From Halomonas elongata DSM 2581 (GTDB lineage: Bacteria; Pseudomonadota; Gammaproteobacteria; Pseudomonadales; Halomonadaceae): a stretch of DNA of 64,000 bases. Each line of letters starts with the position of its first letter. Position 1 is the stretch's first letter. Shown here piece by piece: positions 1 through 64,000 of the stretch. The stretch spans positions 3,100,001 to 3,164,000 of the forward strand of contig NC_014532.2 of assembly GCF_000196875.2 (NCBI RefSeq). The letters are read 5' to 3'. Made by a program: the position numbers and the translations under genes. The notes under the pieces were generated by a model. The model searched no databases. It saw only the letters and a program-made list of their open reading frames with translations, and was not told the DNA's origin.

Positions 1-1095
1 GCCATTCCCTACGCCGGCATCTTCGCCAAGGTCTATGCCGAGATCCTCGAGCAGACGCCCCGGGCACCCGGCGATGCCCTGCCCCCCGGGGTCGGCCGGC
101 TCGTCCGCTTCGCCTATACCGAGTTACCGCTGGCCTGGCCACGACTGGCCGCCTATACCCGCTACCGCTTCGAGTGCGGCCTGCGCGCCAGCGTGCTGCT
201 GGGCTTCGTCGGCCTGCCGACCCTAGGGTTCCAGCTCGAGACCGCCTTCCGCGAAGGCCGCTACCACGAGGCCGGCGCCCTGCTCTGGCTGTTCTATCTG
301 CTGATCGCCAGCCTGCCCTGGTGGAGCCACCGGCGCTTGTTGCCGGTACTCGCCATCGGTGGCGCCTTGTTGCTCGGCCCCTGGCCGTCGGTGGACGGCG
401 CCTTGCTATGGCGCTTCGTCAGCCAGGATATCTGGCCCCGCCCGCTGCTCGAAGGCGACTGGCCGGGGCTCGTCACCTGGCTGACGCGGATCCCCGACCT
501 GGCTCCGGCCATCGGCAACACCCTGCTGCTCGGCCTGCTGGGGACGGTGGGCAGCCTGCTGGTGGCACTCGCCATGTGGCCGCTGGCCAGCCGCCACTTC
601 GGCAATCGCGTCTCGCGGCTGGCAGGCAAGGGGCTGCTGGTGCTGCTGCGTTCCACGCCGGAGCTGATGCTGGCGTTCATCTTCCTGCTGCTGCTGGGCC
701 CCTCGATGCTGCCGGCCTGGCTGGCGCTGGCCCTGCACAACGGCGCCCTGATCGCCTTTCTCATCGCGCGTCATGCCGACAGCCTGACGCCCGGCATGGC
801 CAACCTGCCCGCCTCGGGGCGCCTGGCCTACGAGCTGCTGCCGCGCCTCTACCCGAGCCTGCTGGCACTGCTCTACTACCGCGCCGAGGTGATCCTGCGC
901 GAAACGGCGATACTCGGCATGCTGGGCGTGGCCACCCTGGGCTACTACATCGACGAGAACTTCCAGTACCTGATGTTCGACGTAGCCTGCTTCCTGCTGC
1001 TGGTGACCGCCGCTCTCAATATCGCCGTGGACGCCCTGTCGCGACGCTTCAGGCCGAAGGAAGCTCCACTGGAAGTACCCGGGATGGATGCTTAG
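1..1095 (+). CDS. PhnE-like ABC transporter permease, 5' end outside the window
   Basis: The frame is open from base 1 to the TAG at 1093-1095, so at least 364 codons are present and the N-terminus is missing. The product is an inner-membrane permease with many hydrophobic segments. The first visible residues, [19 protein letters not shown], look like the EAA coupling loop of one permease half. A second half with its own loop follows ([20 protein letters not shown] near the C-terminus), so this seems to be a fused two-half permease of the phosphonate (PhnE) class. The substrate cannot be told because the partner ATPase and binding protein would lie upstream. Its 3' end overlaps that of the convergent RidA gene by 3 bp. 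Family assignment is fairly secure, substrate is not. Confidence 0.75.
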
Positions 1096-1451
1096 GCTTT
1101 TACCAGGGCAGTAACCGTGATCTCCACCTTCAACTCATCGGCGGGCATCGGCGCGCAGACACAGGTGCGAGCCGGGGCGTGACCTTCGGGCACCCAGGCG
1201 TCCCAGACGGCGTTCATGGCGGCGAAGTCGCCGCCATCCTTGAGATAGATGGTGGCCGAGAGCAGGTGCTCGCGGTCGGAGCCGATCTCGGTCAGCAGGG
1301 CATCGACGCGGGCCAGCATGCTTTCGGTCTGGGCGGTGATGTCGCCATGGCGCGCCTCGGGACCGGCCACCTGGCCGCACAGATAGGCGACGCCGTTGTG
1401 GATGACGGCGCGGCTCATGCGGGCCTTGGTGTCGTGGCGTTGAATGCTCAT
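1092..1451 (-). CDS. RidA/YjgF-family protein
   Basis: A 119-residue protein of the RidA (YjgF/YER057c/UK114) family, cytosolic trimers that commonly deaminate reactive enamine/imine intermediates released by PLP enzymes. The family pattern is visible: [14 protein letters not shown] near the N-terminus, the central [21 protein letters not shown] stretch and the C-terminal [23 protein letters not shown], in which RT aligns with the usual ligand-binding arginine. I chose the ATG at 1449-1451 because GGAGAA sits seven bases upstream; a longer reading frame adds a basic tail atypical for the family. Whether it has canonical deaminase activity or a divergent role is not visible. It is a single gene convergent with the PhnE-like permease. 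Confidence 0.85.
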
Positions 1452-1502
1452 TCGGTTTCTCCTGGATAAAGTGGGTCGAGGCGGCATATTACCCTAGAAA
1501 AG

Positions 1503-1713
1503 CACGAACAAGCAGCGCACATCACCCGCTCAATCGGCACAGTCGATGCATTTCAATGCCAGCGGATCTCAGTTCAGGTGCTTGGCGCCGATCCACTCGC
1601 CGCACTCAAGGTGACACAGCTCTATCTTCTGCCCTATGTGGCGGCGCTGCTGGCCGGCGGCTGGGGAATCGCCCAGCCGGTACTGGCCACGCCGGACACC
1701 CGGGGCGCCTGAC
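1503..1713 (+). pseudogene. Possible degraded C-terminal fragment of a membrane protein
   Basis: Between ridA and the universal stress gene one plus-strand frame is open for 70 codons without a plausible start. It ends at a TGA (1711-1713) after a hydrophobic run (residues like QLYLLPYVAALLAGGWGIAQ) and a short polar tail. It reads like the last membrane segment of a transporter, but I do not recognise the family. It may simply be chance in GC-rich DNA; the composition of the hydrophobic stretch is the only argument for a relic. Confidence 0.25.
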
Positions 1714-1719
1714 GCTCAT

Positions 1720-2574
1720 CTAACGCAACAGCAATACGGGCACCTCGGCCCGTTGCAGCATGACCGTGGTGGTGCTGCCCACCAGCAGGTGCCGGATGCG
1801 GGAATGGCCGTAGGCGCCCATCACCAGCAGGTCGATGTTCTGTTCTTCCTGATAGGCGTGCAGGGTCGGCTCGACATCGCCGGCACGAATGGCGCCTTCT
1901 GCCTCATGGCCGGCGTCGCGCAGCGTCTTCAGGGCCCAGTCGAGTTGCGAGCGGTTGTCGCCGGTTTCGGCGCCGACGATCACCACGTGCACCGGGATGC
2001 CCTGGAACAGCGGGCTCTGCGCCAGCATTTCCACGCCCTTGCGGGTGGTCTTGCTGCCGTCGAAGGCGATCATAACCCGCTCGGGGCGCTTGAACGTTTC
2101 CGGCACCATCAGGATTGGCCGATGCAGGCCGCGCACCACGCGCTCCAGGTTGGAACCCAAATGTTCGCGGGCCTGATGCGCCGTCTCGCCGCGCTTGCCG
2201 ATCACCAGCAGGCGGATTTCCTCTTCCAGCTCGTCCAGGGTCTCGACGAGGGTGCCATTGCGCTGACGTGTCGCCGGCTCGGCCACGCCATCCTCCACGG
2301 CGCGTTCCTTGGCGGCCTGGAGCATCAGTCGCCCCCGCTCCTGGGCGATCTTGGCACGCTGTTCGTCCAGGTGCGAAAGCTCCTCGAGCAGGTGCTCCCG
2401 GGCGCCCAGGCCGATGTTGCCGGAGAGGTCCGCCTCGGCGGTCTGGGGGTGGTTGTCGACCACGTGCAGGAAGGTCAGCGGCGCATCGAGCGCCAGACTG
2501 GCCCAGGCCGCGTAGTCGCAGACACCCTCGGAAACTGGCGAGCCGTCGATGGCGGCCATGACTTGTTCTGTCAT
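1720..2574 (-). CDS. Universal stress protein with two tandem UspA domains
   Basis: A 284-residue soluble protein made of two Usp domains (about 1-160 and 165-284). Each begins with a beta strand and Asp motif (VMAAIDGS near residue 6, VMIAFDGS near 167). Each carries the glycine-rich nucleotide loop: GKRG with LGSN around 126-142, and GAYGHSRIRHLLVGST around 253-268, the G-2x-G-9x-G(S/T) pattern of ATP-binding Usp proteins. Tandem Usp proteins of this length (UspE-like) are common in proteobacteria and linked to stress survival. The next minus-strand gene, about 150 bp downstream, is a SulP transporter; such pairings are frequent, but the two are not tightly coupled here. The start ATG follows an AGGACAG stretch. 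Confidence 0.92.
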   Translation of the reverse strand: MTEQVMAAIDGSPVSEGVCDYAAWASLALDAPLTFLHVVDNHPQTAEADLSGNIGLGAREHLLEELSHLDEQRAKIAQERGRLMLQAAKERAVEDGVAEPATRQRNGTLVETLDELEEEIRLLVIGKRGETAHQAREHLGSNLERVVRGLHRPILMVPETFKRPERVMIAFDGSKTTRKGVEMLAQSPLFQGIPVHVVIVGAETGDNRSQLDWALKTLRDAGHEAEGAIRAGDVEPTLHAYQEEQNIDLLVMGAYGHSRIRHLLVGSTTTVMLQRAEVPVLLLR

Positions 2575-2727
2575 TTGTCTGTCCTGAACTGGCGTGTGTT
2601 GTCTCGTTACTCACGTTCTACACCATCGCAGCCACCACGTCACAGGGATGGCGGACACTGCGACAGTGTGCCTTCCACGCGCCACGGCCGACAGTTCCGC
2701 GCCCAGCCGTGAGCCTGGAAGAGGGCC

Positions 2728-4218
2728 TCAGTGTCCGCCCATCAGCTTTTCGACGGCCTCGGGATCATCGTGTATGGCATAGCGATCGACGATGGTGGCA
2801 CTGGCCTCGTTCAGACCGATCAGCTCTACTTCGGTCCCTTCACGGCGGAACTTGATCACCACCCGGTCCAGCGCCTGCACGGCGGTGATGTCCCAGAAAT
2901 GCGCCCGGGATAGATCGATGGTGACCTTCTCCACGCTTTCCTTGAAGTCGAAAGCGGCTGCAAACCGCTCGGAGGAAGCGAAGAATACCTGGCCAACCAC
3001 CTTGTAGACCCGGCTGTGCTCGCTCTCACCTTCCTCGACGCCGATATAGAGGATATTGCCGACCTTGTTGGCGAAGAACAGCGCCGCCAGCAACACGCCG
3101 ACGAAGACGCCCATGGCCAGGTTGTGGGTGCTCACCGTGACGGCCACGGTGGCCAGCATCACGATATTGGTCGAAAGCGGGTGCTTCTTGAGATCCCGGA
3201 TCGAGGCCCAACTGAAGGTCCCGATGGAAACCATGATCATCACCGCCACCAGCGCGGCCATGGGAATCTGCGAGACCCAGTCGGCGAGAAATACCACCAT
3301 CAGCAGCAGCATGACACCGGCGATCAGCGTCGACAGGCGGCAACGCCCGCCAGACTTGATGTTGATCACCGACTGGCCGATCATCGCGCAGCCCGCCATG
3401 CCGCCGAGCAGCCCGGCACCGATATTGGCAATGCCTTGCCCCTTGCACTCGCGATTCTTGTTGCTGGAGGTATCGGTCAACTCGTCGACGATGGTCGCGG
3501 TCATCATCGACTCGAGCAGCCCCACCACCGCCAGCATCACGGAATAGGGGAAGATGATCGACAGGGTTTCCAGGTTGAGCGGTACATCCGGCCACAGGAA
3601 GATCGGCAGGCTGTCCGGCAACTCGCCCATGTCGCCCACGGTGCGAATCTCCATGCCGGTGGCCAGATACACCCCGGTCAGCACCAGAATGCAGACCAGC
3701 GGCGACGGCAGCGCCTTGCCGATCACCGGCACATAGGGAAACAGGTAGATGATGGCGAGTCCCGCCGCGGTCATGGCGTAGACGTGCCAGGTCACGTTGG
3801 TGAGCTCGGGCAGCTGTGCCATGAAGATCAGGATCGCCAGCGCGTTGACGAAGCCGGTGACCACCGACCGCGACACGAAGCGCATCAGGTCGGCCAGACG
3901 CAGGTAGCCTGCGATGATCTGCAGCACGCCGGTCAGCAGAGTGGCAGCCAGCAGATACTGGAGCCCGTGCTCCTTGACCAGGGTGACCATCAGCAGCGCC
4001 ATGGCGCCGGTGGCCGCCGAGATCATGCCCGAACGCCCGCCGGCAAAGGCGATGATCACGCAGATGGCGAAGGAGGCATAGAGGCCGATTTTGGGATCGA
4101 CGCCGGCGATGATCGAGAAGGCAATGGCTTCGGGAATCAGCGCCAGGGCAACGACGATACCCGAGAGAATGTCACCCTTGAGGTTGGAGAACCAACCCAG
4201 CTTCATTTTTTCGTACAT
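2728..4218 (-). CDS. SulP-family anion transporter with STAS domain
   Basis: A 496-residue inner-membrane protein. The N-terminal sulfate-transporter domain (about 1-375) has the family signature near residue 15-50 ([26 protein letters not shown]) and about 10-12 hydrophobic segments. A STAS domain follows (about 390-490) with the core [20 protein letters not shown]. SulP proteins carry sulfate, bicarbonate, dicarboxylates or other anions, often as sodium symporters. The rather short STAS and the overall form resemble BicA/YchM-type proteins, so bicarbonate or a C4 anion is as likely as sulfate. The start codon at 4216-4218 is the first ATG of the frame. A 412-bp noncoding stretch lies upstream. 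Family certain, substrate unknown. Confidence 0.92.
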
Positions 4219-4630
4219 GCTACGGTCCAGTCAGGGGATGGAGGATCGTGTCACAGGACGCCGGGGGGCGAGTCATGCGCGCCTCGTCCAGCCACCTTGG
4301 CGGTGTTGTCGTCATCGATCGGGAATGGGCGAGAATCGCCCAGGCGAATGCAGGAGCATCCGGGATATCGGTGCGATATCCATGGCACCGCGGACAGCGA
4401 GGTCGCGGCTTGGAGAGGGGAAACGCTAGGGCGGCGTGGCCAGCCCTGCCAGAGGAGTCATCACGGTAGTTCGATCCCTTGCTCTGGTTTATCGGGCATG
4501 CTCTTGACCCAGCATCAAGAAGCTTCCCGGCGAGAGCGGCGCATATTATCAGAGTTCATGCCACGCCGCACTCACTCGGCTCGAACCACCGCGACGCGGT
4601 AACGTTCCGGCTTCGGCAGTCACCGGGCCA
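4219..4630. other. Noncoding stretch upstream of the SulP gene
   Basis: No convincing gene. It holds a small inverted repeat CTTGA/TCAAG (4503-4507 and 4515-4519). On the minus strand a weak promoter-like pair is possible (TTGATG then a GATAA box), and a GATAAT box lies near 4547. Nothing here is strong enough to call separately. Confidence 0.4.
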
Positions 4631-5434
4631 TCACGGCTCGGATGCGTCATCAGCCGCTGGCGATGGCCGCGAGGACGGTTTGGCGCCGGAACCCTTGACC
4701 TTCTGGAAAGCCTCCATGATGTCGATGGGCAGCGGCACCACGATGGTGGAGGCGTTCTTGTTGCTCATGTCGTTCATCGTCTGCAGGTAACGCAACTGCA
4801 GGGCGGCCGGGTTCTCCGACATGATGTTGGCGGCCTCCACCAGCTTCTTCGAGGCCTGCAGTTCGCCCTCGGCATGGATCACCTTGGCACGCCGCTCACG
4901 CTCGGCCTCGGCCTGGCGGGCGATGGCCCGGATCATGCTGTCATCCAGGTCGACGTGCTTGATCTCCACGTTGGCCACCTTGATGCCCCAGCCCTCGGCC
5001 GAGGAGTCGATGATCTCCTGGATGTCGTCGTTGAGCCTGTCGCGCTCGGAGAGCATCTCGTCGAGGTCGTGCTTGCCCAGTACCGAGCGCAGGGTCGTCT
5101 GGGCCAGCTGGCTGGTGGCACTGACGAAGTGCTCCACCTGGATGATTGCCTTCTCCGGGTCCACGACCCGGAAATAGAGCACCGCATTGACCTTGACGGT
5201 GACGTTGTCCTGGGAGATCACGTCCTGCTCCGGCACATCCATGGTAATCACCCGCAGGTCGACCACCTGCATCTTCTGGATGGCGGGAATGATGATGACC
5301 AGCCCCGGCCCCTTGACGGACTGGAAGCGGCCCAGGAAGAACACCACGCCGCGCTTGTACTCCGGCAGGATGCGAATCGAGGCCGCCAGCAACAGCAGAA
5401 CCAGGACGGCCGGCACGAGATAGGAAAGCATCAT
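4631..5434 (-). CDS. Slipin / stomatin-like SPFH protein
   Basis: A 267-residue membrane-associated protein of the SPFH superfamily. Residues about 3-23 form a single hydrophobic anchor. The SPFH domain follows with [17 protein letters not shown] and [21 protein letters not shown]. The C-terminal half has the charged helical region ending in [24 protein letters not shown], typical of slipins, which form oligomeric assemblies and microdomains. The gene overlaps the upstream NfeD gene by 4 bp (ATGA), so the two are translationally coupled; NfeD proteases are known partners that cleave the C-terminal region of p-stomatins. The C-terminus here carries a polar Ser/Pro/Asp tail. Assignment is secure; the physiological role is usually membrane quality control. 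Confidence 0.93.
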
Positions 5435-6960
5435 GACGCATTCTCCTCATCGTTGACGCCCGAGGGGCCCTCCCCCGAGGCGGTATCGGTGGGCTCGACC
5501 ACGACCGTCAGGCCATCCATGTCGACCACCCGCACGACCTGCCCGGGCTGGAGGAATACCTCGCTGCGGGCATTCCAGCGCTCACCGTGCAGTCGCACAT
5601 GGCCCTCGCCCCGGAACCCTTCGAGCGCCCGGGCCTCGCTGCCCAGCAGCTCTTCCTGCCCGGTGCGCGCGGGGCGTCGGCGCAGGCCCATGAAACGGGT
5701 CACGACCCACAGCATCAAGCCTGCCGCCACCAGAGCCACGCCGCCGATCAGGGGCAATGATATGTTCAGGGTATCTGCGTCCATCAGCATCACCGATCCG
5801 ATAACGAAGGCCACGATGCCGCCCATGCCGAGGATGCCGAAGCTCGGCATCAGGGCTTCGCCGACGATCAGCCCCATCCCGACCAGGATCAATGCCAGGC
5901 CGGCATAGTTAACGGGTAGCACCTGAAAGGCGAACAACGCCAGTAACAGCGAGATGATGCCCACGGTACCGGGCACCAGGCTGCCGGGATTGGAAAGCTC
6001 GAAGATCAGGCCGTAGAAGCCGATGATCATCAGGAAATAGGCGACATTGGGATTGGTGATCACCGCCAGCAGCCGGGTACGCCAGTCCGGGTCGAAGCGC
6101 TGGATGGCCAGCCCTTCGGTGGCCAGGGTGCGCTGGCCATCGGCCATGACCACCTCGCGGCCGTCGATCTGGGTGAGCAGGTCATCGAGGTCGCTGGCCA
6201 CCACATCGATGACATTACGCTCCAGCGCCTCCTTGGCAGTCAGGTTGTGCGCCTCGCGCACCGCGGATTCGGCCCAGTCGGCGTTGCGTCCGTGCCGCTC
6301 GGCCAGGGAGCGGATATAGGCGACGGCATCCTCCAGCACCTTGCGCTCCATGGCGGTCTCGCCACGACGCTTGTCCGAATCGCCGTTCTCCGAGGCCTGC
6401 GGCGTGTCGGATGTTTCTTCCGCTTCGGTGCCACCGGCATCATCGCCGGCGGCCTCATCTTCGTCCGGCGTTTCGGGCTCGCCGCCGATGCCCGGCACGC
6501 CACCGCCCCCGAGCTGGACCGGCGTGGCCGAGCCCATGTGGGTCGACGGCGCCATGGCCGCCACATGGCTGGCATACAGCAGATAGGTACCGGCACTGGC
6601 AGCCCGGGCACCGGCAGGCGCGACATAGAAGGCTACCGGCACGTCGGACGCAAGCATGGCGCTGATCATGTCGCGCATCGAGGCATCCAGGCCGCCCGGT
6701 GTATCGAGACGCACGATCACCAGTTCGGCGCCGTCCGCCTCGGCGATCTCCAGTCCGCGCTGGAAGTAATCGCTGGTGGCGGGACCGATGGCTCCCTCGA
6801 GCGTCATCACCAGCGCCGAGCCTCTCTCCTGCCCGCGCTCCGCCTGCTGGGCCACGGCCTGCCACGCCAGCAGGGCGCCTGCCAACAGCAGGCAGGCCAG
6901 GCACAGCCAGATGACGGAACGCCGCTGATGCTGCCTCGGCTCGCGATACATGCGCCTCAC
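5431..6960 (-). CDS. NfeD-family membrane-bound serine protease (ClpP-class)
   Basis: A 509-residue long-form NfeD protein. An N-terminal membrane segment (about 14-37) is followed by a ClpP-like protease domain (about 48-262), several membrane helices (about 275-425) and a C-terminal soluble OB-fold NfeD domain (about 435-490). The nucleophile is visible as S122 in the [13 protein letters not shown] motif, and K207 in ERKVLEDAV is the likely dyad lysine, as in archaeal PH1510. Residues about 155-203 form an unusual acidic, low-complexity insertion between these catalytic elements. Its stop overlaps the start of the slipin gene, the classical NfeD-stomatin operon. Other in-frame starts near residue 4 are possible. 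Confidence 0.93.
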
Positions 6961-7006
6961 CTCGACACGGGAGACAAAGTGAACCGCCCCGCCGTTCCCT
7001 CGGCTC

Positions 7007-7309
7007 TCAGCGCTCGGGATTCATCGCCAGCACATCGGCGCGAATCACCTTCTGCTCGGCGATCAGTTCGTTGACGATCGCGCGACTCTCCTTGTAGTGG
7101 GACGTTTCCTTGTGGGCCACCAGGGCCTGTTGATCAGTGTAGATCTCATAGAGGTGAATGAGGTCCGGTTCATCGCGATCTTCGATCACATCGAAGGCAT
7201 GGCAGCCGGGCTCCTCGCGCACCGACGCCTCGGCATTGGGCAGCATGGCCTCGAGAAAGCGCTCCCGGGTGCCGGGCTTGAGGCGGGTCTGGACGATGAT
7301 GCAGTACAT
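7007..7309 (-). CDS. Antibiotic biosynthesis monooxygenase (ABM) domain protein
   Basis: A 100-residue single-domain protein with the ferredoxin-like ABM fold: YCIIVQTRLKPGTRERFLEAM at the N-terminus, EEPGCHAFDVIEDRDEPDLIHLYEIYTD in the middle and HKETSHYKE towards the end. Relatives include quinol monooxygenase YgiN and heme-oxygenase-like or lyase members, so the reaction cannot be fixed from sequence. Cytosolic, probably dimeric. It diverges from the VOC-family gene at 7399 with about 90 bp between starts, so the two may share a control region. The start ATG is preceded by GGAGATCGCC. Confidence 0.85.
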   Translation of the reverse strand: MYCIIVQTRLKPGTRERFLEAMLPNAEASVREEPGCHAFDVIEDRDEPDLIHLYEIYTDQQALVAHKETSHYKESRAIVNELIAEQKVIRADVLAMNPER

Positions 7310-7398
7310 GGCGATCTCCCTGGGGTTGTGGAACGATGCTATTTATGAAAATATTTTCCACTATACGTTTCAACCTCGACCGCGCACAAGGAGGCCCC

Positions 7399-7803
7399 AT
7401 GCAACGCCCCGCTCCGTTCAACGGCATGCGCCATATCGCCCTGCAGGTTCAGGATCTCGAAGCCTGTGAACGCTTCTACGTCGAGATCCTGGGCATGGAC
7501 ATCCTGCGGCGCGCCCATGCCGACCTGGTCTACCTGACGCTCGGCAACGACAACGTCTCCCTGGCCCGCGCCAAGCAGGACACCGGCGGCGACCCGCAAC
7601 GCCTCGACCATCTCGGTTTCGTCGTCGACGAGCGCGACGACATCGACGCCTGGCACGACTACCTGGTGTCGCAGGGCGTCGAGGTAGTGCGCGGCCCTCA
7701 CGACCATGCCGACGGCGGGCGCAGCCTCTACTGCAAGGACCCTGACGGCAACACCGTGCAGCCGCTGTTCCATCCCAGCGTCTCGGGACAACGCCTGAGC
7801 TGA
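7399..7803 (+). CDS. VOC-family (glyoxalase/dioxygenase fold) protein
   Basis: A 134-residue protein with the two beta-alpha-beta-beta-beta halves of the vicinal oxygen chelate superfamily. Candidate metal ligands are H12 in GMRHIALQV, the His in LDHLGFVVD and a C-terminal acidic residue in the CKDPDGNTVQ region. The start was placed at the ATG at 7399-7401 because a near-perfect ribosome site (AAGGAGG, 7388-7394) stands five bases upstream; the frame is open further upstream but without such a site. Similar proteins are annotated as VirK-like or glyoxalase-superfamily members; the substrate is unknown. A hairpin followed by a T-run lies about 100 bp downstream. Confidence 0.88.
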   Translation: MQRPAPFNGMRHIALQVQDLEACERFYVEILGMDILRRAHADLVYLTLGNDNVSLARAKQDTGGDPQRLDHLGFVVDERDDIDAWHDYLVSQGVEVVRGPHDHADGGRSLYCKDPDGNTVQPLFHPSVSGQRLS

Positions 7804-7900
7804 AGGCCCCTGAAGCGACGCGACGCACAGCATTCAAGCAGCTCTCTCTCGTGGCGGCCCATGCCGCCTCACCCCTGCATGCCTGGCATGCTGGCTCGTT

Positions 7901-7930
7901 GGCGCCCCGTTTTCGGCGGCGCCCTTTTTC
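7901..7930 (+). terminator. Probable intrinsic terminator after the VOC gene
   Basis: GGCGCC at 7901-7906 pairs with GGCGCC at 7917-7922 (a CCG/CGG extension is possible with a bulge), followed by CTTTTTCTTT. It separates the VOC gene from the following ABC importer operon. Confidence 0.65.
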
Positions 7931-7973
7931 TTTGCCCCGCAGCGGTTACCATCAAGGGACTCCCTCGACCAGG

Positions 7974-9206
7974 ATGCCGCCGATGCCACGCCGTTTCGCC
8001 CTAGCCCTAGCCCTCGCCCTGGCCGGCGCCGCGCTCGCGACGAGCCTGGCCGCCGACGACACCTCGCCGCTGAATGCCTCCTGGTCCGCCATCGAGCGCC
8101 AGGCCCGCGGCCAGACCGTCTACTGGAGCGCCTGGGGCGGCGATCCCGCCATCAACCGTTACATCGGCTGGGTGGCCGGGCGGATGGACGAACGACACGA
8201 CCTGGAGGTCGTGCACGTCAAGGTGGACGACATCGCCACGACGATATCCCGGATCGTCGCCGAACAGGCCGCGGGCAACGACGCAGCGGGCGCCGTCGAC
8301 CTGATGTGGATCAACGGCGAGAACTTCGCCGCCATGAAAGAACGTGACCTCCTGTTCGGGCCCTTCGCCCGCCGACTGCCGAACTTCGCACTGACATCGC
8401 CCGACGACAATCCCGAGATGCTCACCGATTTCACCCTGCCGACCGAGGGCTACGAGTCGCCCTGGGGCAAGGCGCAGCTGACCTTCTACCACGACACCGA
8501 ACGCGTCGCTGAACCACCGCGCAGCTTGTCGGCATTGCTGTCCTGGGTCCGCGAGCATCCCGGGCGATTCACCTATCCCCTGGTGCCCAACTTCCTGGGC
8601 AGCACCTTTCTCAAGCAGGTACTGCTCTCGCAGGTCGAAGACCCGTCAGTGCTGGCCGAACCGGCCTCGCGTCACGACGTCGAGGCCGTGACGGCACCGC
8701 TCTGGGACTATCTCGATGCCCTGCATCCCCACCTCTGGCGCCAGGGGCGACACTTCCCCTCCGGCGGCCCCGAACTCAAGCGCCTGATGGGCGATGGCGA
8801 GCTGTCGCTGGCCTTCACCTTCAACCCCGCCGAGCCGGCCGCCGCCGTGACCGCCCACCAGTTGCCGCCGAGCACCCGCAGCTACGTGCTCCAGGGCGGC
8901 ACCCTCGGCAATGTCCATTTCGTGGCGATTCCCTTCAACGCCCGCCACAAGGCTGGCGCCATGCTGCTGGCCAACTTCCTGCTGTCGCCCGAGGCCCAGG
9001 CCCGCAAGCAGGATATCGATGTCTGGGGCGATCCCAGCGTACTCGACATGCGCCGTCTCGATGCCGACGAGCGTCAGGCGTTCGAGGGCGAGCGTCATCC
9101 CGCGAGCCCGCCTCCCGAGGCCTTGCAACGCACCCTGCCCGAACCCCACCCGAGCTGGGTCGAGGCCCTGGAAGCACAGTGGCAGGCGCGCTATGGCAAC
9201 GGCTGA
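7974..9206 (+). CDS. ynjB: ABC importer substrate-binding protein, YnjB type
   Basis: About 410 residues with a signal peptide (basic start MPRRF, hydrophobic run rich in Ala/Leu, cleavage near AAD). The mature part begins NASWSAIERQARGQTVYWSAWGGD and continues with the periplasmic-binding-protein pattern (DLMWINGENFAAMKE, AQLTFYHDTERV, AIPFNARHKAGAMLLANFLLSPEAQARKQ). Organisation and lengths (binding protein, fused double permease, short ATPase) match E. coli ynjB-ynjC-ynjD, whose substrate is unsettled; sulfate/thiamine-type relatives exist. The start may be the ATG at 7974 or the one three codons later; AGG lies directly in front. The next gene starts 19 bp after its stop, so this is the first gene of an operon. 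Confidence 0.82.
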   Translation: MPPMPRRFALALALALAGAALATSLAADDTSPLNASWSAIERQARGQTVYWSAWGGDPAINRYIGWVAGRMDERHDLEVVHVKVDDIATTISRIVAEQAAGNDAAGAVDLMWINGENFAAMKERDLLFGPFARRLPNFALTSPDDNPEMLTDFTLPTEGYESPWGKAQLTFYHDTERVAEPPRSLSALLSWVREHPGRFTYPLVPNFLGSTFLKQVLLSQVEDPSVLAEPASRHDVEAVTAPLWDYLDALHPHLWRQGRHFPSGGPELKRLMGDGELSLAFTFNPAEPAAAVTAHQLPPSTRSYVLQGGTLGNVHFVAIPFNARHKAGAMLLANFLLSPEAQARKQDIDVWGDPSVLDMRRLDADERQAFEGERHPASPPPEALQRTLPEPHPSWVEALEAQWQARYGNG

Positions 9207-9224
9207 AGCGAGGACGAGAGCCCA

Positions 9225-10931
9225 ATGCCGAGCTTCGTGACGGCGATACGCGCCGCGCCCGCCATGACCCTGGCGCTGTTGATCCTGCCGGTCCTCCTGG
9301 GACTGGCCGGCGTGATCGCCCCGGCCTTCGGCTGGCATCCGGCACTGGGCGGCGAGACCTGGACGCTGAACCACTGGCGGGCGCTCGGCGACACACCAGG
9401 CCTGGTCGAGATGGGGCGCCTGAGCCTGTTCACCGGAATCGCCAGCGCCCTGGCGGCGTTCGTCAGCGTGGCGCTGTGCCTGGCCACCTTCCTCGAGACG
9501 CGCTTCTTCGGCACGATACGCCGCCTGCTCTCGCCGTTGCTGGCGGTGCCCCACGCAGCGGCCGCCATCGGGCTGGCCTTTCTGCTGACGCCCTCGGGAC
9601 TGGCCAGTCGCCTAGTCTCGCCCTGGCTCAGCGGCTGGAGCCAACCGCCCGACTACCTGTTTCCCGGTGACGAGGCCGGCCTGGCCCTGATCCTCGGGCT
9701 GACGCTCAAGGAGATTCCCTTCCTGCTGTTGATGAGCCTGGCCGCCCTGCCCCAGTGCCGGGCCGGGGAACGCCTGATGATGGCGCGCGCACTGGGCTAC
9801 GGGCGGCTCAACGGCTTTCTCAAGGGCGTGATGCCGGCCCTGTATCCGCTGATCCGGCTGCCGCTCTACGCGGTCATCGTCTTCGCCACCGCCAACATCG
9901 AAGTGGCCATGATCCTCGGCCCCTCGACGCCACCAACCCTGGCCGTGGCCGTGGTGCGCTGGCTGGGGGATCCCGACCTGACAATGCGTTTCCAGGCCGC
10001 CGCGGGGGCGCTGCTGCAGATCGGCGTCACCGCCGCTGCCCTGCTGATCTGGTGGCTGGGCGAACGGCTGGTCTCGCGGCTGGGAGCCGCCTGGCTGCGC
10101 GATGGACACCGACGACGCGGCGAATACCTGGGGCGAAGCCTCGGCGGCCTGGTGACCTGGCTGGCCATCGGTGTATTGCTCGCCGCCCTGGCGGGCCTCA
10201 TCCTCTGGTCGCTGGCCGGTTACTGGCCCTTTCCGGACGCCTGGCCCGCCACGCCGACGCTGCATGCCTGGCGACAGGCCACCATGGGCCTCGGGGCATC
10301 CCTCTCGAGTACCGTCACCATCGGACTGGCCGCCACCGGCATCGCCCTGGCGCTGACCCTCGGCTGCCTGGAGGCCGAAACCCATCGTCGACGGCCGCTG
10401 GGCGCCGGCGCTCAGTTGATCCTCTACCTGCCCTTGCTGGTCCCCCAGGTGGCCTTCCTGCAGGGGCTCGTGCAGTGGCAGGCCCAGATGGGGCTCGCGC
10501 CCGGCTGGCCGGTGGTCACCCTGGGCCATGTCCTGTTCGTGCTGCCCTATACCTTCCTGTCGCTGGCGGAAAGCTATCGCCGCCAGGATCCCCGCTGGCG
10601 CCAGGTCGCCGCCACGCTCGGCGCCTCGCCCGCCAGCATCTTCCTGCGCGTTCGCCTGCCCATGCTCGCCGCACCGATCCTGGTCGCCGGCGCCGTGGGC
10701 TTTGCCGTCAGCGTCGGCCAGTACCTGCCGACCCTGCTGCTCGGTGCCGGACGCCTGACCACCCTGACCACCGAGGCGGTGAACCTGGCCAGTGGCGGCG
10801 ATCGACGGCTCACTGCCGTCTACGCCCTGTACCAGCTCGCCCTGCCGGCACTGGGCTTCCTGCTGGCCACGGCCCTGCCCCGCCTGTGGTGGCGAGACCG
10901 CCGCCAGATGCTCTCCGGAGACGCCGCATGA
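9225..10931 (+). CDS. ynjC: ABC importer permease with two fused membrane domains, YnjC type
   Basis: A 568-residue inner-membrane protein with two permease domains in one chain (about 1-285 and 300-560). Each contains an EAA-like coupling loop: CRAGERLMMARALGYGRLNGF near residue 185 and PRWRQVAATLGASPASIFLRV near 460. Two-domain permeases of this kind occur in Fbp/AfuB- and YnjC-type importers. It would form the membrane channel for the binding protein encoded just upstream and the ATPase encoded just downstream. Its stop codon overlaps the ATPase start (ATGA, 10928-10931), indicating translational coupling. Substrate not deducible. Confidence 0.88.
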   Translation: MPSFVTAIRAAPAMTLALLILPVLLGLAGVIAPAFGWHPALGGETWTLNHWRALGDTPGLVEMGRLSLFTGIASALAAFVSVALCLATFLETRFFGTIRRLLSPLLAVPHAAAAIGLAFLLTPSGLASRLVSPWLSGWSQPPDYLFPGDEAGLALILGLTLKEIPFLLLMSLAALPQCRAGERLMMARALGYGRLNGFLKGVMPALYPLIRLPLYAVIVFATANIEVAMILGPSTPPTLAVAVVRWLGDPDLTMRFQAAAGALLQIGVTAAALLIWWLGERLVSRLGAAWLRDGHRRRGEYLGRSLGGLVTWLAIGVLLAALAGLILWSLAGYWPFPDAWPATPTLHAWRQATMGLGASLSSTVTIGLAATGIALALTLGCLEAETHRRRPLGAGAQLILYLPLLVPQVAFLQGLVQWQAQMGLAPGWPVVTLGHVLFVLPYTFLSLAESYRRQDPRWRQVAATLGASPASIFLRVRLPMLAAPILVAGAVGFAVSVGQYLPTLLLGAGRLTTLTTEAVNLASGGDRRLTAVYALYQLALPALGFLLATALPRLWWRDRRQMLSGDAA

Positions 10932-11560
10932 CCACCGCCCCCTTGCGACTCGACGAGATCGTCATCACGCATGAAGGAAAGCCCTTGATCGAGGTCTCGG
11001 CCCGTATCGAACCCGGCGAGATCCTGACCCTGATGGGGCCGTCCGGCGTCGGCAAATCGACCCTGCTGGCCCATGTCGCCGGTTTCCTGCCGCTCGGCTT
11101 TCGCGCCTCGGGCCGCATTCGACTGGGCGAGACCGAGCTTGGGCGGCTGCCGCCGGAACGTCGCGGTCTCGGCCTGCTGTTCCAGGATCCCCTGCTGTTT
11201 CCCCATCTCGATGTGGGCGGCAACCTGGCCTTCGGCATGCCGGCCGGCGGCGCACGTCGACAACGCCGCAGCGAGGTGGAAGCGGCACTCGACGACATCG
11301 GCCTCGCGGGTTTCGCCGAACGCGACCCCGCCACCCTTTCGGGCGGTCAACGCGCACGGGTCGCCCTGATGCGGGTCCTGCTCGCCCGCCCCCGCGCCAT
11401 GCTGCTGGACGAGCCCTTCTCCAAGCTCGATACCACCTTACGCGACGAGATGCGTCGCCTGGTATTCGAGCGCATCAGGCGCGACGCTCTGCCGACCCTG
11501 ATGGTGACCCATGATCGCGCCGATGCCGAGGCCGCCGACGGGCCGATCATCGAACTGTGA
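10928..11560 (+). CDS. ynjD: ABC importer ATPase, YnjD type
   Basis: A 210-residue nucleotide-binding subunit, about the length of YnjD and shorter than MalK-type ATPases because it lacks a C-terminal regulatory domain. Walker [10 protein letters not shown] starts near residue 37, the Q-loop is [10 protein letters not shown], the signature is [13 protein letters not shown], Walker B is [12 protein letters not shown], and the switch histidine is in VTHDRADA. It energises the importer encoded by the two genes before it. The start is fixed by the ATGA overlap with the permease gene. The 130 bp after its stop separate it from the bufferin operon. Confidence 0.9.
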
Positions 11561-11590
11561 GGCGCCGACCACCGCGACTTGCATGGCATC

Positions 11591-11618
11591 TGTAAGGTTT
11601 CGCCGCCTGCTCCGACAC
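11591..11618 (+). promoter_or_regulatory. Candidate ECF-sigma promoter of the bufferin operon
   Basis: TGTAAG at 11591-11596 and CGACAC at 11613-11618 are separated by 16 bp, about 72 bp before the bufA start. ECF sigma factors usually use AAC/AAG-type -35 boxes and CG-rich -10 boxes with this spacing. This rests on pattern resemblance only. Confidence 0.35.
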
Positions 11619-11690
11619 AACAATGCCCATCGACGTATCGATCCGATGCCCGAGGGCCACCAACAACGCAAAAATGCACGGAGACAGACC

Positions 11691-11984
11691 ATGAAACATT
11701 CCATGCTGATGGCTGCCGTCATCACCACCGCCATTGCCCAAGCCGGCGCCATGGCGACCACCTACGCCGGCGACGAAGAATCCGACGAGCAGGCCATGGA
11801 AAAGTGTTATGGCGTTGCCCTGGCCGGCCAGAACGATTGCAAGGCGGGCCCCGGCACGACCTGCGCCGGTACGTCCACCGTCGACTATCAGGGCAATGCC
11901 TGGAAACTGGTTCCCGAGGGCACCTGCACCAGCATCGAAACCCCGCATGGCAACGGCAGCCTGACCGAGATCGACCGGCCCTGA
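11691..11984 (+). CDS. bufA: Bufferin-type RiPP precursor (DUF2282)
   Basis: A 97-residue small secreted protein of the DUF2282/BufA1 family. Residues 1-26 look like a Sec signal peptide ([19 protein letters not shown], then AMATTYAG). The mature part carries the four cysteines of the family: C39 in EKCYGVA, C50 in QNDCKAG, C58 in TTCAGTS and C79 in EGTCTS. In characterised bufferins (Caulobacter) cysteines of such precursors are converted by the DUF692/DUF2063 enzymes and the product sequesters copper in the periplasm; that is family knowledge, not seen here. GGAGACAG stands upstream of the ATG. A hairpin separates it from bufB, so the precursor could be made in excess over the enzymes. Confidence 0.9.
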
Positions 11985-11995
11985 TTCTGTCCAAC

Positions 11996-12017
11996 GGCTC
12001 GCCCTCCGGGGCGGGCC
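11996..12017 (+). terminator. Hairpin between precursor and modification genes
   Basis: A 9-bp stem with one G-U pair (GGCTCGCCC, 11996-12004, with GGGCGGGCC, 12009-12017) begins 12 bases after the bufA stop. No T-run follows, so it looks more like a partial terminator or an mRNA-end stabiliser than a full stop. Confidence 0.4.
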
Positions 12018-12036
12018 GCGACTCTGGAGACCTCAT

Positions 12037-12909
12037 ATGTCGATGGATGTCACTGGCCTGCCATGGGCCGCTCAGGGTATCGGCCTCAAGCATCAGCACG
12101 TTGCGGAGCTCCTGGCACAACGCGCCGACGTCGATTTCCTGGAACTGCACGCCGAGAACCACATGAGTGCGGGAGGTCCGTTCCGCGACGACCTCGCCGC
12201 CATCGCCGAGCGCTATCCCCTTTCGGTGCATGGCGTCGGCTTGTCATTGGGCAGCGCCGAACCGCTGGATACCGCCCACCTGCGCCGGCTCGTCCGTCTG
12301 GTCGACGAACTGCGCCCGGCGCTGGTCTCGGAGCATCTCGCCTGGAGCCGTCTGCAGGGAGACTGCTACAACGACCTGTTGCCGCTGCCGTTGACGGAGG
12401 AGAGTCTGGCCGTGGTGGTTCGGCATGTCGATGAAACGCAACAAGCGCTGGGGCGCCGTTTGCTGGTCGAAAACCCCAGCCTCTATGTGCATCTCGACAA
12501 CACCCTGGAAGAAGCCGATTTTCTCGCCGAGCTCGTCGACCGGACCGGCTGCGGCTTGCTGCTGGACATCAACAACGCCTACATCAGCGCCCACAACCTC
12601 GGACGGGATCTCGATGCCTACCTCACCGCCTTGCCGCTATCGGCCGTGGGGGAATTCCATCTCGCCGGGCACCATCTCGATACCGATGTCACCCCGCCAC
12701 TGCGTATCGACGATCACGGCAGTCCCGTCTCCGACGCCGTCTGGCAGCGCTATGCCCAACTGTCACGCTGGTTACCCCAGGTGCCGACCCTGATCGAGTG
12801 GGACGCGCGCATCCCGGCCCTGTCTCGCTGGCTCGAGGAAGTCGACCTGGCGCGCTTTCACCATTCCGCACATCGAGTGCCGGCCGCCACCGCGGAGGGC
12901 GGATCATGA
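12037..12909 (+). CDS. bufB: DUF692 multinuclear non-heme iron oxidase (bufferin maturase)
   Basis: A 290-residue cytosolic TIM-barrel protein of the MNIO (DUF692, MbnB-like) family, iron enzymes that oxidatively remodel cysteines in RiPP precursors. The conserved metal-ligand candidates are all visible: H65 (SVHGVGLS), H100 (SEHLAWS), E145 (VENPSLY), D177/N180/H186 (DINNAYISAHN), H208 and H211-H212 (FHLAGHH), D225-H227 (DDHG) and E254 (LIEWD). The substrate is most likely the peptide encoded just upstream. TCTGGAGA precedes the ATG. Its stop overlaps the next start (ATGA, 12906-12909), which links it to the DUF2063 partner. Confidence 0.92.
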   Translation: MSMDVTGLPWAAQGIGLKHQHVAELLAQRADVDFLELHAENHMSAGGPFRDDLAAIAERYPLSVHGVGLSLGSAEPLDTAHLRRLVRLVDELRPALVSEHLAWSRLQGDCYNDLLPLPLTEESLAVVVRHVDETQQALGRRLLVENPSLYVHLDNTLEEADFLAELVDRTGCGLLLDINNAYISAHNLGRDLDAYLTALPLSAVGEFHLAGHHLDTDVTPPLRIDDHGSPVSDAVWQRYAQLSRWLPQVPTLIEWDARIPALSRWLEEVDLARFHHSAHRVPAATAEGGS

Positions 12910-13658
12910 CCTCCCTGGCCGAGTGGCAGCAACGCTTCGCCGAGGCCCTGCGGGCTCCCGACGCCGCGGATAGCGGCCCGAGCCGGCAGCAGGGGTTCGC
13001 CGTCTATCGCAACAACGTCAGGCAGAGCCTGATCGAGGCGCTGGCCGCAACCTTCCCGCATACCCGCACACTGCTTGGCGAACGCTTCTTCACCTCCGTG
13101 GCGAACGATTACGCGCGCCATCATCTCCCCGATGAGCCACGCCTGATCCGCTACGGGTACCGCTTTGCCGACATCCTCGACAGCCTGCCGGCGATGGCCG
13201 ATTACCCCTATGTCATCGACATCTGCCGCCTCGAGCGCGCCCGGCTCGATGTCAGCCATGCCGCCGCCGCACCGCCGCTGGATGCCGAACGACTGGCCCG
13301 GGCGCATGACCCTGACGCCCTCCAGTGCAAACCCTGCCCCGCCTCGCACCACCTGATCGGACGTCATGACGTGCTCGACTTGTGGCAAGCCCTGGAACGG
13401 GGCGAAGCCGGCGCCCCTGTCGGGGCCCGGGGCCAATGGCACTGGCTGCTGGTACGCCACGGGCGACGTGTCGACATCCAGCCGGTCACGCCGACCTGTG
13501 GAGCGCTCTATCACGCCCTCGAGGCCCGACCAGCCCTCGGCGAGGCCCTGGCGGCCTGCAGCCAGCGCCATGGTCAGACCGAAACCGGCGAGGCGCTCGG
13601 CACGCTCATCGGCCTCGGTGCCCTGATGCGGCTCCATGACGAGGAGGCACCATCATGA
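12906..13658 (+). CDS. bufC: DUF2063 partner protein of the MNIO enzyme
   Basis: A 250-residue protein whose N-terminal half shows the DUF2063 pattern: QQGFAVYRNNVRQSLIEALAATFPHTRTLLGERFF around residues 28-65, then ARHHLPDEPRLIRYGYRFADIL. It corresponds to the MbnC/BufC partner that binds the precursor and forms a heterodimer with the DUF692 enzyme. The C-terminal half is poorly conserved and holds cysteines (QCKPCP near 140) that could be incidental. The start is set by the ATGA overlap with bufB, and its own stop overlaps the DoxX start, so bufB, bufC and doxX form one coupled unit. Confidence 0.9.
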   Translation: MTSLAEWQQRFAEALRAPDAADSGPSRQQGFAVYRNNVRQSLIEALAATFPHTRTLLGERFFTSVANDYARHHLPDEPRLIRYGYRFADILDSLPAMADYPYVIDICRLERARLDVSHAAAAPPLDAERLARAHDPDALQCKPCPASHHLIGRHDVLDLWQALERGEAGAPVGARGQWHWLLVRHGRRVDIQPVTPTCGALYHALEARPALGEALAACSQRHGQTETGEALGTLIGLGALMRLHDEEAPS

Positions 13659-14122
13659 AGCTTCACTTGCTCAAGCCCCTGGCAGGCTATTATCGACACC
13701 TGACACCCTGGCTGGACCACTTGCCCCTGGATGCGGTCCTGCTGCTGATGCGTGTCGTCCTCGGCAGCGTCTTCTTCCTCTCGGCCCTGACCAAGGTGGA
13801 TGCCGGCGGCATCAGTCAGAGCACCTTCTTTCTGTTCGCGAATGAATACGACCTGCCCTTGATTCCCCCTGTCCTGGCGGCATATCTGGCCACGATCGCC
13901 GAGTTCAGTCTGTCGCTGGCATTGTGGACCGGCCTCGCCACCCGGCTCGCCGCCACGGGACTGCTGTGCATGACCCTGGTGATCCAGGTCTTCGTCTATC
14001 CCGGTGCCTGGGTCACTCATGGGCTCTGGGCCAGTAGCCTGCTGGTTCTGATACTACGCGGCCCGGGCATCGTCTCCCTGGACTGGCTGGTCAGCGCCTG
14101 GCTGTCCAGCACACGGCGTTGA
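13655..14122 (+). CDS. DoxX-family membrane protein of the bufferin operon
   Basis: A 155-residue integral membrane protein with four hydrophobic segments (about 25-45, 68-90, 95-118, 122-145), typical of DoxX. Motifs are LLMRVVLGSVFFLSALTKV and LAAYLATIAEFSLSLALW. DoxX genes regularly accompany DUF2282/DUF692/DUF2063 genes (called gigO in Caulobacter gold-induced genes). A quinone- or redox-related role is suspected for the family, but its contribution to metal buffering is not established. It overlaps bufC by ATGA. About 80 bp follow before the sigma factor gene, so that pair may have its own promoter or be read from the operon. Confidence 0.87.
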   Translation: MKLHLLKPLAGYYRHLTPWLDHLPLDAVLLLMRVVLGSVFFLSALTKVDAGGISQSTFFLFANEYDLPLIPPVLAAYLATIAEFSLSLALWTGLATRLAATGLLCMTLVIQVFVYPGAWVTHGLWASSLLVLILRGPGIVSLDWLVSAWLSSTRR

Positions 14123-14200
14123 CGTCACATTTCGTTTACCCTTGTCGATGTATGGGCGCGATGGACGGTCCGATGACATCCCACGACAAGGGGGCGACTC

Positions 14201-14803
14201 GTGAACGACGGAACTGAGACCATTGCCGACGATCAAGGGTATGGAAAACGACTCGAGGCCGTGCGGCCCCGCCTGGTGTCCTTCGCCCTCCTGCATCTAC
14301 GCGACAAGGCCCGGGCCGAGGATACCGTTCAGGACGCCCTGGTGACCGCCATGGAAAAGACCGACACCTTCTCCGGACGCTCCGGATACGAAACCTGGGT
14401 ATTCGGCATCCTCAAGCACAAGATTCTCGATGCCATGCGCGACCAGCGCAGCAGCGGCCAGTGGCAGCCGCTGGATGACGAGCCCCGCGACGATGTCATC
14501 GACCGGCTCTTCCAGCGGAACGGGCGCTGGGAGCCTCACGCCCGTCCATCCTGCTGGGGAGATCCCGCAGCCACGCTGGAGAACGAAAGCTTCTGGCAGG
14601 TCTTCGATACCTGCATGATCGGCTTGCCGGACAACCTCGCCCGAGTCTTCTCGCTGCGGGAGCTGATGGGACTCTCCACCCGTGACATCTGCCACGAAAC
14701 CGGCATCAAGGAAAACAACTGCTGGGTGATGCTGCATCGGGCCCGGCTGAGGCTGCGTACCTGTATCGAAAGTGGCTGGCTGACGGAGAATCCCCAATGC
14801 TGA
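14201..14803 (+). CDS. ECF-type RNA polymerase sigma factor
   Basis: A 200-residue sigma-70-family factor with region 2 (about 20-85: RPRLVSFALLHLRDKARAEDTVQDALVTAMEK, then YETWVFGILKHKILDAMR) and region 4 (about 140-190: LPDNLARVFSLRELMGLSTRDICHETGIKENNCWVMLHRAR). Regions 1.1 and 3 are absent, hence ECF type. The linker holds RPSCWGDP, seen in sigma factors next to DUF2282 genes. The start is a GTG, chosen because AAGGGGG lies six bases upstream. The following small gene overlaps its stop and should encode the anti-sigma factor. Its position suggests that it drives the bufferin operon. Confidence 0.92.
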   Translation: MNDGTETIADDQGYGKRLEAVRPRLVSFALLHLRDKARAEDTVQDALVTAMEKTDTFSGRSGYETWVFGILKHKILDAMRDQRSSGQWQPLDDEPRDDVIDRLFQRNGRWEPHARPSCWGDPAATLENESFWQVFDTCMIGLPDNLARVFSLRELMGLSTRDICHETGIKENNCWVMLHRARLRLRTCIESGWLTENPQC

Positions 14804-14994
14804 TGTGCAAAGATGCCACCCGCCTGATGTCGATGAAGCGCGACCGCGCCCTGACACTCCGCGAGCGCCTGTCGCTACGCTTCCACCTGACGATGTGCAG
14901 CGCCTGTCGCGAGTGCGACCGACAATTCGGGCTGCTGCATCAAGCGGGTCGACACTTCGAGCCCCCGGCGGAAGACCACACCGCCGGGCACTGA
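14797..14994 (+). CDS. Small zinc-finger anti-sigma factor (ZAS-like)
   Basis: A 65-residue cytosolic protein with the anti-sigma zinc motif H-x3-C-x2-C (H30, C34, C37; C4 or C40 may complete the site), preceded by a helix (SMKRDRALTLRERLSLRFH). It has no membrane segment, so any metal or redox sensing would be cytoplasmic. It overlaps the sigma gene by 7 bp (14797-14803), the usual coupling of sigma and anti-sigma. Start could be at 14797 or two codons later. Family knowledge supports inhibition of the sigma factor; copper or gold as the signal is inference from the operon. Confidence 0.82.
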   Translation: MLMCKDATRLMSMKRDRALTLRERLSLRFHLTMCSACRECDRQFGLLHQAGRHFEPPAEDHTAGH

Positions 14995-15035
14995 GCGACT
15001 CATCTCTCGGGGGTTTCCTTTTCGGGGCTGGCAGC

Positions 15036-15716
15036 TCAATTCAAGTAGTCGACCAATCCCTCGAGATCGGAAACCGTGATGTCGGGATCGATGCCCCAGG
15101 AATCGAAGGGCGCCTCCGGGCTGCGCCGGACCCAGGCGGCATGCAGCCCGGCATGGCGCGCACCGATGACATCGAAGGCATTGCTGGAAATCAGCCAGGT
15201 ATCGCCGGGCTCGACCTCGAGGCGCTGACGCAGATGGGCATAGACCGCCGGGTCCGGCTTGAAGCGCCGGACCTCTTCGACGCTGACGATATCGGCGAAA
15301 TACTCGCTCAGGCCGGCACCCTCGAGCAGCCCGCTCACCGCCTCGCGACTGCCGTTGGAAAAGGCCACGCAGGTGACATGGGTCTCGGCGAGACGGGCCA
15401 GTGCCGCCTTGACATCGTCAAAGGCGGGCAGGCTCGCATAGGCGCCCATCAGGTGTTCCCTGTCGGTATCGGACAGGCCGACGCCCAGCACCCGATCGGT
15501 GAAGTCCAGTGCCTCCCGGGTACAACGCGCGAAATCCACATAGGCGCCCATCAGCCCCCGCCGAAAGCTGTACTCCAGCTGCTTGTCGCGCCAGCGCCGC
15601 GAAAACTCCATCGCCATGGACGGATCGCCCAGGCGGGACTGCAACTCGGCGACCACGCCATGCGTATCGATCAGGGTGCCATAGACATCGAAGGCCAGTA
15701 CGCGCCTGCTCATCAC
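15036..15716 (-). CDS. Haloacid dehalogenase type II family hydrolase
   Basis: A 226-residue HAD-superfamily protein of the L-2-haloacid dehalogenase subgroup. The nucleophile is D10 in LAFDVYGTLID. The middle holds FSNGSREAVSGLL and the FKPDPAVYAH lysine motif, and the C-terminal signature is LISSNAFDVIGARHAG, characteristic of type II dehalogenases (Ser-x-Asn-x2-Asp). The length fits the family (about 220-230). A true dehalogenase or another small phosphatase/dehalogenase role is possible. It lies directly downstream of eutC on the same strand after about 130 bp, so it might be transcribed with the ectoine genes, but no functional link is evident. Start at the first of two ATGs. Confidence 0.88.
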   Translation of the reverse strand: MMSRRVLAFDVYGTLIDTHGVVAELQSRLGDPSMAMEFSRRWRDKQLEYSFRRGLMGAYVDFARCTREALDFTDRVLGVGLSDTDREHLMGAYASLPAFDDVKAALARLAETHVTCVAFSNGSREAVSGLLEGAGLSEYFADIVSVEEVRRFKPDPAVYAHLRQRLEVEPGDTWLISSNAFDVIGARHAGLHAAWVRRSPEAPFDSWGIDPDITVSDLEGLVDYLN

Positions 15717-15848
15717 GATCTCCTCGACAAGGGGTTGATGCGGATGTCCTCAAATTCAAGATTGGTCGCTTTGCCCATCATCGGCAAGCTCGATGACAGA
15801 TGCCACACCCGATGACAACGGGGCTCGCCAGGCTTCGTTCGAAGCCTG

Positions 15849-16793
15849 CTACCCCGACAACCGGGTCAGGGCGTAATCGGCGATGGCGGTATCCTGCACG
15901 CCGGTGCCGGTGAGGTCACAGACCGTGATGGTGGCTTCCGACAGCCGCAGCATCTCACGGGCCGCAATCACCTGCCCCAGTTCGTGAACCTTGAAAGGCG
16001 TTTCACGACCGGCGAAGGCCTTGAGTTCGCCGTTGACCTCGCTCTGGGCCCGCGTATCGCAGACGAAGGCATCGGCACGGGTCAGTACCGTGGTATCCAG
16101 TTCACGCTTGTCGGGGCTGTCGGCGCCCATGGCGGTGACATGCACGCCATCCGGCAGATCCCGGGCCCGCAACAGCGGCTCCCGGGACGGCGTGGCGGTA
16201 ACGATGATGTCGGCCCGCTCACAGGCCGTCGGTATATCGTCGTGCACCTGCACCTCCAGGCCACGACCGCGCAGCGTTTCGGAATATGCCTCGGCGGCTT
16301 CGCGGCGCCGAGCCCAGACATCGACGACCCGGATATCGCGCACCAGACGCAGCGCCTCCACCTGCCGCTCGGCCTGCTCACCGGCACCGAGCACGGCCAC
16401 GCGATGACTGTTCTCCCTCGCCAGGTGCCTGGCGGCGATGGCGCCGGCCAGGGCCGTCCTGATCATGGTCAGATAGCCCTCGTCGAAGAGTACCGCCTCC
16501 ACCAGTCCCGTCCTGGCGGAGAACACCATCATCAGGCCGTTGAGGCTCGGCAAGCCGAGCCGGGGATTGTCGAAGAAGCCCGGGCTGACCTTGATGGCAA
16601 AGCGCTCGGCGCCGCGAATGTGCGCCGTCTTGACGTCGACCTCGCCGTTGGCCTCCTCGATGGCCATGGACAGGATCGGCGGCTGTACCACCTCGCCCCG
16701 TCCCAGGGCGGCGAAGCCGGCCTCCACCGCCGCCAGCGCGTCATGATCGAGGGTCACGGCTCGGGAGATGGCATCGCGCTGATAAAGCTGCAT
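15849..16793 (-). CDS. eutC: Ectoine-utilisation EutC, ornithine cyclodeaminase family
   Basis: A 314-residue NAD-dependent enzyme of the ornithine cyclodeaminase/mu-crystallin family. K68 in ERFAIKVSPGF is the substrate-binding lysine region, the dinucleotide fold starts at VAVLGAGEQAERQ (about 132), and D228 lies in GADSPDKRELD. In ectoine/hydroxyectoine degraders this gene sits next to eutB, and the pair is proposed to take part in removing the hydroxyl group of hydroxyectoine. Here it follows eutB after 59 bp and is the last gene of the ectoine cluster. The start ATG follows GGAGGTTTTCC. General family members act as cyclodeaminases or as proline/ketimine reductases, so the exact reaction is inferred from context. 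Confidence 0.88.
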   Translation of the reverse strand: MQLYQRDAISRAVTLDHDALAAVEAGFAALGRGEVVQPPILSMAIEEANGEVDVKTAHIRGAERFAIKVSPGFFDNPRLGLPSLNGLMMVFSARTGLVEAVLFDEGYLTMIRTALAGAIAARHLARENSHRVAVLGAGEQAERQVEALRLVRDIRVVDVWARRREAAEAYSETLRGRGLEVQVHDDIPTACERADIIVTATPSREPLLRARDLPDGVHVTAMGADSPDKRELDTTVLTRADAFVCDTRAQSEVNGELKAFAGRETPFKVHELGQVIAAREMLRLSEATITVCDLTGTGVQDTAIADYALTRLSG

Positions 16794-16852
16794 GGAAAAC
16801 CTCCAGGGGAGAAGAAAGAGCGCAGAGTGAAGAATGACTCAAAGCCCGAAGC

Positions 16853-17851
16853 TCATCGTCCCGCCAGGACTCGGGCACGATCAAGCGTTTCCAGCGACAC
16901 GCCGTTGCCGGAGAGCACCAACGCCACCTTGCGACCGCGTACGTCCAGCTCGTGTTCATTCAGGGCCGCCAATCCCACGGCGGCAGCACCCTCGACGAGC
17001 AGTTTCTCGTGTTCGAGCAACTCGACCATGGCCGTGGCAATGGCTCGCTCGGAGACGCGCCAGTGCGAGTCCATGACCTCGCGCACCAGCGCGAAGGTGC
17101 AGCGATTGTCCAGCCCGATGCCACCGCCCAGCGAATCGCCGAGGCTCTCGACTTCCTCGACCGCCACCGGATGACCGGCCAGCAGGCTGTCATGCATGGC
17201 CGCGCCTTGCGACAGGCTCACGCCGGTCACCTCCAGCGAGGGACGGATGGCCTTGAGGGCAGCGCCGATGCCACCCAGCAGCCCTCCCCCGGAAAGCCCC
17301 ACCAGCACGTGATCGAGATCCGGCGCATCTTCCATCAACTCCACGCCGATGGTGCCCTGGCCGGCAGCGATCAAGGGATCGTCGAAGGGCGGAATCGCCA
17401 CCATCCCGTCTTCGGCCACCAGCCGCTCGACCTCACCGAAGGCCTCGTCCTGGCTGTCTCCGACGCGCCGCACCTCGGCGCCCAGGGCCTCGACGGCCGC
17501 AACCTTGTTGTCGGGCACCCGACGCGACAGACAGATCACCGCCGGCAGGCCTAGCCGTGAGGCAGCATAGGCCACCGCCCGACCATGATTGCCCGTGGAT
17601 GCGGTGGTCACGCCCGCCGCCAGCGCCTCGCGGCCGTTGCGTTCCAGCAAGGCTGCGATCATGTTGGCGACGCCACGCAGCTTGAAGGCACCGGTGGGCT
17701 GCAGGGTCTCCAGCTTGAGCAGAATCTCGGCATCGAAGCGTCGCGACAGGGCCTCGGAGCGCACCAGCGGCGTGCGCGCCGCCTGCCCGGCGATACGCCG
17801 ACGCGCCGCGTAGATTTCGGCCAATGTCACGCCATGTGCAGGCTTCGACAT
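16853..17851 (-). CDS. eutB: Ectoine-utilisation EutB, threonine dehydratase-like PLP enzyme
   Basis: A 332-residue fold-type II PLP enzyme. K57 in PTGAFKLRGVAN is the cofactor lysine, the phosphate-binding glycine loop is GLSGGGLLGGIG, and STGNHGRAVAYAA binds the substrate carboxylate. In the hydroxyectoine pathway EutB acts with EutC; by family it would be a hydroxy-amino-acid dehydratase. The ATG at 17849-17851 was chosen because GAGGAGGTGAG stands directly upstream; the frame extends further without a site. It lies about 110 bp downstream of doeD on the same strand, so the whole doe-eut group could be one transcript or a few overlapping ones. Confidence 0.88.
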   Translation of the reverse strand: MSKPAHGVTLAEIYAARRRIAGQAARTPLVRSEALSRRFDAEILLKLETLQPTGAFKLRGVANMIAALLERNGREALAAGVTTASTGNHGRAVAYAASRLGLPAVICLSRRVPDNKVAAVEALGAEVRRVGDSQDEAFGEVERLVAEDGMVAIPPFDDPLIAAGQGTIGVELMEDAPDLDHVLVGLSGGGLLGGIGAALKAIRPSLEVTGVSLSQGAAMHDSLLAGHPVAVEEVESLGDSLGGGIGLDNRCTFALVREVMDSHWRVSERAIATAMVELLEHEKLLVEGAAAVGLAALNEHELDVRGRKVALVLSGNGVSLETLDRARVLAGR

Positions 17852-17962
17852 CTCACCTCCTCTCTCCTCGCGGATCATGCAACGCCAAAACACAATCGCC
17901 GCAGGGAAAACCCTACGGCGATTATTGTCACATCGCAGTGACCTTCAACGCTTGCACCAGCT

Positions 17963-19372
17963 TCAGGCGGCCTGGATGGCACCTTCCCGCGTCAGCGCAT
18001 CGGTCACCTTGTTCACCGCCCGCTCGGTGCGCGCGACGATCTCGTCGACTTCCTCGCGAGTGGTGGTCAGCGGCGGCGCGAAGCCGAGGATATCGCCCTG
18101 CGGCATGGCGCGTGCGATCAGGTCTTCCTCGAGGGCGGCGGCGGACATGCGCGGCCCGACCTTGAGGGACGGATCGAAGTGACGACGCGCCGCCGGGTCG
18201 ACGGAAAACTCCAGCGCCGCCATCATGCCCACGCCACGCACCTGGCCGACGACCGGATGGTCGGCGAAGGCAGCCTTCATGCGCTCCTGCAGGTAGGCGC
18301 CGGTCTCGGCGGCGTTGGCGGTGAGGCCTTCGCGTTCGATGATCGCCAGGTTGGCCAGCCCGGCGGCACAGCCCAGGGCGTGGCCGGAATAGGTCCAGCC
18401 GTGGCCGATCGGGCCGTATTCGCCGGTGCCCTGCTCGAGCACTTCCCAGACGCGGTCGCCAACGATCACCCCGGAGAGCGGCTGATAGGCGCTGGTCAGG
18501 CCCTTGGCGATGGTGATCAGGTCCGGCTTGATGCCGTAGTGATGGCTGCCGAAGTCGCTGCCCGTGCGACCGAAGCCGCACACCACTTCGTCGGCGATCA
18601 GCAGCACGTCGTACTTGGTCAGCACCGCCTGGATCTCGTCCCAGTAGCCTTCGGGCGGCGGCACGATGCCGCCGGTGCCGAGCACCGGCTCGCCGATGAA
18701 GGCAGCCACGGTGTCCGGTCCTTCGGCCAGGATCATCTCCTCCAGCTTGGCGGCACAATGCTTGGAGAACTCGCGCTCGGTCATGCCTTCCTGCTCGGCG
18801 GCACGATGATAGTAGTACGGCGCCTCGGTGTGGCGGATCGTCTCGATCGGCAGGTCGAAATGATCGTGGAACGCCTTCAGCCCGGTCAGCGAGCCGGAGG
18901 CGATGCCGGAGCCGTGATAGCCGCGCATGCGCGAGATGACTTTCTTCTTCTGCGGGCGGCCGAGCACGTTGTTGTAGTAACGCACGATCTTGAGCTGGGT
19001 CTCATTGGCGTCGCTGCCGGACATGCCGTAGTAGACCTTGGACATGCCGGGGCCGGCCAGCTCGAGGATCTTCTCGGAAAGCGCGATCTGCGGCTCGTTG
19101 GAGTGGCCCACATAGGTATGGTAGTAGGACATCTCCAGGGCCTGCTGATAAATCGCCTCGGCGACCTCGCTGCGGCCGTAGCCGATGTTGACGCAATACA
19201 GGCCGGCGAAGCCGTCGATGAACTCGCGGCCGTCCTTGTCGACGATCTTGATGCCCTTGCCGCCGGTGATCACCCGGCCCGGCGCGTCGCCATGGGCGAA
19301 GTCGCGCAGGTGGGTGGAGGCGTGGAAGGTCACCTTGCGGTCGCGATCGATCAGATCCTTGTGAGTGGTCAT
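17963..19372 (-). CDS. doeD: Diaminobutyrate transaminase DoeD (class III aminotransferase)
   Basis: A 469-residue PLP aminotransferase of class III. K290 in DLITIAKGLTSAYQPLSG is the Schiff-base lysine and D261 in LLIADEVVCGFGRTG contacts the pyridine nitrogen. In Halomonas elongata DoeD converts L-2,4-diaminobutyrate to aspartate-semialdehyde, the step after DoeB. The length and context (doeC upstream, eutB downstream) fit. About 250 bp separate it from doeC; this gap holds a large structured repeat, so doeD may depend on read-through past that element or on its own promoter. The start ATG is preceded by GGAGAAGCGC. Confidence 0.92.
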   Translation of the reverse strand: MTTHKDLIDRDRKVTFHASTHLRDFAHGDAPGRVITGGKGIKIVDKDGREFIDGFAGLYCVNIGYGRSEVAEAIYQQALEMSYYHTYVGHSNEPQIALSEKILELAGPGMSKVYYGMSGSDANETQLKIVRYYNNVLGRPQKKKVISRMRGYHGSGIASGSLTGLKAFHDHFDLPIETIRHTEAPYYYHRAAEQEGMTEREFSKHCAAKLEEMILAEGPDTVAAFIGEPVLGTGGIVPPPEGYWDEIQAVLTKYDVLLIADEVVCGFGRTGSDFGSHHYGIKPDLITIAKGLTSAYQPLSGVIVGDRVWEVLEQGTGEYGPIGHGWTYSGHALGCAAGLANLAIIEREGLTANAAETGAYLQERMKAAFADHPVVGQVRGVGMMAALEFSVDPAARRHFDPSLKVGPRMSAAALEEDLIARAMPQGDILGFAPPLTTTREEVDEIVARTERAVNKVTDALTREGAIQAA

Positions 19373-19489
19373 GCGCTTCTCCAGTAAAGCTCCCCGGCTC
19401 CGCCGGAGAGAAGGTTCATCGAATTCGGTTTGTCCCGGCGATTCCTGAGCTCGGCGACTCGGCAGCAGGTTACGCAGTACTCCAGGCGA

Positions 19490-19612
19490 AAGAGCTCTGC
19501 GAGCGAAGGCCTGACCAGGCGGGCCCGACGGAGAACAGCGGAGTTTACTGGCCGTAAATGAGCATGTTCGATGTCGGGCCCAACGCCGTCAGGCCGAGCG
19601 CAGCTAGCTCTC
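19490..19612. repeat. Dispersed structured repeat, copy A
   Basis: A long imperfect hairpin immediately 3' of doeC. Nested arms are AGAGCT/AGCTCT (19491-19496, 19606-19611), CTGCG/CGCAG (19497-19501, 19599-19603), GGCCTGAC/GTCAGGCC (19508-19515, 19588-19595), GGGCCCGAC/GTCGGGCCC (19521-19529, 19573-19581) and TTTAC/GTAAA (19544-19548, 19554-19558). Blocks shared with copy B near 56.3 kb are GAGCGAAGG, GCGGAGTTTAC, GTAAATGAGCAT and GGCCGAGCGCAGC, at nearly the same spacing. The stems differ in sequence between copies but stay paired. Confidence 0.8.
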
Positions 19613-19619
19613 GGAAAAG

Positions 19620-21101
19620 CTAGCTCCCGGAAACGGAGCCCAGGGCACCCAAGCAGTAATACTTCGTCTCCAGATACTCATCGATACCGGTCACGCCACC
19701 CTCGCGGCCCAGCCCCGACTGCTTGACGCCGCCGAAGGGCACGGGCGGACCGGTCATCTTCACCGAGTTGACCGAGACCATGCCGTACTCCAGCGCCCGC
19801 AGCAGTTTCCAGATGCGACGGATGTCGTGGGTGTAGACATAGGCCGCCAGGCCGTACTCGGTATCGTTGGCCATCTCGATGACTTCGTCGTCGTCGCGAT
19901 AGGACGTGATCCCCGCCACCGGCGCGAAGTTCTCCTCGCGCCACACCTGCATCTCCGGCGTCACACCGGTGAGCAGGGTCGGCATGAAGAAGTTCGGGCC
20001 GGGCGCCTCACGCTGGTCGCCCGCCACCAGGGTGGCCCCGCGAGACAGTGCGTCGTCGACGATGGCCGAGGCCTTCTCGACCGCCTGGCCGTGGATCAGC
20101 GGGCCCAGATCCACTTCGCTTTCCAGGCCGTTGCCCACGGTCAGCGCCGCCATGCGTTCGGCGAACTGCTCGACGAAGGCGTCGTGGATCGACTCGTGGA
20201 CCAGGATGCGGTTGGCCGCCAGGCAGTCCTGGCCAGCGGTCTGGAACTTGGCCGCCACCGCCGCGAAGGCGGCTTCCCGCGGGTCCATGTCCGGCCCCAC
20301 GATGAAGGGGGCATTGCCGCCGAGCTCCAGCGACACGCGCTTGACGGTGTTCGCGCTCTGCTCCAGCAGCAGGCGACCGACCCGGGTGGAACCGGTGAAG
20401 GACAGCGCCTTGATGCGCTCGTCATCGCACAGCAGCTTCGACACCTCGGCCGCCTCGCCCAGCACCACGTTGAACACCCCGGCGGGGATACCGGCGCGCT
20501 CGGCCAGTTCGGCCAGCGCCAGCGCCGAATAGGGCGTTTCGTGGGCCGGCTTGACGATTACCGGGCAGCCGGCAGCCATGGCGGCGGCGGCCTTGCGGGT
20601 GATCATCGCCAGCGGGAAGTTCCAGGGCGTGATCAGCGCGGCGATGCCCACCGGCTCCTTGATGGTACCCAGGGCAGCGTTGGGGATATGGCTGGGGATG
20701 GTGTCGCCGAAGGTGCGCTTGCCTTCCTCGGCGAACCAGCGCACGAAGCTGGCACCGTACTCGACCTCACCACGGGCATCGGGCAGGGGCTTGCCCTGCT
20801 CCAGGGTCATGATGGTGGCCAGGTCCTCGCGGTTGGCCTGCAGCAGGTCATACCAGGCCAGCAGACGCTCGCAGCGCTCGTCGGCGCGCAGCGCGCGCCA
20901 CTGCACGAATGCCGCCTCGGCGGCGTCCACCGCACCCCGGATCTGCTCGACTTCCAGCACCGGGATATGGCCGATGGCCTCGCCAGTGGCGGGATCGAAG
21001 ACGGCCTCCTCACGACCGGCATCGCCGTGAGTCCACTTGCCGTCGATATAGGCATACTGACGGAATAGTCGCAGATCGCTGAGTTGGTTGGACAGCGTCA
21101 T
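19620..21101 (-). CDS. doeC: Aldehyde dehydrogenase DoeC of ectoine degradation
   Basis: A 493-residue NAD(P)-dependent aldehyde dehydrogenase. E259 in RVSLELGGNAP and catalytic C293 in TAGQDCLAANR are present, and ITPWNFPLAMITRK (about 158-170) is the cofactor-binding motif. The sequence is of the succinate-semialdehyde dehydrogenase type, and DoeC in H. elongata oxidises aspartate-semialdehyde to aspartate, the last step of ectoine catabolism. The ATG at 21099-21101 was chosen for the GGGGAGGTGC upstream; an open extension of 27 codons is rejected. Its TAG stop (19620-19622) abuts structured repeat copy A. Confidence 0.92.
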   Translation of the reverse strand: MTLSNQLSDLRLFRQYAYIDGKWTHGDAGREEAVFDPATGEAIGHIPVLEVEQIRGAVDAAEAAFVQWRALRADERCERLLAWYDLLQANREDLATIMTLEQGKPLPDARGEVEYGASFVRWFAEEGKRTFGDTIPSHIPNAALGTIKEPVGIAALITPWNFPLAMITRKAAAAMAAGCPVIVKPAHETPYSALALAELAERAGIPAGVFNVVLGEAAEVSKLLCDDERIKALSFTGSTRVGRLLLEQSANTVKRVSLELGGNAPFIVGPDMDPREAAFAAVAAKFQTAGQDCLAANRILVHESIHDAFVEQFAERMAALTVGNGLESEVDLGPLIHGQAVEKASAIVDDALSRGATLVAGDQREAPGPNFFMPTLLTGVTPEMQVWREENFAPVAGITSYRDDDEVIEMANDTEYGLAAYVYTHDIRRIWKLLRALEYGMVSVNSVKMTGPPVPFGGVKQSGLGREGGVTGIDEYLETKYYCLGALGSVSGS

Positions 21102-21381
21102 AAGCACCTCCCCTGACGCGCCGACGTCCATGCGACGCCGACCATGAAAACAACCGCGGCTCCAGCCGCGTGATGTCTCCATGGTAAGGGAGATGAAGGG
21201 TCAGGACTTTTCGAAGCACGACGCTGGAAGGATGAGGATTTTTTTTCCGACGTGGGCAACTTGGTGTTTTTTCTGCAAGCCCGCCGGTTCTCTCACTTCC
21301 CTCTCACATGTCGTTAGGCGAGCTTTCGCGCACCGCGTCACGCAGCGATTTGCCCGCGCAGGCATTTACGCCGCATTTCCT

Positions 21382-21858
21382 TCACGTCGCGAGATCATCG
21401 ATGGAAATACTCGCCGAAGGCCGTTTGACGGTCTTGGTGACGATGTAGGTGAAATAGCGCTCGATGCCGACGTCGGAGACCAGCCATTCATCGATCAGCC
21501 GCTGATAGGTATCGATCGTGGTCGCCTCGAACTTGACCAGGTAATCCACGCCTCCGCCGACGGCCACGCACTCGGTGACCTCCGGCGTGTCGTGTACCAG
21601 CGCCTCGAAGCGCGCGAAGCTCTCGGCATTGTGGGCCTTGAGTTCGATCTGCACCCAGACCGGAGTGCGCTTGACCAGCACATCGGTGTTGAGACGGGCG
21701 CCGTAGCCTTCGATGACACCGGCCTTCTCGAGGCGTCGTACGCGCTCCCAGCAGGGGCTGACCGAGAGGTTGATGGCCTCGGCCAGCTTCGATTTGGTGA
21801 TACGACCGTCTCGGGAAAGGATCTCGAGGATCTTCAGATCATAGCGATCGAGCTTCAT
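21382..21858 (-). CDS. doeX: Lrp/AsnC-family regulator DoeX
   Basis: A 158-residue DNA-binding regulator. The N-terminal helix-turn-helix (about 8-55: DLKILEILSRDGRITKSKLAEAINLSVSPCWERVRRLEKAGVI) is followed by a RAM/AsnC effector domain (about 65-145) with VTECVAVGGGVDYLVKFEA. DoeX of H. elongata binds the doeA promoter region, and the gene is embedded between doeB and doeC in the same way. It follows doeB after 21 bp, so it is co-transcribed with doeAB. A 280-bp gap then leads to doeC, and that gap carries a T-run near 21240 and no recognisable gene. Together with EnuR it gives the cluster two local regulators. Confidence 0.92.
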   Translation of the reverse strand: MKLDRYDLKILEILSRDGRITKSKLAEAINLSVSPCWERVRRLEKAGVIEGYGARLNTDVLVKRTPVWVQIELKAHNAESFARFEALVHDTPEVTECVAVGGGVDYLVKFEATTIDTYQRLIDEWLVSDVGIERYFTYIVTKTVKRPSASISIDDLAT

Positions 21859-21879
21859 GGATCTACCTGATTGTCAGTT

Positions 21880-22908
21880 TCAGCCGAGCGACTCGACGAC
21901 CTCGGCGATCACCGCAATGGTATCACCCATGTTGACACTGGCCGGGAAGCGACGTGCGGCCAGCACGCCGTCGCGTTCGGCCCGATACTCGACAGGCGCG
22001 ACGCCACTGCGCGTCATGTCATAGACCCGGGCGATGACCTGCCCCTGTGTCACCGGATCGCCCAGTGCCACGGTCAGCTCGAGCAGGCCGGTGTGCTCGC
22101 TCTGCACATAGCAACTGGCATCGGGCATGTCGAGATAGATCTGGGGCTCGTCGGGCACCTGGAGTTCGCCCTCGACCAGGCCGTAGTGCACCAGGAAATT
22201 GTCGATGCCGCGCTCGGTGATGGCCAGGCTCTCGGGCGTCGAGGTGCCGCCGCCACCGAGTTCGGTGGCCACGAAGATCTTGCCCTGGCGCTCCACGGCG
22301 GTATCGAACAGCGCCTCGGCGTCGAGCTCGAACATCATGATGGCATAGGGCGCGCCGAAGGCCTTGGCCCCCTCCAGGGCACGACGTTGCTGCTCGGCGT
22401 CATCGAGCACGTGGGAGGCGGCGAACGGAATGATGTCCAGTGTTCGTCCGCCGGAATGCAGGTCGAGCACGACATCGCTCATCGGCACCAGCACGCGGGT
22501 GAAGTAGTCGGCGATCTTCTCGGTGACCGAACCGTCCGGATCCCCCGGGAAGCTGCGATTGAGATTGCCGCCGTCCATCGGCGAGGTCCGGCGGCCGGCC
22601 GTGCAGGCGGGCGTGTTCATCATCGGCACGATGATCACCCGGCCCTGGACGTCCTCCGCCCGCAACCGGCTGGAGAGTTTCTGCAGGGCGGTGATGCCTT
22701 CGTACTCGTCGCCGTGGTTGCCACCGGTCAGCAGCGCCGTGGGTCCTTCGCCGCGCTTGACCACGGTGACAGGAATCATCACCGCGCCCCAGGCGGACTC
22801 GTCATTGGAGATCGGCAGCTTGAGAAAGCCGTGCTGGACGCCATCGGCCTCGAAGTCGACGGTGGCGGAAATCGGGCTGGGCCGCTGCTGGCCGGGTTGC
22901 TTGCTCAT
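21880..22908 (-). CDS. doeB: N-alpha-acetyl-L-2,4-diaminobutyrate deacetylase DoeB
   Basis: A 342-residue zinc-dependent deacylase of the succinylglutamate desuccinylase/aspartoacylase family (M14-like fold). Zinc ligands are visible as H65 and E68 in GGNHGDEYEG and H151 in LDLHSGG; the catalytic glutamate is expected in the VATELGGGG stretch. DoeB removes the acetyl group from the ring-opening product of DoeA to give diaminobutyrate. The C-terminal third (about 245-342) is a beta-rich domain with a biotinyl-like turn (VQSEHTGLLELTVALGDPVTQGQ). It starts 9 bp after doeA ends, with GGAGTCACC before the ATG. Confidence 0.93.
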   Translation of the reverse strand: MSKQPGQQRPSPISATVDFEADGVQHGFLKLPISNDESAWGAVMIPVTVVKRGEGPTALLTGGNHGDEYEGITALQKLSSRLRAEDVQGRVIIVPMMNTPACTAGRRTSPMDGGNLNRSFPGDPDGSVTEKIADYFTRVLVPMSDVVLDLHSGGRTLDIIPFAASHVLDDAEQQRRALEGAKAFGAPYAIMMFELDAEALFDTAVERQGKIFVATELGGGGTSTPESLAITERGIDNFLVHYGLVEGELQVPDEPQIYLDMPDASCYVQSEHTGLLELTVALGDPVTQGQVIARVYDMTRSGVAPVEYRAERDGVLAARRFPASVNMGDTIAVIAEVVESLG

Positions 22909-22917
22909 GGTGACTCC

Positions 22918-24117
22918 TTACTTGACGAACAGCTGGCGCGGGAAGTCGGCCAGCGTCTCGCAACCGCTTTCGGTAATCAGGATACTCTCGGTGATCTCGA
23001 GGCCCCAGTCCTCCACCCACAGACCGGGCATGAAATGGAACGTCATTCCCGGCTCGAGGATCGTCTCGTCGGAGGGACGCAGACTCATGGTGCGTTCGCC
23101 CCAGTCCGGCGGATAACTGATGCCGATAGGGTAGCCGCAGCGCGCGCCCCCCCGGTCGAAACCGTACTTGTCCATGGCCGCACCCAGCGCCATGGCGATA
23201 TCGGCCGTGCGATTGCCGGGCTTGGCCACCTCCAGGCCGTTCTCGATGCCCTCGAGCAGGGCCGATTCGGCACGCACGAACTCGGAGGGCGGCCGTCCCA
23301 GATAGACGGTGCGCGACATCGGCGCGTGATAGCGCTTGTAGACCCCGGCGATCTCGAAGAAGGTTCCCTCGCCCTCGCGGAACGGCGAATCGTCCCAGGT
23401 CAGATGGGGCGCCGCCGCATCCTTGCCCGTGGGCAGCATCGGCACGATGGCCGGATAGTCGCCGCCGAACACCTTGCCCTCGGGCGATGTCCAGCCCTCG
23501 ATGCCGACCCGGTAGATTTCCGACACCAGCTTGCTCTTGGGCAGGCCCGGCTCGATGACCTCGAGGATGCGCGAATGCATGCCGGCGACGATCTTGCCGG
23601 CGACGCGCATATATTCGATTTCCTGGGGCGACTTGATGGCGCGACACCAGTTGACCAGCGAGTTGGCATCCGCGAAGCGCGCATGGGGCAACTCCCTCAG
23701 CAGGCACTGGTAGGCCTTGGCCGAGAAGTAGTAGTTGTCCATTTCCATGCCCACGACACCCTCGTGCCAGCCGCGATCGGGCAGGATCGTCTGGGCCAGG
23801 TAATCCATGGGATGCATGTCCGGATTCTGGACGTAGTGATCCGGGTAATAGGTGATGTTGTCCGGATCCATCCAGCAGGTACGCAAGGCGCCATTGGCGT
23901 CCATGCGTCGCCCGTACCAGACCGGTTCGCCCTCGAGGCCGAGCAGCACGCACTGATGCACGTAGAACGACCAGCCATCGTAGCCGGTCAGCCACGCCAT
24001 GTTGGACGGGTCGCTGATGACCAGCACATCGATACCCCGGCTCGCCATTTCGGTGCGCACCTTCCATAGCCGGCCAGCATATTCCTCGCGGGTGAAGGGT
24101 AATGAAACCTGAATCAT
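22918..24117 (-). CDS. doeA: Ectoine hydrolase DoeA
   Basis: A 399-residue cytosolic hydrolase of the M24 (creatinase/aminopeptidase P, pita-bread) fold, which opens the ectoine ring to N-acetyl-diaminobutyrate. The N-terminal creatinase domain has PFTREEYAGRLWKVRTEMASRGIDVLVISDPSNMAWLTGYDGWSFY, and the C-terminal domain has the GEGTFFEIAGVYKRYHAPMSRT and GMTFHFMPGLWVEDWG motifs. I chose the ATG at 24115-24117, which gives the length expected for DoeA; a TTG five codons upstream is the alternative. No strong ribosome site precedes either. It is the first gene of doeA-doeB-doeX and diverges from enuR. Confidence 0.92.
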   Translation of the reverse strand: MIQVSLPFTREEYAGRLWKVRTEMASRGIDVLVISDPSNMAWLTGYDGWSFYVHQCVLLGLEGEPVWYGRRMDANGALRTCWMDPDNITYYPDHYVQNPDMHPMDYLAQTILPDRGWHEGVVGMEMDNYYFSAKAYQCLLRELPHARFADANSLVNWCRAIKSPQEIEYMRVAGKIVAGMHSRILEVIEPGLPKSKLVSEIYRVGIEGWTSPEGKVFGGDYPAIVPMLPTGKDAAAPHLTWDDSPFREGEGTFFEIAGVYKRYHAPMSRTVYLGRPPSEFVRAESALLEGIENGLEVAKPGNRTADIAMALGAAMDKYGFDRGGARCGYPIGISYPPDWGERTMSLRPSDETILEPGMTFHFMPGLWVEDWGLEITESILITESGCETLADFPRQLFVK

Positions 24118-24218
24118 GAAATCGCTCGCCAAACGATCATGTCACCGATATCCGGCTGCCTCTTGCCCGAGGCACCGGGGCATAGCGCTAACTTGCCGAC
24201 CGTGTCAGGGCCATGTTC

Positions 24219-24256
24219 ATTGTCATGACATTTGTTAACATGTCTCATGACAATTA
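24219..24256. promoter_or_regulatory. Candidate EnuR/DoeX operator between doeA and enuR
   Basis: The 206-bp divergent region holds the palindrome TGTCATGACA (24221-24230), a GTTAAC core (24234-24239) and a second near-palindrome TGTCTCATGACA (24241-24252). CATGACAAT recurs at the enuR start (24323-24331). Repeated TGTC/GACA arms suit a dimeric regulator such as EnuR or DoeX. Which protein binds is not visible. Confidence 0.55.
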
Positions 24257-24282
24257 CCGGCCAATATCGCTAGTCTGATACT
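24254..24282 (+). promoter_or_regulatory. Possible enuR promoter
   Basis: TTACCG (24254-24259) and GATACT (24277-24282) are 17 bp apart, about 42 bp before the enuR start. The -35 box touches the TGTC/GACA repeats, which would allow autoregulation. Confidence 0.4.
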
Positions 24283-24323
24283 ATCACCACCACTTGGCGG
24301 GCGGTCAAAGGCTTTATTGAATC

Positions 24324-25730
24324 ATGACAATCGACCTGACGCCTTATCTCTCCGAGACGGGCCCCAAGTACCTTGCCATTGCCCGGGCACTTTCCGAGGC
24401 AATTCGCCAGGGCGAGCTGACACCCGGCACCCGCTTGCCGCCGCATCGTCAGCTGGCCGACACCCTGGGCGTCAGCGTCCAGACCGTCTCCCGCGCCTAC
24501 GCCCAGGCCGAAAAGATGGGGCTGGTCCAGGCACGTACCGGCAGCGGTACCTGGATCAATGCCCTCGACGATACCCGGGAATCCGCCTATCTGCGCAATT
24601 CCGAACCCCGTCCCGAGGATGCGCTGATCGACCTGTCGATCGCCCATCCGGTCTGCCCGCCGGGCCACCACCTGCGCTTTCGCGAAACCCTGGCCCTGCT
24701 CGCCGAGCAGGCCAGTCCCGATGTAGTGACCGCCAGCCGCCCGATCGCCGGACTTCCCCATCAGCGCGAAAGGGCCAGCGAATGGCTGTCCCGACGCCTC
24801 GGCGTCCCCGGCGACCCGGATGACCGCATCCTCTGCAATGGCGCCGCTCATGGCCTGCTGCTGGCGATCTCCACTATCGTCCAGCACGGCGATTTGGTGC
24901 TGACCGAGGCACTCTCCGATCATGGCCTGATCGCCTTGTCCCGCACCCTGGGCTTCCAGTTGCGCGGCGTGGCCATCGACGACCAGGGAGTGCTGCCCGA
25001 GGCGCTGGATATCGCCTGCCGACGCTTCAAGCCACGGGCCGTCTGCCTGACGCCCACCCAGCTCAACCCCACCGGCGCCACCATGAGCGAGGAACGCCGC
25101 GATGCCGTCGCCGAGGTGCTGGAGCGTCATGGTGTCTGGCTCATCGAGGACGATGTCCACGCCCTGCTCGAGATGCCCGGCCTGACGCCCCTCACCGCCC
25201 GAGTACCGCATCTGGGCTTTCACATCACCAGCCTGACCAAGGCCACGGTACCGGGCTTGCGCGCCGGCTACCTCAGCGTGCCGCGCGGACAGTTGCACCA
25301 CACCTTGCCCCGCATGCGCGCCACCACCTGGATGGCCACGCCGCTGATCTTCGAGATCGCCGATACCTGGATCGCCGACGACACCCTGGAACACATGGCC
25401 AGCGAACAGCGCGAACTGCTCGCCGAACGCCAGCGCCTCGCTTCCCGGCTGCTGAGCGGCCACGCGCGCACGGCCCGTCCCACCAGCCTGCATGTCTGGC
25501 TGGCGCTCCCCACCGCCTGGCGCACCGAGGAGCTCCAGCAGCAGGCCGAACAGGAAGGCGTGGCCATCACCACCGCCGTTCCCTTCATGGTGGAGCAGAC
25601 GGCGGCTCCCCGCCGGGTGCGCCTGAGCGTCGGCGCCGAGCCCGACATCGAGCGTTTCGAGGAGGGCCTGAAACGCCTCGCCGACTTGCTCGGCGAGGCG
25701 CCGCCCCCCATGATGCAATTCGTCTACTAG
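24324..25730 (+). CDS. enuR: MocR/GabR-type regulator EnuR of ectoine use
   Basis: A 468-residue fusion of a GntR-type winged helix (about 1-78: YLAIARALSEAIRQGELTPGTRLPPHRQLADTLGVSVQTVSRAYAQAEKMG) and a fold-type I aminotransferase domain. The PLP lysine is K306 in HITSLTKATVPGLRAGYL, and NPTGATMSE and the acidic LIEDDVHA are also present. EnuR of marine bacteria represses ectoine catabolic genes until PLP-bound N-acetyl-diaminobutyrate or diaminobutyrate is formed. The position divergent from doeA is typical. The start ATG is the first in frame and itself overlaps a CATGACAAT repeat. Confidence 0.93.
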   Translation: MTIDLTPYLSETGPKYLAIARALSEAIRQGELTPGTRLPPHRQLADTLGVSVQTVSRAYAQAEKMGLVQARTGSGTWINALDDTRESAYLRNSEPRPEDALIDLSIAHPVCPPGHHLRFRETLALLAEQASPDVVTASRPIAGLPHQRERASEWLSRRLGVPGDPDDRILCNGAAHGLLLAISTIVQHGDLVLTEALSDHGLIALSRTLGFQLRGVAIDDQGVLPEALDIACRRFKPRAVCLTPTQLNPTGATMSEERRDAVAEVLERHGVWLIEDDVHALLEMPGLTPLTARVPHLGFHITSLTKATVPGLRAGYLSVPRGQLHHTLPRMRATTWMATPLIFEIADTWIADDTLEHMASEQRELLAERQRLASRLLSGHARTARPTSLHVWLALPTAWRTEELQQQAEQEGVAITTAVPFMVEQTAAPRRVRLSVGAEPDIERFEEGLKRLADLLGEAPPPMMQFVY

Positions 25731-25747
25731 GCAAGCAGGAGCAGGAC

Positions 25748-26674
25748 ATGATGCGCGTACTCGTCCACCACGACCGCGCCGACGACTGGCGCGAGGCTCT
25801 GGCCCGGCGCCTGCCGGACGCCGAGATCCTGACCGGCGAGGCCAGTGCCGAGCAACGCCGCGACGTCGACTACCTGGCCGCCTGGAAGCCCCCGGCGGAA
25901 CTGTTCGCCGAACTCGGTCGGCTCAAGGGCATCGTCAATCTCGGTGCCGGCGTCGATGCCCTGCTGAACAACCCCGCCCTGCCCCGCGACGTGCCCATCG
26001 TCAAGCTGCGCGATGCCGGCATGGCCGGCCCAATCGCCGACTACGTCCGCTACGGGGTACTGCACTTCCAGCGCGATTTCGATCACTACGCCCGCCAGCA
26101 GGCCGCCGGCGAATGGCGCGAGCGCCCCATGACCGACAAGGCGGACTGGCCGGTGGGCGTGCTGGGACTCGGCGCCATCGGCGCCAAGGTCGCCACCACC
26201 CTGGCCGCCGACGGCTTCCCGGTACATGGCTGGAGCCGTTCACCCAAGCAGCTCGACGCCGTGACCTGCCACCATGGCGAGGCAGGACTGGACACCCTGC
26301 TCGGCCAGGTACGCAGCCTGGTACTGCTGCTCCCGGACACACCCGCGACCCGCCACCTCATCGACACACGAACCCTCGGCCTGCTGCCCGAGGGCGCCAG
26401 TCTGATCAATCCCGGGCGCGGTTCGCTGATCGACGAGACGGCACTGCTCGAGGCCCTGGATGCGGGACGACTGCGCGGTGCCCTGCTCGATGCCTTCCCG
26501 GTGGAGCCACTGCCCGAGGACAGCCCGCTATGGTCGCATCCCCGCATCCTGATCACGCCGCACATGGCCGGCCCCACGCCCCTCGGCGATGCCGTCGACC
26601 AGGTCGCCGAGGCCTTGCGCGCCTTCGAGAACGGCACGCCCCAGCCGACCATCGATCCGGCGGCCGGCTACTGA
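25748..26674 (+). CDS. ghrA: Glyoxylate/hydroxypyruvate reductase A-like dehydrogenase
   Basis: A 308-residue NAD(P)H-dependent 2-hydroxyacid dehydrogenase. The cofactor fold begins at VGVLGLGAIGAKVA (about 136-150). The catalytic residues are in INPGRGSLIDE (Arg), the acidic stretch after LLDAFPVEPLPEDSPLW (Glu) and ITPHMAGPT (His). The length and the GxGxxG context fit GhrA (about 310). It reduces glyoxylate or hydroxypyruvate in the cytosol. It begins 17 bp after enuR on the same strand, with GCAGGAGCAGG just upstream, so it is probably co-transcribed with enuR; a role in ectoine metabolism is not evident. Confidence 0.88.
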   Translation: MMRVLVHHDRADDWREALARRLPDAEILTGEASAEQRRDVDYLAAWKPPAELFAELGRLKGIVNLGAGVDALLNNPALPRDVPIVKLRDAGMAGPIADYVRYGVLHFQRDFDHYARQQAAGEWRERPMTDKADWPVGVLGLGAIGAKVATTLAADGFPVHGWSRSPKQLDAVTCHHGEAGLDTLLGQVRSLVLLLPDTPATRHLIDTRTLGLLPEGASLINPGRGSLIDETALLEALDAGRLRGALLDAFPVEPLPEDSPLWSHPRILITPHMAGPTPLGDAVDQVAEALRAFENGTPQPTIDPAAGY

Positions 26675-26789
26675 CGCCACGGCCTACACGAACACCCGTG
26701 CACGCGATACGCTGATGGATAGCGGGGGCGATAGCGACGCACGCCCTCATTGGCTGACACCCACCGATTCCCCGTGAAGGAGGTGCGCG

Positions 26790-27359
26790 ATGTCTCAGCT
26801 CACCCAGGACTACGACCACCGCGATGCCCTGCTGGTGGTCGACATGCAGAACGACTTCTGCCCGGGCGGCGCCCTGGCCGTGGCCGGCGGCGACGCACTG
26901 GTTCCAGGCATCAACGCCGAGATGGACGCGGCGCAGCGAGCCGGCGCCCTGGTCGTCGCCTCCCGGGACTGGCACCCGGTGGACCATGCCAGCTTCGCTC
27001 ATCGGGGCGGCCCCTGGCCGGTGCACTGCGTGCAGGACACGCCGGGTGCCGCCTTCCACGCCGACCTGGCGCTGCCCGAGACGACCATACGCGTCAGCAA
27101 GGCCACCGCCTTCGACCGCGATGCCTACTCCGCCTTCGACGACACCGGACTCGGCGACTACCTGCGCGAACGCGGGATCGAGCGCGTCACGGTCTGCGGC
27201 CTGGCGCTGGATGTCTGTGTCAAGGCCACCACGCTCGATGCGCTGCGCGAGGGATTCGCCACGCGCCTGCTCGAAGACTTGAGCGCAGCGGTGGATCCCG
27301 ACGCCATCGAGGAATGTCGCGATACCCTCGCCGACGCCGGTGCCGAACTATGCCGATGA
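26790..27359 (+). CDS. pncA: Nicotinamidase
   Basis: A 189-residue isochorismatase-fold amidase that hydrolyses nicotinamide to nicotinate in NAD salvage. The catalytic triad is D18 (VVDMQNDF), K104 (RVSKATAFD) and C143 (LDVCVKAT). The metal site is D60, H62 and H79 (ASRDWHP, PVHC). The length is near that of other PncA proteins. GAAGGAGGTG precedes the ATG. Its stop overlaps the start of the phosphoribosyltransferase gene (ATGA, 27356-27359), so two consecutive salvage steps are coupled in one operon. Confidence 0.93.
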   Translation: MSQLTQDYDHRDALLVVDMQNDFCPGGALAVAGGDALVPGINAEMDAAQRAGALVVASRDWHPVDHASFAHRGGPWPVHCVQDTPGAAFHADLALPETTIRVSKATAFDRDAYSAFDDTGLGDYLRERGIERVTVCGLALDVCVKATTLDALREGFATRLLEDLSAAVDPDAIEECRDTLADAGAELCR

Positions 27360-28687
27360 GCGCCCCGCTGACAGTGGAAGAGGACGAGCTGGCGCTGCTC
27401 ACCGACCTCTACCAGTTGACCATGACCCAGGCCTACTGGCGCGAAGAAATGAACGCCCGGGCGACCTTCAGCCTGTTCTTCCGCCGCCTGCCGGCCGAAC
27501 GCCGCTTCATGCTCGCCTGCGGCCAGCAGCATGCCGCCGAGCGGCTCAGCCGGCTACGCTTCGGCGAGCGCGCCATCGCGTGGCTGGCCGAGACAGGACG
27601 CTTCGACACGGCCTTCCTCGACTGGCTGGCGAACTGGCGCTTCGAGGGCGACATCTGGACCCTGCCGGAAGGCACGCCGGTCTTCGCCAACGAGCCCTTG
27701 CTGGAGGTCGACGCGCCCATCGCCCAGGCCCAGTTGCTCGAGAGCCTGGTCATGAACCTGGTGCAACTGGAGACGGTCCTGGCCTCCAAGGCGGTGCGAC
27801 TGGTCATGGCTGCCCGGGGGCGCCCGGTGGTCGACTTCGGCCTGCGTCGCATGCACGGGATCGACGCCGCGGTACGCGGCGTGCGCGCCTACCGCACCGC
27901 CGGCCTGGCCGGCACCAGCAACGTGCTCGGCGGCCTGCGCCACGACCTGCCCCTCAACGGCACCATGGCGCACAGCTACATCCTCGCCCACGACAGCGAG
28001 CGCGAGGCTTTTCGCGCCTTCGCCCGCCACATGCCCGACACCACTCTGCTGGTGGATACCCACGACACCCTGACGGGCGTGCGTGAAGTCATCGACCTGC
28101 TGCACGAGGAACCCGACCTGCGCGTCGGCGCCGTCCGGCTCGATTCGGGCCGCCTCGAGGAACTGGCCCCCGCCGCACGCCGACTGCTCGATGACGCCGG
28201 CCTCGGCGACGTGAAGATCATCGCCAGCAGCGGCCTGGACGAGCATGCCATCGACGCCCTGTTGAAGGCCGACGTCCCGATTGACGCCTTCGGCGTCGGC
28301 ACCCAGATGGGCGCCTCGACCGACGCCCCGGTCATCGATCTTTCCTACAAGCTGGTGGAATACGCCGGCAGGCCCCGGGTCAAGCATTCGCCGGGCAAGG
28401 CCAACCTGCCGGGCCGCAAGCAGGTCTATCGCCACTTCGACGCTGCCGGCTATTTCGTCGGAGATACCATCGCCGGCCGCGACGAACGGCTCGCAGACGG
28501 GACACCGCTGCTGGTGCGCAGCGTGGCGCAGGGCCAGCCCGATCCCGAGGTCATGGCACTGGCGGATTCCGCCCGGGAACGCGTGGCACAGGCCCGCCAG
28601 AGCCTCCCGGAAAGCCTCACCCGCCTCACCCCGGGCGACGAGGCTTACCCGGTGGCACTCAGCAAAGCCCTCGCCGCCCGGCGATGA
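27356..28687 (+). CDS. pncB: Nicotinate phosphoribosyltransferase
   Basis: A 443-residue enzyme of NAD salvage converting nicotinate, PRPP and ATP to nicotinate mononucleotide. Features are the N-terminal ALLTDLYQLTMTQAYW, the substrate loop VVDFGLRRMHGIDAA, the GTMAHSYILAH stretch with the phosphorylatable-histidine region, and VRLDSGRLEELA and GVGTQMGAS near the phosphate-binding end. It resembles the PncB2/alternative type. The start at 27356 was picked because it forms an ATGA overlap with pncA; an ATG two codons earlier is also in frame. A strong hairpin follows the stop. Confidence 0.92.
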   Translation: MSAPLTVEEDELALLTDLYQLTMTQAYWREEMNARATFSLFFRRLPAERRFMLACGQQHAAERLSRLRFGERAIAWLAETGRFDTAFLDWLANWRFEGDIWTLPEGTPVFANEPLLEVDAPIAQAQLLESLVMNLVQLETVLASKAVRLVMAARGRPVVDFGLRRMHGIDAAVRGVRAYRTAGLAGTSNVLGGLRHDLPLNGTMAHSYILAHDSEREAFRAFARHMPDTTLLVDTHDTLTGVREVIDLLHEEPDLRVGAVRLDSGRLEELAPAARRLLDDAGLGDVKIIASSGLDEHAIDALLKADVPIDAFGVGTQMGASTDAPVIDLSYKLVEYAGRPRVKHSPGKANLPGRKQVYRHFDAAGYFVGDTIAGRDERLADGTPLLVRSVAQGQPDPEVMALADSARERVAQARQSLPESLTRLTPGDEAYPVALSKALAARR

Positions 28688-28696
28688 GCCCAACGA

Positions 28697-28724
28697 CCGG
28701 GGCCGCCAGAATCGGCGGCCCCGG
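28697..28724. terminator. Hairpin between convergent pncB and the DJ-1/PfpI gene
   Basis: An 11-bp perfect stem, CCGGGGCCGCC (28697-28707) with GGCGGCCCCGG (28714-28724) and a 6-base loop. No T-run follows on either strand; the position between convergent genes suggests a shared transcription end. Confidence 0.55.
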
Positions 28725-28750
28725 CTACCCATCGGCGATGCAGCGGCGAA

Positions 28751-29308
28751 TCAAAGCAGTTCGTTGAAACGCGCCAGCCAGGCCGGATGCGCCGGCCAGG
28801 CGGGAGCGGTCACCAGCTTGCCGCTGGTGATGGCTTGATCGACCTCGATCTGGGCATAGTCGCCCCCGGCCAGCGAAACCTCCGGCGCACAGGCCGGATA
28901 GGCCGAGACCCGGAAGCCCGAAAGGGAGATGGCAGCGGCCAGCAACTGGGCGCCATGGCAGATGGCGGCCACCGGTTTTTCGTGCTCGAAGAAGTGACGT
29001 ACCGCCTCGAGCACGCGCTCGTCCAGGCGCAGATACTCCGGGGCACGCCCGCCGGGAATCACCAAGCCGTCATAGTCGGCCGCCGACACCTCGGAAAAGG
29101 TGGCATTGAGGATGAAGTCATGTCCGGGCTTCTCGGTATAGGTCTGATCGCCCTCGAAATCATGGATGGCGGTACGGATCCGATCGCCCTCGCGCTTGTC
29201 GGGACACACGGCGTCCACCGTGTGGCCCATGGCCTGCAGGGCCTGGAAGGGCACCATGATCTCGTAGTCCTCGACGAAATCGCCGGCGATGAGCAATAAC
29301 CTGGCCAT
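28751..29308 (-). CDS. DJ-1/PfpI-family protein
   Basis: A 185-residue class I glutamine amidotransferase-like protein. The nucleophile elbow holds C117-H118 in [13 protein letters not shown], preceded by the family's [14 protein letters not shown]. Members act as glyoxalase III/deglycase-like enzymes, proteases (PfpI) or stress proteins, so the reaction stays open. Start at the ATG 29306-29308 with GGAGG ten bases upstream; the frame extends further without support. It is convergent with pncB and divergent from the DUF3108 gene. Confidence 0.88.
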
Positions 29309-29499
29309 AGGGATGAACCTCCTCGGTGGATGGAGTGGCACTTCTGCCGCCAGCATAGGCCATGTTCGGCGAGGCGACGAGCGCATCGGGGCCAGGGCGA
29401 ACCGCATGAAACTGGCCATGGCCGCCGGTTCTGCCTATCCTCGGGAACCCCGCGCCTCCCTTCGCGTTCCCAAGGCTGTCGACACCGAGAGGATCTTTC

Positions 29500-30162
29500 A
29501 TGCCTGCCTTGCCGCTACGCCCCTCGTGGCTGCTGCTGCCACTGCTCCTGCTGCTTGCCGGTTCCGCCGCTGCCGCAACGCCACCGCAGCCATTCGATGC
29601 CCGCTACCACCTGCAGGTGTCAGGCTGGCCCGATGCCGACATCCAGCATCAGTTGCAGCGCACTGGTATCGGCTGGCAGAGCGAGATGAGTACCAAACTG
29701 CCGGGCATCAGTGGTCATGAGATGGGGCGCTTCCGTCTCGGCGAGGATGGCCGGGTTCACTCGTTCTACTACGCCTCGGGCTACTCGCTGCTGGGCATCC
29801 AGCGTTCCTACCGACTCGAGCGCGACGCCCTGCAGACATGGCCGGACCGCCAGAGCGCCCTTGTTGCCCTGTCCCGGCAGGCCATCGACGGGAACTGCAC
29901 CTCGGACTGCCGGGTGCACTATCTCGACCATCGCGGGCGCGAGGAGCGCATCGACTACCGCCTCCTGGGACGCGAGACGCTGGATCTCCCCGCGGGCCGG
30001 TTCGAGGCGCTGCGCGTGGAAGTGACCGAGCCGGACGAACCGGACCGCCGCCTGGTCTTCGACTTCCTGCCTCGCCTGCCGGGATTGCTGCTGTCCGTGG
30101 CCTACTACCGCGACGGCGAGCGGCGCAGTCACCTGACGCTCACCCGCCTCGATTCGCCTTGA
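29500..30162 (+). CDS. DUF3108 domain protein, exported
   Basis: A 220-residue protein with a signal peptide (about 1-26, leucine-rich, ending SAAAATP). The rest matches the DUF3108 pattern: FDARYHLQVSGWPDADIQHQL, GRFRLGEDGRVHSFYYASGYSLLG, then a C-terminal beta-rich region with LPAGRFEALRVEVTEPD and LVFDFLPRLPGLLLSVAYYRDGE. The single CTSDC pair may form a disulfide. The function of this family is unknown; it is usually a periplasmic, often inner-membrane-facing protein. GAGAGGATC precedes the ATG. It stands alone, about 100 bp before the LysO-like gene. Confidence 0.85.
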   Translation: MPALPLRPSWLLLPLLLLLAGSAAAATPPQPFDARYHLQVSGWPDADIQHQLQRTGIGWQSEMSTKLPGISGHEMGRFRLGEDGRVHSFYYASGYSLLGIQRSYRLERDALQTWPDRQSALVALSRQAIDGNCTSDCRVHYLDHRGREERIDYRLLGRETLDLPAGRFEALRVEVTEPDEPDRRLVFDFLPRLPGLLLSVAYYRDGERRSHLTLTRLDSP

Positions 30163-30260
30163 TCGCCGGCCTTCCGCCACACCTCGAAAACGCCTAGAGT
30201 GGAGGATTTGCCGGTAGCCTGGAAGCCGGCAGCGTATCTCTCCAAGGAAGGAATGTCGCG

Positions 30261-31187
30261 ATGTTGAGTGGCCTGTTGATCGTCCTGCTGCCCCTGGTGC
30301 TCGGCTATCTGGTGCGCGTGCGCCACCCGACGCTCATGGCCGGAATCAATCGGGGCGTGAACGTCTCCATCTACGTGATCCTGCTGCTGATGGGCATCAG
30401 CCTGGCCGGACTCGACGACCTCGGCGGCAAGCTGACGCAACTGGGCGGCCAGTCGCTGCTGCTGTGCGTGGTGATCTCGGCCTGCAACCTGGCGGCCCTG
30501 GCCTGGCTGTCACGCCGCCTGCGCCTCGAGGTCGACGCTTCCCGGGCAGTGGCTGGCGCGCCCACCAGCAAGCTGGCTGCCATGGCGGGCTCGCTGTCGT
30601 TGATCGGTGTGGTGCTGGCCGGCGTCATTTTCGGCCTGGTGGCAGGAGGAGCGCTGGGCGAGCCCCTGTTTGCCTGGGCCGAGACGCTTTCCGAATGGGT
30701 CCTCTACGCCCTGCTGGCCCTGATCGGCTGCCAGCTCAGAAACTCCGGCATGCCGCTCAGGCAGATCCTGCTCAACCGCTTCGGCCTGGCCATCGCCAGC
30801 GTCCTGGCGGCGAGCTCGCTGATCGGCGGGCTGCTGGCCGCCCCGCTGCTCGACCTGCGCTGGAACGAGGGCCTGGCGATGGCCGCCGGCTTCGGCTGGT
30901 ACTCGCTGTCCGGCATCCTGATCGGCGACCAGTTGGGGCCGCTGCTCGGCGGCATCGCCTTTCTCAACGACCTGTTCCGCGAACTGCTGGCCTTCGTGCT
31001 GATTCCCCTGGTCATCCAGCGCCACGCCGCCCTGGCCATCGGCTATGGCGGCGCCACTTCCATGGACTTCACCCTCCCGGTGATCCAGCAGCACGGTGGT
31101 GTCGCCTGCGTGCCGGTGGCGGTGGTCAGCGGCTTCATCCTCTCGCTGCTTTCACCCCCGCTGATCCTCTTCCTGCTGACATTGTGA
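30261..31187 (+). CDS. lysO: Lysine exporter LysO family
   Basis: A 308-residue inner-membrane protein with about eight hydrophobic segments. The sequence has the LysO/YbjE layout: LLPLVLGYLVRVRHPTLMAGINRGVNVSIYVILLLMG at the N-terminus, and the conserved acidic and polar residues in FGWYSLSGILIGDQLGPLLGGIAFLNDLFRELLAFVLIP and GGATSMDFTLPVIQQHGG. E. coli LysO exports lysine and its toxic analogue thialysine. It is a single gene; a terminator of the convergent porin gene lies just downstream. CCAAGGAAGGAATG gives the ribosome site before the ATG. Confidence 0.9.
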   Translation: MLSGLLIVLLPLVLGYLVRVRHPTLMAGINRGVNVSIYVILLLMGISLAGLDDLGGKLTQLGGQSLLLCVVISACNLAALAWLSRRLRLEVDASRAVAGAPTSKLAAMAGSLSLIGVVLAGVIFGLVAGGALGEPLFAWAETLSEWVLYALLALIGCQLRNSGMPLRQILLNRFGLAIASVLAASSLIGGLLAAPLLDLRWNEGLAMAAGFGWYSLSGILIGDQLGPLLGGIAFLNDLFRELLAFVLIPLVIQRHAALAIGYGGATSMDFTLPVIQQHGGVACVPVAVVSGFILSLLSPPLILFLLTL

Positions 31188-31204
31188 GCACGTTTTCATG
31201 CCAT

Positions 31205-31228
31205 GAAAAAGCCCGCGCAAAGGCGGGC
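31205..31228 (-). terminator. Intrinsic terminator of the lamB-like porin gene
   Basis: On the minus strand GCCCGC (31228-31223) pairs with GCGGGC (31216-31211) and is followed by TTTTTC (31210-31205). It lies 40 bp after the porin stop. Confidence 0.75.
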
Positions 31229-31268
31229 AAGGCATCACGACACAGGGCAAGACACAGGGAAAAGATCC

Positions 31269-32885
<1,617 letters not shown>

Positions 32886-32900
32886 TCAGTGGAACACCGA

Positions 32901-32916
32901 TCTTAATCGATTAAGA
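32901..32916. promoter_or_regulatory. LacI-type operator O1, lamB side
   Basis: Perfect 16-bp palindrome TCTTAATCGATTAAGA with the central CG typical of LacI-family sites. It directly follows the minus-strand -10 box of the porin promoter. A close copy stands in front of the importer operon and a degenerate one in front of malT. Confidence 0.8.
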
Positions 32917-32944
32917 CGATACCCTCGTTGTGGCCAGTTCCTAA
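32916..32944 (-). promoter_or_regulatory. Probable promoter of the lamB-like porin gene
   Basis: On the minus strand TTAGGA (32944-32939) and TATCGT (32921-32916) are spaced by 17 bp, with operator O1 immediately downstream. Confidence 0.5.
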
Positions 32945-32975
32945 ATACCACCTATGTCTAATCACCTTGCCGACT

Positions 32976-33013
32976 TCTCTATAAAAACAATTACTTTCAA
33001 ACAGTTATAGAGA
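32976..33013. repeat. AT-rich inverted repeat in the porin/importer divergent region
   Basis: TCTCTATAA (32976-32984) pairs with TTATAGAGA (33005-33013) around a 20-base AT-rich loop. It sits midway in the roughly 400-bp noncoding stretch between the two divergent starts, whose AT content is clearly above the surroundings. It could be an activator site or a bendable spacer. Confidence 0.6.
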
Positions 33014-33070
33014 AAATCGCTGTATGCCCCGGCGTATTGGAAGGGCCACCACTACGACAAAAGTTCATAT

Positions 33071-33099
33071 TGCAGAACCCTGGTTTCATCGCTTAACTG
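33071..33099 (+). promoter_or_regulatory. Probable promoter of the alpha-glucoside importer operon
   Basis: TTGCAG (33071-33076) and TTAACT (33094-33099) with 17 bp spacing, about 110 bp before the first gene. Operator O2 begins ten bases downstream of the -10 box, about where transcription should start. Confidence 0.6.
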
Positions 33100-33108
33100 A
33101 TGGCAAGT

Positions 33109-33124
33109 CTTAATCGTTTAAGAT
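33109..33124. promoter_or_regulatory. LacI-type operator O2, importer side
   Basis: TCTTAATCGTTTAAGA, differing from palindrome O1 at one base. The position downstream of the -10 box fits repression by steric block. Confidence 0.75.
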
Positions 33125-33210
33125 GATCAATTCATCACGCCGAATTCGATGACGCCTTGGACGCCACCAACGTCGAAGCCGCACAACAAGAAATTCTCCC
33201 GAGGAGCGCT

Positions 33211-34470
33211 ATGAACAGCAAATGGATTCCCGCCATCGCCCTGGCTGGCTTGGCTGCCCAGACAGCTCACGCAGAACAACTGACCATTTCCTGTGGCGCC
33301 GTAGGGGCCGAGCTGCAGCTCTGCGAGCAGGGCGTCGAAGCCTGGGAAGAGCAAACCGGCCATACGGTCGAGATCGTTTCCACGCCCAATTCTTCCACCG
33401 AGCGACTGTCGTTCTATCAGCAGATCCTCTCGGCTCAGTCGGGTGATATCGATGTCATGCAGATCGACGTGGTATGGCCCGGCCTGCTGGCCAATCACCT
33501 GCTCGACCTGAACGAGACCCTGGGCGAGCAGGCCGCCGACGGTCATTTCGAGGCCATCGTCGCCAACAACACCGTGGACGGGCGCCTGGTCGCCATGCCC
33601 TGGTTCACCGACGCCGGCGTGCTCTACTACCGCCAGGACCTGCTCGACGAGTACGGCTTCGAGCCGCCGGAAACCTGGCGCGAGATGACCGAAATCGCCC
33701 GTGAGATCAAGGCCGGGGAGCGCGCAGCCGGCGACGACGACTTCTGGGGCTACGTCTTCCAGGGGCGTGCCTACGAGGGCCTGACCTGCAACGCCCTTGA
33801 GTGGATCGCCGGCAGCGGCGGCGGCACCATCGTCGATGCCGAGGGCGAGATCACCATCGACAACCCCGAAGCGGCCGAGGCGCTGGACCTCGCCGCCTCC
33901 TGGATCGGCGACATCTCCCCGAATGGCGTGCTCAACTATACCGAGGAAGAGGCCCGGGGCGTCTTCCAGTCCGGCAACGCGGTCTTCATGCGCAACTGGC
34001 CCTATGCCTGGGCACTGGCCCAGAGCGAGGCCAGCGAAGTACGCGGCAAGGTCGGCGTGGTGGCCCTGCCGCACGGCGAGGGCGACAGCAGCGCCGCAAC
34101 GCTGGGTGGCTGGAACCTGGCCGTTTCACGCTATTCGGAGAATCCGGACCTGGCCGCTGACCTGGTCGCCTTCCTGACCTCCGAGAAGGAACAGAAGCGC
34201 CGCGCCATCGAGGCATCCTACAATCCGACCCTCGCCACCCTGTACAAGGACGAGGAAGTCCTCGAGGCAGTGCCCTTCTTCGGCACCCTCTACCCCGCCT
34301 TCACCAACGCCGTGGCACGGCCGTCGTCACCGACCGGCGACAAGTACGGTCGAGTGAGCAACGCTTTCTTCAATGCCGTGCACAACGTGCTGTCCGGCAA
34401 CCAGAGCGGGGCCGAAGCGGTATCGCAGCTGGATAGCGAACTCTCGCGCCTCAAGCGTCGCCGCTGGTAA
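33211..34470 (+). CDS. thuE: Alpha-glucoside ABC importer substrate-binding protein (ThuE/AglE type)
   Basis: A 419-residue periplasmic sugar-binding protein with a signal peptide (about 1-20, ending AQTAHA). The mature form starts EQLTISCGAVGAELQLCEQG and has the extracellular solute-binding family 1 layout (GDIDVMQIDVVWPGLLANHLLDL, NTVDGRLVAMPWFTDAGVLYYRQDLL, LGGWNLAVSRYSENPDLAADLVAFL). It resembles trehalose/maltose and alpha-glucoside binders such as ThuE and AglE. The start ATG is supported by GAGGAGCGCT. It heads the operon with two permeases, an alpha-glucosidase and two ATPases, which makes an alpha-glucoside the likely ligand. Confidence 0.88.
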   Translation: MNSKWIPAIALAGLAAQTAHAEQLTISCGAVGAELQLCEQGVEAWEEQTGHTVEIVSTPNSSTERLSFYQQILSAQSGDIDVMQIDVVWPGLLANHLLDLNETLGEQAADGHFEAIVANNTVDGRLVAMPWFTDAGVLYYRQDLLDEYGFEPPETWREMTEIAREIKAGERAAGDDDFWGYVFQGRAYEGLTCNALEWIAGSGGGTIVDAEGEITIDNPEAAEALDLAASWIGDISPNGVLNYTEEEARGVFQSGNAVFMRNWPYAWALAQSEASEVRGKVGVVALPHGEGDSSAATLGGWNLAVSRYSENPDLAADLVAFLTSEKEQKRRAIEASYNPTLATLYKDEEVLEAVPFFGTLYPAFTNAVARPSSPTGDKYGRVSNAFFNAVHNVLSGNQSGAEAVSQLDSELSRLKRRRW

Positions 34471-34483
34471 GCCTGGAGGTCAC

Positions 34484-36294
<1,811 letters not shown>

Positions 36295-36317
36295 ATCTCT
36301 TTAGTAAGGAATACAAG

Positions 36318-37975
36318 ATGCAGGACAACACCTTCTGGTGGCACGGCGGCGTGATCTATCAGATCTATCCCCGCAGTTTCATGGATGCCAGCGGCAACGG
36401 CATCGGCGACCTGGCCGGTATCACCACCAAGCTGGAGTACGTGGCGAGCCTGGGCGTCGACGGCATCTGGCTGTCGCCCTTCTTCACCTCGCCGATGAAG
36501 GACTTCGGTTACGATGTCAGCGACTATCGCGACGTCGATCCGATGTTCGGCACCCTGGACGACTTCGCCGACCTGGTGGAGCGCGCCCACAGGCTGGGAC
36601 TCAAGGTGATCATCGACCAGGTACTCAGCCACTCCTCGGACCGCCACCCCTGGTTCCGGGAGAGCCGCTGGGACCGCGACAATGCCCGGGCCGACTGGTA
36701 TGTCTGGGCCGATCCCAAACCCGATGGCACACCGCCCAACAACTGGCTGTCGATCTTCGGCGGTCCGGCCTGGACCTTCGAGCCACGGCGCCGCCAGTAC
36801 TACCTGCACAACTTCCTGGCCAGCCAGCCGGACCTCAACTTCCACAACCCGGAAGTGCGACAGGCACAGCTCGACAACATGCGCTTCTGGCTGGACCTGG
36901 GCGTCGACGGCTTCCGCCTGGACACCGTGAACTTCTACTTCCACGACACCGCCCTGCGCGACAATCCGCCGGTGCCGGAAGGAGCGCCCAAGACCCTGGG
37001 CGCCCCGGACAGCAATCCCTACACCTGGCAGCGCCACCTGTACGATATCAGTCGCCCCGAGAATCTCGACTTCCTGCGCGAACTGCGCGCTCTGATGGAC
37101 GAGTATCCCGGCACCACCACGGTGGGCGAAATCGGTGACGACACCCCGCTCGAGCGCATGGCGGAGTACACCGAGGGGGGCGACAAGCTGCACATGGCCT
37201 ACACCTTCGACCTGCTCAACGAGCCGCACTCGGCGGCCTATATCCGCGAGGTGATCGAGCGTTTCCAGAAGTTGGCCGGCGATGCCTGGCCATGCTGGGC
37301 GCTCTCCAACCATGACGTCGTGCGCAGTGCCAGCCGCTGGGGCGGGTCCGAGGACCCGGATGCCTATCCGCGGGTGGCCCTGGCGCTGTTGTTTGCGCTA
37401 CGCGGCAGCGTCTGTCTCTACCAGGGCGAGGAACTGGGACTGCCGGAGGCCGACGTGCCCTTCGAGCGCATCCAGGACCCTTACGGCAAGGTGCTGTGGC
37501 CGGAATTCAAGGGGCGCGACGGTGCCCGCACGCCCATGCCCTGGCGTTCCGCCGAGTTCGGCGGCTTCTCGACGACCGAGCCCTGGCTGCCGCTGGACAG
37601 GCGCCACCTGCCGCTGGCCGTGGAGGAGCAGGAGCGCGACCCTGGCTCCACGCTCAACGCCGTACGACGCCTGTTGAGCTTCCGGCGCCGTCATCCCGCC
37701 CTGCGCGACGGCGACCTCGAGCTGATCGATGTGGGCGAAACGCTGCTCGGCTTCATCCGGCAACATCGCGACGAGCGCCTGTTGTGCGTGTTCAACCTGA
37801 CCGGCGAGACGCAACGTGCACGACTGCCGGCCACGGGACGCCCCCTCGACGATCATGGATTCAGCGCCGCGCTGGACGGCGAGACCCTGACGCTGCCGCC
37901 CTACCAGGCCGCTTTCCTGCACCTCGATTCATCCCCCCAGACAGCCGGAAACACAAACCGGCAGGGAGTCGCCAC

Positions 37976-37988
<13 letters not shown>
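36318..37988 (+). CDS. GH13 alpha-glucosidase (HaG-like)
   Basis: A 556-residue cytosolic glycoside hydrolase of family GH13 without signal peptide. The conserved regions are DVSDYRDVDPMFG, VIIDQVLSHSSDRHPWF, GFRLDTVNF (nucleophile D202), VGEIGDD (acid/base E271) and ALSNHDVVR (D333). As I recall it, the characterised alpha-glucosidase HaG of Halomonas sp. H11 is collinear with this protein over these motifs. It would cleave imported maltose, sucrose-type or other short alpha-glucosides to glucose. GTAAGGAATACAAG precedes the ATG. The C-terminal end overlaps the first ATPase gene by 13 bp. Confidence 0.93.
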
Positions 37989-39082
<1,094 letters not shown>

Positions 39083-39098
39083 CAGGGAGACATCACCA

Positions 39099-40214
<1,116 letters not shown>

Positions 40215-40222
40215 CGCGAGCC

Positions 40223-40247
40223 GCCCCGGTGCGCTCTGCACCGGGGC
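40223..40247 (+). terminator. Hairpin at the end of the alpha-glucoside operon
   Basis: GCCCCGGTGC (40223-40232) pairs perfectly with GCACCGGGGC (40238-40247) over a 5-base loop. No T-run follows, so it may act with Rho or mark an mRNA 3' end. Confidence 0.5.
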
Positions 40248-40324
40248 CTGCCGGGTGCCTGGCGGGCCTGACACCGAGCGACTGCTGATCCGGCTTCTCG
40301 TCACGATCGGCCAGGCCCGTCAGG

Positions 40325-40849
40325 TTACTGGAGAAAGGAGAAGCCGGGCGGATACCGGTGATAGCCATCGAAATCCTCCTTGCCCAGCGGAACGCCCTCC
40401 GCCCTGGCGATGGCATAGACCATCGACAGGTGGAAGAAGAAGTTCGGCAGGGCGAAGGCCTGGATGTATTCGTCCATGGGCAGGGAGATGGCCGCGTGTC
40501 CCGCCGTGTCTTCGCCCGGCGGCGAGTCCACGGGATCCCGGGGAATGGAAAGCGTCAGGATGAACTCACGGCTGCGATCGAGCTGCTCCCGAACGCTGGC
40601 GTAGCGATTGACCTGGCCATCGCCTCGGTCGTCGCCGGCGTCGAAACAGACCTCCGGGACCCTGGCCAGCCGGCAGCAGGCGCGGAGCGCGAAGTTTGCC
40701 GCGATCCTGGCCTGGGTGTGCAAGGGGAACATATCCGGCGCCAGGCTGGCCTGCAGAATGCCGTGTTCCGCTGTATCGTGTCGCTCGATCTTCTCCATGA
40801 GCGCCGTCAGGCGCTCCAGGTAGTGAACCAGGGTGTCCTGCACCGTCAC
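40325..40849 (-). CDS. DUF1993 family protein
   Basis: A 174-residue cytosolic protein of the DUF1993 family (DinB-like helical fold by family). Visible features are the N-terminal LVHYLERLTALMEKIERH helix, the ASLAPDMFPLHTQARIAANFALRACCRLA stretch and the C-terminal DEYIQAFALPNFFFHLSMVYAIARAEGVPLGKEDFDGYH. The start is taken as GTG at 40847-40849 because AGGAGGGATAA precedes it. Function unknown. It stands convergent with the importer operon and downstream of malM, with no evident link to sugar use. Confidence 0.85.
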   Translation of the reverse strand: MTVQDTLVHYLERLTALMEKIERHDTAEHGILQASLAPDMFPLHTQARIAANFALRACCRLARVPEVCFDAGDDRGDGQVNRYASVREQLDRSREFILTLSIPRDPVDSPPGEDTAGHAAISLPMDEYIQAFALPNFFFHLSMVYAIARAEGVPLGKEDFDGYHRYPPGFSFLQ

Positions 40850-40904
40850 GGTTATCCCTCCTCTCCCTCGTCGCGTCTCTTCCCGCCAGCGCCGACGGTG
40901 GCCG

Positions 40905-41813
40905 TCAGCGCCGCTCCAGGCGTTCCGCCAGCCAACGCCGGGTGCCCGATTCCCCGGCACGTTCGGCATGCTCGGCCAGTGTCATCGCCAGCTCCAGGTC
41001 ACCGCTATCCAGGGCGGCCCGGATCATGCGTCGCCAGTCGAGAGGTGCCGACTCGACCGGCTCGTGCTCAGGAGGTGGCTCGCTCGTCGGTACCGCCTCG
41101 GCGCCACCGCTGCCCAGCAGCGGCTTTAGCAGACCATCGCTCTCGCCCAGCGGCCTCACCCGCAGCGATACCTCGCCACTGGCCAGGTGCGGCGCCACCG
41201 GATCGACCACCGCCGGCTCGGCGAGATGACGTGCCCGGGCCTGGGCTCGTGCCGGGTGCAACAGTTCGCTTTCCGCGGCCCGAGCGGCATCGGATGTCAG
41301 GACCACCAGCCGGTCGGCCCTGGCCGAGGGCGTGATACCGAAGCTCAGGTGAAGGCGGTCGTCGTTCAGGCCCCGTGCCGGCTGGTAGGTGAATTTCCGC
41401 CAGTCGAAGCGGCGCTGTATCGCGCCCGTCTCGTCGAGGATCAACACCAGGGGCGCGAACAGCGACAGATGCCCCTGATCGTCGCGCCGCACACGGCTGA
41501 TCAGTTCCAGGCGCAGCGGCCCCATGCCGCGCGGCAGCTCCATGGCGTGAAAGGGGCTGGGACCGGTATCGAAGCGGTGAACCGGCGTCTCGGGGCCAAA
41601 GCGTAAGGTCCGCTCGTCATGGCCGGCCAGCGGCGATAACGGCAGGGAATCGAGCCCTCGACAGCAATCGCTGGCACTCTCGAGCCAGGCCTCGTCGGGC
41701 CGGTGCTCGGTGGCCGAAGGCGTCGTGGCGCAGCCGCCGAGCAGCAGCGCTCCCAGGGCGCCTGCCAGGGCGAGACGGCGCCTGGCCGCTCTGTGGGAAA
41801 CTTCGATGGACAT
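40905..41813 (-). CDS. malM: Maltose operon periplasmic protein MalM, lipoprotein
   Basis: A 302-residue exported protein. The signal peptide ends in a lipobox-like LLGGC (cysteine near residue 28), so it is probably a lipoprotein. The body matches the MalM family (SLPLSPLAGHDERTLRFGPETPVHRFDTGPSPFHAMELP, then LRLELISRV and VLILDETGAIQRRFDWRKF). The C-terminal part carries a Pro/Glu linker and a short helical repeat. MalM follows lamB in enteric mal operons, and it follows the maltoporin gene here after a terminator, suggesting reduced read-through expression. Its role in maltose uptake is not known. Confidence 0.85.
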   Translation of the reverse strand: MSIEVSHRAARRRLALAGALGALLLGGCATTPSATEHRPDEAWLESASDCCRGLDSLPLSPLAGHDERTLRFGPETPVHRFDTGPSPFHAMELPRGMGPLRLELISRVRRDDQGHLSLFAPLVLILDETGAIQRRFDWRKFTYQPARGLNDDRLHLSFGITPSARADRLVVLTSDAARAAESELLHPARAQARARHLAEPAVVDPVAPHLASGEVSLRVRPLGESDGLLKPLLGSGGAEAVPTSEPPPEHEPVESAPLDWRRMIRAALDSGDLELAMTLAEHAERAGESGTRRWLAERLERR

Positions 41814-41852
41814 GTCATGACCTCGTGGGGTGGCAAGAAAGCAGTGACAAGG

Positions 41853-41880
41853 AAAAATGCCGGTGCCCCAGGGCACCGGC
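41853..41880 (-). terminator. Intrinsic terminator or attenuator between maltoporin and malM
   Basis: A 10-bp stem GCCGGTGCCC/GGGCACCGGC with a 2-base loop (41859-41880). On the minus strand it is followed by ATTTTTCC, a proper T-run. Confidence 0.8.
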
Positions 41881-41920
41881 CAACGATCAGCAAGCTGTCA
41901 TCTCACGCCATGCGTGAGGC

Positions 41921-43264
<1,344 letters not shown>

Positions 43265-43331
43265 TTAGCGGCGACAGCTCCCTGACGGGATGCCGCCGTG
43301 ATGTCACTGTGTCGGAAAGGAGGCGCCCTGT

Positions 43332-43363
43332 TGTCCTCCCCGCCCCATGGATGAGGGGCGGGG
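43332..43363. promoter_or_regulatory. Strong hairpin with MalT-box-like arms upstream of lamB
   Basis: CCCCGCCCC (43338-43346) pairs perfectly with GGGGCGGGG (43355-43363) around an 8-base loop. On the minus strand GGGGAGGAC (43341-43333) resembles a MalT box, and GGATGAGG lies on the plus strand in the loop and right arm (43349-43356). No T-run follows. It could be a MalT-dependent lamB promoter element or an mRNA processing stem. Confidence 0.45.
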
Positions 43364-43400
43364 GAACGGGGCGTAGGCGACAATACGCGGAGGAGGAGTG

Positions 43401-44291
43401 TCAGCCCTTCACGCCGCCGGCGGTCAGGCCGCCGACGATCCAGCGCTGACAGAGCAGGAACACCAGGGTAATGGGCAGGCCGGAGAGCACCGCCGCCGCC
43501 GCAAAGTCCCCCCAGCGCTGGTTATGCTCGGCGAGATACTGCTGGGCGCCCACCGCCAGCGTCAGCTTGTCCTCGTCGAGCAGCAGCACCGAGGCCATGG
43601 GATACTCCATGATCGACATGATGAAGGCGAGGATGAACACCACCATCAAAATCGGCACCGACAGCGGCAGCAGAATGTGCCGGAACGCCTGCCAGGTGCT
43701 CGCCCCATCGATCATGGCGGCTTCCTCCAGGGAGCCGTCGATGGATTCGAAGTAGCCCTTGATGGTCCAGATATGCAGGGCCACCGCGCCGAGCGAGGCG
43801 AGAATCAGCGAGCCATGGGAGTTGATGCCGAGCCAGGGCACCAGTTGGCCGAGCCGGTCGAACAGCGCATAGAGCGCCACCAGCGACAGCACCGGCGGGA
43901 ACATCTGGAAAATCAGCATCCCCTTGAGCAGCCCCGCCTTGCCGCGAAAGCGCATACGGGCGAAGGCATAGGCGCTGGTAGTGGCGAGCAACAGGATCAG
44001 CACCGAGGACACCGCCGCCACCTTGACCGAATTCCAGAGCCACAGGAGCACCGGAAACGGTGGCTGTACGACGCTGCCATCGGCGCGCTCCCAGGGAATC
44101 CCCAGCGCCAGCGACCAGTGCTCCAGGGAAAAGCGTTCGGGAATCAGGTTGCCGGTGGCGAAATTGCCCTCGCGAAAGGAGATCGAGATCACCAGCAGCA
44201 AGGGAAATGCCACCAGGGCGACGACGCCCAGCAGGGCGAGATGCGCGGCCAGCTTGCGCGCACGGATGGAACGCGGTTGAACCATGGCCAT
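43401..44291 (-). CDS. malG: Maltose ABC importer permease MalG
   Basis: A 296-residue permease, the same length as enteric MalG. It contains the EAA coupling loop [24 protein letters not shown] (about 195-218), six membrane segments, the periplasmic stretch [25 protein letters not shown] seen in MalG, and the C-terminal tail [12 protein letters not shown]. It pairs with MalF, whose gene ends about 25 bp upstream on the same strand. A MalK-type ATPase is not encoded in this operon, so it must borrow one from elsewhere. Confidence 0.94.
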
Positions 44292-44316
44292 GGAAGAATC
44301 CTCCTGGAATCCGGAC

Positions 44317-45891
44317 CTACACCTCGACCCGGGAGAGCCGCAGGTTGAGCAACGACAATCCCATCACCAGCAGGAAGATCAGAGTGGCGATGGCCGCTGC
44401 CAGCCCAAAGTCCTGCCCGGCATCCTGGAAGGCGATGCGATAGGTGTAGCTGACCAGCAGATCGGTGGTGCCTGCCGGCGTACTCGCCCCGAGAATGTCC
44501 GGGCTGCCGCCGGTGAGCAGGGTGATCAGCACGAAATTGTTGAAGTTGAAGGCGAAGGCAGCGATCAGCAGCGGTGTCAGCGGCTTGATGATCAGCGGCA
44601 GGGTGATCCGGAACATGTTGGTCAGGGGGCCCCCGCCATCCACCGCCGAGGCCTCGTAAAGATCACGCGGCACCGACTGCAAGAGCCCCATGCACAACAG
44701 CAGCATGTAGGGATACCCCAGCCAGGTATTGACGATCAGCAGCATGGTCCTGGCCATGGCCGGATCGGTGAACCAGTTAGGGCGGATGCCGAACAGCCCT
44801 TCGAGGATCAGGTTTATCTCGCCGTAGGACTGGTTGAACATGCCCTTGAAGATCAGGATCGAGATGAAGGCCGGCACGGCATAGGGCAGGATCAGCAGCG
44901 TGCGATACACGGCCTTGCCCCGCAGTTGCTCCCACTGCAGCAACGAGGCCAGCACGAAGCCCACCGCCAGGGTGAAGAGCACCGTGAGACCGGCGAAGAC
45001 GAAGGTCCAGACGAAGATGGCCAGGAAGGGGCCCCGCACGTCGGGATCCAGCAGCACGCGTGCGTAATTGTCCAGCCCCACCGCCACCGGCCAGCCCGGC
45101 GTCAGGCGTTCGCCCTCCCCGTCGACGAAGAAACCATGCTCGCGATCCGGCGTCAGTCGAGTCCCGTCACGTAGATCGGTGAGGCTGCCATCGGGGTTTT
45201 CCGTGTAGCGCGGCAGAATCGGCGCGAAGTGCCGCAAACCGGCCATGCGCAGCTCGACGCCCTCGGGAGTGGTCAGTACCAGTCGCTGGAGGCGCTCGCG
45301 CTCGGCGATCACCTCGCGCATGCCCAGGACCTCTCCAGCAGGTGGCGACTGGGCGGGATGCACCGCCAGGGAGCCGCCCGACTCGCTGTCGACCAGGGGC
45401 TCGGATATCAGGCGCGACGCCCCGATACTCGTCTCCTCCCCCTGGGCCTCGAGATAGAGCCAAACACGCTCGCCTTCGCGGTAAAGCCGGAAATCGAAGG
45501 CGCTGCCCTCGGCCTGATAGGTACGCTCGAGAAACTGGGCACGCACCCGCTCCTCACTGAGCAGGTTGCTCGAACTGTAGTTGCTGAAGCTGATGCCGAC
45601 GGTATACAGCAGTGGAAAGATCACGAAGACGCCCATGCCGGCCAGTGCCGGAAAGACGTAGCGATGACTCATCAGCTCGCGCCTGCCGAACACTACCGCC
45701 AGGGAAGCCCCCAGCACCAGGAACAGCAACGCGAACATCCACTGCCCCCGCAGGTGGAACGCCACCACCAGCCACAGCAAGGACACCACCAGCGCCGCCA
45801 CCAGGGCACGGGAAATCCAACGGCGATAGCGCTCGGCAAGAGAGCGGGAACGATGGCGCGGCAGGCCGCGTGAAGCATTGGTCGTGAACAT
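44317..45891 (-). CDS. malF: Maltose ABC importer permease MalF
   Basis: A 524-residue permease with eight membrane segments and the large periplasmic P2 loop (about 105-275) between helices 3 and 4, a hallmark of true MalF proteins. The coupling loop is [23 protein letters not shown] near residue 415. The N-terminus is basic ([18 protein letters not shown]). The length matches enteric MalF (about 514). It lies between malE (62 bp upstream) and malG, all on the minus strand. The presence of P2, which contacts MalE in enteric systems, sets this importer apart from the P2-less one at 34.5 kb. Confidence 0.94.
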
Positions 45892-45953
45892 GGCCGGTCA
45901 CCTGCCGCCCGCGACCGGACCGGAGCCAGGACGCGGGCGAACGTTGGGAAGGA

Positions 45954-47141
45954 TCACTGAATCGAGGTACGCATGCGCTCGGCGGCAGCATCGAGCGCGG
46001 CCTGTGGTGCCTGGCGGCCACTGCCGATGTTCTGCAGCGCCGGCTCCATGGCCGACCAGAAGGCCCCCATCTCGGGAATGTTGGGCATGGGGTCGCCGAT
46101 CTCGGCGTTGGCCAGGGTGGCCGCGATATTGGGGTTCTCGCCCAGTTCCGCCTGATAGGCCCGATGCGCCACCGCGCCCAGCGAACCGTCGCTGTTGAAG
46201 GTCCGCAGCCCTTCTTCATCGAGCAGGTAGCCCTCGAGGAATTCGGTGGCCAGGAAATCGTTGGGCGAAGCGGCATTGATCATGGCCGCGGTCACCCCGA
46301 ACAGCGGCTTCGCCCTTTTCTCCCCCACCTTGGGCAGCGGCGCCACGCCGAAGTCGATGCCGCTCTTTTCCAGGTTGCTCCAGGCCCAGGGGCCGCTGAT
46401 CATGGTCGCCACCTCGCCACGATTGAAGCGCGAGGCCATGACGTTGTAGTCGGTTCCCTCGGGCAGCACGCCGGAGTCGATCAGCTCGCGCAGGCGTTGC
46501 GCACCCTCCACGGCCCCGGCATTGTTGACGCCGATGTCGCCGACGTCATATCCCTCGGCGGTCCGCTTGTAAGGATAACCACCATTGGCGGCCAGCAGGG
46601 GCCAGCCGTAATAGGGTTCGCCGTAGTCGAACAGGATCGCCTTCTTGCCCTCCTCGCTCAGTTCGGCGTCGAGCTCGGCCAGGGCCTCGAAACTTTCCGG
46701 CGGTGTCTGGACGATATCCTTGTTGTAGATCAGGCCCAGCGACTCCACCGAAATGGGATAACCGTAGGTTTCGCCATTCCAGACCATCGCGTCCCAGGTG
46801 AAATCGAAGTAGCGCTCGCGATACTCCGTCGACGGCGACATCGTCTTGATCAACCCGCTCTGGGCCCATTCGCCCATGCGATCATGAGCCCAGATGACGA
46901 TATCCGGCCCCTTGCCGCTGCCGGCGGCCTGCTGGAAGCGATCGGTGAGGTTGTCGGGATTGACGATCTCGACGTCGATGCCCGTCTCCTGCGTGAAGCG
47001 CTCGGCCACCTCGCGGATGCCTTCCGGCCCCTTGTTGTCCCCCATCCAGATCGTCAGGGAGTCGTCCTCGAAGGCCAGTGCCGGCGATCCCCCCAGGGCG
47101 ATCGCCGCCAGGCAGGCCGGCAGTGCGTAGCGTCGTGTCAT
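45954..47141 (-). CDS. malE: Maltose/maltodextrin-binding protein MalE
   Basis: A 395-residue periplasmic binding protein, like enteric MalE in length and pattern. The signal peptide (about 1-23, ending SPALA) is followed by FEDDSLTIWMGDNKGPEGIREVAERFTQETGIDVEIV. Family landmarks are GSGKGPDIVIWAHDRMGEWAQSGLI, YPISVESLGLIYNKDIV, NRGEVATMISGPWAWSNLEKSGIDFGVAPLP and a C-terminal PNIPEMGAFWSAMEPALQNI. It starts the malE-malF-malG operon and diverges from malT with a 273-bp control region. AAGAGGATCC lies upstream of the ATG. Confidence 0.94.
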   Translation of the reverse strand: MTRRYALPACLAAIALGGSPALAFEDDSLTIWMGDNKGPEGIREVAERFTQETGIDVEIVNPDNLTDRFQQAAGSGKGPDIVIWAHDRMGEWAQSGLIKTMSPSTEYRERYFDFTWDAMVWNGETYGYPISVESLGLIYNKDIVQTPPESFEALAELDAELSEEGKKAILFDYGEPYYGWPLLAANGGYPYKRTAEGYDVGDIGVNNAGAVEGAQRLRELIDSGVLPEGTDYNVMASRFNRGEVATMISGPWAWSNLEKSGIDFGVAPLPKVGEKRAKPLFGVTAAMINAASPNDFLATEFLEGYLLDEEGLRTFNSDGSLGAVAHRAYQAELGENPNIAATLANAEIGDPMPNIPEMGAFWSAMEPALQNIGSGRQAPQAALDAAAERMRTSIQ

Positions 47142-47384
47142 GGCATGGATCCTCTTGTTATGGTCTCGCAGGTACCGCTCGCGCCATGGACCGGTACCGC
47201 GTCGCCCAAGACTCCACCATCCTCGCCACGACGTGCTCATCCCGCAGGCCCGCGAAGGTGGCGTAGCCCAGGGGCGTAGAAGGACCATGCCGGGCGGCTC
47301 GCCATGACAGTGCCCGGGCCAGGCGTCTACCACCTTGGTCGCAAATCGCCCCACGAACCGATAATTCGCGCCATACTGGAAGCA

Positions 47385-47400
47385 TCTGTAACGATTAAGA
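47385..47400. promoter_or_regulatory. Degenerate LacI-type operator O3 before malT
   Basis: TCTGTAACGATTAAGA has the complete right half (CGATTAAGA) of palindrome O1, while the left half differs at three bases. It lies 14 bp before the malT start in the malE/malT divergent region. Confidence 0.5.
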
Positions 47401-47414
47401 TGCCCAGGTGCCGC

Positions 47415-50177
47415 ATGCCGTTGATCCATGACAAGCTGATGGCTCCCGCTCTGCCCCCGACCACTGTGGCCCGCGAGCGGCTCAACGACCATTTCGCGCT
47501 CAGCGAGCATACGCGCTTGATGGTGGTCCAGGCCCCCTCCGGCTACGGCAAGAGCACCCTGATGGCCGAACGGCTGCCGGCCCTGGAGCAACCCGCCGCC
47601 TGGCTGCGCCTGGAGGCCCAGGACGACGATCCGCTGCGCTTCGCGCGCTACTTCGCTGCCGCGCTGGGGACGCTCTGTCGCCAGCATCTCGGCCTTTCCC
47701 TGCTCGAGGACGACGAGACCCAGCCGCTGGCCTCACGCATCGACGGCTGGCTGACGGTACTACCCGACCGGGCGCCCCCCTGTCGCCTGGTCATCGACGA
47801 GTTCGAGCACCTGCGATCGCCGGAGTTGCTGGAGGACCTGCGCTACTGGCTGCGCCATCAGCCGCGCTGGTTGACCCTGACCGTTATCTCCCGCTCACGC
47901 CCGGATCTCGGGCTCGCCGCCCTGCGCCTGCGCGGTGAACTCGAGGAAGTCGGCCCGGCGCAACTGGCCTTCACCCTCGATGACAGCCGCACGCTGAGCG
48001 ATCAGCAACTGAGCTTCCCGCCCACCCGGGTCAGCCTGGAGCGTGCCCTGCGGCTCACCGGCGGCTGGGCCATGGCCATCAACTGGCTGTTCGAGCGCAC
48101 CACCACCACCGCCAGTTTCGATGCCCTGCTGGAACGCCTGGACGGTGCCCATCCCGATTTCGTGGCCTGGTTCGACGACCTGATGCACGAGGCCCTGGAG
48201 GAATCGGACCGCGTGCTGGTGCACCAGCTCGGCGTGCTCGAGCGCTTCTCCCCTCACCTGGTCGCCCGGCTGCTCGAAGGTGAGCAGGCTGGACGCCGTC
48301 TCGAGGCGCTGGAGCAGGCCGGAATCTTCATCGAACGCGACGATCCCCACTCGACCTGGTGCCGCTTCCATCCCTTGTTCGCCCAGTACCTGCGCTACTG
48401 TCGCGGCGAGCTCAGCCTGGAGGCCCAACGCGATCTGCACCGCCGCGCCAGCCATGCCTGGCTGGCCATGGGCGATCCGGCCCTGGCGGTGACGCAGATG
48501 ACCGCGGCGCACGACCCCGAGACACTGGCCGCCCTGGTCGAAGCCGAGGGACCGGGGCTGCTCGATCGCGGACAGTGCGCTCCTCTGGCCCGCGCCCTGG
48601 ACGCCCTGGGCGACGCTCGCCTGTCGGCGTCTCCCCGCCTGACGCTGTTGTGGGGCTGGGTCACCCACGCCCAGTACCAGTTCTCGCACACCGAGCGCGT
48701 CATCGGCTGGATCGAGGCGCGACACGACCAGGACGAATGGCAGGAACTGACCGCCGAGTTCGCCACCCTGCGCGCCCAGCTCGCCATCAACCGTGGCGAG
48801 GCCCAGCACGCCGCACCGCTGGCCGAACGCGCCCTGAACCTCCCCGCCACCTACCTGCCCGGCACCCCCTTGGCCGCCGCCGCCATTCTCTGCGAATCGC
48901 GTTTCGTGCAGGGATACCTGGAGGAGTCGCTGCGTCGCGTTCGCGATGTCGCGGCCGAGGCTCGACGACGCGGCGACGATCAGCGCCTGCTCTGGGCCCA
49001 CTGCCATGAATCGGAAACCCTGGTCGCCATGGGCCGGCTGCAGGCCGCCCACGACATCCAGCAGCGTGCCGTGGCGCATATCGAGCACCATCGGCTGCAG
49101 CACCTGCCCATCGTCGAATTCGTGCATCGCATCCGCAGCCAGCTGCTGTGGGAGTGGCACCGGCTCGACGAGGCCGAACAGGCCGCGCTCGACGGTATCG
49201 CCGTACTCGACAGCCAGGGCGAACACTGGACCCTGCAGTGCCATGTCAGCCTGGCCAAGACAGCCCTGGCGAAAGGCGACCATACCCAGTGCGGCGACCA
49301 TATCCGCCGTATCCGCAAGGTCCTGGCCGAAGGCGACTACCATATCGACTGGCGGGCCAATGCCCACGCCACCCTGCTCGCCTGGTGGGCGGGCCAGCGC
49401 GACCTGGAGGCCATCGAACGCTGGCGTCAGGAAGCCCCGGCGGCGAATCCGGCCGGCGCCACCAACCACTTCACCCAGTGCAATGCGCGCAATCACGCAC
49501 GAGCCCTCATGCACCTGGGACGCTTCGAGCCGGCACGCGAGCTGCTCGAGGCCCTGGAAACGCAGACGCAACGCCTGGGGCTGGTGACCGACGCCAATCG
49601 CAATCGGCTTTGCCTGGCCCGGCTCGAGTGGCTGGACGGCAATCGACAGGCCGCCCTTTCGCACCTCGCTCAGGCACTCGAACTGGCCTCGCGCACCGCC
49701 CTGGTCGGCAGCTTCCTGCGCCTCGAGGATGACCTGGCACCCATGCTCGATCGCCTGCTGGAAAATGACGGCCTGAACGACCTGACGCGCCAGCGTGCCG
49801 AACGCCTGCTCGATCTGGTGCGGCGGCGTCGCGACTACGGACGCGCGGTCCGTCTGATGTTCGACGATGACGTGATCGATGGCCTGGTCGCGCGCCCCGA
49901 TGTGCCCGAACTGATCCGCACATCGCCGCTGACGCGTCGCGAGTGGCAGATTCTCGGCCTCATCCACGCCGGACTCTCCAACGAGCGGATCGCCGAACGC
50001 CTGAGCGTGGCCCCCACGACCATCAAGACCCACATTCGCAGCCTGTATCAGAAGCAGAACATTCGTCACCGCGACGAAGCCATCGCCCTGGCGGGCCAGT
50101 TGCTCGAACGCATCCAGGGCGAGGCACCGGCTCCCGCCGTCGCCTCCACCCCGCCTCCTCCCCCGAGCTACGCCTGA
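47415..50177 (+). CDS. malT: MalT-like ATP-dependent transcriptional activator
   Basis: A 920-residue LuxR-family activator of the STAND type. Walker A is PSGYGKST (about 41-48) followed by an NTPase domain with LVIDEFEHL. A helical region comes next, then TPR-like repeats (about 430-810), and a C-terminal LuxR helix-turn-helix (about 840-905: LTRREWQILGLIHAGLSNERIAERLSVAPTTIKTHIRSLYQKQ). E. coli MalT (901 residues) is activated by maltotriose and ATP and binds GGGGA(T/G)GAGG boxes. The ATG at 47415 was chosen by alignment with MalT N-termini (LIHDKL...VARERL) and an AGGTG upstream. It diverges from malE. Confidence 0.92.
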   Translation: MPLIHDKLMAPALPPTTVARERLNDHFALSEHTRLMVVQAPSGYGKSTLMAERLPALEQPAAWLRLEAQDDDPLRFARYFAAALGTLCRQHLGLSLLEDDETQPLASRIDGWLTVLPDRAPPCRLVIDEFEHLRSPELLEDLRYWLRHQPRWLTLTVISRSRPDLGLAALRLRGELEEVGPAQLAFTLDDSRTLSDQQLSFPPTRVSLERALRLTGGWAMAINWLFERTTTTASFDALLERLDGAHPDFVAWFDDLMHEALEESDRVLVHQLGVLERFSPHLVARLLEGEQAGRRLEALEQAGIFIERDDPHSTWCRFHPLFAQYLRYCRGELSLEAQRDLHRRASHAWLAMGDPALAVTQMTAAHDPETLAALVEAEGPGLLDRGQCAPLARALDALGDARLSASPRLTLLWGWVTHAQYQFSHTERVIGWIEARHDQDEWQELTAEFATLRAQLAINRGEAQHAAPLAERALNLPATYLPGTPLAAAAILCESRFVQGYLEESLRRVRDVAAEARRRGDDQRLLWAHCHESETLVAMGRLQAAHDIQQRAVAHIEHHRLQHLPIVEFVHRIRSQLLWEWHRLDEAEQAALDGIAVLDSQGEHWTLQCHVSLAKTALAKGDHTQCGDHIRRIRKVLAEGDYHIDWRANAHATLLAWWAGQRDLEAIERWRQEAPAANPAGATNHFTQCNARNHARALMHLGRFEPARELLEALETQTQRLGLVTDANRNRLCLARLEWLDGNRQAALSHLAQALELASRTALVGSFLRLEDDLAPMLDRLLENDGLNDLTRQRAERLLDLVRRRRDYGRAVRLMFDDDVIDGLVARPDVPELIRTSPLTRREWQILGLIHAGLSNERIAERLSVAPTTIKTHIRSLYQKQNIRHRDEAIALAGQLLERIQGEAPAPAVASTPPPPPSYA

Positions 50178-50188
50178 CGGGGAGGAGG
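50154..50188. promoter_or_regulatory. Inverted pair of perfect MalT boxes at the end of malT
   Basis: CCTCCTCCCC (50154-50163) and GGGGAGGAGG (50179-50188) are each an exact MalT-box match (consensus GGGGAKGAGG), one on each strand, 15 bp apart around the malT stop codon. The right box is 95 bp before the second alpha-glucosidase gene. As RNA they would form a 10-bp hairpin; no T-run follows. Confidence 0.6.
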
Positions 50189-50282
50189 TCGAGCGCGTTC
50201 CGGACCGTCACCATGCCTCTTGCCAGGCGGAGCCCGTCGTACCCGAACCGGGCTTCGCGTCATCGAACAGGAGGACTCGGGC

Positions 50283-51938
50283 ATGACCCGGACGACGCGA
50301 ATCGACAAGCATGGACCGGAGTGGTGGCGTGGCGCGGTGATCTACCAGGTCTACCCACGCAGCTTTCAGGACACCGGCGACAATGGCGTGGGAGACCTGC
50401 GCGGCGTGACCGAGCGGATGGACTACATCGCCTCGCTGCACGTCGACGCCATCTGGCTATCGCCCTTCTTCACCTCGCCGATGAAGGACTTCGGCTACGA
50501 CATCAGCGACTATCGGGACGTCGACCCGCTGTTCGGCACCCTCGAGGACTTCGACCGCCTGGTGGAGGCCGCCCATGCCAGAGGGCTCAAGGTCATCATC
50601 GATCAGGTGCTGTCGCACACTTCCGACCAGCATCCCTGGTTCGTCGAGAGCCGTCAGGATCACGACAATCCACGCGCCGACTGGTATGTCTGGGCCGATC
50701 CGCGCCCCGACGGCACGCCGCCCACCAACTGGCAATCGATCTTCGGCGGTGCGGCCTGGCAATGGGATACCCGGCGCCGCCAGTACTACCTGCACAATTT
50801 CCTGGCCGAGCAGCCCGATCTCAACTTTCGCCATCCCGAGGTCGTCGAGGCCGTCCTCGGCGAAGTGCGTTTCTGGCTGGATCGAGGCGTGGACGGCTTC
50901 CGTCTCGACGCCATCAATTTCTGCACCCACGGGGAGCTGCGCGACAACCCGCCACGGGAGGCGCTCGAGGAAGGCTTCATGGGCGTCCGCCCGGACAACC
51001 CCTATGCCTTCCAGCACCACCTGCACGACAAGACCCAGCCCGAGAACCTGGCCTTTCTCGAGCGCCTGCGCGCCCTGCTGGACGAATACCCCGGCACCAC
51101 CTCGGTGGGCGAGGTCGGCGACGACGATTCGCTGACGGTGATGGCCGACTACACCCGGGGCGGCAAGCGGCTGCACATGTGCTATTCCTTCGACCTGCTG
51201 GGCGAACGACACGACCCCGACTACCTGCATCACACCCTGGCCACCATGGAAGCCCGTCTCGACGACGGCTGGCCCTGCTGGGCACTCGGCAACCATGACG
51301 TGACACGGCTGGCCACGCGCTGGAATGCCGAGCAAGACGCGGCGGCCCTGCGCCTCTACATGGCCTTCCTGCTCACCCAGCGCGGCAGTATCTGCCTGTA
51401 TCAGGGCGAGGAGTTGGGATTGGGCGAAGTGACGCTGGACTTCGACTCCCTGGTCGACCCCGCCGGCATCGCCTTCTGGCCCGCCTACAAGGGACGCGAC
51501 GGCTGCCGTACCCCGCATCCCTGGCGACACGACGCCGCTCATGGCGGCTTCTCGACGACCGCCCCCTGGCTGCCGGTCGCCACCGAGCACCTGGCCCTGG
51601 CCGTGGACCGCCAGGAAGACGATCCGGCTTCACTGCTCAACGCCTATCGCGCCTTCCTCGCCTTCCGCCGTCACCATCCCGCCCTGATCGAGGGCGAGGT
51701 CGTTCATCACCCGGTACGCGACGGCGTCATGCGCCTGGAGCGTCGGCACGACGACGAACGTCTCCTGGTGGCCCTCAACTTCACCGACGAGCCCCGCACC
51801 CTGCCCGCCCCGACGACCACCACGCCGCTGGACGACGCGCCGTCATGCGTCAACGGCCGGTGGGAAGCCGGCAGCGTGACGCTGCCGGCGCGCGGCATCG
51901 CCATCACTTCGGCCGCCGATGGCTGGCCGGATAGCTGA
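50283..51938 (+). CDS. GH13 alpha-glucosidase, second copy
   Basis: A 551-residue cytosolic GH13 enzyme paralogous to the one at 36.3 kb. Conserved regions are VIIDQVLSHTSDQHPWF, GFRLDAINF (nucleophile Asp), VGEVGDD (Glu) and ALGNHDVTR (Asp). It differs after the nucleophile: CTHGELRDNPP replaces YFHDTALRDNPP, and the 'Thr' following the nucleophile is Ala, a position linked to alpha-glucosidase substrate preference, so specificity may differ. The start at 50283 follows CAGGAGGACTC. It lies after malT with a MalT-box candidate between, and a large hairpin follows its stop. Confidence 0.92.
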   Translation: MTRTTRIDKHGPEWWRGAVIYQVYPRSFQDTGDNGVGDLRGVTERMDYIASLHVDAIWLSPFFTSPMKDFGYDISDYRDVDPLFGTLEDFDRLVEAAHARGLKVIIDQVLSHTSDQHPWFVESRQDHDNPRADWYVWADPRPDGTPPTNWQSIFGGAAWQWDTRRRQYYLHNFLAEQPDLNFRHPEVVEAVLGEVRFWLDRGVDGFRLDAINFCTHGELRDNPPREALEEGFMGVRPDNPYAFQHHLHDKTQPENLAFLERLRALLDEYPGTTSVGEVGDDDSLTVMADYTRGGKRLHMCYSFDLLGERHDPDYLHHTLATMEARLDDGWPCWALGNHDVTRLATRWNAEQDAAALRLYMAFLLTQRGSICLYQGEELGLGEVTLDFDSLVDPAGIAFWPAYKGRDGCRTPHPWRHDAAHGGFSTTAPWLPVATEHLALAVDRQEDDPASLLNAYRAFLAFRRHHPALIEGEVVHHPVRDGVMRLERRHDDERLLVALNFTDEPRTLPAPTTTTPLDDAPSCVNGRWEAGSVTLPARGIAITSAADGWPDS

Positions 51939-52001
51939 CATCGCTCGCCCCACGCGCTCGGCACCGAACATGGACGAGCCCCGAAGGGCGGATCGGTGGA
52001 T

Positions 52002-52040
52002 CCGGCATGGCCGGGACTGGGCCAGTCCCGGCCATGCCGG
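52002..52040. terminator. Perfect 19-bp inverted repeat between the glucosidase and lacI-type genes
   Basis: Positions 52002-52020 are exactly complementary to 52022-52040 with one base between, a near-continuous palindrome of 39 bases. It is 60 bp after the glucosidase stop and 40 bp before the regulator start. No T-run follows, so it may be a terminator without U-tract or a binding site. Confidence 0.55.
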
Positions 52041-52079
52041 TATGCTGGGCACCCAACGCATTCGGCATGGAACTCCGCT

Positions 52080-53135
52080 GTGACACCTCCCTCCCGGCAT
52101 ATCACACTCAAGGACCTGGCCCGCGAACTCGGCGTCTCGACCGCCAGCGTTTCCAACGCCTTCAATCGGCCGGACCAGCTCTCGCCGCGCCTGCGCGAGC
52201 GCATCCTCAGCGAGGCCCAGCGCCTGGGCTATCAAGGACCGGATGCCCGCGCCCGCACCCTGCGCACCGGCCGTTCGCGGATCATCGCGGTAGTCCTCGC
52301 CGAGACCCTGACCTACAGCCTGAACGACGCGGTATCCAGCGAGCTGCTGACCGGGATCGCCGAAGTGCTCGACGATCATGGCCATACCCTGCTGCTGCTG
52401 TCGGGCCGGCAACCCGGTTCGCGGCAGACCTCCGGCACGGCCAGCATGGCCGACGGTTTCATCGTCTATGGCCTGATGCCGAGCGCGATGCTGCTCAACG
52501 AACTGCCCTCCCAGCGCCCCCTGGTCGCCGTGGATTTCAACATCGATGGCCAGCCGATGGTGCACATCGACAACGAGCCCGCCAGTCACGACATCGCCTG
52601 CCATGCCCTGGCGACACCGCCACGTCGCATCGGCGTGCTCACCCTGCGACTCACCGAGACGCCCTGCAACGGGCGGGTGACCGAGGAACAACCCTGGCTG
52701 ACCGCCGAACGCACCATTACCCGCGCCCGTCTCGATGGCTTCCATCGCGCCTTCGCGGAACACGGCATCGACCCGGCGTCGGTGCCGGTGTGGAATATCG
52801 AGGAGAACACCCATGACGTCTGCGCTCCGGTGATCGCCTCCATTCTCGACCTGCCCGACGACGAACGCCCGGATCTGCTGCTGTGCATGTCCGACCGCAT
52901 TGCCCTCACCGCCCTGACCCTGGCCGAGCAGCGCGGCCTGCGCGTGCCCGAAGATCTTCGCCTGACCGGTTTCGACGGTATCGCCGAAGGCCAGTACCGG
53001 GCGCCGCGCCTGACCACCATACGCCAGGACAGTGTCGAGAAGGGCCGCGTCGCGGCCCGCATGATCCTGGGGCTGGAAGCGCCCCGAGCCCAATTGCTGC
53101 GCACCGAACTGATCGTCGGCGACAGTTGCCCCTGA
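52080..53135 (+). CDS. LacI-family sugar repressor
   Basis: A 351-residue regulator. The helix-turn-helix (about 8-55: ITLKDLARELGVSTASVSNAFNRPDQLSPRLRERILSEAQRLGY) is followed by a periplasmic-binding-type effector domain with RSRIIAVVLAETLTYSLND and a late DLRLTGFDGIAEGQYRAPRLTTI. A GTG start at 52080 is used; no strong ribosome site is seen and other starts are possible. By position in the alpha-glucoside island it is the best candidate to bind the palindromes near 32.9, 33.1 and 47.4 kb, whose central CG fits LacI-type sites. That assignment is inference. A small hairpin follows the stop. Confidence 0.85.
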   Translation: MTPPSRHITLKDLARELGVSTASVSNAFNRPDQLSPRLRERILSEAQRLGYQGPDARARTLRTGRSRIIAVVLAETLTYSLNDAVSSELLTGIAEVLDDHGHTLLLLSGRQPGSRQTSGTASMADGFIVYGLMPSAMLLNELPSQRPLVAVDFNIDGQPMVHIDNEPASHDIACHALATPPRRIGVLTLRLTETPCNGRVTEEQPWLTAERTITRARLDGFHRAFAEHGIDPASVPVWNIEENTHDVCAPVIASILDLPDDERPDLLLCMSDRIALTALTLAEQRGLRVPEDLRLTGFDGIAEGQYRAPRLTTIRQDSVEKGRVAARMILGLEAPRAQLLRTELIVGDSCP

Positions 53136-53139
53136 TCGA

Positions 53140-53156
53140 CCGGTGACTTTCACCGG
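53140..53156 (+). terminator. Small hairpin after the LacI-type gene
   Basis: CCGGTGA (53140-53146) and TCACCGG (53150-53156) pair over a 3-base loop; only GATT follows, so termination would be weak. Confidence 0.4.
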
Positions 53157-53223
53157 GATTGCACGATGCGCACCGCCCATGGCGGTATCCTGAGGCGACG
53201 TCCCTGCTCGAGGAAGCCCCCGT

Positions 53224-54654
53224 ATGCGCCCGCCCCGCCCTTCCTTCTCGCGACTCGGCATCAAGCTGTTCGTGATCATCCTGGTGGTCAATGTGGCCAT
53301 CGCCGGGCTGGTGTTCATCGCCGTGTCGCGCAGCCTCGATCAGGGCTTCATCGAATACCTCGACCGCACCCAGACACGGCGTGCCGAGACACTGGCCGAA
53401 GGCCTCGCCGATGAATGGTCGAGGCGTGGCGACTGGCAATGGCTGCGTCAATCGCCGCGCGCCTGGCACCACCTGGTGCGCCGCCAATTGTGGCCCGGCG
53501 ATGCCCCGCCACCGGAAGGCATCGAGCGTCGTCTCGGCGACCCCCGGGACTTCGTGCTCCACGACGCGCGTGGCCTGCCGGTGATCGGACTGCCTCCGGA
53601 CAACGGCCCGGACGCCGCCGAGCTGCGCTGGCTGCCGATCCTCCACGACGGCGAGAAGGTCGGCACCCTGGGCTATCGGCCGCCCCAGCAGCTCATGGCG
53701 CGCATGGATCGCATCTTCCTTTCCCAGCAACGCCGCAACCTGGCGATCATCGTCGCCGCCCTGGGCCTGGCGTCGCTGTTGCTCGCCGGCGGGCTGTCGT
53801 GGTGGCTGGGCCGTCGGACCGGCAGCATGACGCTGGCCACGCGACGCCTCACCGAGGGCGACTACAGCACCCGGCTGACCGAACGCGGCGGCGACGAACT
53901 GTCGCGCCTGGCCCACGACTTCAATGTCCTGGCCGCCACCCTGGAGGCCAGTCGCGAGGCCCGCAGCCGCTGGGTCTCGGACATCGCCCACGAACTGCGT
54001 ACCCCGCTTGCCGTGCTGCGCGGCGAGATCGAAGCCATGCAGGACGGCGTGCGCCCCCTGAACCTGGACAGCCTCGGCTCGCTGGGCCAGGAAGTCGGCC
54101 AGCTCGAGCGCCTGGTCGCCGACCTGCGCCTGCTGTCCCAGAGCGATGCCGGCGCCCTCGAGGTACAGCTGGCACCTCTCGACCTGGCCGACAGCCTTGC
54201 CTCGCGCCTCGACGAGGCCGAGACCTGGCTGGCCAACGGCGGCTTCACGCTCGAGACCGACATCGACGGCCCGGCCTGGATTCGCGGCGACACCCAGCGC
54301 CTGCGCCAGCTCTGGACCAACCTGCTGGACAATACCTGCGCCTATACCAGTTCACCCGGCCATCTAAGGGTCACGCTGGCTCGCCAGGGCGAATCCTGGT
54401 GCCTGCGCTGGGAGGACAGCCCACCCGGGGTGTCACAAGCCGAGCTGCCACGCCTCACCGAACGCCTTTACCGGGTCGAGGGATCGCGCAGCCGCGCCAG
54501 CGGCGGCAGCGGCCTGGGCCTGTCCATCGCCAAGGCCCTCGCCCGGGCCCATGGCGCCGACATGACGCCCAGCGTTTCGGCGCTGGGCGGGTTATGCTGG
54601 ACGCTGACCTTTCCGGCCATTACCGACCACCAGCTCAGAGGGAATGACACATGA
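53224..54654 (+). CDS. baeS: Sensor histidine kinase, BaeS-like
   Basis: A 476-residue membrane kinase. Two hydrophobic segments (about 13-36 and 173-197) flank a periplasmic sensor domain of about 135 residues. A HAMP linker (about 197-250) follows, then the dimerisation domain with phospho-acceptor H256 in VSDIAHELRTPLAVLRGEIEAM, and an ATPase domain with N box WTNLLDNTCAYT and G box GGSGLGLSIAKAL. The overall form is that of BaeS/envelope-stress sensors. GAGGAAGCCCC precedes the ATG. It overlaps the response regulator gene by ATGA. A Spy/CpxP-like gene 2.5 kb further on may be a target. Confidence 0.9.
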   Translation: MRPPRPSFSRLGIKLFVIILVVNVAIAGLVFIAVSRSLDQGFIEYLDRTQTRRAETLAEGLADEWSRRGDWQWLRQSPRAWHHLVRRQLWPGDAPPPEGIERRLGDPRDFVLHDARGLPVIGLPPDNGPDAAELRWLPILHDGEKVGTLGYRPPQQLMARMDRIFLSQQRRNLAIIVAALGLASLLLAGGLSWWLGRRTGSMTLATRRLTEGDYSTRLTERGGDELSRLAHDFNVLAATLEASREARSRWVSDIAHELRTPLAVLRGEIEAMQDGVRPLNLDSLGSLGQEVGQLERLVADLRLLSQSDAGALEVQLAPLDLADSLASRLDEAETWLANGGFTLETDIDGPAWIRGDTQRLRQLWTNLLDNTCAYTSSPGHLRVTLARQGESWCLRWEDSPPGVSQAELPRLTERLYRVEGSRSRASGGSGLGLSIAKALARAHGADMTPSVSALGGLCWTLTFPAITDHQLRGNDT

Positions 54655-55355
54655 GCCGCATCACCACCGACAGCGTCCTGATCGTCGAGGATGAACCCAA
54701 GATCGCTCGCCTGGTGGCCGATTACCTGGAGGGTGGCGGTTACGAGACTCACCACATCGACCACGGCGATGCGGTACTGCCCTGGTTCGAGTCCCTGGAG
54801 GCTCCGCCCGAGCTGGTCCTGCTGGACCTGATGCTGCCGGGCACCGATGGCCTGACCCTGTGCCGCGAGATCCGCCAGCGCTGGCCGCGGGTGGCGATCA
54901 TCATGCTCACCGCCCGGGTCGAGGAAGTCGATCGCCTGCTGGGGCTGGAACTCGGCGCCGACGACTACATCTGCAAGCCCTTCAGTCCCCGCGAAGTGGT
55001 GGCCCGCGCTCGCGCCGTGCTGCGCCGCAGCCGGGCGGCCGAGGCCGACCAGCACACCGGCGTCGACGACCTGGTCCTCGACGACGATGGCTGGTGCGCC
55101 CTGGCCGATGGCCACGACCTGGCCCTGACCGCGGTGGAATTCCAGCTATTGCGGGTGATGATGCAGTCGCCCGGGCGCATCTTCTCCCGCGAGCAGTTGA
55201 TGGATCACATGTACCGCGACCACCGCATCGTCTCCGAACGTACTGTGGACAGCCACGTCAAGAAACTGCGCAAGAAGATCGCCGACATCTGGCCGGATCG
55301 CGAGATCATCCGCTCGGTCTATGGCGTGGGCTACAAGTATCAGCCCGAAGAGTGA
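54651..55355 (+). CDS. baeR: OmpR-family response regulator, BaeR-like
   Basis: A 234-residue regulator. The receiver domain has the acidic pair E13-D14 in LIVEDEPKIA, phospho-acceptor D59 in LVLLDLMLPGTDG and K in ADDYICKPFSPREV. The C-terminal winged helix (about 130-230) has LTAVEFQLLRVMMQSPGRIFSREQLMDHMY and SERTVDSHVKKLRKKI. It pairs with the kinase gene just upstream (ATGA overlap). OmpR-type regulators bind direct repeats, and a 12-bp direct repeat with 22-bp period stands in front of the Spy/CpxP-like gene downstream. Confidence 0.92.
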   Translation: MSRITTDSVLIVEDEPKIARLVADYLEGGGYETHHIDHGDAVLPWFESLEAPPELVLLDLMLPGTDGLTLCREIRQRWPRVAIIMLTARVEEVDRLLGLELGADDYICKPFSPREVVARARAVLRRSRAAEADQHTGVDDLVLDDDGWCALADGHDLALTAVEFQLLRVMMQSPGRIFSREQLMDHMYRDHRIVSERTVDSHVKKLRKKIADIWPDREIIRSVYGVGYKYQPEE

Positions 55356-55414
55356 CGAATGGCGCCGGTCCTTCCCGGGGGCTAGTCTGAAGATTCCAGA
55401 CGAGGGAAAGCGAT

Positions 55415-56242
55415 ATGGAACGCCATCGGGACGTCATGCGCTTCTGGCGTGACACCACGCTGCCATTTCTCGAGGCACGCCGGGTCACCGACGGGCGTCG
55501 CGTCTGCTATGCCAAGCACAGCCACGAGACCTTTTCGATCGGCGCCATCACCGGCGGCCACAGCACCTACTGGAATCAGGGCCACACGGAAACCGTCACC
55601 CCGGGCAGCGTCGTGGTCATGAATCCCGAGGAAGTGCATGCCTGCAACCCCATCGACGACTGCCCCTGGTCGTATGACATGCTCTATCTCGACTGCGACT
55701 GGCTCGCCGGCCTGCAGCAAGAGCTCGGCGCCCCCGAGCACCTCGGCTTCCAGACCTTCGCCGCCCGTTCGAGCCGTCACCCCGCGTTGTACCGGCGAGT
55801 CACCGGTCTCTGCGATACCCTGTTCGCCCCTGATGCCACACGCCTGGCCCGCGAAACCCGGGCCATCGAGCTGGTCGTCGAGATGCAACGCCGACTCGCT
55901 CCCCGGCTGCAGCCCCTCGAGGCGCATCCTCTCGGCCTGCAACGCGCGGCGGAGTACATCGATGCCCACTGCACCGAGGCCATCGGCCTGGACGACATCT
56001 GCCATGCCGCCGGCCTGTCGCGTTCCTACCTGGTACGCCGCTTCAAGGCCCACTACGGCATAACGCCGCACGCCTTCCTCATCAACCGCCGCATTCAGCT
56101 TGGTTGCGCCAGGCTGCGTGCCGGCCAGCCCATCGCCGACGTCGCGGCCGACTGCGGCTTCGCCGACCAGGCGCACTTCCAGCGCACCTTCAAGCGCCTG
56201 CGGGCCACCACACCAGGCCATTACCTCGGCGGTACTGTCTGA
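55415..56242 (+). CDS. AraC-family transcriptional regulator
   Basis: A 275-residue regulator with an N-terminal cupin-like sensing domain (CYAKHSHETFSIGAITGGHSTYWNQGHTETVTPGSVVVMNPEEVHACNP) and a C-terminal double helix-turn-helix (about 175-275: LDDICHAAGLSRSYLVRRFKAHYGITPHAFLINRRIQLGCARL and IADVAADCGFADQAHFQRTFKRL). This form is often paired with LysE-type exporters, and such a gene lies convergent downstream, so it may respond to an exported amino acid or related metabolite. It has its own short leader after the response regulator gene. Confidence 0.9.
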   Translation: MERHRDVMRFWRDTTLPFLEARRVTDGRRVCYAKHSHETFSIGAITGGHSTYWNQGHTETVTPGSVVVMNPEEVHACNPIDDCPWSYDMLYLDCDWLAGLQQELGAPEHLGFQTFAARSSRHPALYRRVTGLCDTLFAPDATRLARETRAIELVVEMQRRLAPRLQPLEAHPLGLQRAAEYIDAHCTEAIGLDDICHAAGLSRSYLVRRFKAHYGITPHAFLINRRIQLGCARLRAGQPIADVAADCGFADQAHFQRTFKRLRATTPGHYLGGTV

Positions 56243-56270
56243 TTTCCTCAGGCTCTGTCTGCATGTCCCA

Positions 56271-56410
56271 GGCTTGGTCTGAAAGGGCAGCGAGCGAAGG
56301 TCAGACAAGGCAAAAATCAGCAAAAAAGCGGAGTTTACGAGTGTAAATGAGCATTTTGAGCTGATTTTTAACGCTGCATGGCCGAGCGCAGCCAGCTTTC
56401 AGACAAAGCC
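56271..56410. repeat. Dispersed structured repeat, copy B
   Basis: A long hairpin filling the gap between convergent AraC and LysE genes. The ends form a 15-bp inverted repeat with one mismatch (GGCTTGGTCTGAAAG, 56271-56285; CTTTCAGACAAAGCC, 56396-56410). The inner stem is AAAAATCAGC/GCTGATTTTT (56312-56321, 56360-56369), and TTTAC/GTAAA (56334-56338, 56343-56347) lies at the tip. Shared with copy A are GAGCGAAGG (56292), GCGGAGTTTAC (56328), GTAAATGAGCAT (56343) and GGCCGAGCGCAGC (56380). Its last base is the first base of the LysE stop codon. Confidence 0.82.
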
Positions 56411-57009
56411 TACAGACGAGCTACCACCAAATACCCCGCACTAACCACCAACAACAACGCCAGGGCGCGATTGACCAGTCGCACCTGAGCCGCATCGCGC
56501 AGCCAATGCCGCAGGAAAGCGCCGGCCACGGCCCAACAGGCGATCGACAGATAACAGATCACCAGATAGAGCAGCGCGAAACGTAGGATCAGCCCGACCT
56601 CGCCATTGGCGGCATAGGCCCCCATTCCCGCCAATGAGGCCAACCAGGCCTTGGGATTGACCCACTGCATGATGGCGCCCTGCCACATGGAGGGGCCCCG
56701 GGTGTCACCACCCTCTCCCAGCCGACCATCGTCGACACCGAGCTTGATCGCCATGTAGACGAGGAAGGCCACCCCGGCCCAGCGAACGCCCTCGATGATC
56801 GATGGCCAGCTTGCCAACAGCTCATGCAGGCCGAGTCCGATCAACAGCAGCAGCAGGGTGAATCCCAGCGAAGCGCCGGCAACATGCCGCATGCTGGCAC
56901 GCAGGCCATGCCGGGTGCCGGACGACAGGGCCACGATGTTCACCGGCCCCGGCGATATCGATGCGGCCAGGGCGAAGGCCGACATGGAAAGCAACAAGCT
57001 GAATGTCAT
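56410..57009 (-). CDS. LysE-family amino-acid exporter
   Basis: A 199-residue inner-membrane protein with about six membrane segments, of the LysE/RhtB family. The signature is FALAASISPGPVNIVALSSGTRHGLRASMRHVAGASLGFTLLLLL (about 10-50), and WQGAIMQWVNPKAWLASLAGMGAYA (about 108-132) is the second conserved block. It probably exports an amino acid or small metabolite. The ATG at 57007-57009 has AGGAG upstream; a longer frame exists without a site. It diverges from the Spy/CpxP-like gene and converges with the AraC regulator. Confidence 0.9.
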   Translation of the reverse strand: MTFSLLLSMSAFALAASISPGPVNIVALSSGTRHGLRASMRHVAGASLGFTLLLLLIGLGLHELLASWPSIIEGVRWAGVAFLVYMAIKLGVDDGRLGEGGDTRGPSMWQGAIMQWVNPKAWLASLAGMGAYAANGEVGLILRFALLYLVICYLSIACWAVAGAFLRHWLRDAAQVRLVNRALALLLVVSAGYLVVARL

Positions 57010-57102
57010 CACGAGTCTCCTGTTGACTGGATCCTTCCTGGCAACACTAGGCGTGAAACGACGGGCAGTATTGAACGTCATTGCCCTCCGCCTCCTTGGT
57101 GT

Positions 57103-57136
57103 TTGCACGCTGGGTACACCGACCTTGCACGCCGGG
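57103..57136. promoter_or_regulatory. Direct repeat upstream of the Spy/CpxP-like gene
   Basis: TTGCACGCTGGG (57103-57114) and TTGCACGCCGGG (57125-57136) match at 11 of 12 bases with a 22-bp period, two helical turns. This fits a tandem OmpR-family site such as BaeR. A further TTGCACG stands at 53159 upstream of baeS. Confidence 0.45.
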
Positions 57137-57180
57137 CGCCAATACTGACCGTGTCACTTCAGGACACAAGGAGTCTGTTC

Positions 57181-57831
57181 ATGACGACATCGATTTCCCG
57201 CAAGCTGCTGATGCCCGCCCTGCTGGCCGCCTTCGTCGCGCCGCTTTCGCTCGCCGCCAGCGCCTCCCCCGATCACCCGCCCCGGCCGGGCGAGCATCGC
57301 GAAGACCTCCGCCAGGAAGCATTCGAGCGAGCCGGCATCGACCAGCAGACCCGCGACGAACTCAAGGATGCCCGCGAGGACTATCGCAACGCGATGAAGG
57401 ATCTGCGTGACGAACATCGCCAGCAGGTCGATGAGATCCTCGGGGAAGACGGCAAGGCTGCCCTCGAGAAGGCCCGGCAGCAGATGCATGAAGAATATCG
57501 CGCCGAACAGCAGCAGGCACGCGAAGCGCGCATCGAGGCCCTGTTCGACGAGTGGGAACTGTCCGAATCGACCCGCGAGGCCCTGGCCAAGCAGCGCGAT
57601 GACTTCCGCTCTGAAGCCGAGGCACTGAAAGCGCAGGAGTTCGAAAATCCCGAAGAACGCCGCCAGGCCTGGAAAGATCTGATGCAATCCCAGCATGACG
57701 CCCTCTCCGAGCATCTGAGCGAGCAACAGATCAAGGAACTCGGCGATGCCCTGCGCCCCGAAGGCCATGGCCCCGGCAAACCCCATGATCATGGGCACGG
57801 CCCCAAGCATCCCGAGCCCATGGACGGCTGA
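57181..57831 (+). CDS. Spy/CpxP-like periplasmic protein
   Basis: A 216-residue exported protein. The signal peptide (about 1-28, ending LSLAASA) precedes a highly charged, all-helical body rich in Glu, Gln, Arg and Lys (QAFERAGIDQQTRDELKDAREDYRNAMKDLRDEHRQQVDEIL) and a histidine/proline-rich tail (HGPGKPHDHGHGPKHPEP). The LTxxQ motif of Spy/CpxP is not clearly present, so it is only Spy/CpxP-like. Such proteins act as periplasmic chaperones or metal-binding stress proteins, and E. coli BaeSR controls spy. GGAGTCTGTTC precedes the ATG. A hairpin terminator follows. Confidence 0.7.
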   Translation: MTTSISRKLLMPALLAAFVAPLSLAASASPDHPPRPGEHREDLRQEAFERAGIDQQTRDELKDAREDYRNAMKDLRDEHRQQVDEILGEDGKAALEKARQQMHEEYRAEQQQAREARIEALFDEWELSESTREALAKQRDDFRSEAEALKAQEFENPEERRQAWKDLMQSQHDALSEHLSEQQIKELGDALRPEGHGPGKPHDHGHGPKHPEPMDG

Positions 57832-57865
57832 TCCCGGCCTTCCGACACTTCCCGATACCTCTCCA

Positions 57866-57890
57866 GACGCCCGGCCCCGTGCCGGGCGTC
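57866..57890 (+). terminator. Terminator after the Spy/CpxP-like gene
   Basis: GACGCCCGGC (57866-57875) pairs perfectly with GCCGGGCGTC (57881-57890) over a 5-base loop, followed by TTGCGTCGT. Confidence 0.6.
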
Positions 57891-57952
57891 TTGCGTCGTG
57901 CCCCGCTCTCTCGGCTACAGCTCCCGCCATCCGGTCGATTCCGCCATTCGAC

Positions 57953-57981
57953 TTGCAGTCAACGAAGGATGTGCGTATTTT
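57953..57981 (+). promoter_or_regulatory. Promoter of the BCCT transporter gene
   Basis: TTGCAG (57953-57958) and TATTTT (57976-57981) spaced by 17 bp, 45 bp before the start codon and directly in front of a BetI-like operator. Confidence 0.6.
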
Positions 57982-57982
57982 A

Positions 57983-58000
57983 TTTGAACATTCATTCAAA
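57983..58000. promoter_or_regulatory. BetI-like operator
   Basis: TTTGAA (57983-57988) and TTCAAA (57995-58000) flank CATTCA, close to the ATTGAACGTTCAAT-type sites bound by the choline-responsive repressor BetI. It covers the expected transcription start of the BCCT gene. Confidence 0.6.
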
Positions 58001-58026
58001 AAAGAGAGCGGAAGAGGAAATGTCGA

Positions 58027-60075
58027 ATGTCGGATAACCATGCCATCCCCGAGAGACGCGACCGAATCAACCGCACAGTCTTCCACGGCAGTGTGGTTGG
58101 TATCCTGGTCTTCCTGGTCCTGACCATGACGTTCACCGAGGAGGCCGGCGCCTTTTTCGACGCCGGCCTGGCCTGGGTGAACGATACCTTCGGCTGGTAT
58201 TACATGCTGGCCGCTGTCGTCTATCTGGTCTTCGTGATCGTCATCGGCTGCTCGCGCGTCGGCAGCATCCGCCTGGGTCCCGACCACTCACGGCCTGAAT
58301 TCTCGCTGATCTCCTGGGCCTCGATGCTGTTTGCCGCCGGCATCGGTATCGATCTGCTGTTCTTCTGTATCGCCGAGCCCCTGTCGCACTATCTGACACC
58401 CCCTGACCTGGCGCCGGAGAGCAACGCGGCAATGCGTGCCGCCGTGCCGCAGACCTTCCTGCACTGGGGCCTGGCCGGCTGGGGCATGTATGTGCTGATG
58501 GGCATGGCGCTGGCCTATTTCAGCTATCGGCATCGCCTGCCGCTGGCCATTCGCAGCGCCCTCTTCCCGCTGCTCGGCAAGCGTATCCACGGTCCCATCG
58601 GCAATGCCGTGGACATCACCGCCGTGATCTCCACGGTGTTCGGCATCGCCACCAGCCTCGGCATCGGCGTGATGCAGCTCAACTACGGGCTGACCTTCAT
58701 GTTCGGCGTGCCCGAGAGCCTGGCCACCCAGGTGGTCCTGATCGTGCTGGTGGTGATACTGGCGACCATTTCCGTGGTCACCGGCGTGGAGAAGGGCATT
58801 CGTCGCCTTTCCGAGTTCAACATGGGCCTGGCGACGCTGCTGCTGCTGTTCGTGCTCTTCCAGGGCGACACCCTGCACCTGCTCGATGCCCTGGTGCTCA
58901 ACGCCGGCGATTACCTGAGCGGCGTGGTCGGCAAGAGCTTCGATACCTATGCCTTCGCCGGTGCGGATGCCCAGCAGTGGAAAGGCTGGTGGACCATCTT
59001 CTTCTGGGGCTGGTGGATCGCCTGGACGCCCTTCGTCGGCCTCTTCCTGGCGCGCATCTCGCGCGGCCGTACCATTCGCGAATTCGTCATCGGCGCCCTG
59101 CTGATTCCGCTCGGCTTCATGATGGCCTGGATGTCGATCTTCGGTAACAGCGGCATCGAGATGGTCGCCAATCAGGGCGTGGTCGAACTCGGCAAGGAAG
59201 CGCTCAATTCGCCGCAGACCACCATCTATACGTTCCTCGAGCAGTATCCGTACATCGGCGTCACCGCCTCGGTGGTCACCCTGCTCGGCGTCGTGTTCTT
59301 CATCACCTCCGCCGACTCCGGCGCCCTGGTGCTGGCGAACTTCACCTCGATCCTGTCCGACGTGAACCACGACGCCCCGATCCGCCTGCGCATCTTCTGG
59401 TCGGTGGCGATCGGCCTGGTCACCGTGGCCCTGCTGATGGCCGGCGGCCTGTCGGCCCTGCAGAGCGCCGTGGTCATTACCGCTCTGCCCTTCTCGCTGG
59501 TGATCTTCGCCATCATGGCCGGCATGACCCGTGCCCTGAAGCTGGAAAACACCAAGGCCGATGCACGCCAGCACGTCAGCGGTGCCGCACCGGGCGGTGA
59601 CTGGCGCGAGCGCCTGGACCGTGCCCTGGACACCTCCAACCGTGCCGGTGCCGCCGCCACCATCGAGCACGCCATCCGTCCGGCTCTGCGCCAGTTCGCC
59701 GAGGAACTCGAAAGCCGCGGCCAGACGGCGACGGTGACCGAGGAGACGGTCGAAGGTGAACCCTTGCCTTACCTGACGCTGCAAGTGGGCTTCGACGACG
59801 CCGCCAGCTTCGTCTATCAGGTTCGCGCGCACCGGCTGCGCACGCCGAGCTTCCTGCCGGTGGATGACGACTACTATGTGCGCCTCGATGTCTATCTGAC
59901 CGAAGGCGGCGCGGACAAGGACCTCAACGGCTACACCCGCGGCCAGGTGATCGGCGACGTGCTCGCCGAGTACGAACGCCACCTGCACTTCCTGGCGCTG
60001 GCCGGGGAAGGCGGCAACGTACAGGCCATGCCGGGTTCGGTGGGCGAGCCACCCGAGGAAATCGCGCCGGCCTGA
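58027..60075 (+). CDS. betT: BCCT-family osmolyte transporter, BetT-like
   Basis: A 682-residue inner-membrane transporter of the betaine/choline/carnitine family. About 12 membrane segments (about 20-510) include the BCCT signature WWTIFFWGWWIAWTPFVGLFLARISRGRTIREF (about 318-350) and SADSGALVLANF. A C-terminal cytoplasmic domain of about 170 residues follows, as in proton-coupled choline transporter BetT, where the tail senses osmotic strength. The BetI-like operator supports choline as substrate, but betaine or ectoine uptake cannot be excluded from sequence. AGAGGAAATG precedes the ATG. A perfect terminator follows. Confidence 0.9.
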   Translation: MSDNHAIPERRDRINRTVFHGSVVGILVFLVLTMTFTEEAGAFFDAGLAWVNDTFGWYYMLAAVVYLVFVIVIGCSRVGSIRLGPDHSRPEFSLISWASMLFAAGIGIDLLFFCIAEPLSHYLTPPDLAPESNAAMRAAVPQTFLHWGLAGWGMYVLMGMALAYFSYRHRLPLAIRSALFPLLGKRIHGPIGNAVDITAVISTVFGIATSLGIGVMQLNYGLTFMFGVPESLATQVVLIVLVVILATISVVTGVEKGIRRLSEFNMGLATLLLLFVLFQGDTLHLLDALVLNAGDYLSGVVGKSFDTYAFAGADAQQWKGWWTIFFWGWWIAWTPFVGLFLARISRGRTIREFVIGALLIPLGFMMAWMSIFGNSGIEMVANQGVVELGKEALNSPQTTIYTFLEQYPYIGVTASVVTLLGVVFFITSADSGALVLANFTSILSDVNHDAPIRLRIFWSVAIGLVTVALLMAGGLSALQSAVVITALPFSLVIFAIMAGMTRALKLENTKADARQHVSGAAPGGDWRERLDRALDTSNRAGAAATIEHAIRPALRQFAEELESRGQTATVTEETVEGEPLPYLTLQVGFDDAASFVYQVRAHRLRTPSFLPVDDDYYVRLDVYLTEGGADKDLNGYTRGQVIGDVLAEYERHLHFLALAGEGGNVQAMPGSVGEPPEEIAPA

Positions 60076-60098
60076 CGGCGATCACTCACCCAGCCATG

Positions 60099-60127
60099 AA
60101 AACGGCGGCCCTCGGGCCGCCGTTTTC
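60099..60127 (+). terminator. Intrinsic terminator of the BCCT gene
   Basis: A stem with AAAACGGCGGCCC (60099-60111) and GGGCCGCCGTTTT (60114-60126), 13 bp, followed by CTTT. The A-run on the left would also permit termination from the other strand. Confidence 0.9.
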
Positions 60128-60240
60128 TTTCATGGACGAAGAGCAATGCTGCACCGTCTTGCCTGTTCTGGACCGCGATCCGGATGAAGGATATCCCCGG
60201 CTCGGGTAGCCTGGGCAAAAACCCCACGAGGAACGACCGG

Positions 60241-60615
60241 ATGACCGACACCTCTCCTGCCCGGGACATCAACCCGGCTTGTATCCGCTACTATCATGCC
60301 CATCTCTACTACGAAGACGCGGCGGGACTGGCAGCCGCCCGGCAACTGGCCGAGGCTGCCGCCGCCCGTTTCGAGCTCCGGGTGGGCCGTTTCCACGAGA
60401 AGCCGGTAGGCCCCCACCCGAAATGGAGCTGCCAGTTGTCCTTCGCCCCCGAGCACTTCGGCAAGATCGTGCCCTGGCTGGCCCTCAACCGTGGCGAGCT
60501 GGACATCTTCGTGCACCTCGGCACCGACGACGACCTCTTCGACCATACCCAGGGCGTGATCTGGCTGGGCCACAGCCATCCGCTCGACCTGAGCGGCTTC
60601 ACTGCGGACACCTGA
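60241..60615 (+). CDS. DOPA 4,5-dioxygenase family protein
   Basis: A 124-residue protein of the small DOPA-dioxygenase family, which has a ferredoxin-like fold with conserved histidines. Visible motifs are YYHAHLYYED (about 17-26), RVGRFHEKPVGPHPKWSCQLSF and DIFVHLGTDDDLFDHTQGVIWLGHSHPLDL. Plant and fungal members cleave dihydroxyphenylalanine; bacterial members are largely uncharacterised, so no substrate is claimed. GAGGAACGACC precedes the ATG at 60241. A GC-rich palindrome just downstream faces the fructose operon. Confidence 0.88.
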   Translation: MTDTSPARDINPACIRYYHAHLYYEDAAGLAAARQLAEAAAARFELRVGRFHEKPVGPHPKWSCQLSFAPEHFGKIVPWLALNRGELDIFVHLGTDDDLFDHTQGVIWLGHSHPLDLSGFTADT

Positions 60616-60622
60616 CCGAAGG

Positions 60623-60640
60623 GGGCCCCGGCCGGGGCCC
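60623..60640. terminator. GC palindrome between convergent genes
   Basis: GGGCCCCGGCCGGGGCCC is a perfect 18-base palindrome just after the dioxygenase-like gene. No T-run is present, so it is a possible bidirectional transcription end. Confidence 0.45.
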
Positions 60641-60648
60641 TCGAGTCC

Positions 60649-60749
60649 TCAGAAGAAGCCAGGGGATTGGTGGCGCAGCAGATCAGCAGATTCTTGGTCT
60701 GCTGATAGTGCTCCAGCGCTATCTTGTGGGTCTCGCGACCGACACCGCC
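60649..60749 (-). pseudogene. Frameshifted 3' remnant of an aldehyde dehydrogenase gene
   Basis: Immediately after the fruA stop, the same minus-strand frame continues GGVGRETHKIALEHYQQTKN then LLI. This is the conserved C-terminal end of ExaC/AldB-type acetaldehyde dehydrogenases (family form [25 protein letters not shown]...GFF). The expected terminal GFF and stop are found in the neighbouring frame (PGFF then TGA at 60651-60649), so a 1-base shift lies in between. No other part of such a gene is present. It is a relic, not a working gene. Confidence 0.75.
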
Positions 60750-62489
60750 TCAACCTTCCGTTGCCACCGACATCGCCTTGTCGCCACGCTTGAGCATGGC
60801 ATAGCCCAGCCCGGTGACCAGTGAACCGGCGACGATGGCCAGCAGGTAAGGCAGCACCGGCGTGATGGCGTTGGGAATAAGCAGCACGAAGATGCCGCCA
60901 TGGGGAGCCATCAGCTTGGCTCCGAACAGCATCGTCAGCGCGCCGGTCAGGGCGCCCCCGACCATGCTGACGGGGATCACCCGCAGCGGATCCTTGGCGG
61001 CGAAGGGAATGGCCCCCTCGCTGATGAAGCACAGGCCGAGCACGAAGGACGCCTTGCCCGCCTCGCGCTCCGGCTCGGAAAACTTGCCGCCGGCGACGAA
61101 GCTGGCGATGCCCATGCCGATGGCCGGCACCATGCCGGCGGCCATGATCGCCGCCATCGGCGCATAGCTCTCCGAGGCCAGCAGCCCCACGCCGAAGGTA
61201 TAGGCGGCCTTGTTGACCGGCCCGCCCAGGTCGAAGCACATCATGGCGCCGAGCAGGGTGCCCAGCAGCACGGCGTTGGCCGAGCCCATGTTCTCGAGAA
61301 AGGCCGTCAGGGCGGCGAGAATGCTGGCCACCGGCTCGCCCACCACGTAGATCATCACCAGGCCGGTGACCAGGCTGGCCAGCAGCGGGATGATCAGGAT
61401 CGGCTTGAGCGACTCGACGCTGGCCGGCAGCTTGATGTAGCGGGTCACCGCCTTGGCCGTGTAGCCGGCCAGAAAGCCCGCCAGGATGCCACCGATGAAG
61501 CCGGCGCCGATGCTGGACGCCAGCATGCCGCCGATCATCCCCGGCGCGATGCCGGGGCGGTCGGCGATGGAATAGGCGATATAACCGGCCAGTACCGGAA
61601 TCATCAACGCGAATGCCGTGTCACCGCCGATCTGCATCAGGGCAGCAGGCAAAGTGCCCTCTTCCTTGAAGGCCTCGATGCCGAACACGAACGAGAGCGC
61701 GATCAGCAGGCCGCCGGCGACCACCATCGGCAGCATGAAGGAAACGCCGGTCAGCAGGTGCTTGTAGACGCCCTTCTCCTTGATGCTCTTCTTGGCTTCG
61801 CCGCCGCCGGACGTTCCCTCGCTTTCCACCTCGGCCTCCGCCAGGGCCGCCTCGATGGTCGGTCGCGGCTTCTTGAGGGCATTGCCGGTGGAAGTACGAT
61901 AAGTGCGCTTGCCGGCGAAGCGAGTCGGGTCCACTTCGATGTCGCAGGCCAGGATCACCACATCGGCGGCGGCGATCTCTTCTTCGGTGAGCGCGTCCTG
62001 GGCACCCACCGAACCCTGGGTTTCCACGCGGATCGCGTGGCCCAGCGAGCGTCCCGCCTCGGCCAGCGCCTCGGCGGCCATGAAGGTATGCGCCACGCCC
62101 GTCGGGCAGGCGGTCACGGCGACGATGCGCTGTCCTTCGGCCCCGCTCGCCGACGTTTCTGCCGTCGCCTCCTCGGGCTCGAAGGGACGAGCCTCGCGCT
62201 CGGCGCGCGCCAGGAAGGCCTCGGGATCGGGCAGCGCCTGGTCGATCGGCGCCTGGAAGACGCGCTTGCCGGCGAAGCGCGCGGCCTCGGGAATGCGCTC
62301 GGCCGCCACCACGACCAGTTCGGCGGCCTCCAGGGTTGCGTCGTCGACCGGCGTGACGGGCGTCGCCTCGCCATGCGCCTCGACCGTGACATGCCAGTCC
62401 AGGCGCTCGGCGGCGCTCTGCAGGCGACGCGCGGCGAGATAGGTGGTGGCCATGCCGCTCGGGCAGGCGGTGATCAGGATCACATTCAT
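60750..62489 (-). CDS. fruA: Fructose PTS enzyme IIB'BC
   Basis: A 579-residue fructose permease of the phosphotransferase system. Two EIIB-type domains come first: one with C9 in ITACPSGMATTYLA, and one with C128 in VTACPTGVAHTFMAAE (the canonical phosphorylated cysteine). The EIIC membrane domain (about 235-575) has GGDTAFALMIPVLAGYIAYSIADRPG and MCFDLGGPVNKAAYTFG. It imports fructose as fructose-1-phosphate. Its start overlaps the fruK stop (ATGA), and the operon order fruB-fruK-fruA is the usual one. An aldehyde dehydrogenase relic is fused to its 3' side. Confidence 0.95.
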   Translation of the reverse strand: MNVILITACPSGMATTYLAARRLQSAAERLDWHVTVEAHGEATPVTPVDDATLEAAELVVVAAERIPEAARFAGKRVFQAPIDQALPDPEAFLARAEREARPFEPEEATAETSASGAEGQRIVAVTACPTGVAHTFMAAEALAEAGRSLGHAIRVETQGSVGAQDALTEEEIAAADVVILACDIEVDPTRFAGKRTYRTSTGNALKKPRPTIEAALAEAEVESEGTSGGGEAKKSIKEKGVYKHLLTGVSFMLPMVVAGGLLIALSFVFGIEAFKEEGTLPAALMQIGGDTAFALMIPVLAGYIAYSIADRPGIAPGMIGGMLASSIGAGFIGGILAGFLAGYTAKAVTRYIKLPASVESLKPILIIPLLASLVTGLVMIYVVGEPVASILAALTAFLENMGSANAVLLGTLLGAMMCFDLGGPVNKAAYTFGVGLLASESYAPMAAIMAAGMVPAIGMGIASFVAGGKFSEPEREAGKASFVLGLCFISEGAIPFAAKDPLRVIPVSMVGGALTGALTMLFGAKLMAPHGGIFVLLIPNAITPVLPYLLAIVAGSLVTGLGYAMLKRGDKAMSVATEG

Positions 62490-63466
62490 GCAAGCGCTCC
62501 CCCTGCGTCGTCGCCTTCATCCAGGCGGCTCACGCGAGTCTGTCGTTGGAGTTCGGAAAAATCGGCGGCGTCCGGGCGTCCCACGCCGACATGCCTTACG
62601 GCCTCGGCGGACAGGGCCGTGGCCAGTCGCAGCGCGTCGTCGGGCGATGCCTCCTCGAGCACGCCATGCAGCAGCGCCGCAACCAGGGTGTCGCCGGCCC
62701 CCACGGTGTTGACGGCCGTCACCCTCGGCGGCACGGCTTGCCAGTCACCATGTCGTCCGAGCCACAGCACCCCTTCGGCACCGGCGGAGACCACCGCCTC
62801 CTCGACTCCGGCATCGCGCAACCGGCGTGCCGCCGCGTGACGTGCCGCGCCGTCCAGCGCCGACTGGCCGGCCCAGGCGGCGAGTTCATGTTCATTGGGC
62901 TTGACCGCCGTGGCTCCCGCCACGATGGCGGCATCGAGCGCCGGGCCGCTGGTATCCACCCATGCCGGCAGCCCCGACTCGCGCACCCGGGACACGAGCT
63001 CGCCAAGCTTGTCGGGGGTCACGCCGGGCGGCAGGCTGCCGGCGATCACCACCGCCCGGGGGCGACCGGTCGATGCCGTGAGACGCCCCTCCAGCTCGCC
63101 GACCAGCCGCTGCCAGGCCTCGGCGTCGATGACCACGCCCGGGCCGTTGATGTCGGTCACGCGGCCATCGTCCTCGGCCAGCTTGACGTTGGTGCGGGTC
63201 TCGCCGGGAACGCGCAGGCAGGCATCCTCGACACCCAGGGTCTCGAAGGCGCGACGAAAGACGCCGTCGTTGTCGCTGCCGAGAAAGCCCGACAGCGTCA
63301 CCCGGTGTCCCAGCGCCACCAGCACCCTGGCGACGTTGACGCCCTTGCCGGCGGCTTCCAGGTGCGTCTCGCGAGTGCGATTGACGCGGCCGGGCGTCAG
63401 GCGCTCGAGGCCGACCGACAGGTCGAGCGCCGGATTGAGGCTGAGCACGAGCACCGGCGCCATCAT
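62486..63466 (-). CDS. fruK: 1-phosphofructokinase
   Basis: A 326-residue PfkB-family sugar kinase that phosphorylates fructose-1-phosphate to fructose-1,6-bisphosphate. Visible landmarks are VLSLNPALDLSVGLERLTPGRVNRT (N-terminus), the GKGVNVARVLVALGH substrate motif, and the C-terminal NTVGAGDTLVAALLHG anion-hole and catalytic Asp motif. The start is the first of two adjacent ATGs with GGAGGAAAC upstream, and overlaps the fruB end; its stop overlaps fruA. So all three genes are translationally coupled. Confidence 0.94.
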   Translation of the reverse strand: MMAPVLVLSLNPALDLSVGLERLTPGRVNRTRETHLEAAGKGVNVARVLVALGHRVTLSGFLGSDNDGVFRRAFETLGVEDACLRVPGETRTNVKLAEDDGRVTDINGPGVVIDAEAWQRLVGELEGRLTASTGRPRAVVIAGSLPPGVTPDKLGELVSRVRESGLPAWVDTSGPALDAAIVAGATAVKPNEHELAAWAGQSALDGAARHAAARRLRDAGVEEAVVSAGAEGVLWLGRHGDWQAVPPRVTAVNTVGAGDTLVAALLHGVLEEASPDDALRLATALSAEAVRHVGVGRPDAADFSELQRQTRVSRLDEGDDAGGALA

Positions 63467-64000
63467 GTTTCCTCCAGGGCGTCGCGCACCTCGTCGGCCG
63501 TGGCCCGGGTCAGCGCGCGTCGCGCCTGATCGCGGGCATCCGCCAGGTCGAACTCGCGCAGCCGCGCCTTGACCATCGGTACCTGGCGGGCGCTCACCGA
63601 GAGCTCGTCGACGCCGAGCCCCACCAGCACCGGCACCGCCGCGGCATCCGAGGCCAGCTCACCGCACACCCCGACCCACTTGCCCTGGGCATGGGCCGCC
63701 TCGACGGTCATCTCGATCAGCTTGAGCACCGAGGGATGCAGGCCGTCGGCCTGGGCGGAAAGCTCGGGATGCCCGCGATCGATGGCCAGGGCGTACTGGG
63801 TGAGGTCATTGGTGCCCACCGAGAAGAAATCCGCCTCCACGGCCAGGCTCGACGCCAGCAGGGCGCTGGAGGGCACCTCGATCATCACGCCCAGTTGAAC
63901 GTCGGTGGATCGCTCGTGCTCCGGCACCTCGGCGAGCAGGCGGTCGAGCATCGCCCGGGCGGTGCGCAGCTCGGCGACATCCTTGACCATGGGCAGCATG
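63463..64000 (-). CDS. fruB: Fructose PTS multiphosphoryl protein FruB, C-terminal part
   Basis: The visible 179 codons are the C-terminal end of a PTS enzyme I domain; the gene continues beyond the window. Motifs are LGVMIEVPSSALLA, DFFSVGTNDLTQYALAIDRGHPELS (PEP-binding barrel) and GKWVGVCGELASDAAAVPVLVGLG with the catalytic cysteine. As it is the first gene of a fruBKA operon, it is probably the fused EIIA-HPr-EI protein FruB rather than free PtsI, but the fusion cannot be seen here. It overlaps fruK by 4 bp. Confidence 0.85.
   Translation of the reverse strand, partial: MLPMVKDVAELRTARAMLDRLLAEVPEHERSTDVQLGVMIEVPSSALLASSLAVEADFFSVGTNDLTQYALAIDRGHPELSAQADGLHPSVLKLIEMTVEAAHAQGKWVGVCGELASDAAAVPVLVGLGVDELSVSARQVPMVKARLREFDLADARDQARRALTRATADEVRDALEET

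Follow-up and report, generated by a model that had tools for sequence, protein, structure and literature searches.

A Buf1 bufferin operon of Halomonas elongata, probably driven by the ECF sigma factor it encodes, under a soluble zinc-thiol anti-sigma factor

Periplasmic copper sequestration by bufferins is reported to rely on thiooxazoles, and in peptides of the Buf1 type the central cysteines are described as modified while the first and last are joined in a disulphide (Antoine et al. 2025, PMC12452194). The Caulobacter Buf1 operon (CC3254-3257, sigmaF/NrsF) has the same DUF2282-DUF692-DUF2063-DoxX order as the locus described here and an ECF sigma factor with a small regulon; its putative anti-sigma factor, however, is presented as the six-transmembrane protein NrsF with probably periplasmic cysteines (PMC3511200), whereas H. 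elongata encodes a soluble ZAS protein of 65 residues. Similarly, gigPABT-rpoQ-rsqA of Cupriavidus metallidurans combines the same four operon genes with an ECF sigma factor and an anti-sigma factor, but there the sigma gene is divergent, RsqA is predicted to be membrane-bound, and RpoQ is not reported to drive gig (PMC10304878).

Soluble zinc anti-sigma factors are known from Neisseria meningitidis, where the sigmaE/MseR locus NMB2140-2145 is likewise described as polycistronic and autoregulated and includes a DoxX-like gene along with the sigma gene. MseR is, as in H. elongata, a soluble ZAS protein with C4, H30, C34 and C37, and the sigmaE promoter has the same -35 element, GTAAGGTT, but another -10, with msrA/msrB also in the regulon (PMC2893595). 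We take the meningococcal precursor to be of the EGKCG type, judging from the gonophorin of N. gonorrhoeae (PMC12668002). In Haemophilus influenzae, RpoE2 is paired with HrsE, a cytoplasmic ZAS anti-sigma factor of 67 residues, and governs msrAB as well as a DoxX/UPF0276/DUF2063 cluster, which is described apart from rpoE2-hrsE and is RpoE2-dependent under HOCl (PMC7907618). The precursor differs, being the EGKCG peptide HvfA (PMC13419390), given our assumption that the DoxX cluster is the hvf operon. While rpoE2 responds to HOCl, H2O2 and paraquat, the meningococcal system reportedly did not respond to oxidants (PMC7907618, PMC2893595). A preliminary description of the H. elongata locus had named Caulobacter as the precedent; this holds for the Buf1 operon, but the regulation is nearer to MseR/HrsE, the putative anti-sigma factor of Caulobacter being the six-transmembrane NrsF (PMC3511200, PMC2893595, PMC7907618).

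The window analysed here, a 64,000-nt stretch of Halomonas elongata DSM 2581 (NC_014532.2), contains all six genes in order on the + strand between 11691 and 14994. A bufferin operon with sigma and anti-sigma genes had been proposed for a halophile host, and this is borne out: all families score above their cut-offs, and the host is a Halomonas, its sigma factor sharing 99% identity with the one from H. eurihalina MS1, a species that has the same operon. The features are as follows.

11591..11616, +, putative sigma-specific promoter: -35 TGTAAG at 11591-11596, 16-bp spacer, -10 CGAC at 11613-11616
11691..11984, +, bufA, DUF2282 (Buf1) precursor, 97 aa (DUF2282 profile, 1.3e-26)
11995..12018, +, stem-loop of 10 bp between bufA and bufB, a weak candidate for a processing or attenuation element (z -2.78)
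12037..12909, +, bufB, MNIO (DUF692) bufferin maturase, 290 aa (PF05114, 2.4e-95; NF050167; 3BWW alignment)
12906..13658, +, bufC, DUF2063 partner protein, 250 aa (PF09836, 1e-23)
13655..14122, +, DoxX-family membrane protein, 155 aa (PF07681, 1.9e-16)
14201..14803, +, ECF sigma factor of the TIGR02943 family, 200 aa, GTG start (TIGR02943)
14797..14994, +, soluble ZAS anti-sigma factor, 65 aa (zf-HC2, NF052368)

ATGA overlaps, initially thought to run throughout, are found at two of the five junctions (MNIO/DUF2063 and DUF2063/DoxX), while bufA is separated from the MNIO gene by 52 bp and the DoxX gene from the sigma gene by 78 bp; the 7-bp overlap of the sigma and anti-sigma frames is as first noted. 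An ABC-transporter ATPase gene precedes bufA. The interval initially assigned to the operon starts at 11591, exactly where the promoter motif begins. Alignment of the bufA-bufB stem-loop across 6 sequences, three of them identical, revealed double changes in 3 of the 10 pairs; several pairs are broken in two of the 6 sequences, and covariation weighs slightly against the stem. A sigma-70 promoter and a terminator at the operon ends were considered and rejected: between 11500 and 15100 neither strand has a promoter-like site, and terminator-like sites on the + strand all fall within genes.

Translation confirmed the 97-residue precursor with cysteines at 39, 50, 58 and 79, all four of which are kept in 22 of 22 copies from the halomonad family. 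It scores 92.8 bits against the DUF2282 profile (cut-off 22.4), and on inspection its N-terminus resembles a Sec signal peptide. A Buf2 (BufA2) precursor was considered and rejected, as NF050166 gave 23.3 bits against a cut-off of 60 and the peptide has four cysteines, not six or twelve. A PDB sequence search with the precursor returned nothing useful. Profile searches of the kind suggested earlier also placed the next three genes: the MNIO protein reaches 319.2 bits with MbnB_TglH_ChrH (DUF692; cut-off 25) and 352.4 with the NCBIfam model NF050167 MNIO_BufB (cut-off 310), the DUF2063 protein 83.8 bits with PF09836 (cut-off 27.2) and the DoxX protein 60.9 (cut-off 23.6). As for the metal-ligand candidates of the MNIO enzyme, PDB 3BWW has the identical residue at the positions aligned with H65, H100, E145, N146, D177, N179, N180, H208, D225, H227 and E254, and at least 22 of 23 copies from the halomonad family retain each of the eleven. 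Residues of this set are presumably the iron ligands. By contrast, the modification proposed at C39/C50 has to be revised: given the description of modified central cysteines in Buf1 (PMC12452194), the mass loss is expected at C50/C58 instead.

The sigma factor scores 212.8 bits with TIGR02943 (cut-off 162.2), 48.9 with Sigma70_r2 (cut-off 24) and 40.9 with Sigma70_r4_2 (cut-off 25.7). The gene directly behind it encodes a 65-residue zf-HC2 protein and, at this position, not the membrane anti-sigma factor NrsF. Its assignment as a soluble ZAS protein is upheld by zf-HC2 (31.0 bits, cut-off 22.2), by NF052368 (62.0, cut-off 50) and by ligand spacing: C4 and H30-x3-C34-x2-C37, to which an extra C40 is added, are the ligand positions described for meningococcal MseR (PMC2893595). 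Among relatives, C-x25-H-x3-C-x2-C is present in 82 of 83 anti-sigma rows, the remaining row having a spacing of 30. The structural model comprises three helices with no membrane segment apparent on inspection. Compared with zinc-form RsiW, the fold gave a non-significant Foldseek E of 0.83 and a VIA Z of 7.2 (next row 2.6), where a Z below 8 may reflect a common arrangement; a PDB sequence search with the anti-sigma factor yielded nothing useful. All 62 sigma loci, and all 20 of a further set, have an anti-sigma gene within about 1 kb of the sigma gene; it is not always the next gene downstream, and in one locus (L176) it is on the opposite strand.

The 4.06-Mb genome has a single exact copy of the promoter motif, TGTAAG-N16-CGAC, which lies 74 bp upstream of bufA; the number of exact sites in this genome is not above background, and only the position is telling. 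Positions 11592-11599 of the window read GTAAGGTT, identical to the published meningococcal sigmaE -35 consensus (PMC2893595), whereas the -10 here, CGAC (11613-11616) followed by ACAA, is unlike the meningococcal TCTAA. The two promoters are thus similar but of different classes. No motif was present in the 78-bp DoxX-sigma gap, where a separate promoter of the same type for the sigma gene had been considered. A looser motif has five sites in the genome, four besides that of bufA, of which three fall within ORFs 80 aa or longer and the fourth in an intergenic repeat; it thus offered no convincing site for a wider regulon in this genome. With one mismatch allowed, the motif gave 128 sites and its reversed control 297, and none was convincing among the matches listed.

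In relatives, the same or a looser motif lies upstream of bufA and upstream of the sigma gene. Within 1.04 Mb of sigma/buf loci, a set of rows that includes duplicate genomes, TGTAA[GT]-N16-CGAC occurs 87 times, compared to 0 for N15 and 7 for N17, and many of the N16 sites lie upstream of bufA, of the sigma gene or of genes nearby. Across family genomes, the mean number of exact sites was 4.13 with the sigma factor (n = 54) and 1.45 without it (n = 97; Mann-Whitney p = 2e-12, uncorrected for kinship). The reversed-pattern control differed in the opposite direction (8.7 versus 12.2, p = 3e-5), so the two genome groups differ in composition. In the order set, sigma-lacking stands for the absence of a TIGR02943 match above the cut-off; in the family set, it stands for the absence of a match at 1e-30 to the sigma factor of the window. 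Weaker ECF sigma factors adjoin some of these DUF2282 operons.

Focusing on the DNA before bufA, the exact halomonad-derived motif was present at 6 of 18 DUF2282 places from genomes that carry the sigma factor (here called sigma-bearing) and at 0 of 51 without sigma (p = 1.5e-4); one sigma-lacking place sits at a contig end without upstream DNA, leaving 51 readable rather than 52. TGTAAG-N16/17-CG[AT]C raised this to 9 of 18 versus 0 of 51 (p = 9e-7). Because this final pattern was picked with knowledge of the sigma-bearing order loci, the count was repeated with a looser pattern written before reading, which likewise gave 9 of 18 versus 0 of 51 (p = 9e-7), and with the unchanged halomonad motif (the 6 of 18 above). 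Outside the halomonad family alone, the motif precedes bufA at 5 of 10 places versus 0 of 38 (p = 1.5e-4). The other 9 of the 18 sigma-bearing places lack the looser motif too, including G111 (CCAC for CGAC) and G245, in which the sigma and bufA genes are adjacent; it is also missing from the adjacent class-level case G422. The final count takes in 9 more places of a 50-place DUF2282 set; none of these has the motif, and one is the contig end mentioned above. Promoter motif and co-occurrence together support in silico the original suggestion that the sigma factor is the operon's own.

From these comparisons, we consider it likely that the ECF sigma factor encoded in the Buf1 operon drives transcription of the operon and is kept in check by a small cytoplasmic anti-sigma factor with a zinc-thiol site of the MseR/HrsE type; the product of the locus is probably a copper-buffering peptide. 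Zinc on C4, H30, C34 and C37 would keep the anti-sigma factor bound to sigma until a thiol-reactive signal disrupts the zinc site and sets sigma free; the signal might be an oxidant, for instance HOCl, or a thiophilic metal, for instance Cu(I). Transcription started by the freed factor before bufA would extend over bufABC and doxX into the sigma gene itself, which would make this a self-amplifying one-operon response. BufBC would turn C50 and C58 into 5-thiooxazoles, with C39 and C79 in a disulphide, and the exported BufA peptide would bind copper in the periplasm.

With the same architecture, the anti-sigma factor could instead sense metal directly, as the preliminary description held, copper, gold or zinc rather than oxidants being the signal. 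Buf1/gig operons are reported to answer copper and gold in Cupriavidus and Legionella (PMC10304878, PMC5413113); the Caulobacter operon answers Cr/Cd, with no induction by reactive-oxygen generators (PMC3511200). In addition, three zinc-bound thiols would be a plausible target for Cu(I). We nevertheless regard this as unlikely, if a serious contender, since NrsF of Caulobacter is described as a membrane protein and RsqA of Cupriavidus as predicted to be membrane-bound, while the soluble ZAS type is the one that in H. influenzae goes with HOCl, H2O2 and paraquat (PMC7907618).

The oxidant link of this switch type in H. influenzae would also fit a peptide that serves chiefly as periplasmic protection against oxidants such as hypochlorite, or one that binds another metal. 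Along the same line, the authors of the bulbicupramide study are wary of a copper-protection role and found that copper gave no induction (PMC12538549). The reported copper sequestration by thiooxazole-bearing bufferins (PMC12452194) argues against such a function, which strikes us as improbable.

The sigma factor is not dedicated to bufferins, as it was found (E <= 1e-30) in 54 of 151 family genomes, DUF2282 in 19, and mostly behind genes other than buf. Neighbourhood counts were taken from a gene model that called sigma in 38 of 75 loci and rest on those 38. In 18 of the 38, the sigma/anti-sigma pair lies directly behind two glycosyltransferase genes (TIGR04283/TIGR04282), 9 times immediately after the ABC-transporter ATPase that precedes bufA in H. 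elongata. Related halomonads have the same sigma factor at the corresponding locus behind other genes, with the motif marking several genes, where H. elongata has the bufferin operon. Although these arrangements could suggest that the pair is an older unit and a mere neighbour beside which the bufferin operon landed without regulatory link, we deem this very improbable, as the motif seen upstream of sigma genes precedes bufA here and in other families, yet at none of the 51 readable sigma-lacking places, and adjacency recurs with different gene orders. Seven other families also have a sigma/ZAS pair next to a Buf1 operon, in several gene orders, and in one family read the switch is joined to an EGKCG-precursor operon.

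Soluble zinc anti-sigma factors over MNIO operons were already known from Neisseria and Haemophilus, as were Buf1 operons with membrane anti-sigma factors; the new part is a Buf1 peptide accompanied by an MseR/HrsE-type switch, a pairing that we did not find in the literature searched. The preliminary remark that a halophile product had not been described fits the literature naming both 'Halomonas' and 'DUF692', which does not treat a Halomonas bufferin; a marine copper-binding MNIO peptide has, however, been published as bulbicupramide of Microbulbifer (PMC12538549). More tentatively, and with slightly less than even confidence, we propose that the TIGR02943 sigma factor and its soluble zinc-thiol partner form a portable switch, repeatedly joined to MNIO peptide operons whatever the precursor (Buf1 in eight families including that of Halomonas; EGKCG in the one read and in Neisseria/Haemophilus). 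Thiooxazole copper peptides would then belong to a conserved cytoplasmic thiol-stress response, and the H. elongata regulon would have shrunk to one switch-carrying operon.

These observations connect two literatures, that on the bufferins of Caulobacter and Cupriavidus and that on sigmaE of Neisseria and Haemophilus, through a common type of switch and a common -35 element. With one promoter and one operon in a harmless halophile, what induces a bufferin, and why, becomes testable. Bufferins have been viewed as a periplasmic copper defence; here, the operon appears coupled to a cytoplasmic thiol switch like the one that responds to HOCl in Haemophilus, which would link copper-binding peptides to an intracellular stress sensor.

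Gene anatomy, a promoter motif and the co-occurrence of that motif with its sigma factor are all observed, in silico, for the bufferin operon of Halomonas elongata. The operon itself is real: in profile searches, all six genes exceeded their Pfam cut-offs, which bears out the DUF2282, DUF692 and DUF2063 assignments of the preliminary description, and DUF2282 is present as a single copy in this one-contig, 4.06-Mb genome (window, G000:C1:3100001-3164000).

Bufferin operon and NCBIfam scores
11691-14994, + strand: six genes, bufA (precursor), bufB (MNIO), bufC, DoxX gene, ECF sigma factor, anti-sigma factor
MNIO (bufB): MNIO_BufB, 352.4 (cut-off 310)
Sigma factor: TIGR02943, 212.8 (cut-off 162.2)
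Anti-sigma factor: NF052368, 62 (cut-off 50)

The sigma and anti-sigma genes overlap by 7 bp, as originally described; ATGA overlaps, said to run throughout, occur at two junctions, with gaps of 52 bp between bufA and bufB and of 78 bp between the DoxX and sigma genes. The bufA-bufB gap holds a 10-bp stem-loop (11995-12018; z -2.78), whose stem is found in relatives with weak covariation and which might raise precursor mRNA over enzyme mRNA.

All four BufA cysteines are conserved in 22/22 halomonad-family DUF2282 proteins. While C39 and C50 had been proposed as the modified pair, in Buf1 the central cysteines are reported as modification targets and the first and last as forming a disulfide (Antoine et al. 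2025, PMC12452194); by this rule, C50/C58 are the predicted targets and C39/C79 the predicted disulfide. The MNIO aligns with PDB 3BWW over residues 14-215 and 219-272, retaining the conserved His/Asp/Glu/Asn residues, and 5-thiooxazole has been argued to be a broad product of DUF2063-dependent MNIOs (Gadgil et al., PMC12668002).

The putative promoter motif, TGTAAG-N16-CGAC (-35, spacer, -10), was derived from relatives, using bufA genes and those sigma genes that have no partner close upstream. Across 1.04 Mb of sigma/buf loci, TGTAA[GT]-N16-CGAC occurs 87 times, as compared to none with N15 and 7 with N17. In H. elongata, the exact motif occurs once, at 11591-11616, 74 bp upstream of bufA; at the rate of sigma-lacking genomes, the chance of a right-strand site within 300 bp is ~5e-5. 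Within the halomonad family (n = 151), the 54 genomes with the sigma factor average 4.13 exact sites versus 1.45 in the 97 without (p 2e-12, a statistic that ignores kinship), and a reversed-pattern control also differs between the two groups, in the opposite direction (8.7 versus 12.2, p 3e-5). Genes preceded by a site in relatives include sigma, bufA, a TIGR04283 glycosyltransferase gene, an ABC-transporter gene and several others, while 12 sites in these loci have no called gene behind them. In several sigma-bearing halomonads without bufferin (loci L072, L074, L118, L125, L161 and similar), sites cluster within ~20 kb of sigma, for example in genomes G084, G143 and G105, beside TIGR04283/TIGR04282 glycosyltransferases; other proteins there presumably resemble DUF302, DUF3047, DUF3179, MerF and a flavin disulfide reductase fusion.

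We then asked for the motif 40-420 bp ahead of the DUF2282 domain at DUF2282 places of the family and order sets. The looser form TGTAAG-N16/17-CG[AT]C precedes 9/18 readable places in sigma-bearing genomes versus 0/51 in genomes without sigma (p 9e-7); in a subset of places, the counts are 9/16 and 0/45, and at nine further places (2 with sigma, 7 without) it was found in none. A pattern fixed before the order loci were read picked out identical rows; with the halomonad motif left unchanged, the counts are 6/18 versus 0/51 (p 1.5e-4). Outside the family, the order set alone gave 5/10 versus 0/38 with the looser motif, and 2/10 of the sigma-bearing places with the unchanged one. Genuine misses are G245 and G111, where sigma and bufA are adjacent yet the motif is absent before bufA. 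Upstream of bufA, the close relatives L062 and L061 carry CCAC in place of the expected -10 CGAC; L062 is the G111 locus, where sigma adjoins the operon. Six loci from one genus of sigma-lacking halomonads (L055-L058, L060, L064) have a different conserved sequence in common ahead of bufA, CGTAAGTT...TTGAGCC, which may be where another regulator binds.

The sigma factor is commoner than bufferin in the family (54/151 genomes at E <= 1e-30 versus 19/151). The window's sigma gene shares 99% identity with its Halomonas eurihalina MS1 counterpart; with the H. elongata 153B and H. caseinilytica genes the figure is 80%. TIGR04283 and TIGR04282 genes directly precede sigma in 18/38 loci with a called sigma, in 9 of them immediately after an ABC-transporter ATPase. 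The bufferin operon sits between that ATPase and sigma in the window and also in H. eurihalina, H. elongata and H. caseinilytica; in G111 it lies directly before sigma, with the transporter on a different contig. The window's transporter, which we take to be YnjBCD-like (7983-11560; substrate-binding protein, large permease, ATPase), ends 130 bp before bufA. Relatives carry the motif before its first gene (7 rows); no exact motif stands before that gene in the window.

The pairing extends beyond halomonads. Among 145 order-set genomes (21 with sigma over cut-off, 41 with DUF2282), sigma and anti-sigma adjoin a DUF2282 operon in six outside the family (G272, G176, G214 and G245 of one family, G222, G200), in tandem, divergent or convergent arrangement, the motif preceding bufA in 5/6. 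The class set (274 genomes) adds at least five sigma genes beside an MNIO (that of G445 slightly under cut-off). Four such operons among the matches listed have a DUF2282 precursor, with the motif before the first bufA in 3/4 and absent there in G422. In the fifth, G416 (locus L221), the same sigma/anti-sigma pair adjoins an operon whose precursor has EGKCG repeats rather than DUF2282, and the motif precedes that precursor. Overall, outside the halomonads the pair accompanies a Buf1 operon in at least seven families and an EGKCG operon in at least one.

The anti-sigma factor has 65 residues and, by inspection, no membrane segment. A cysteine followed by H-x3-C-x2-C is kept in 83/83 rows, duplicate genomes included, with a C-to-H spacing of 25 in 82 and 30 in one. 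The positions reported for Neisseria meningitidis MseR (C4, H30, C34, C37) are the same here; in MseR, C34 is essential and full activity also needs C4 and C37 (PMC2893595). The protein is modelled as three helices (mean pLDDT 82.6), with zinc-form RsiW as top fold match (VIA Z 7.2 versus 2.6 for the next row), although a nonsignificant Foldseek E of 0.83 leaves the RsiW-like fold suggestive only.

Among known systems, Caulobacter sigmaF also accompanies a Buf1 operon, but with the membrane anti-sigma NrsF (PMC3511200), and the available part of an MNIO survey describes Buf1 clusters with sigma factors and NrsF, naming no other anti-sigma (PMC12452194). Cupriavidus gigPABT-rpoQ-rsqA is a further comparison (PMC10304878). 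Soluble ZAS proteins are reported with the MNIO-type operon NMB2140-2145 of N. meningitidis (PMC2893595, PMC3240639) and as HrsE in Haemophilus influenzae, whose DoxX, periplasmic, UPF0276 and DUF2063 genes are RpoE2-dependent under HOCl (PMC7907618); from PMC12668002 and PMC13419390, these once-hypothetical genes can be read as MNIO peptide operons. Open-licence literature, judged mostly from listings, yielded no Halomonas bufferin or ZAS-controlled Buf1 operon; the two papers there that name both "Halomonas" and "DUF692" concern other subjects.

In the mechanism we propose, the anti-sigma zinc site would act as a thiol switch, the single-operon response would amplify itself, C50/C58 would become thiooxazoles, and the peptide would buffer periplasmic copper. 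The signal may be an oxidant or a thiophilic metal; since the sensor is cytoplasmic and HrsE-type, we lean toward thiol-reactive stress. Against this, oxidants reportedly gave no meningococcal sigmaE response (PMC2893595), nor do agents producing reactive oxygen induce Caulobacter sigmaF genes (PMC3511200). The parts of the operon are ordinary and the novelty is their combination; the promoter and regulon hypothesis is directly testable.
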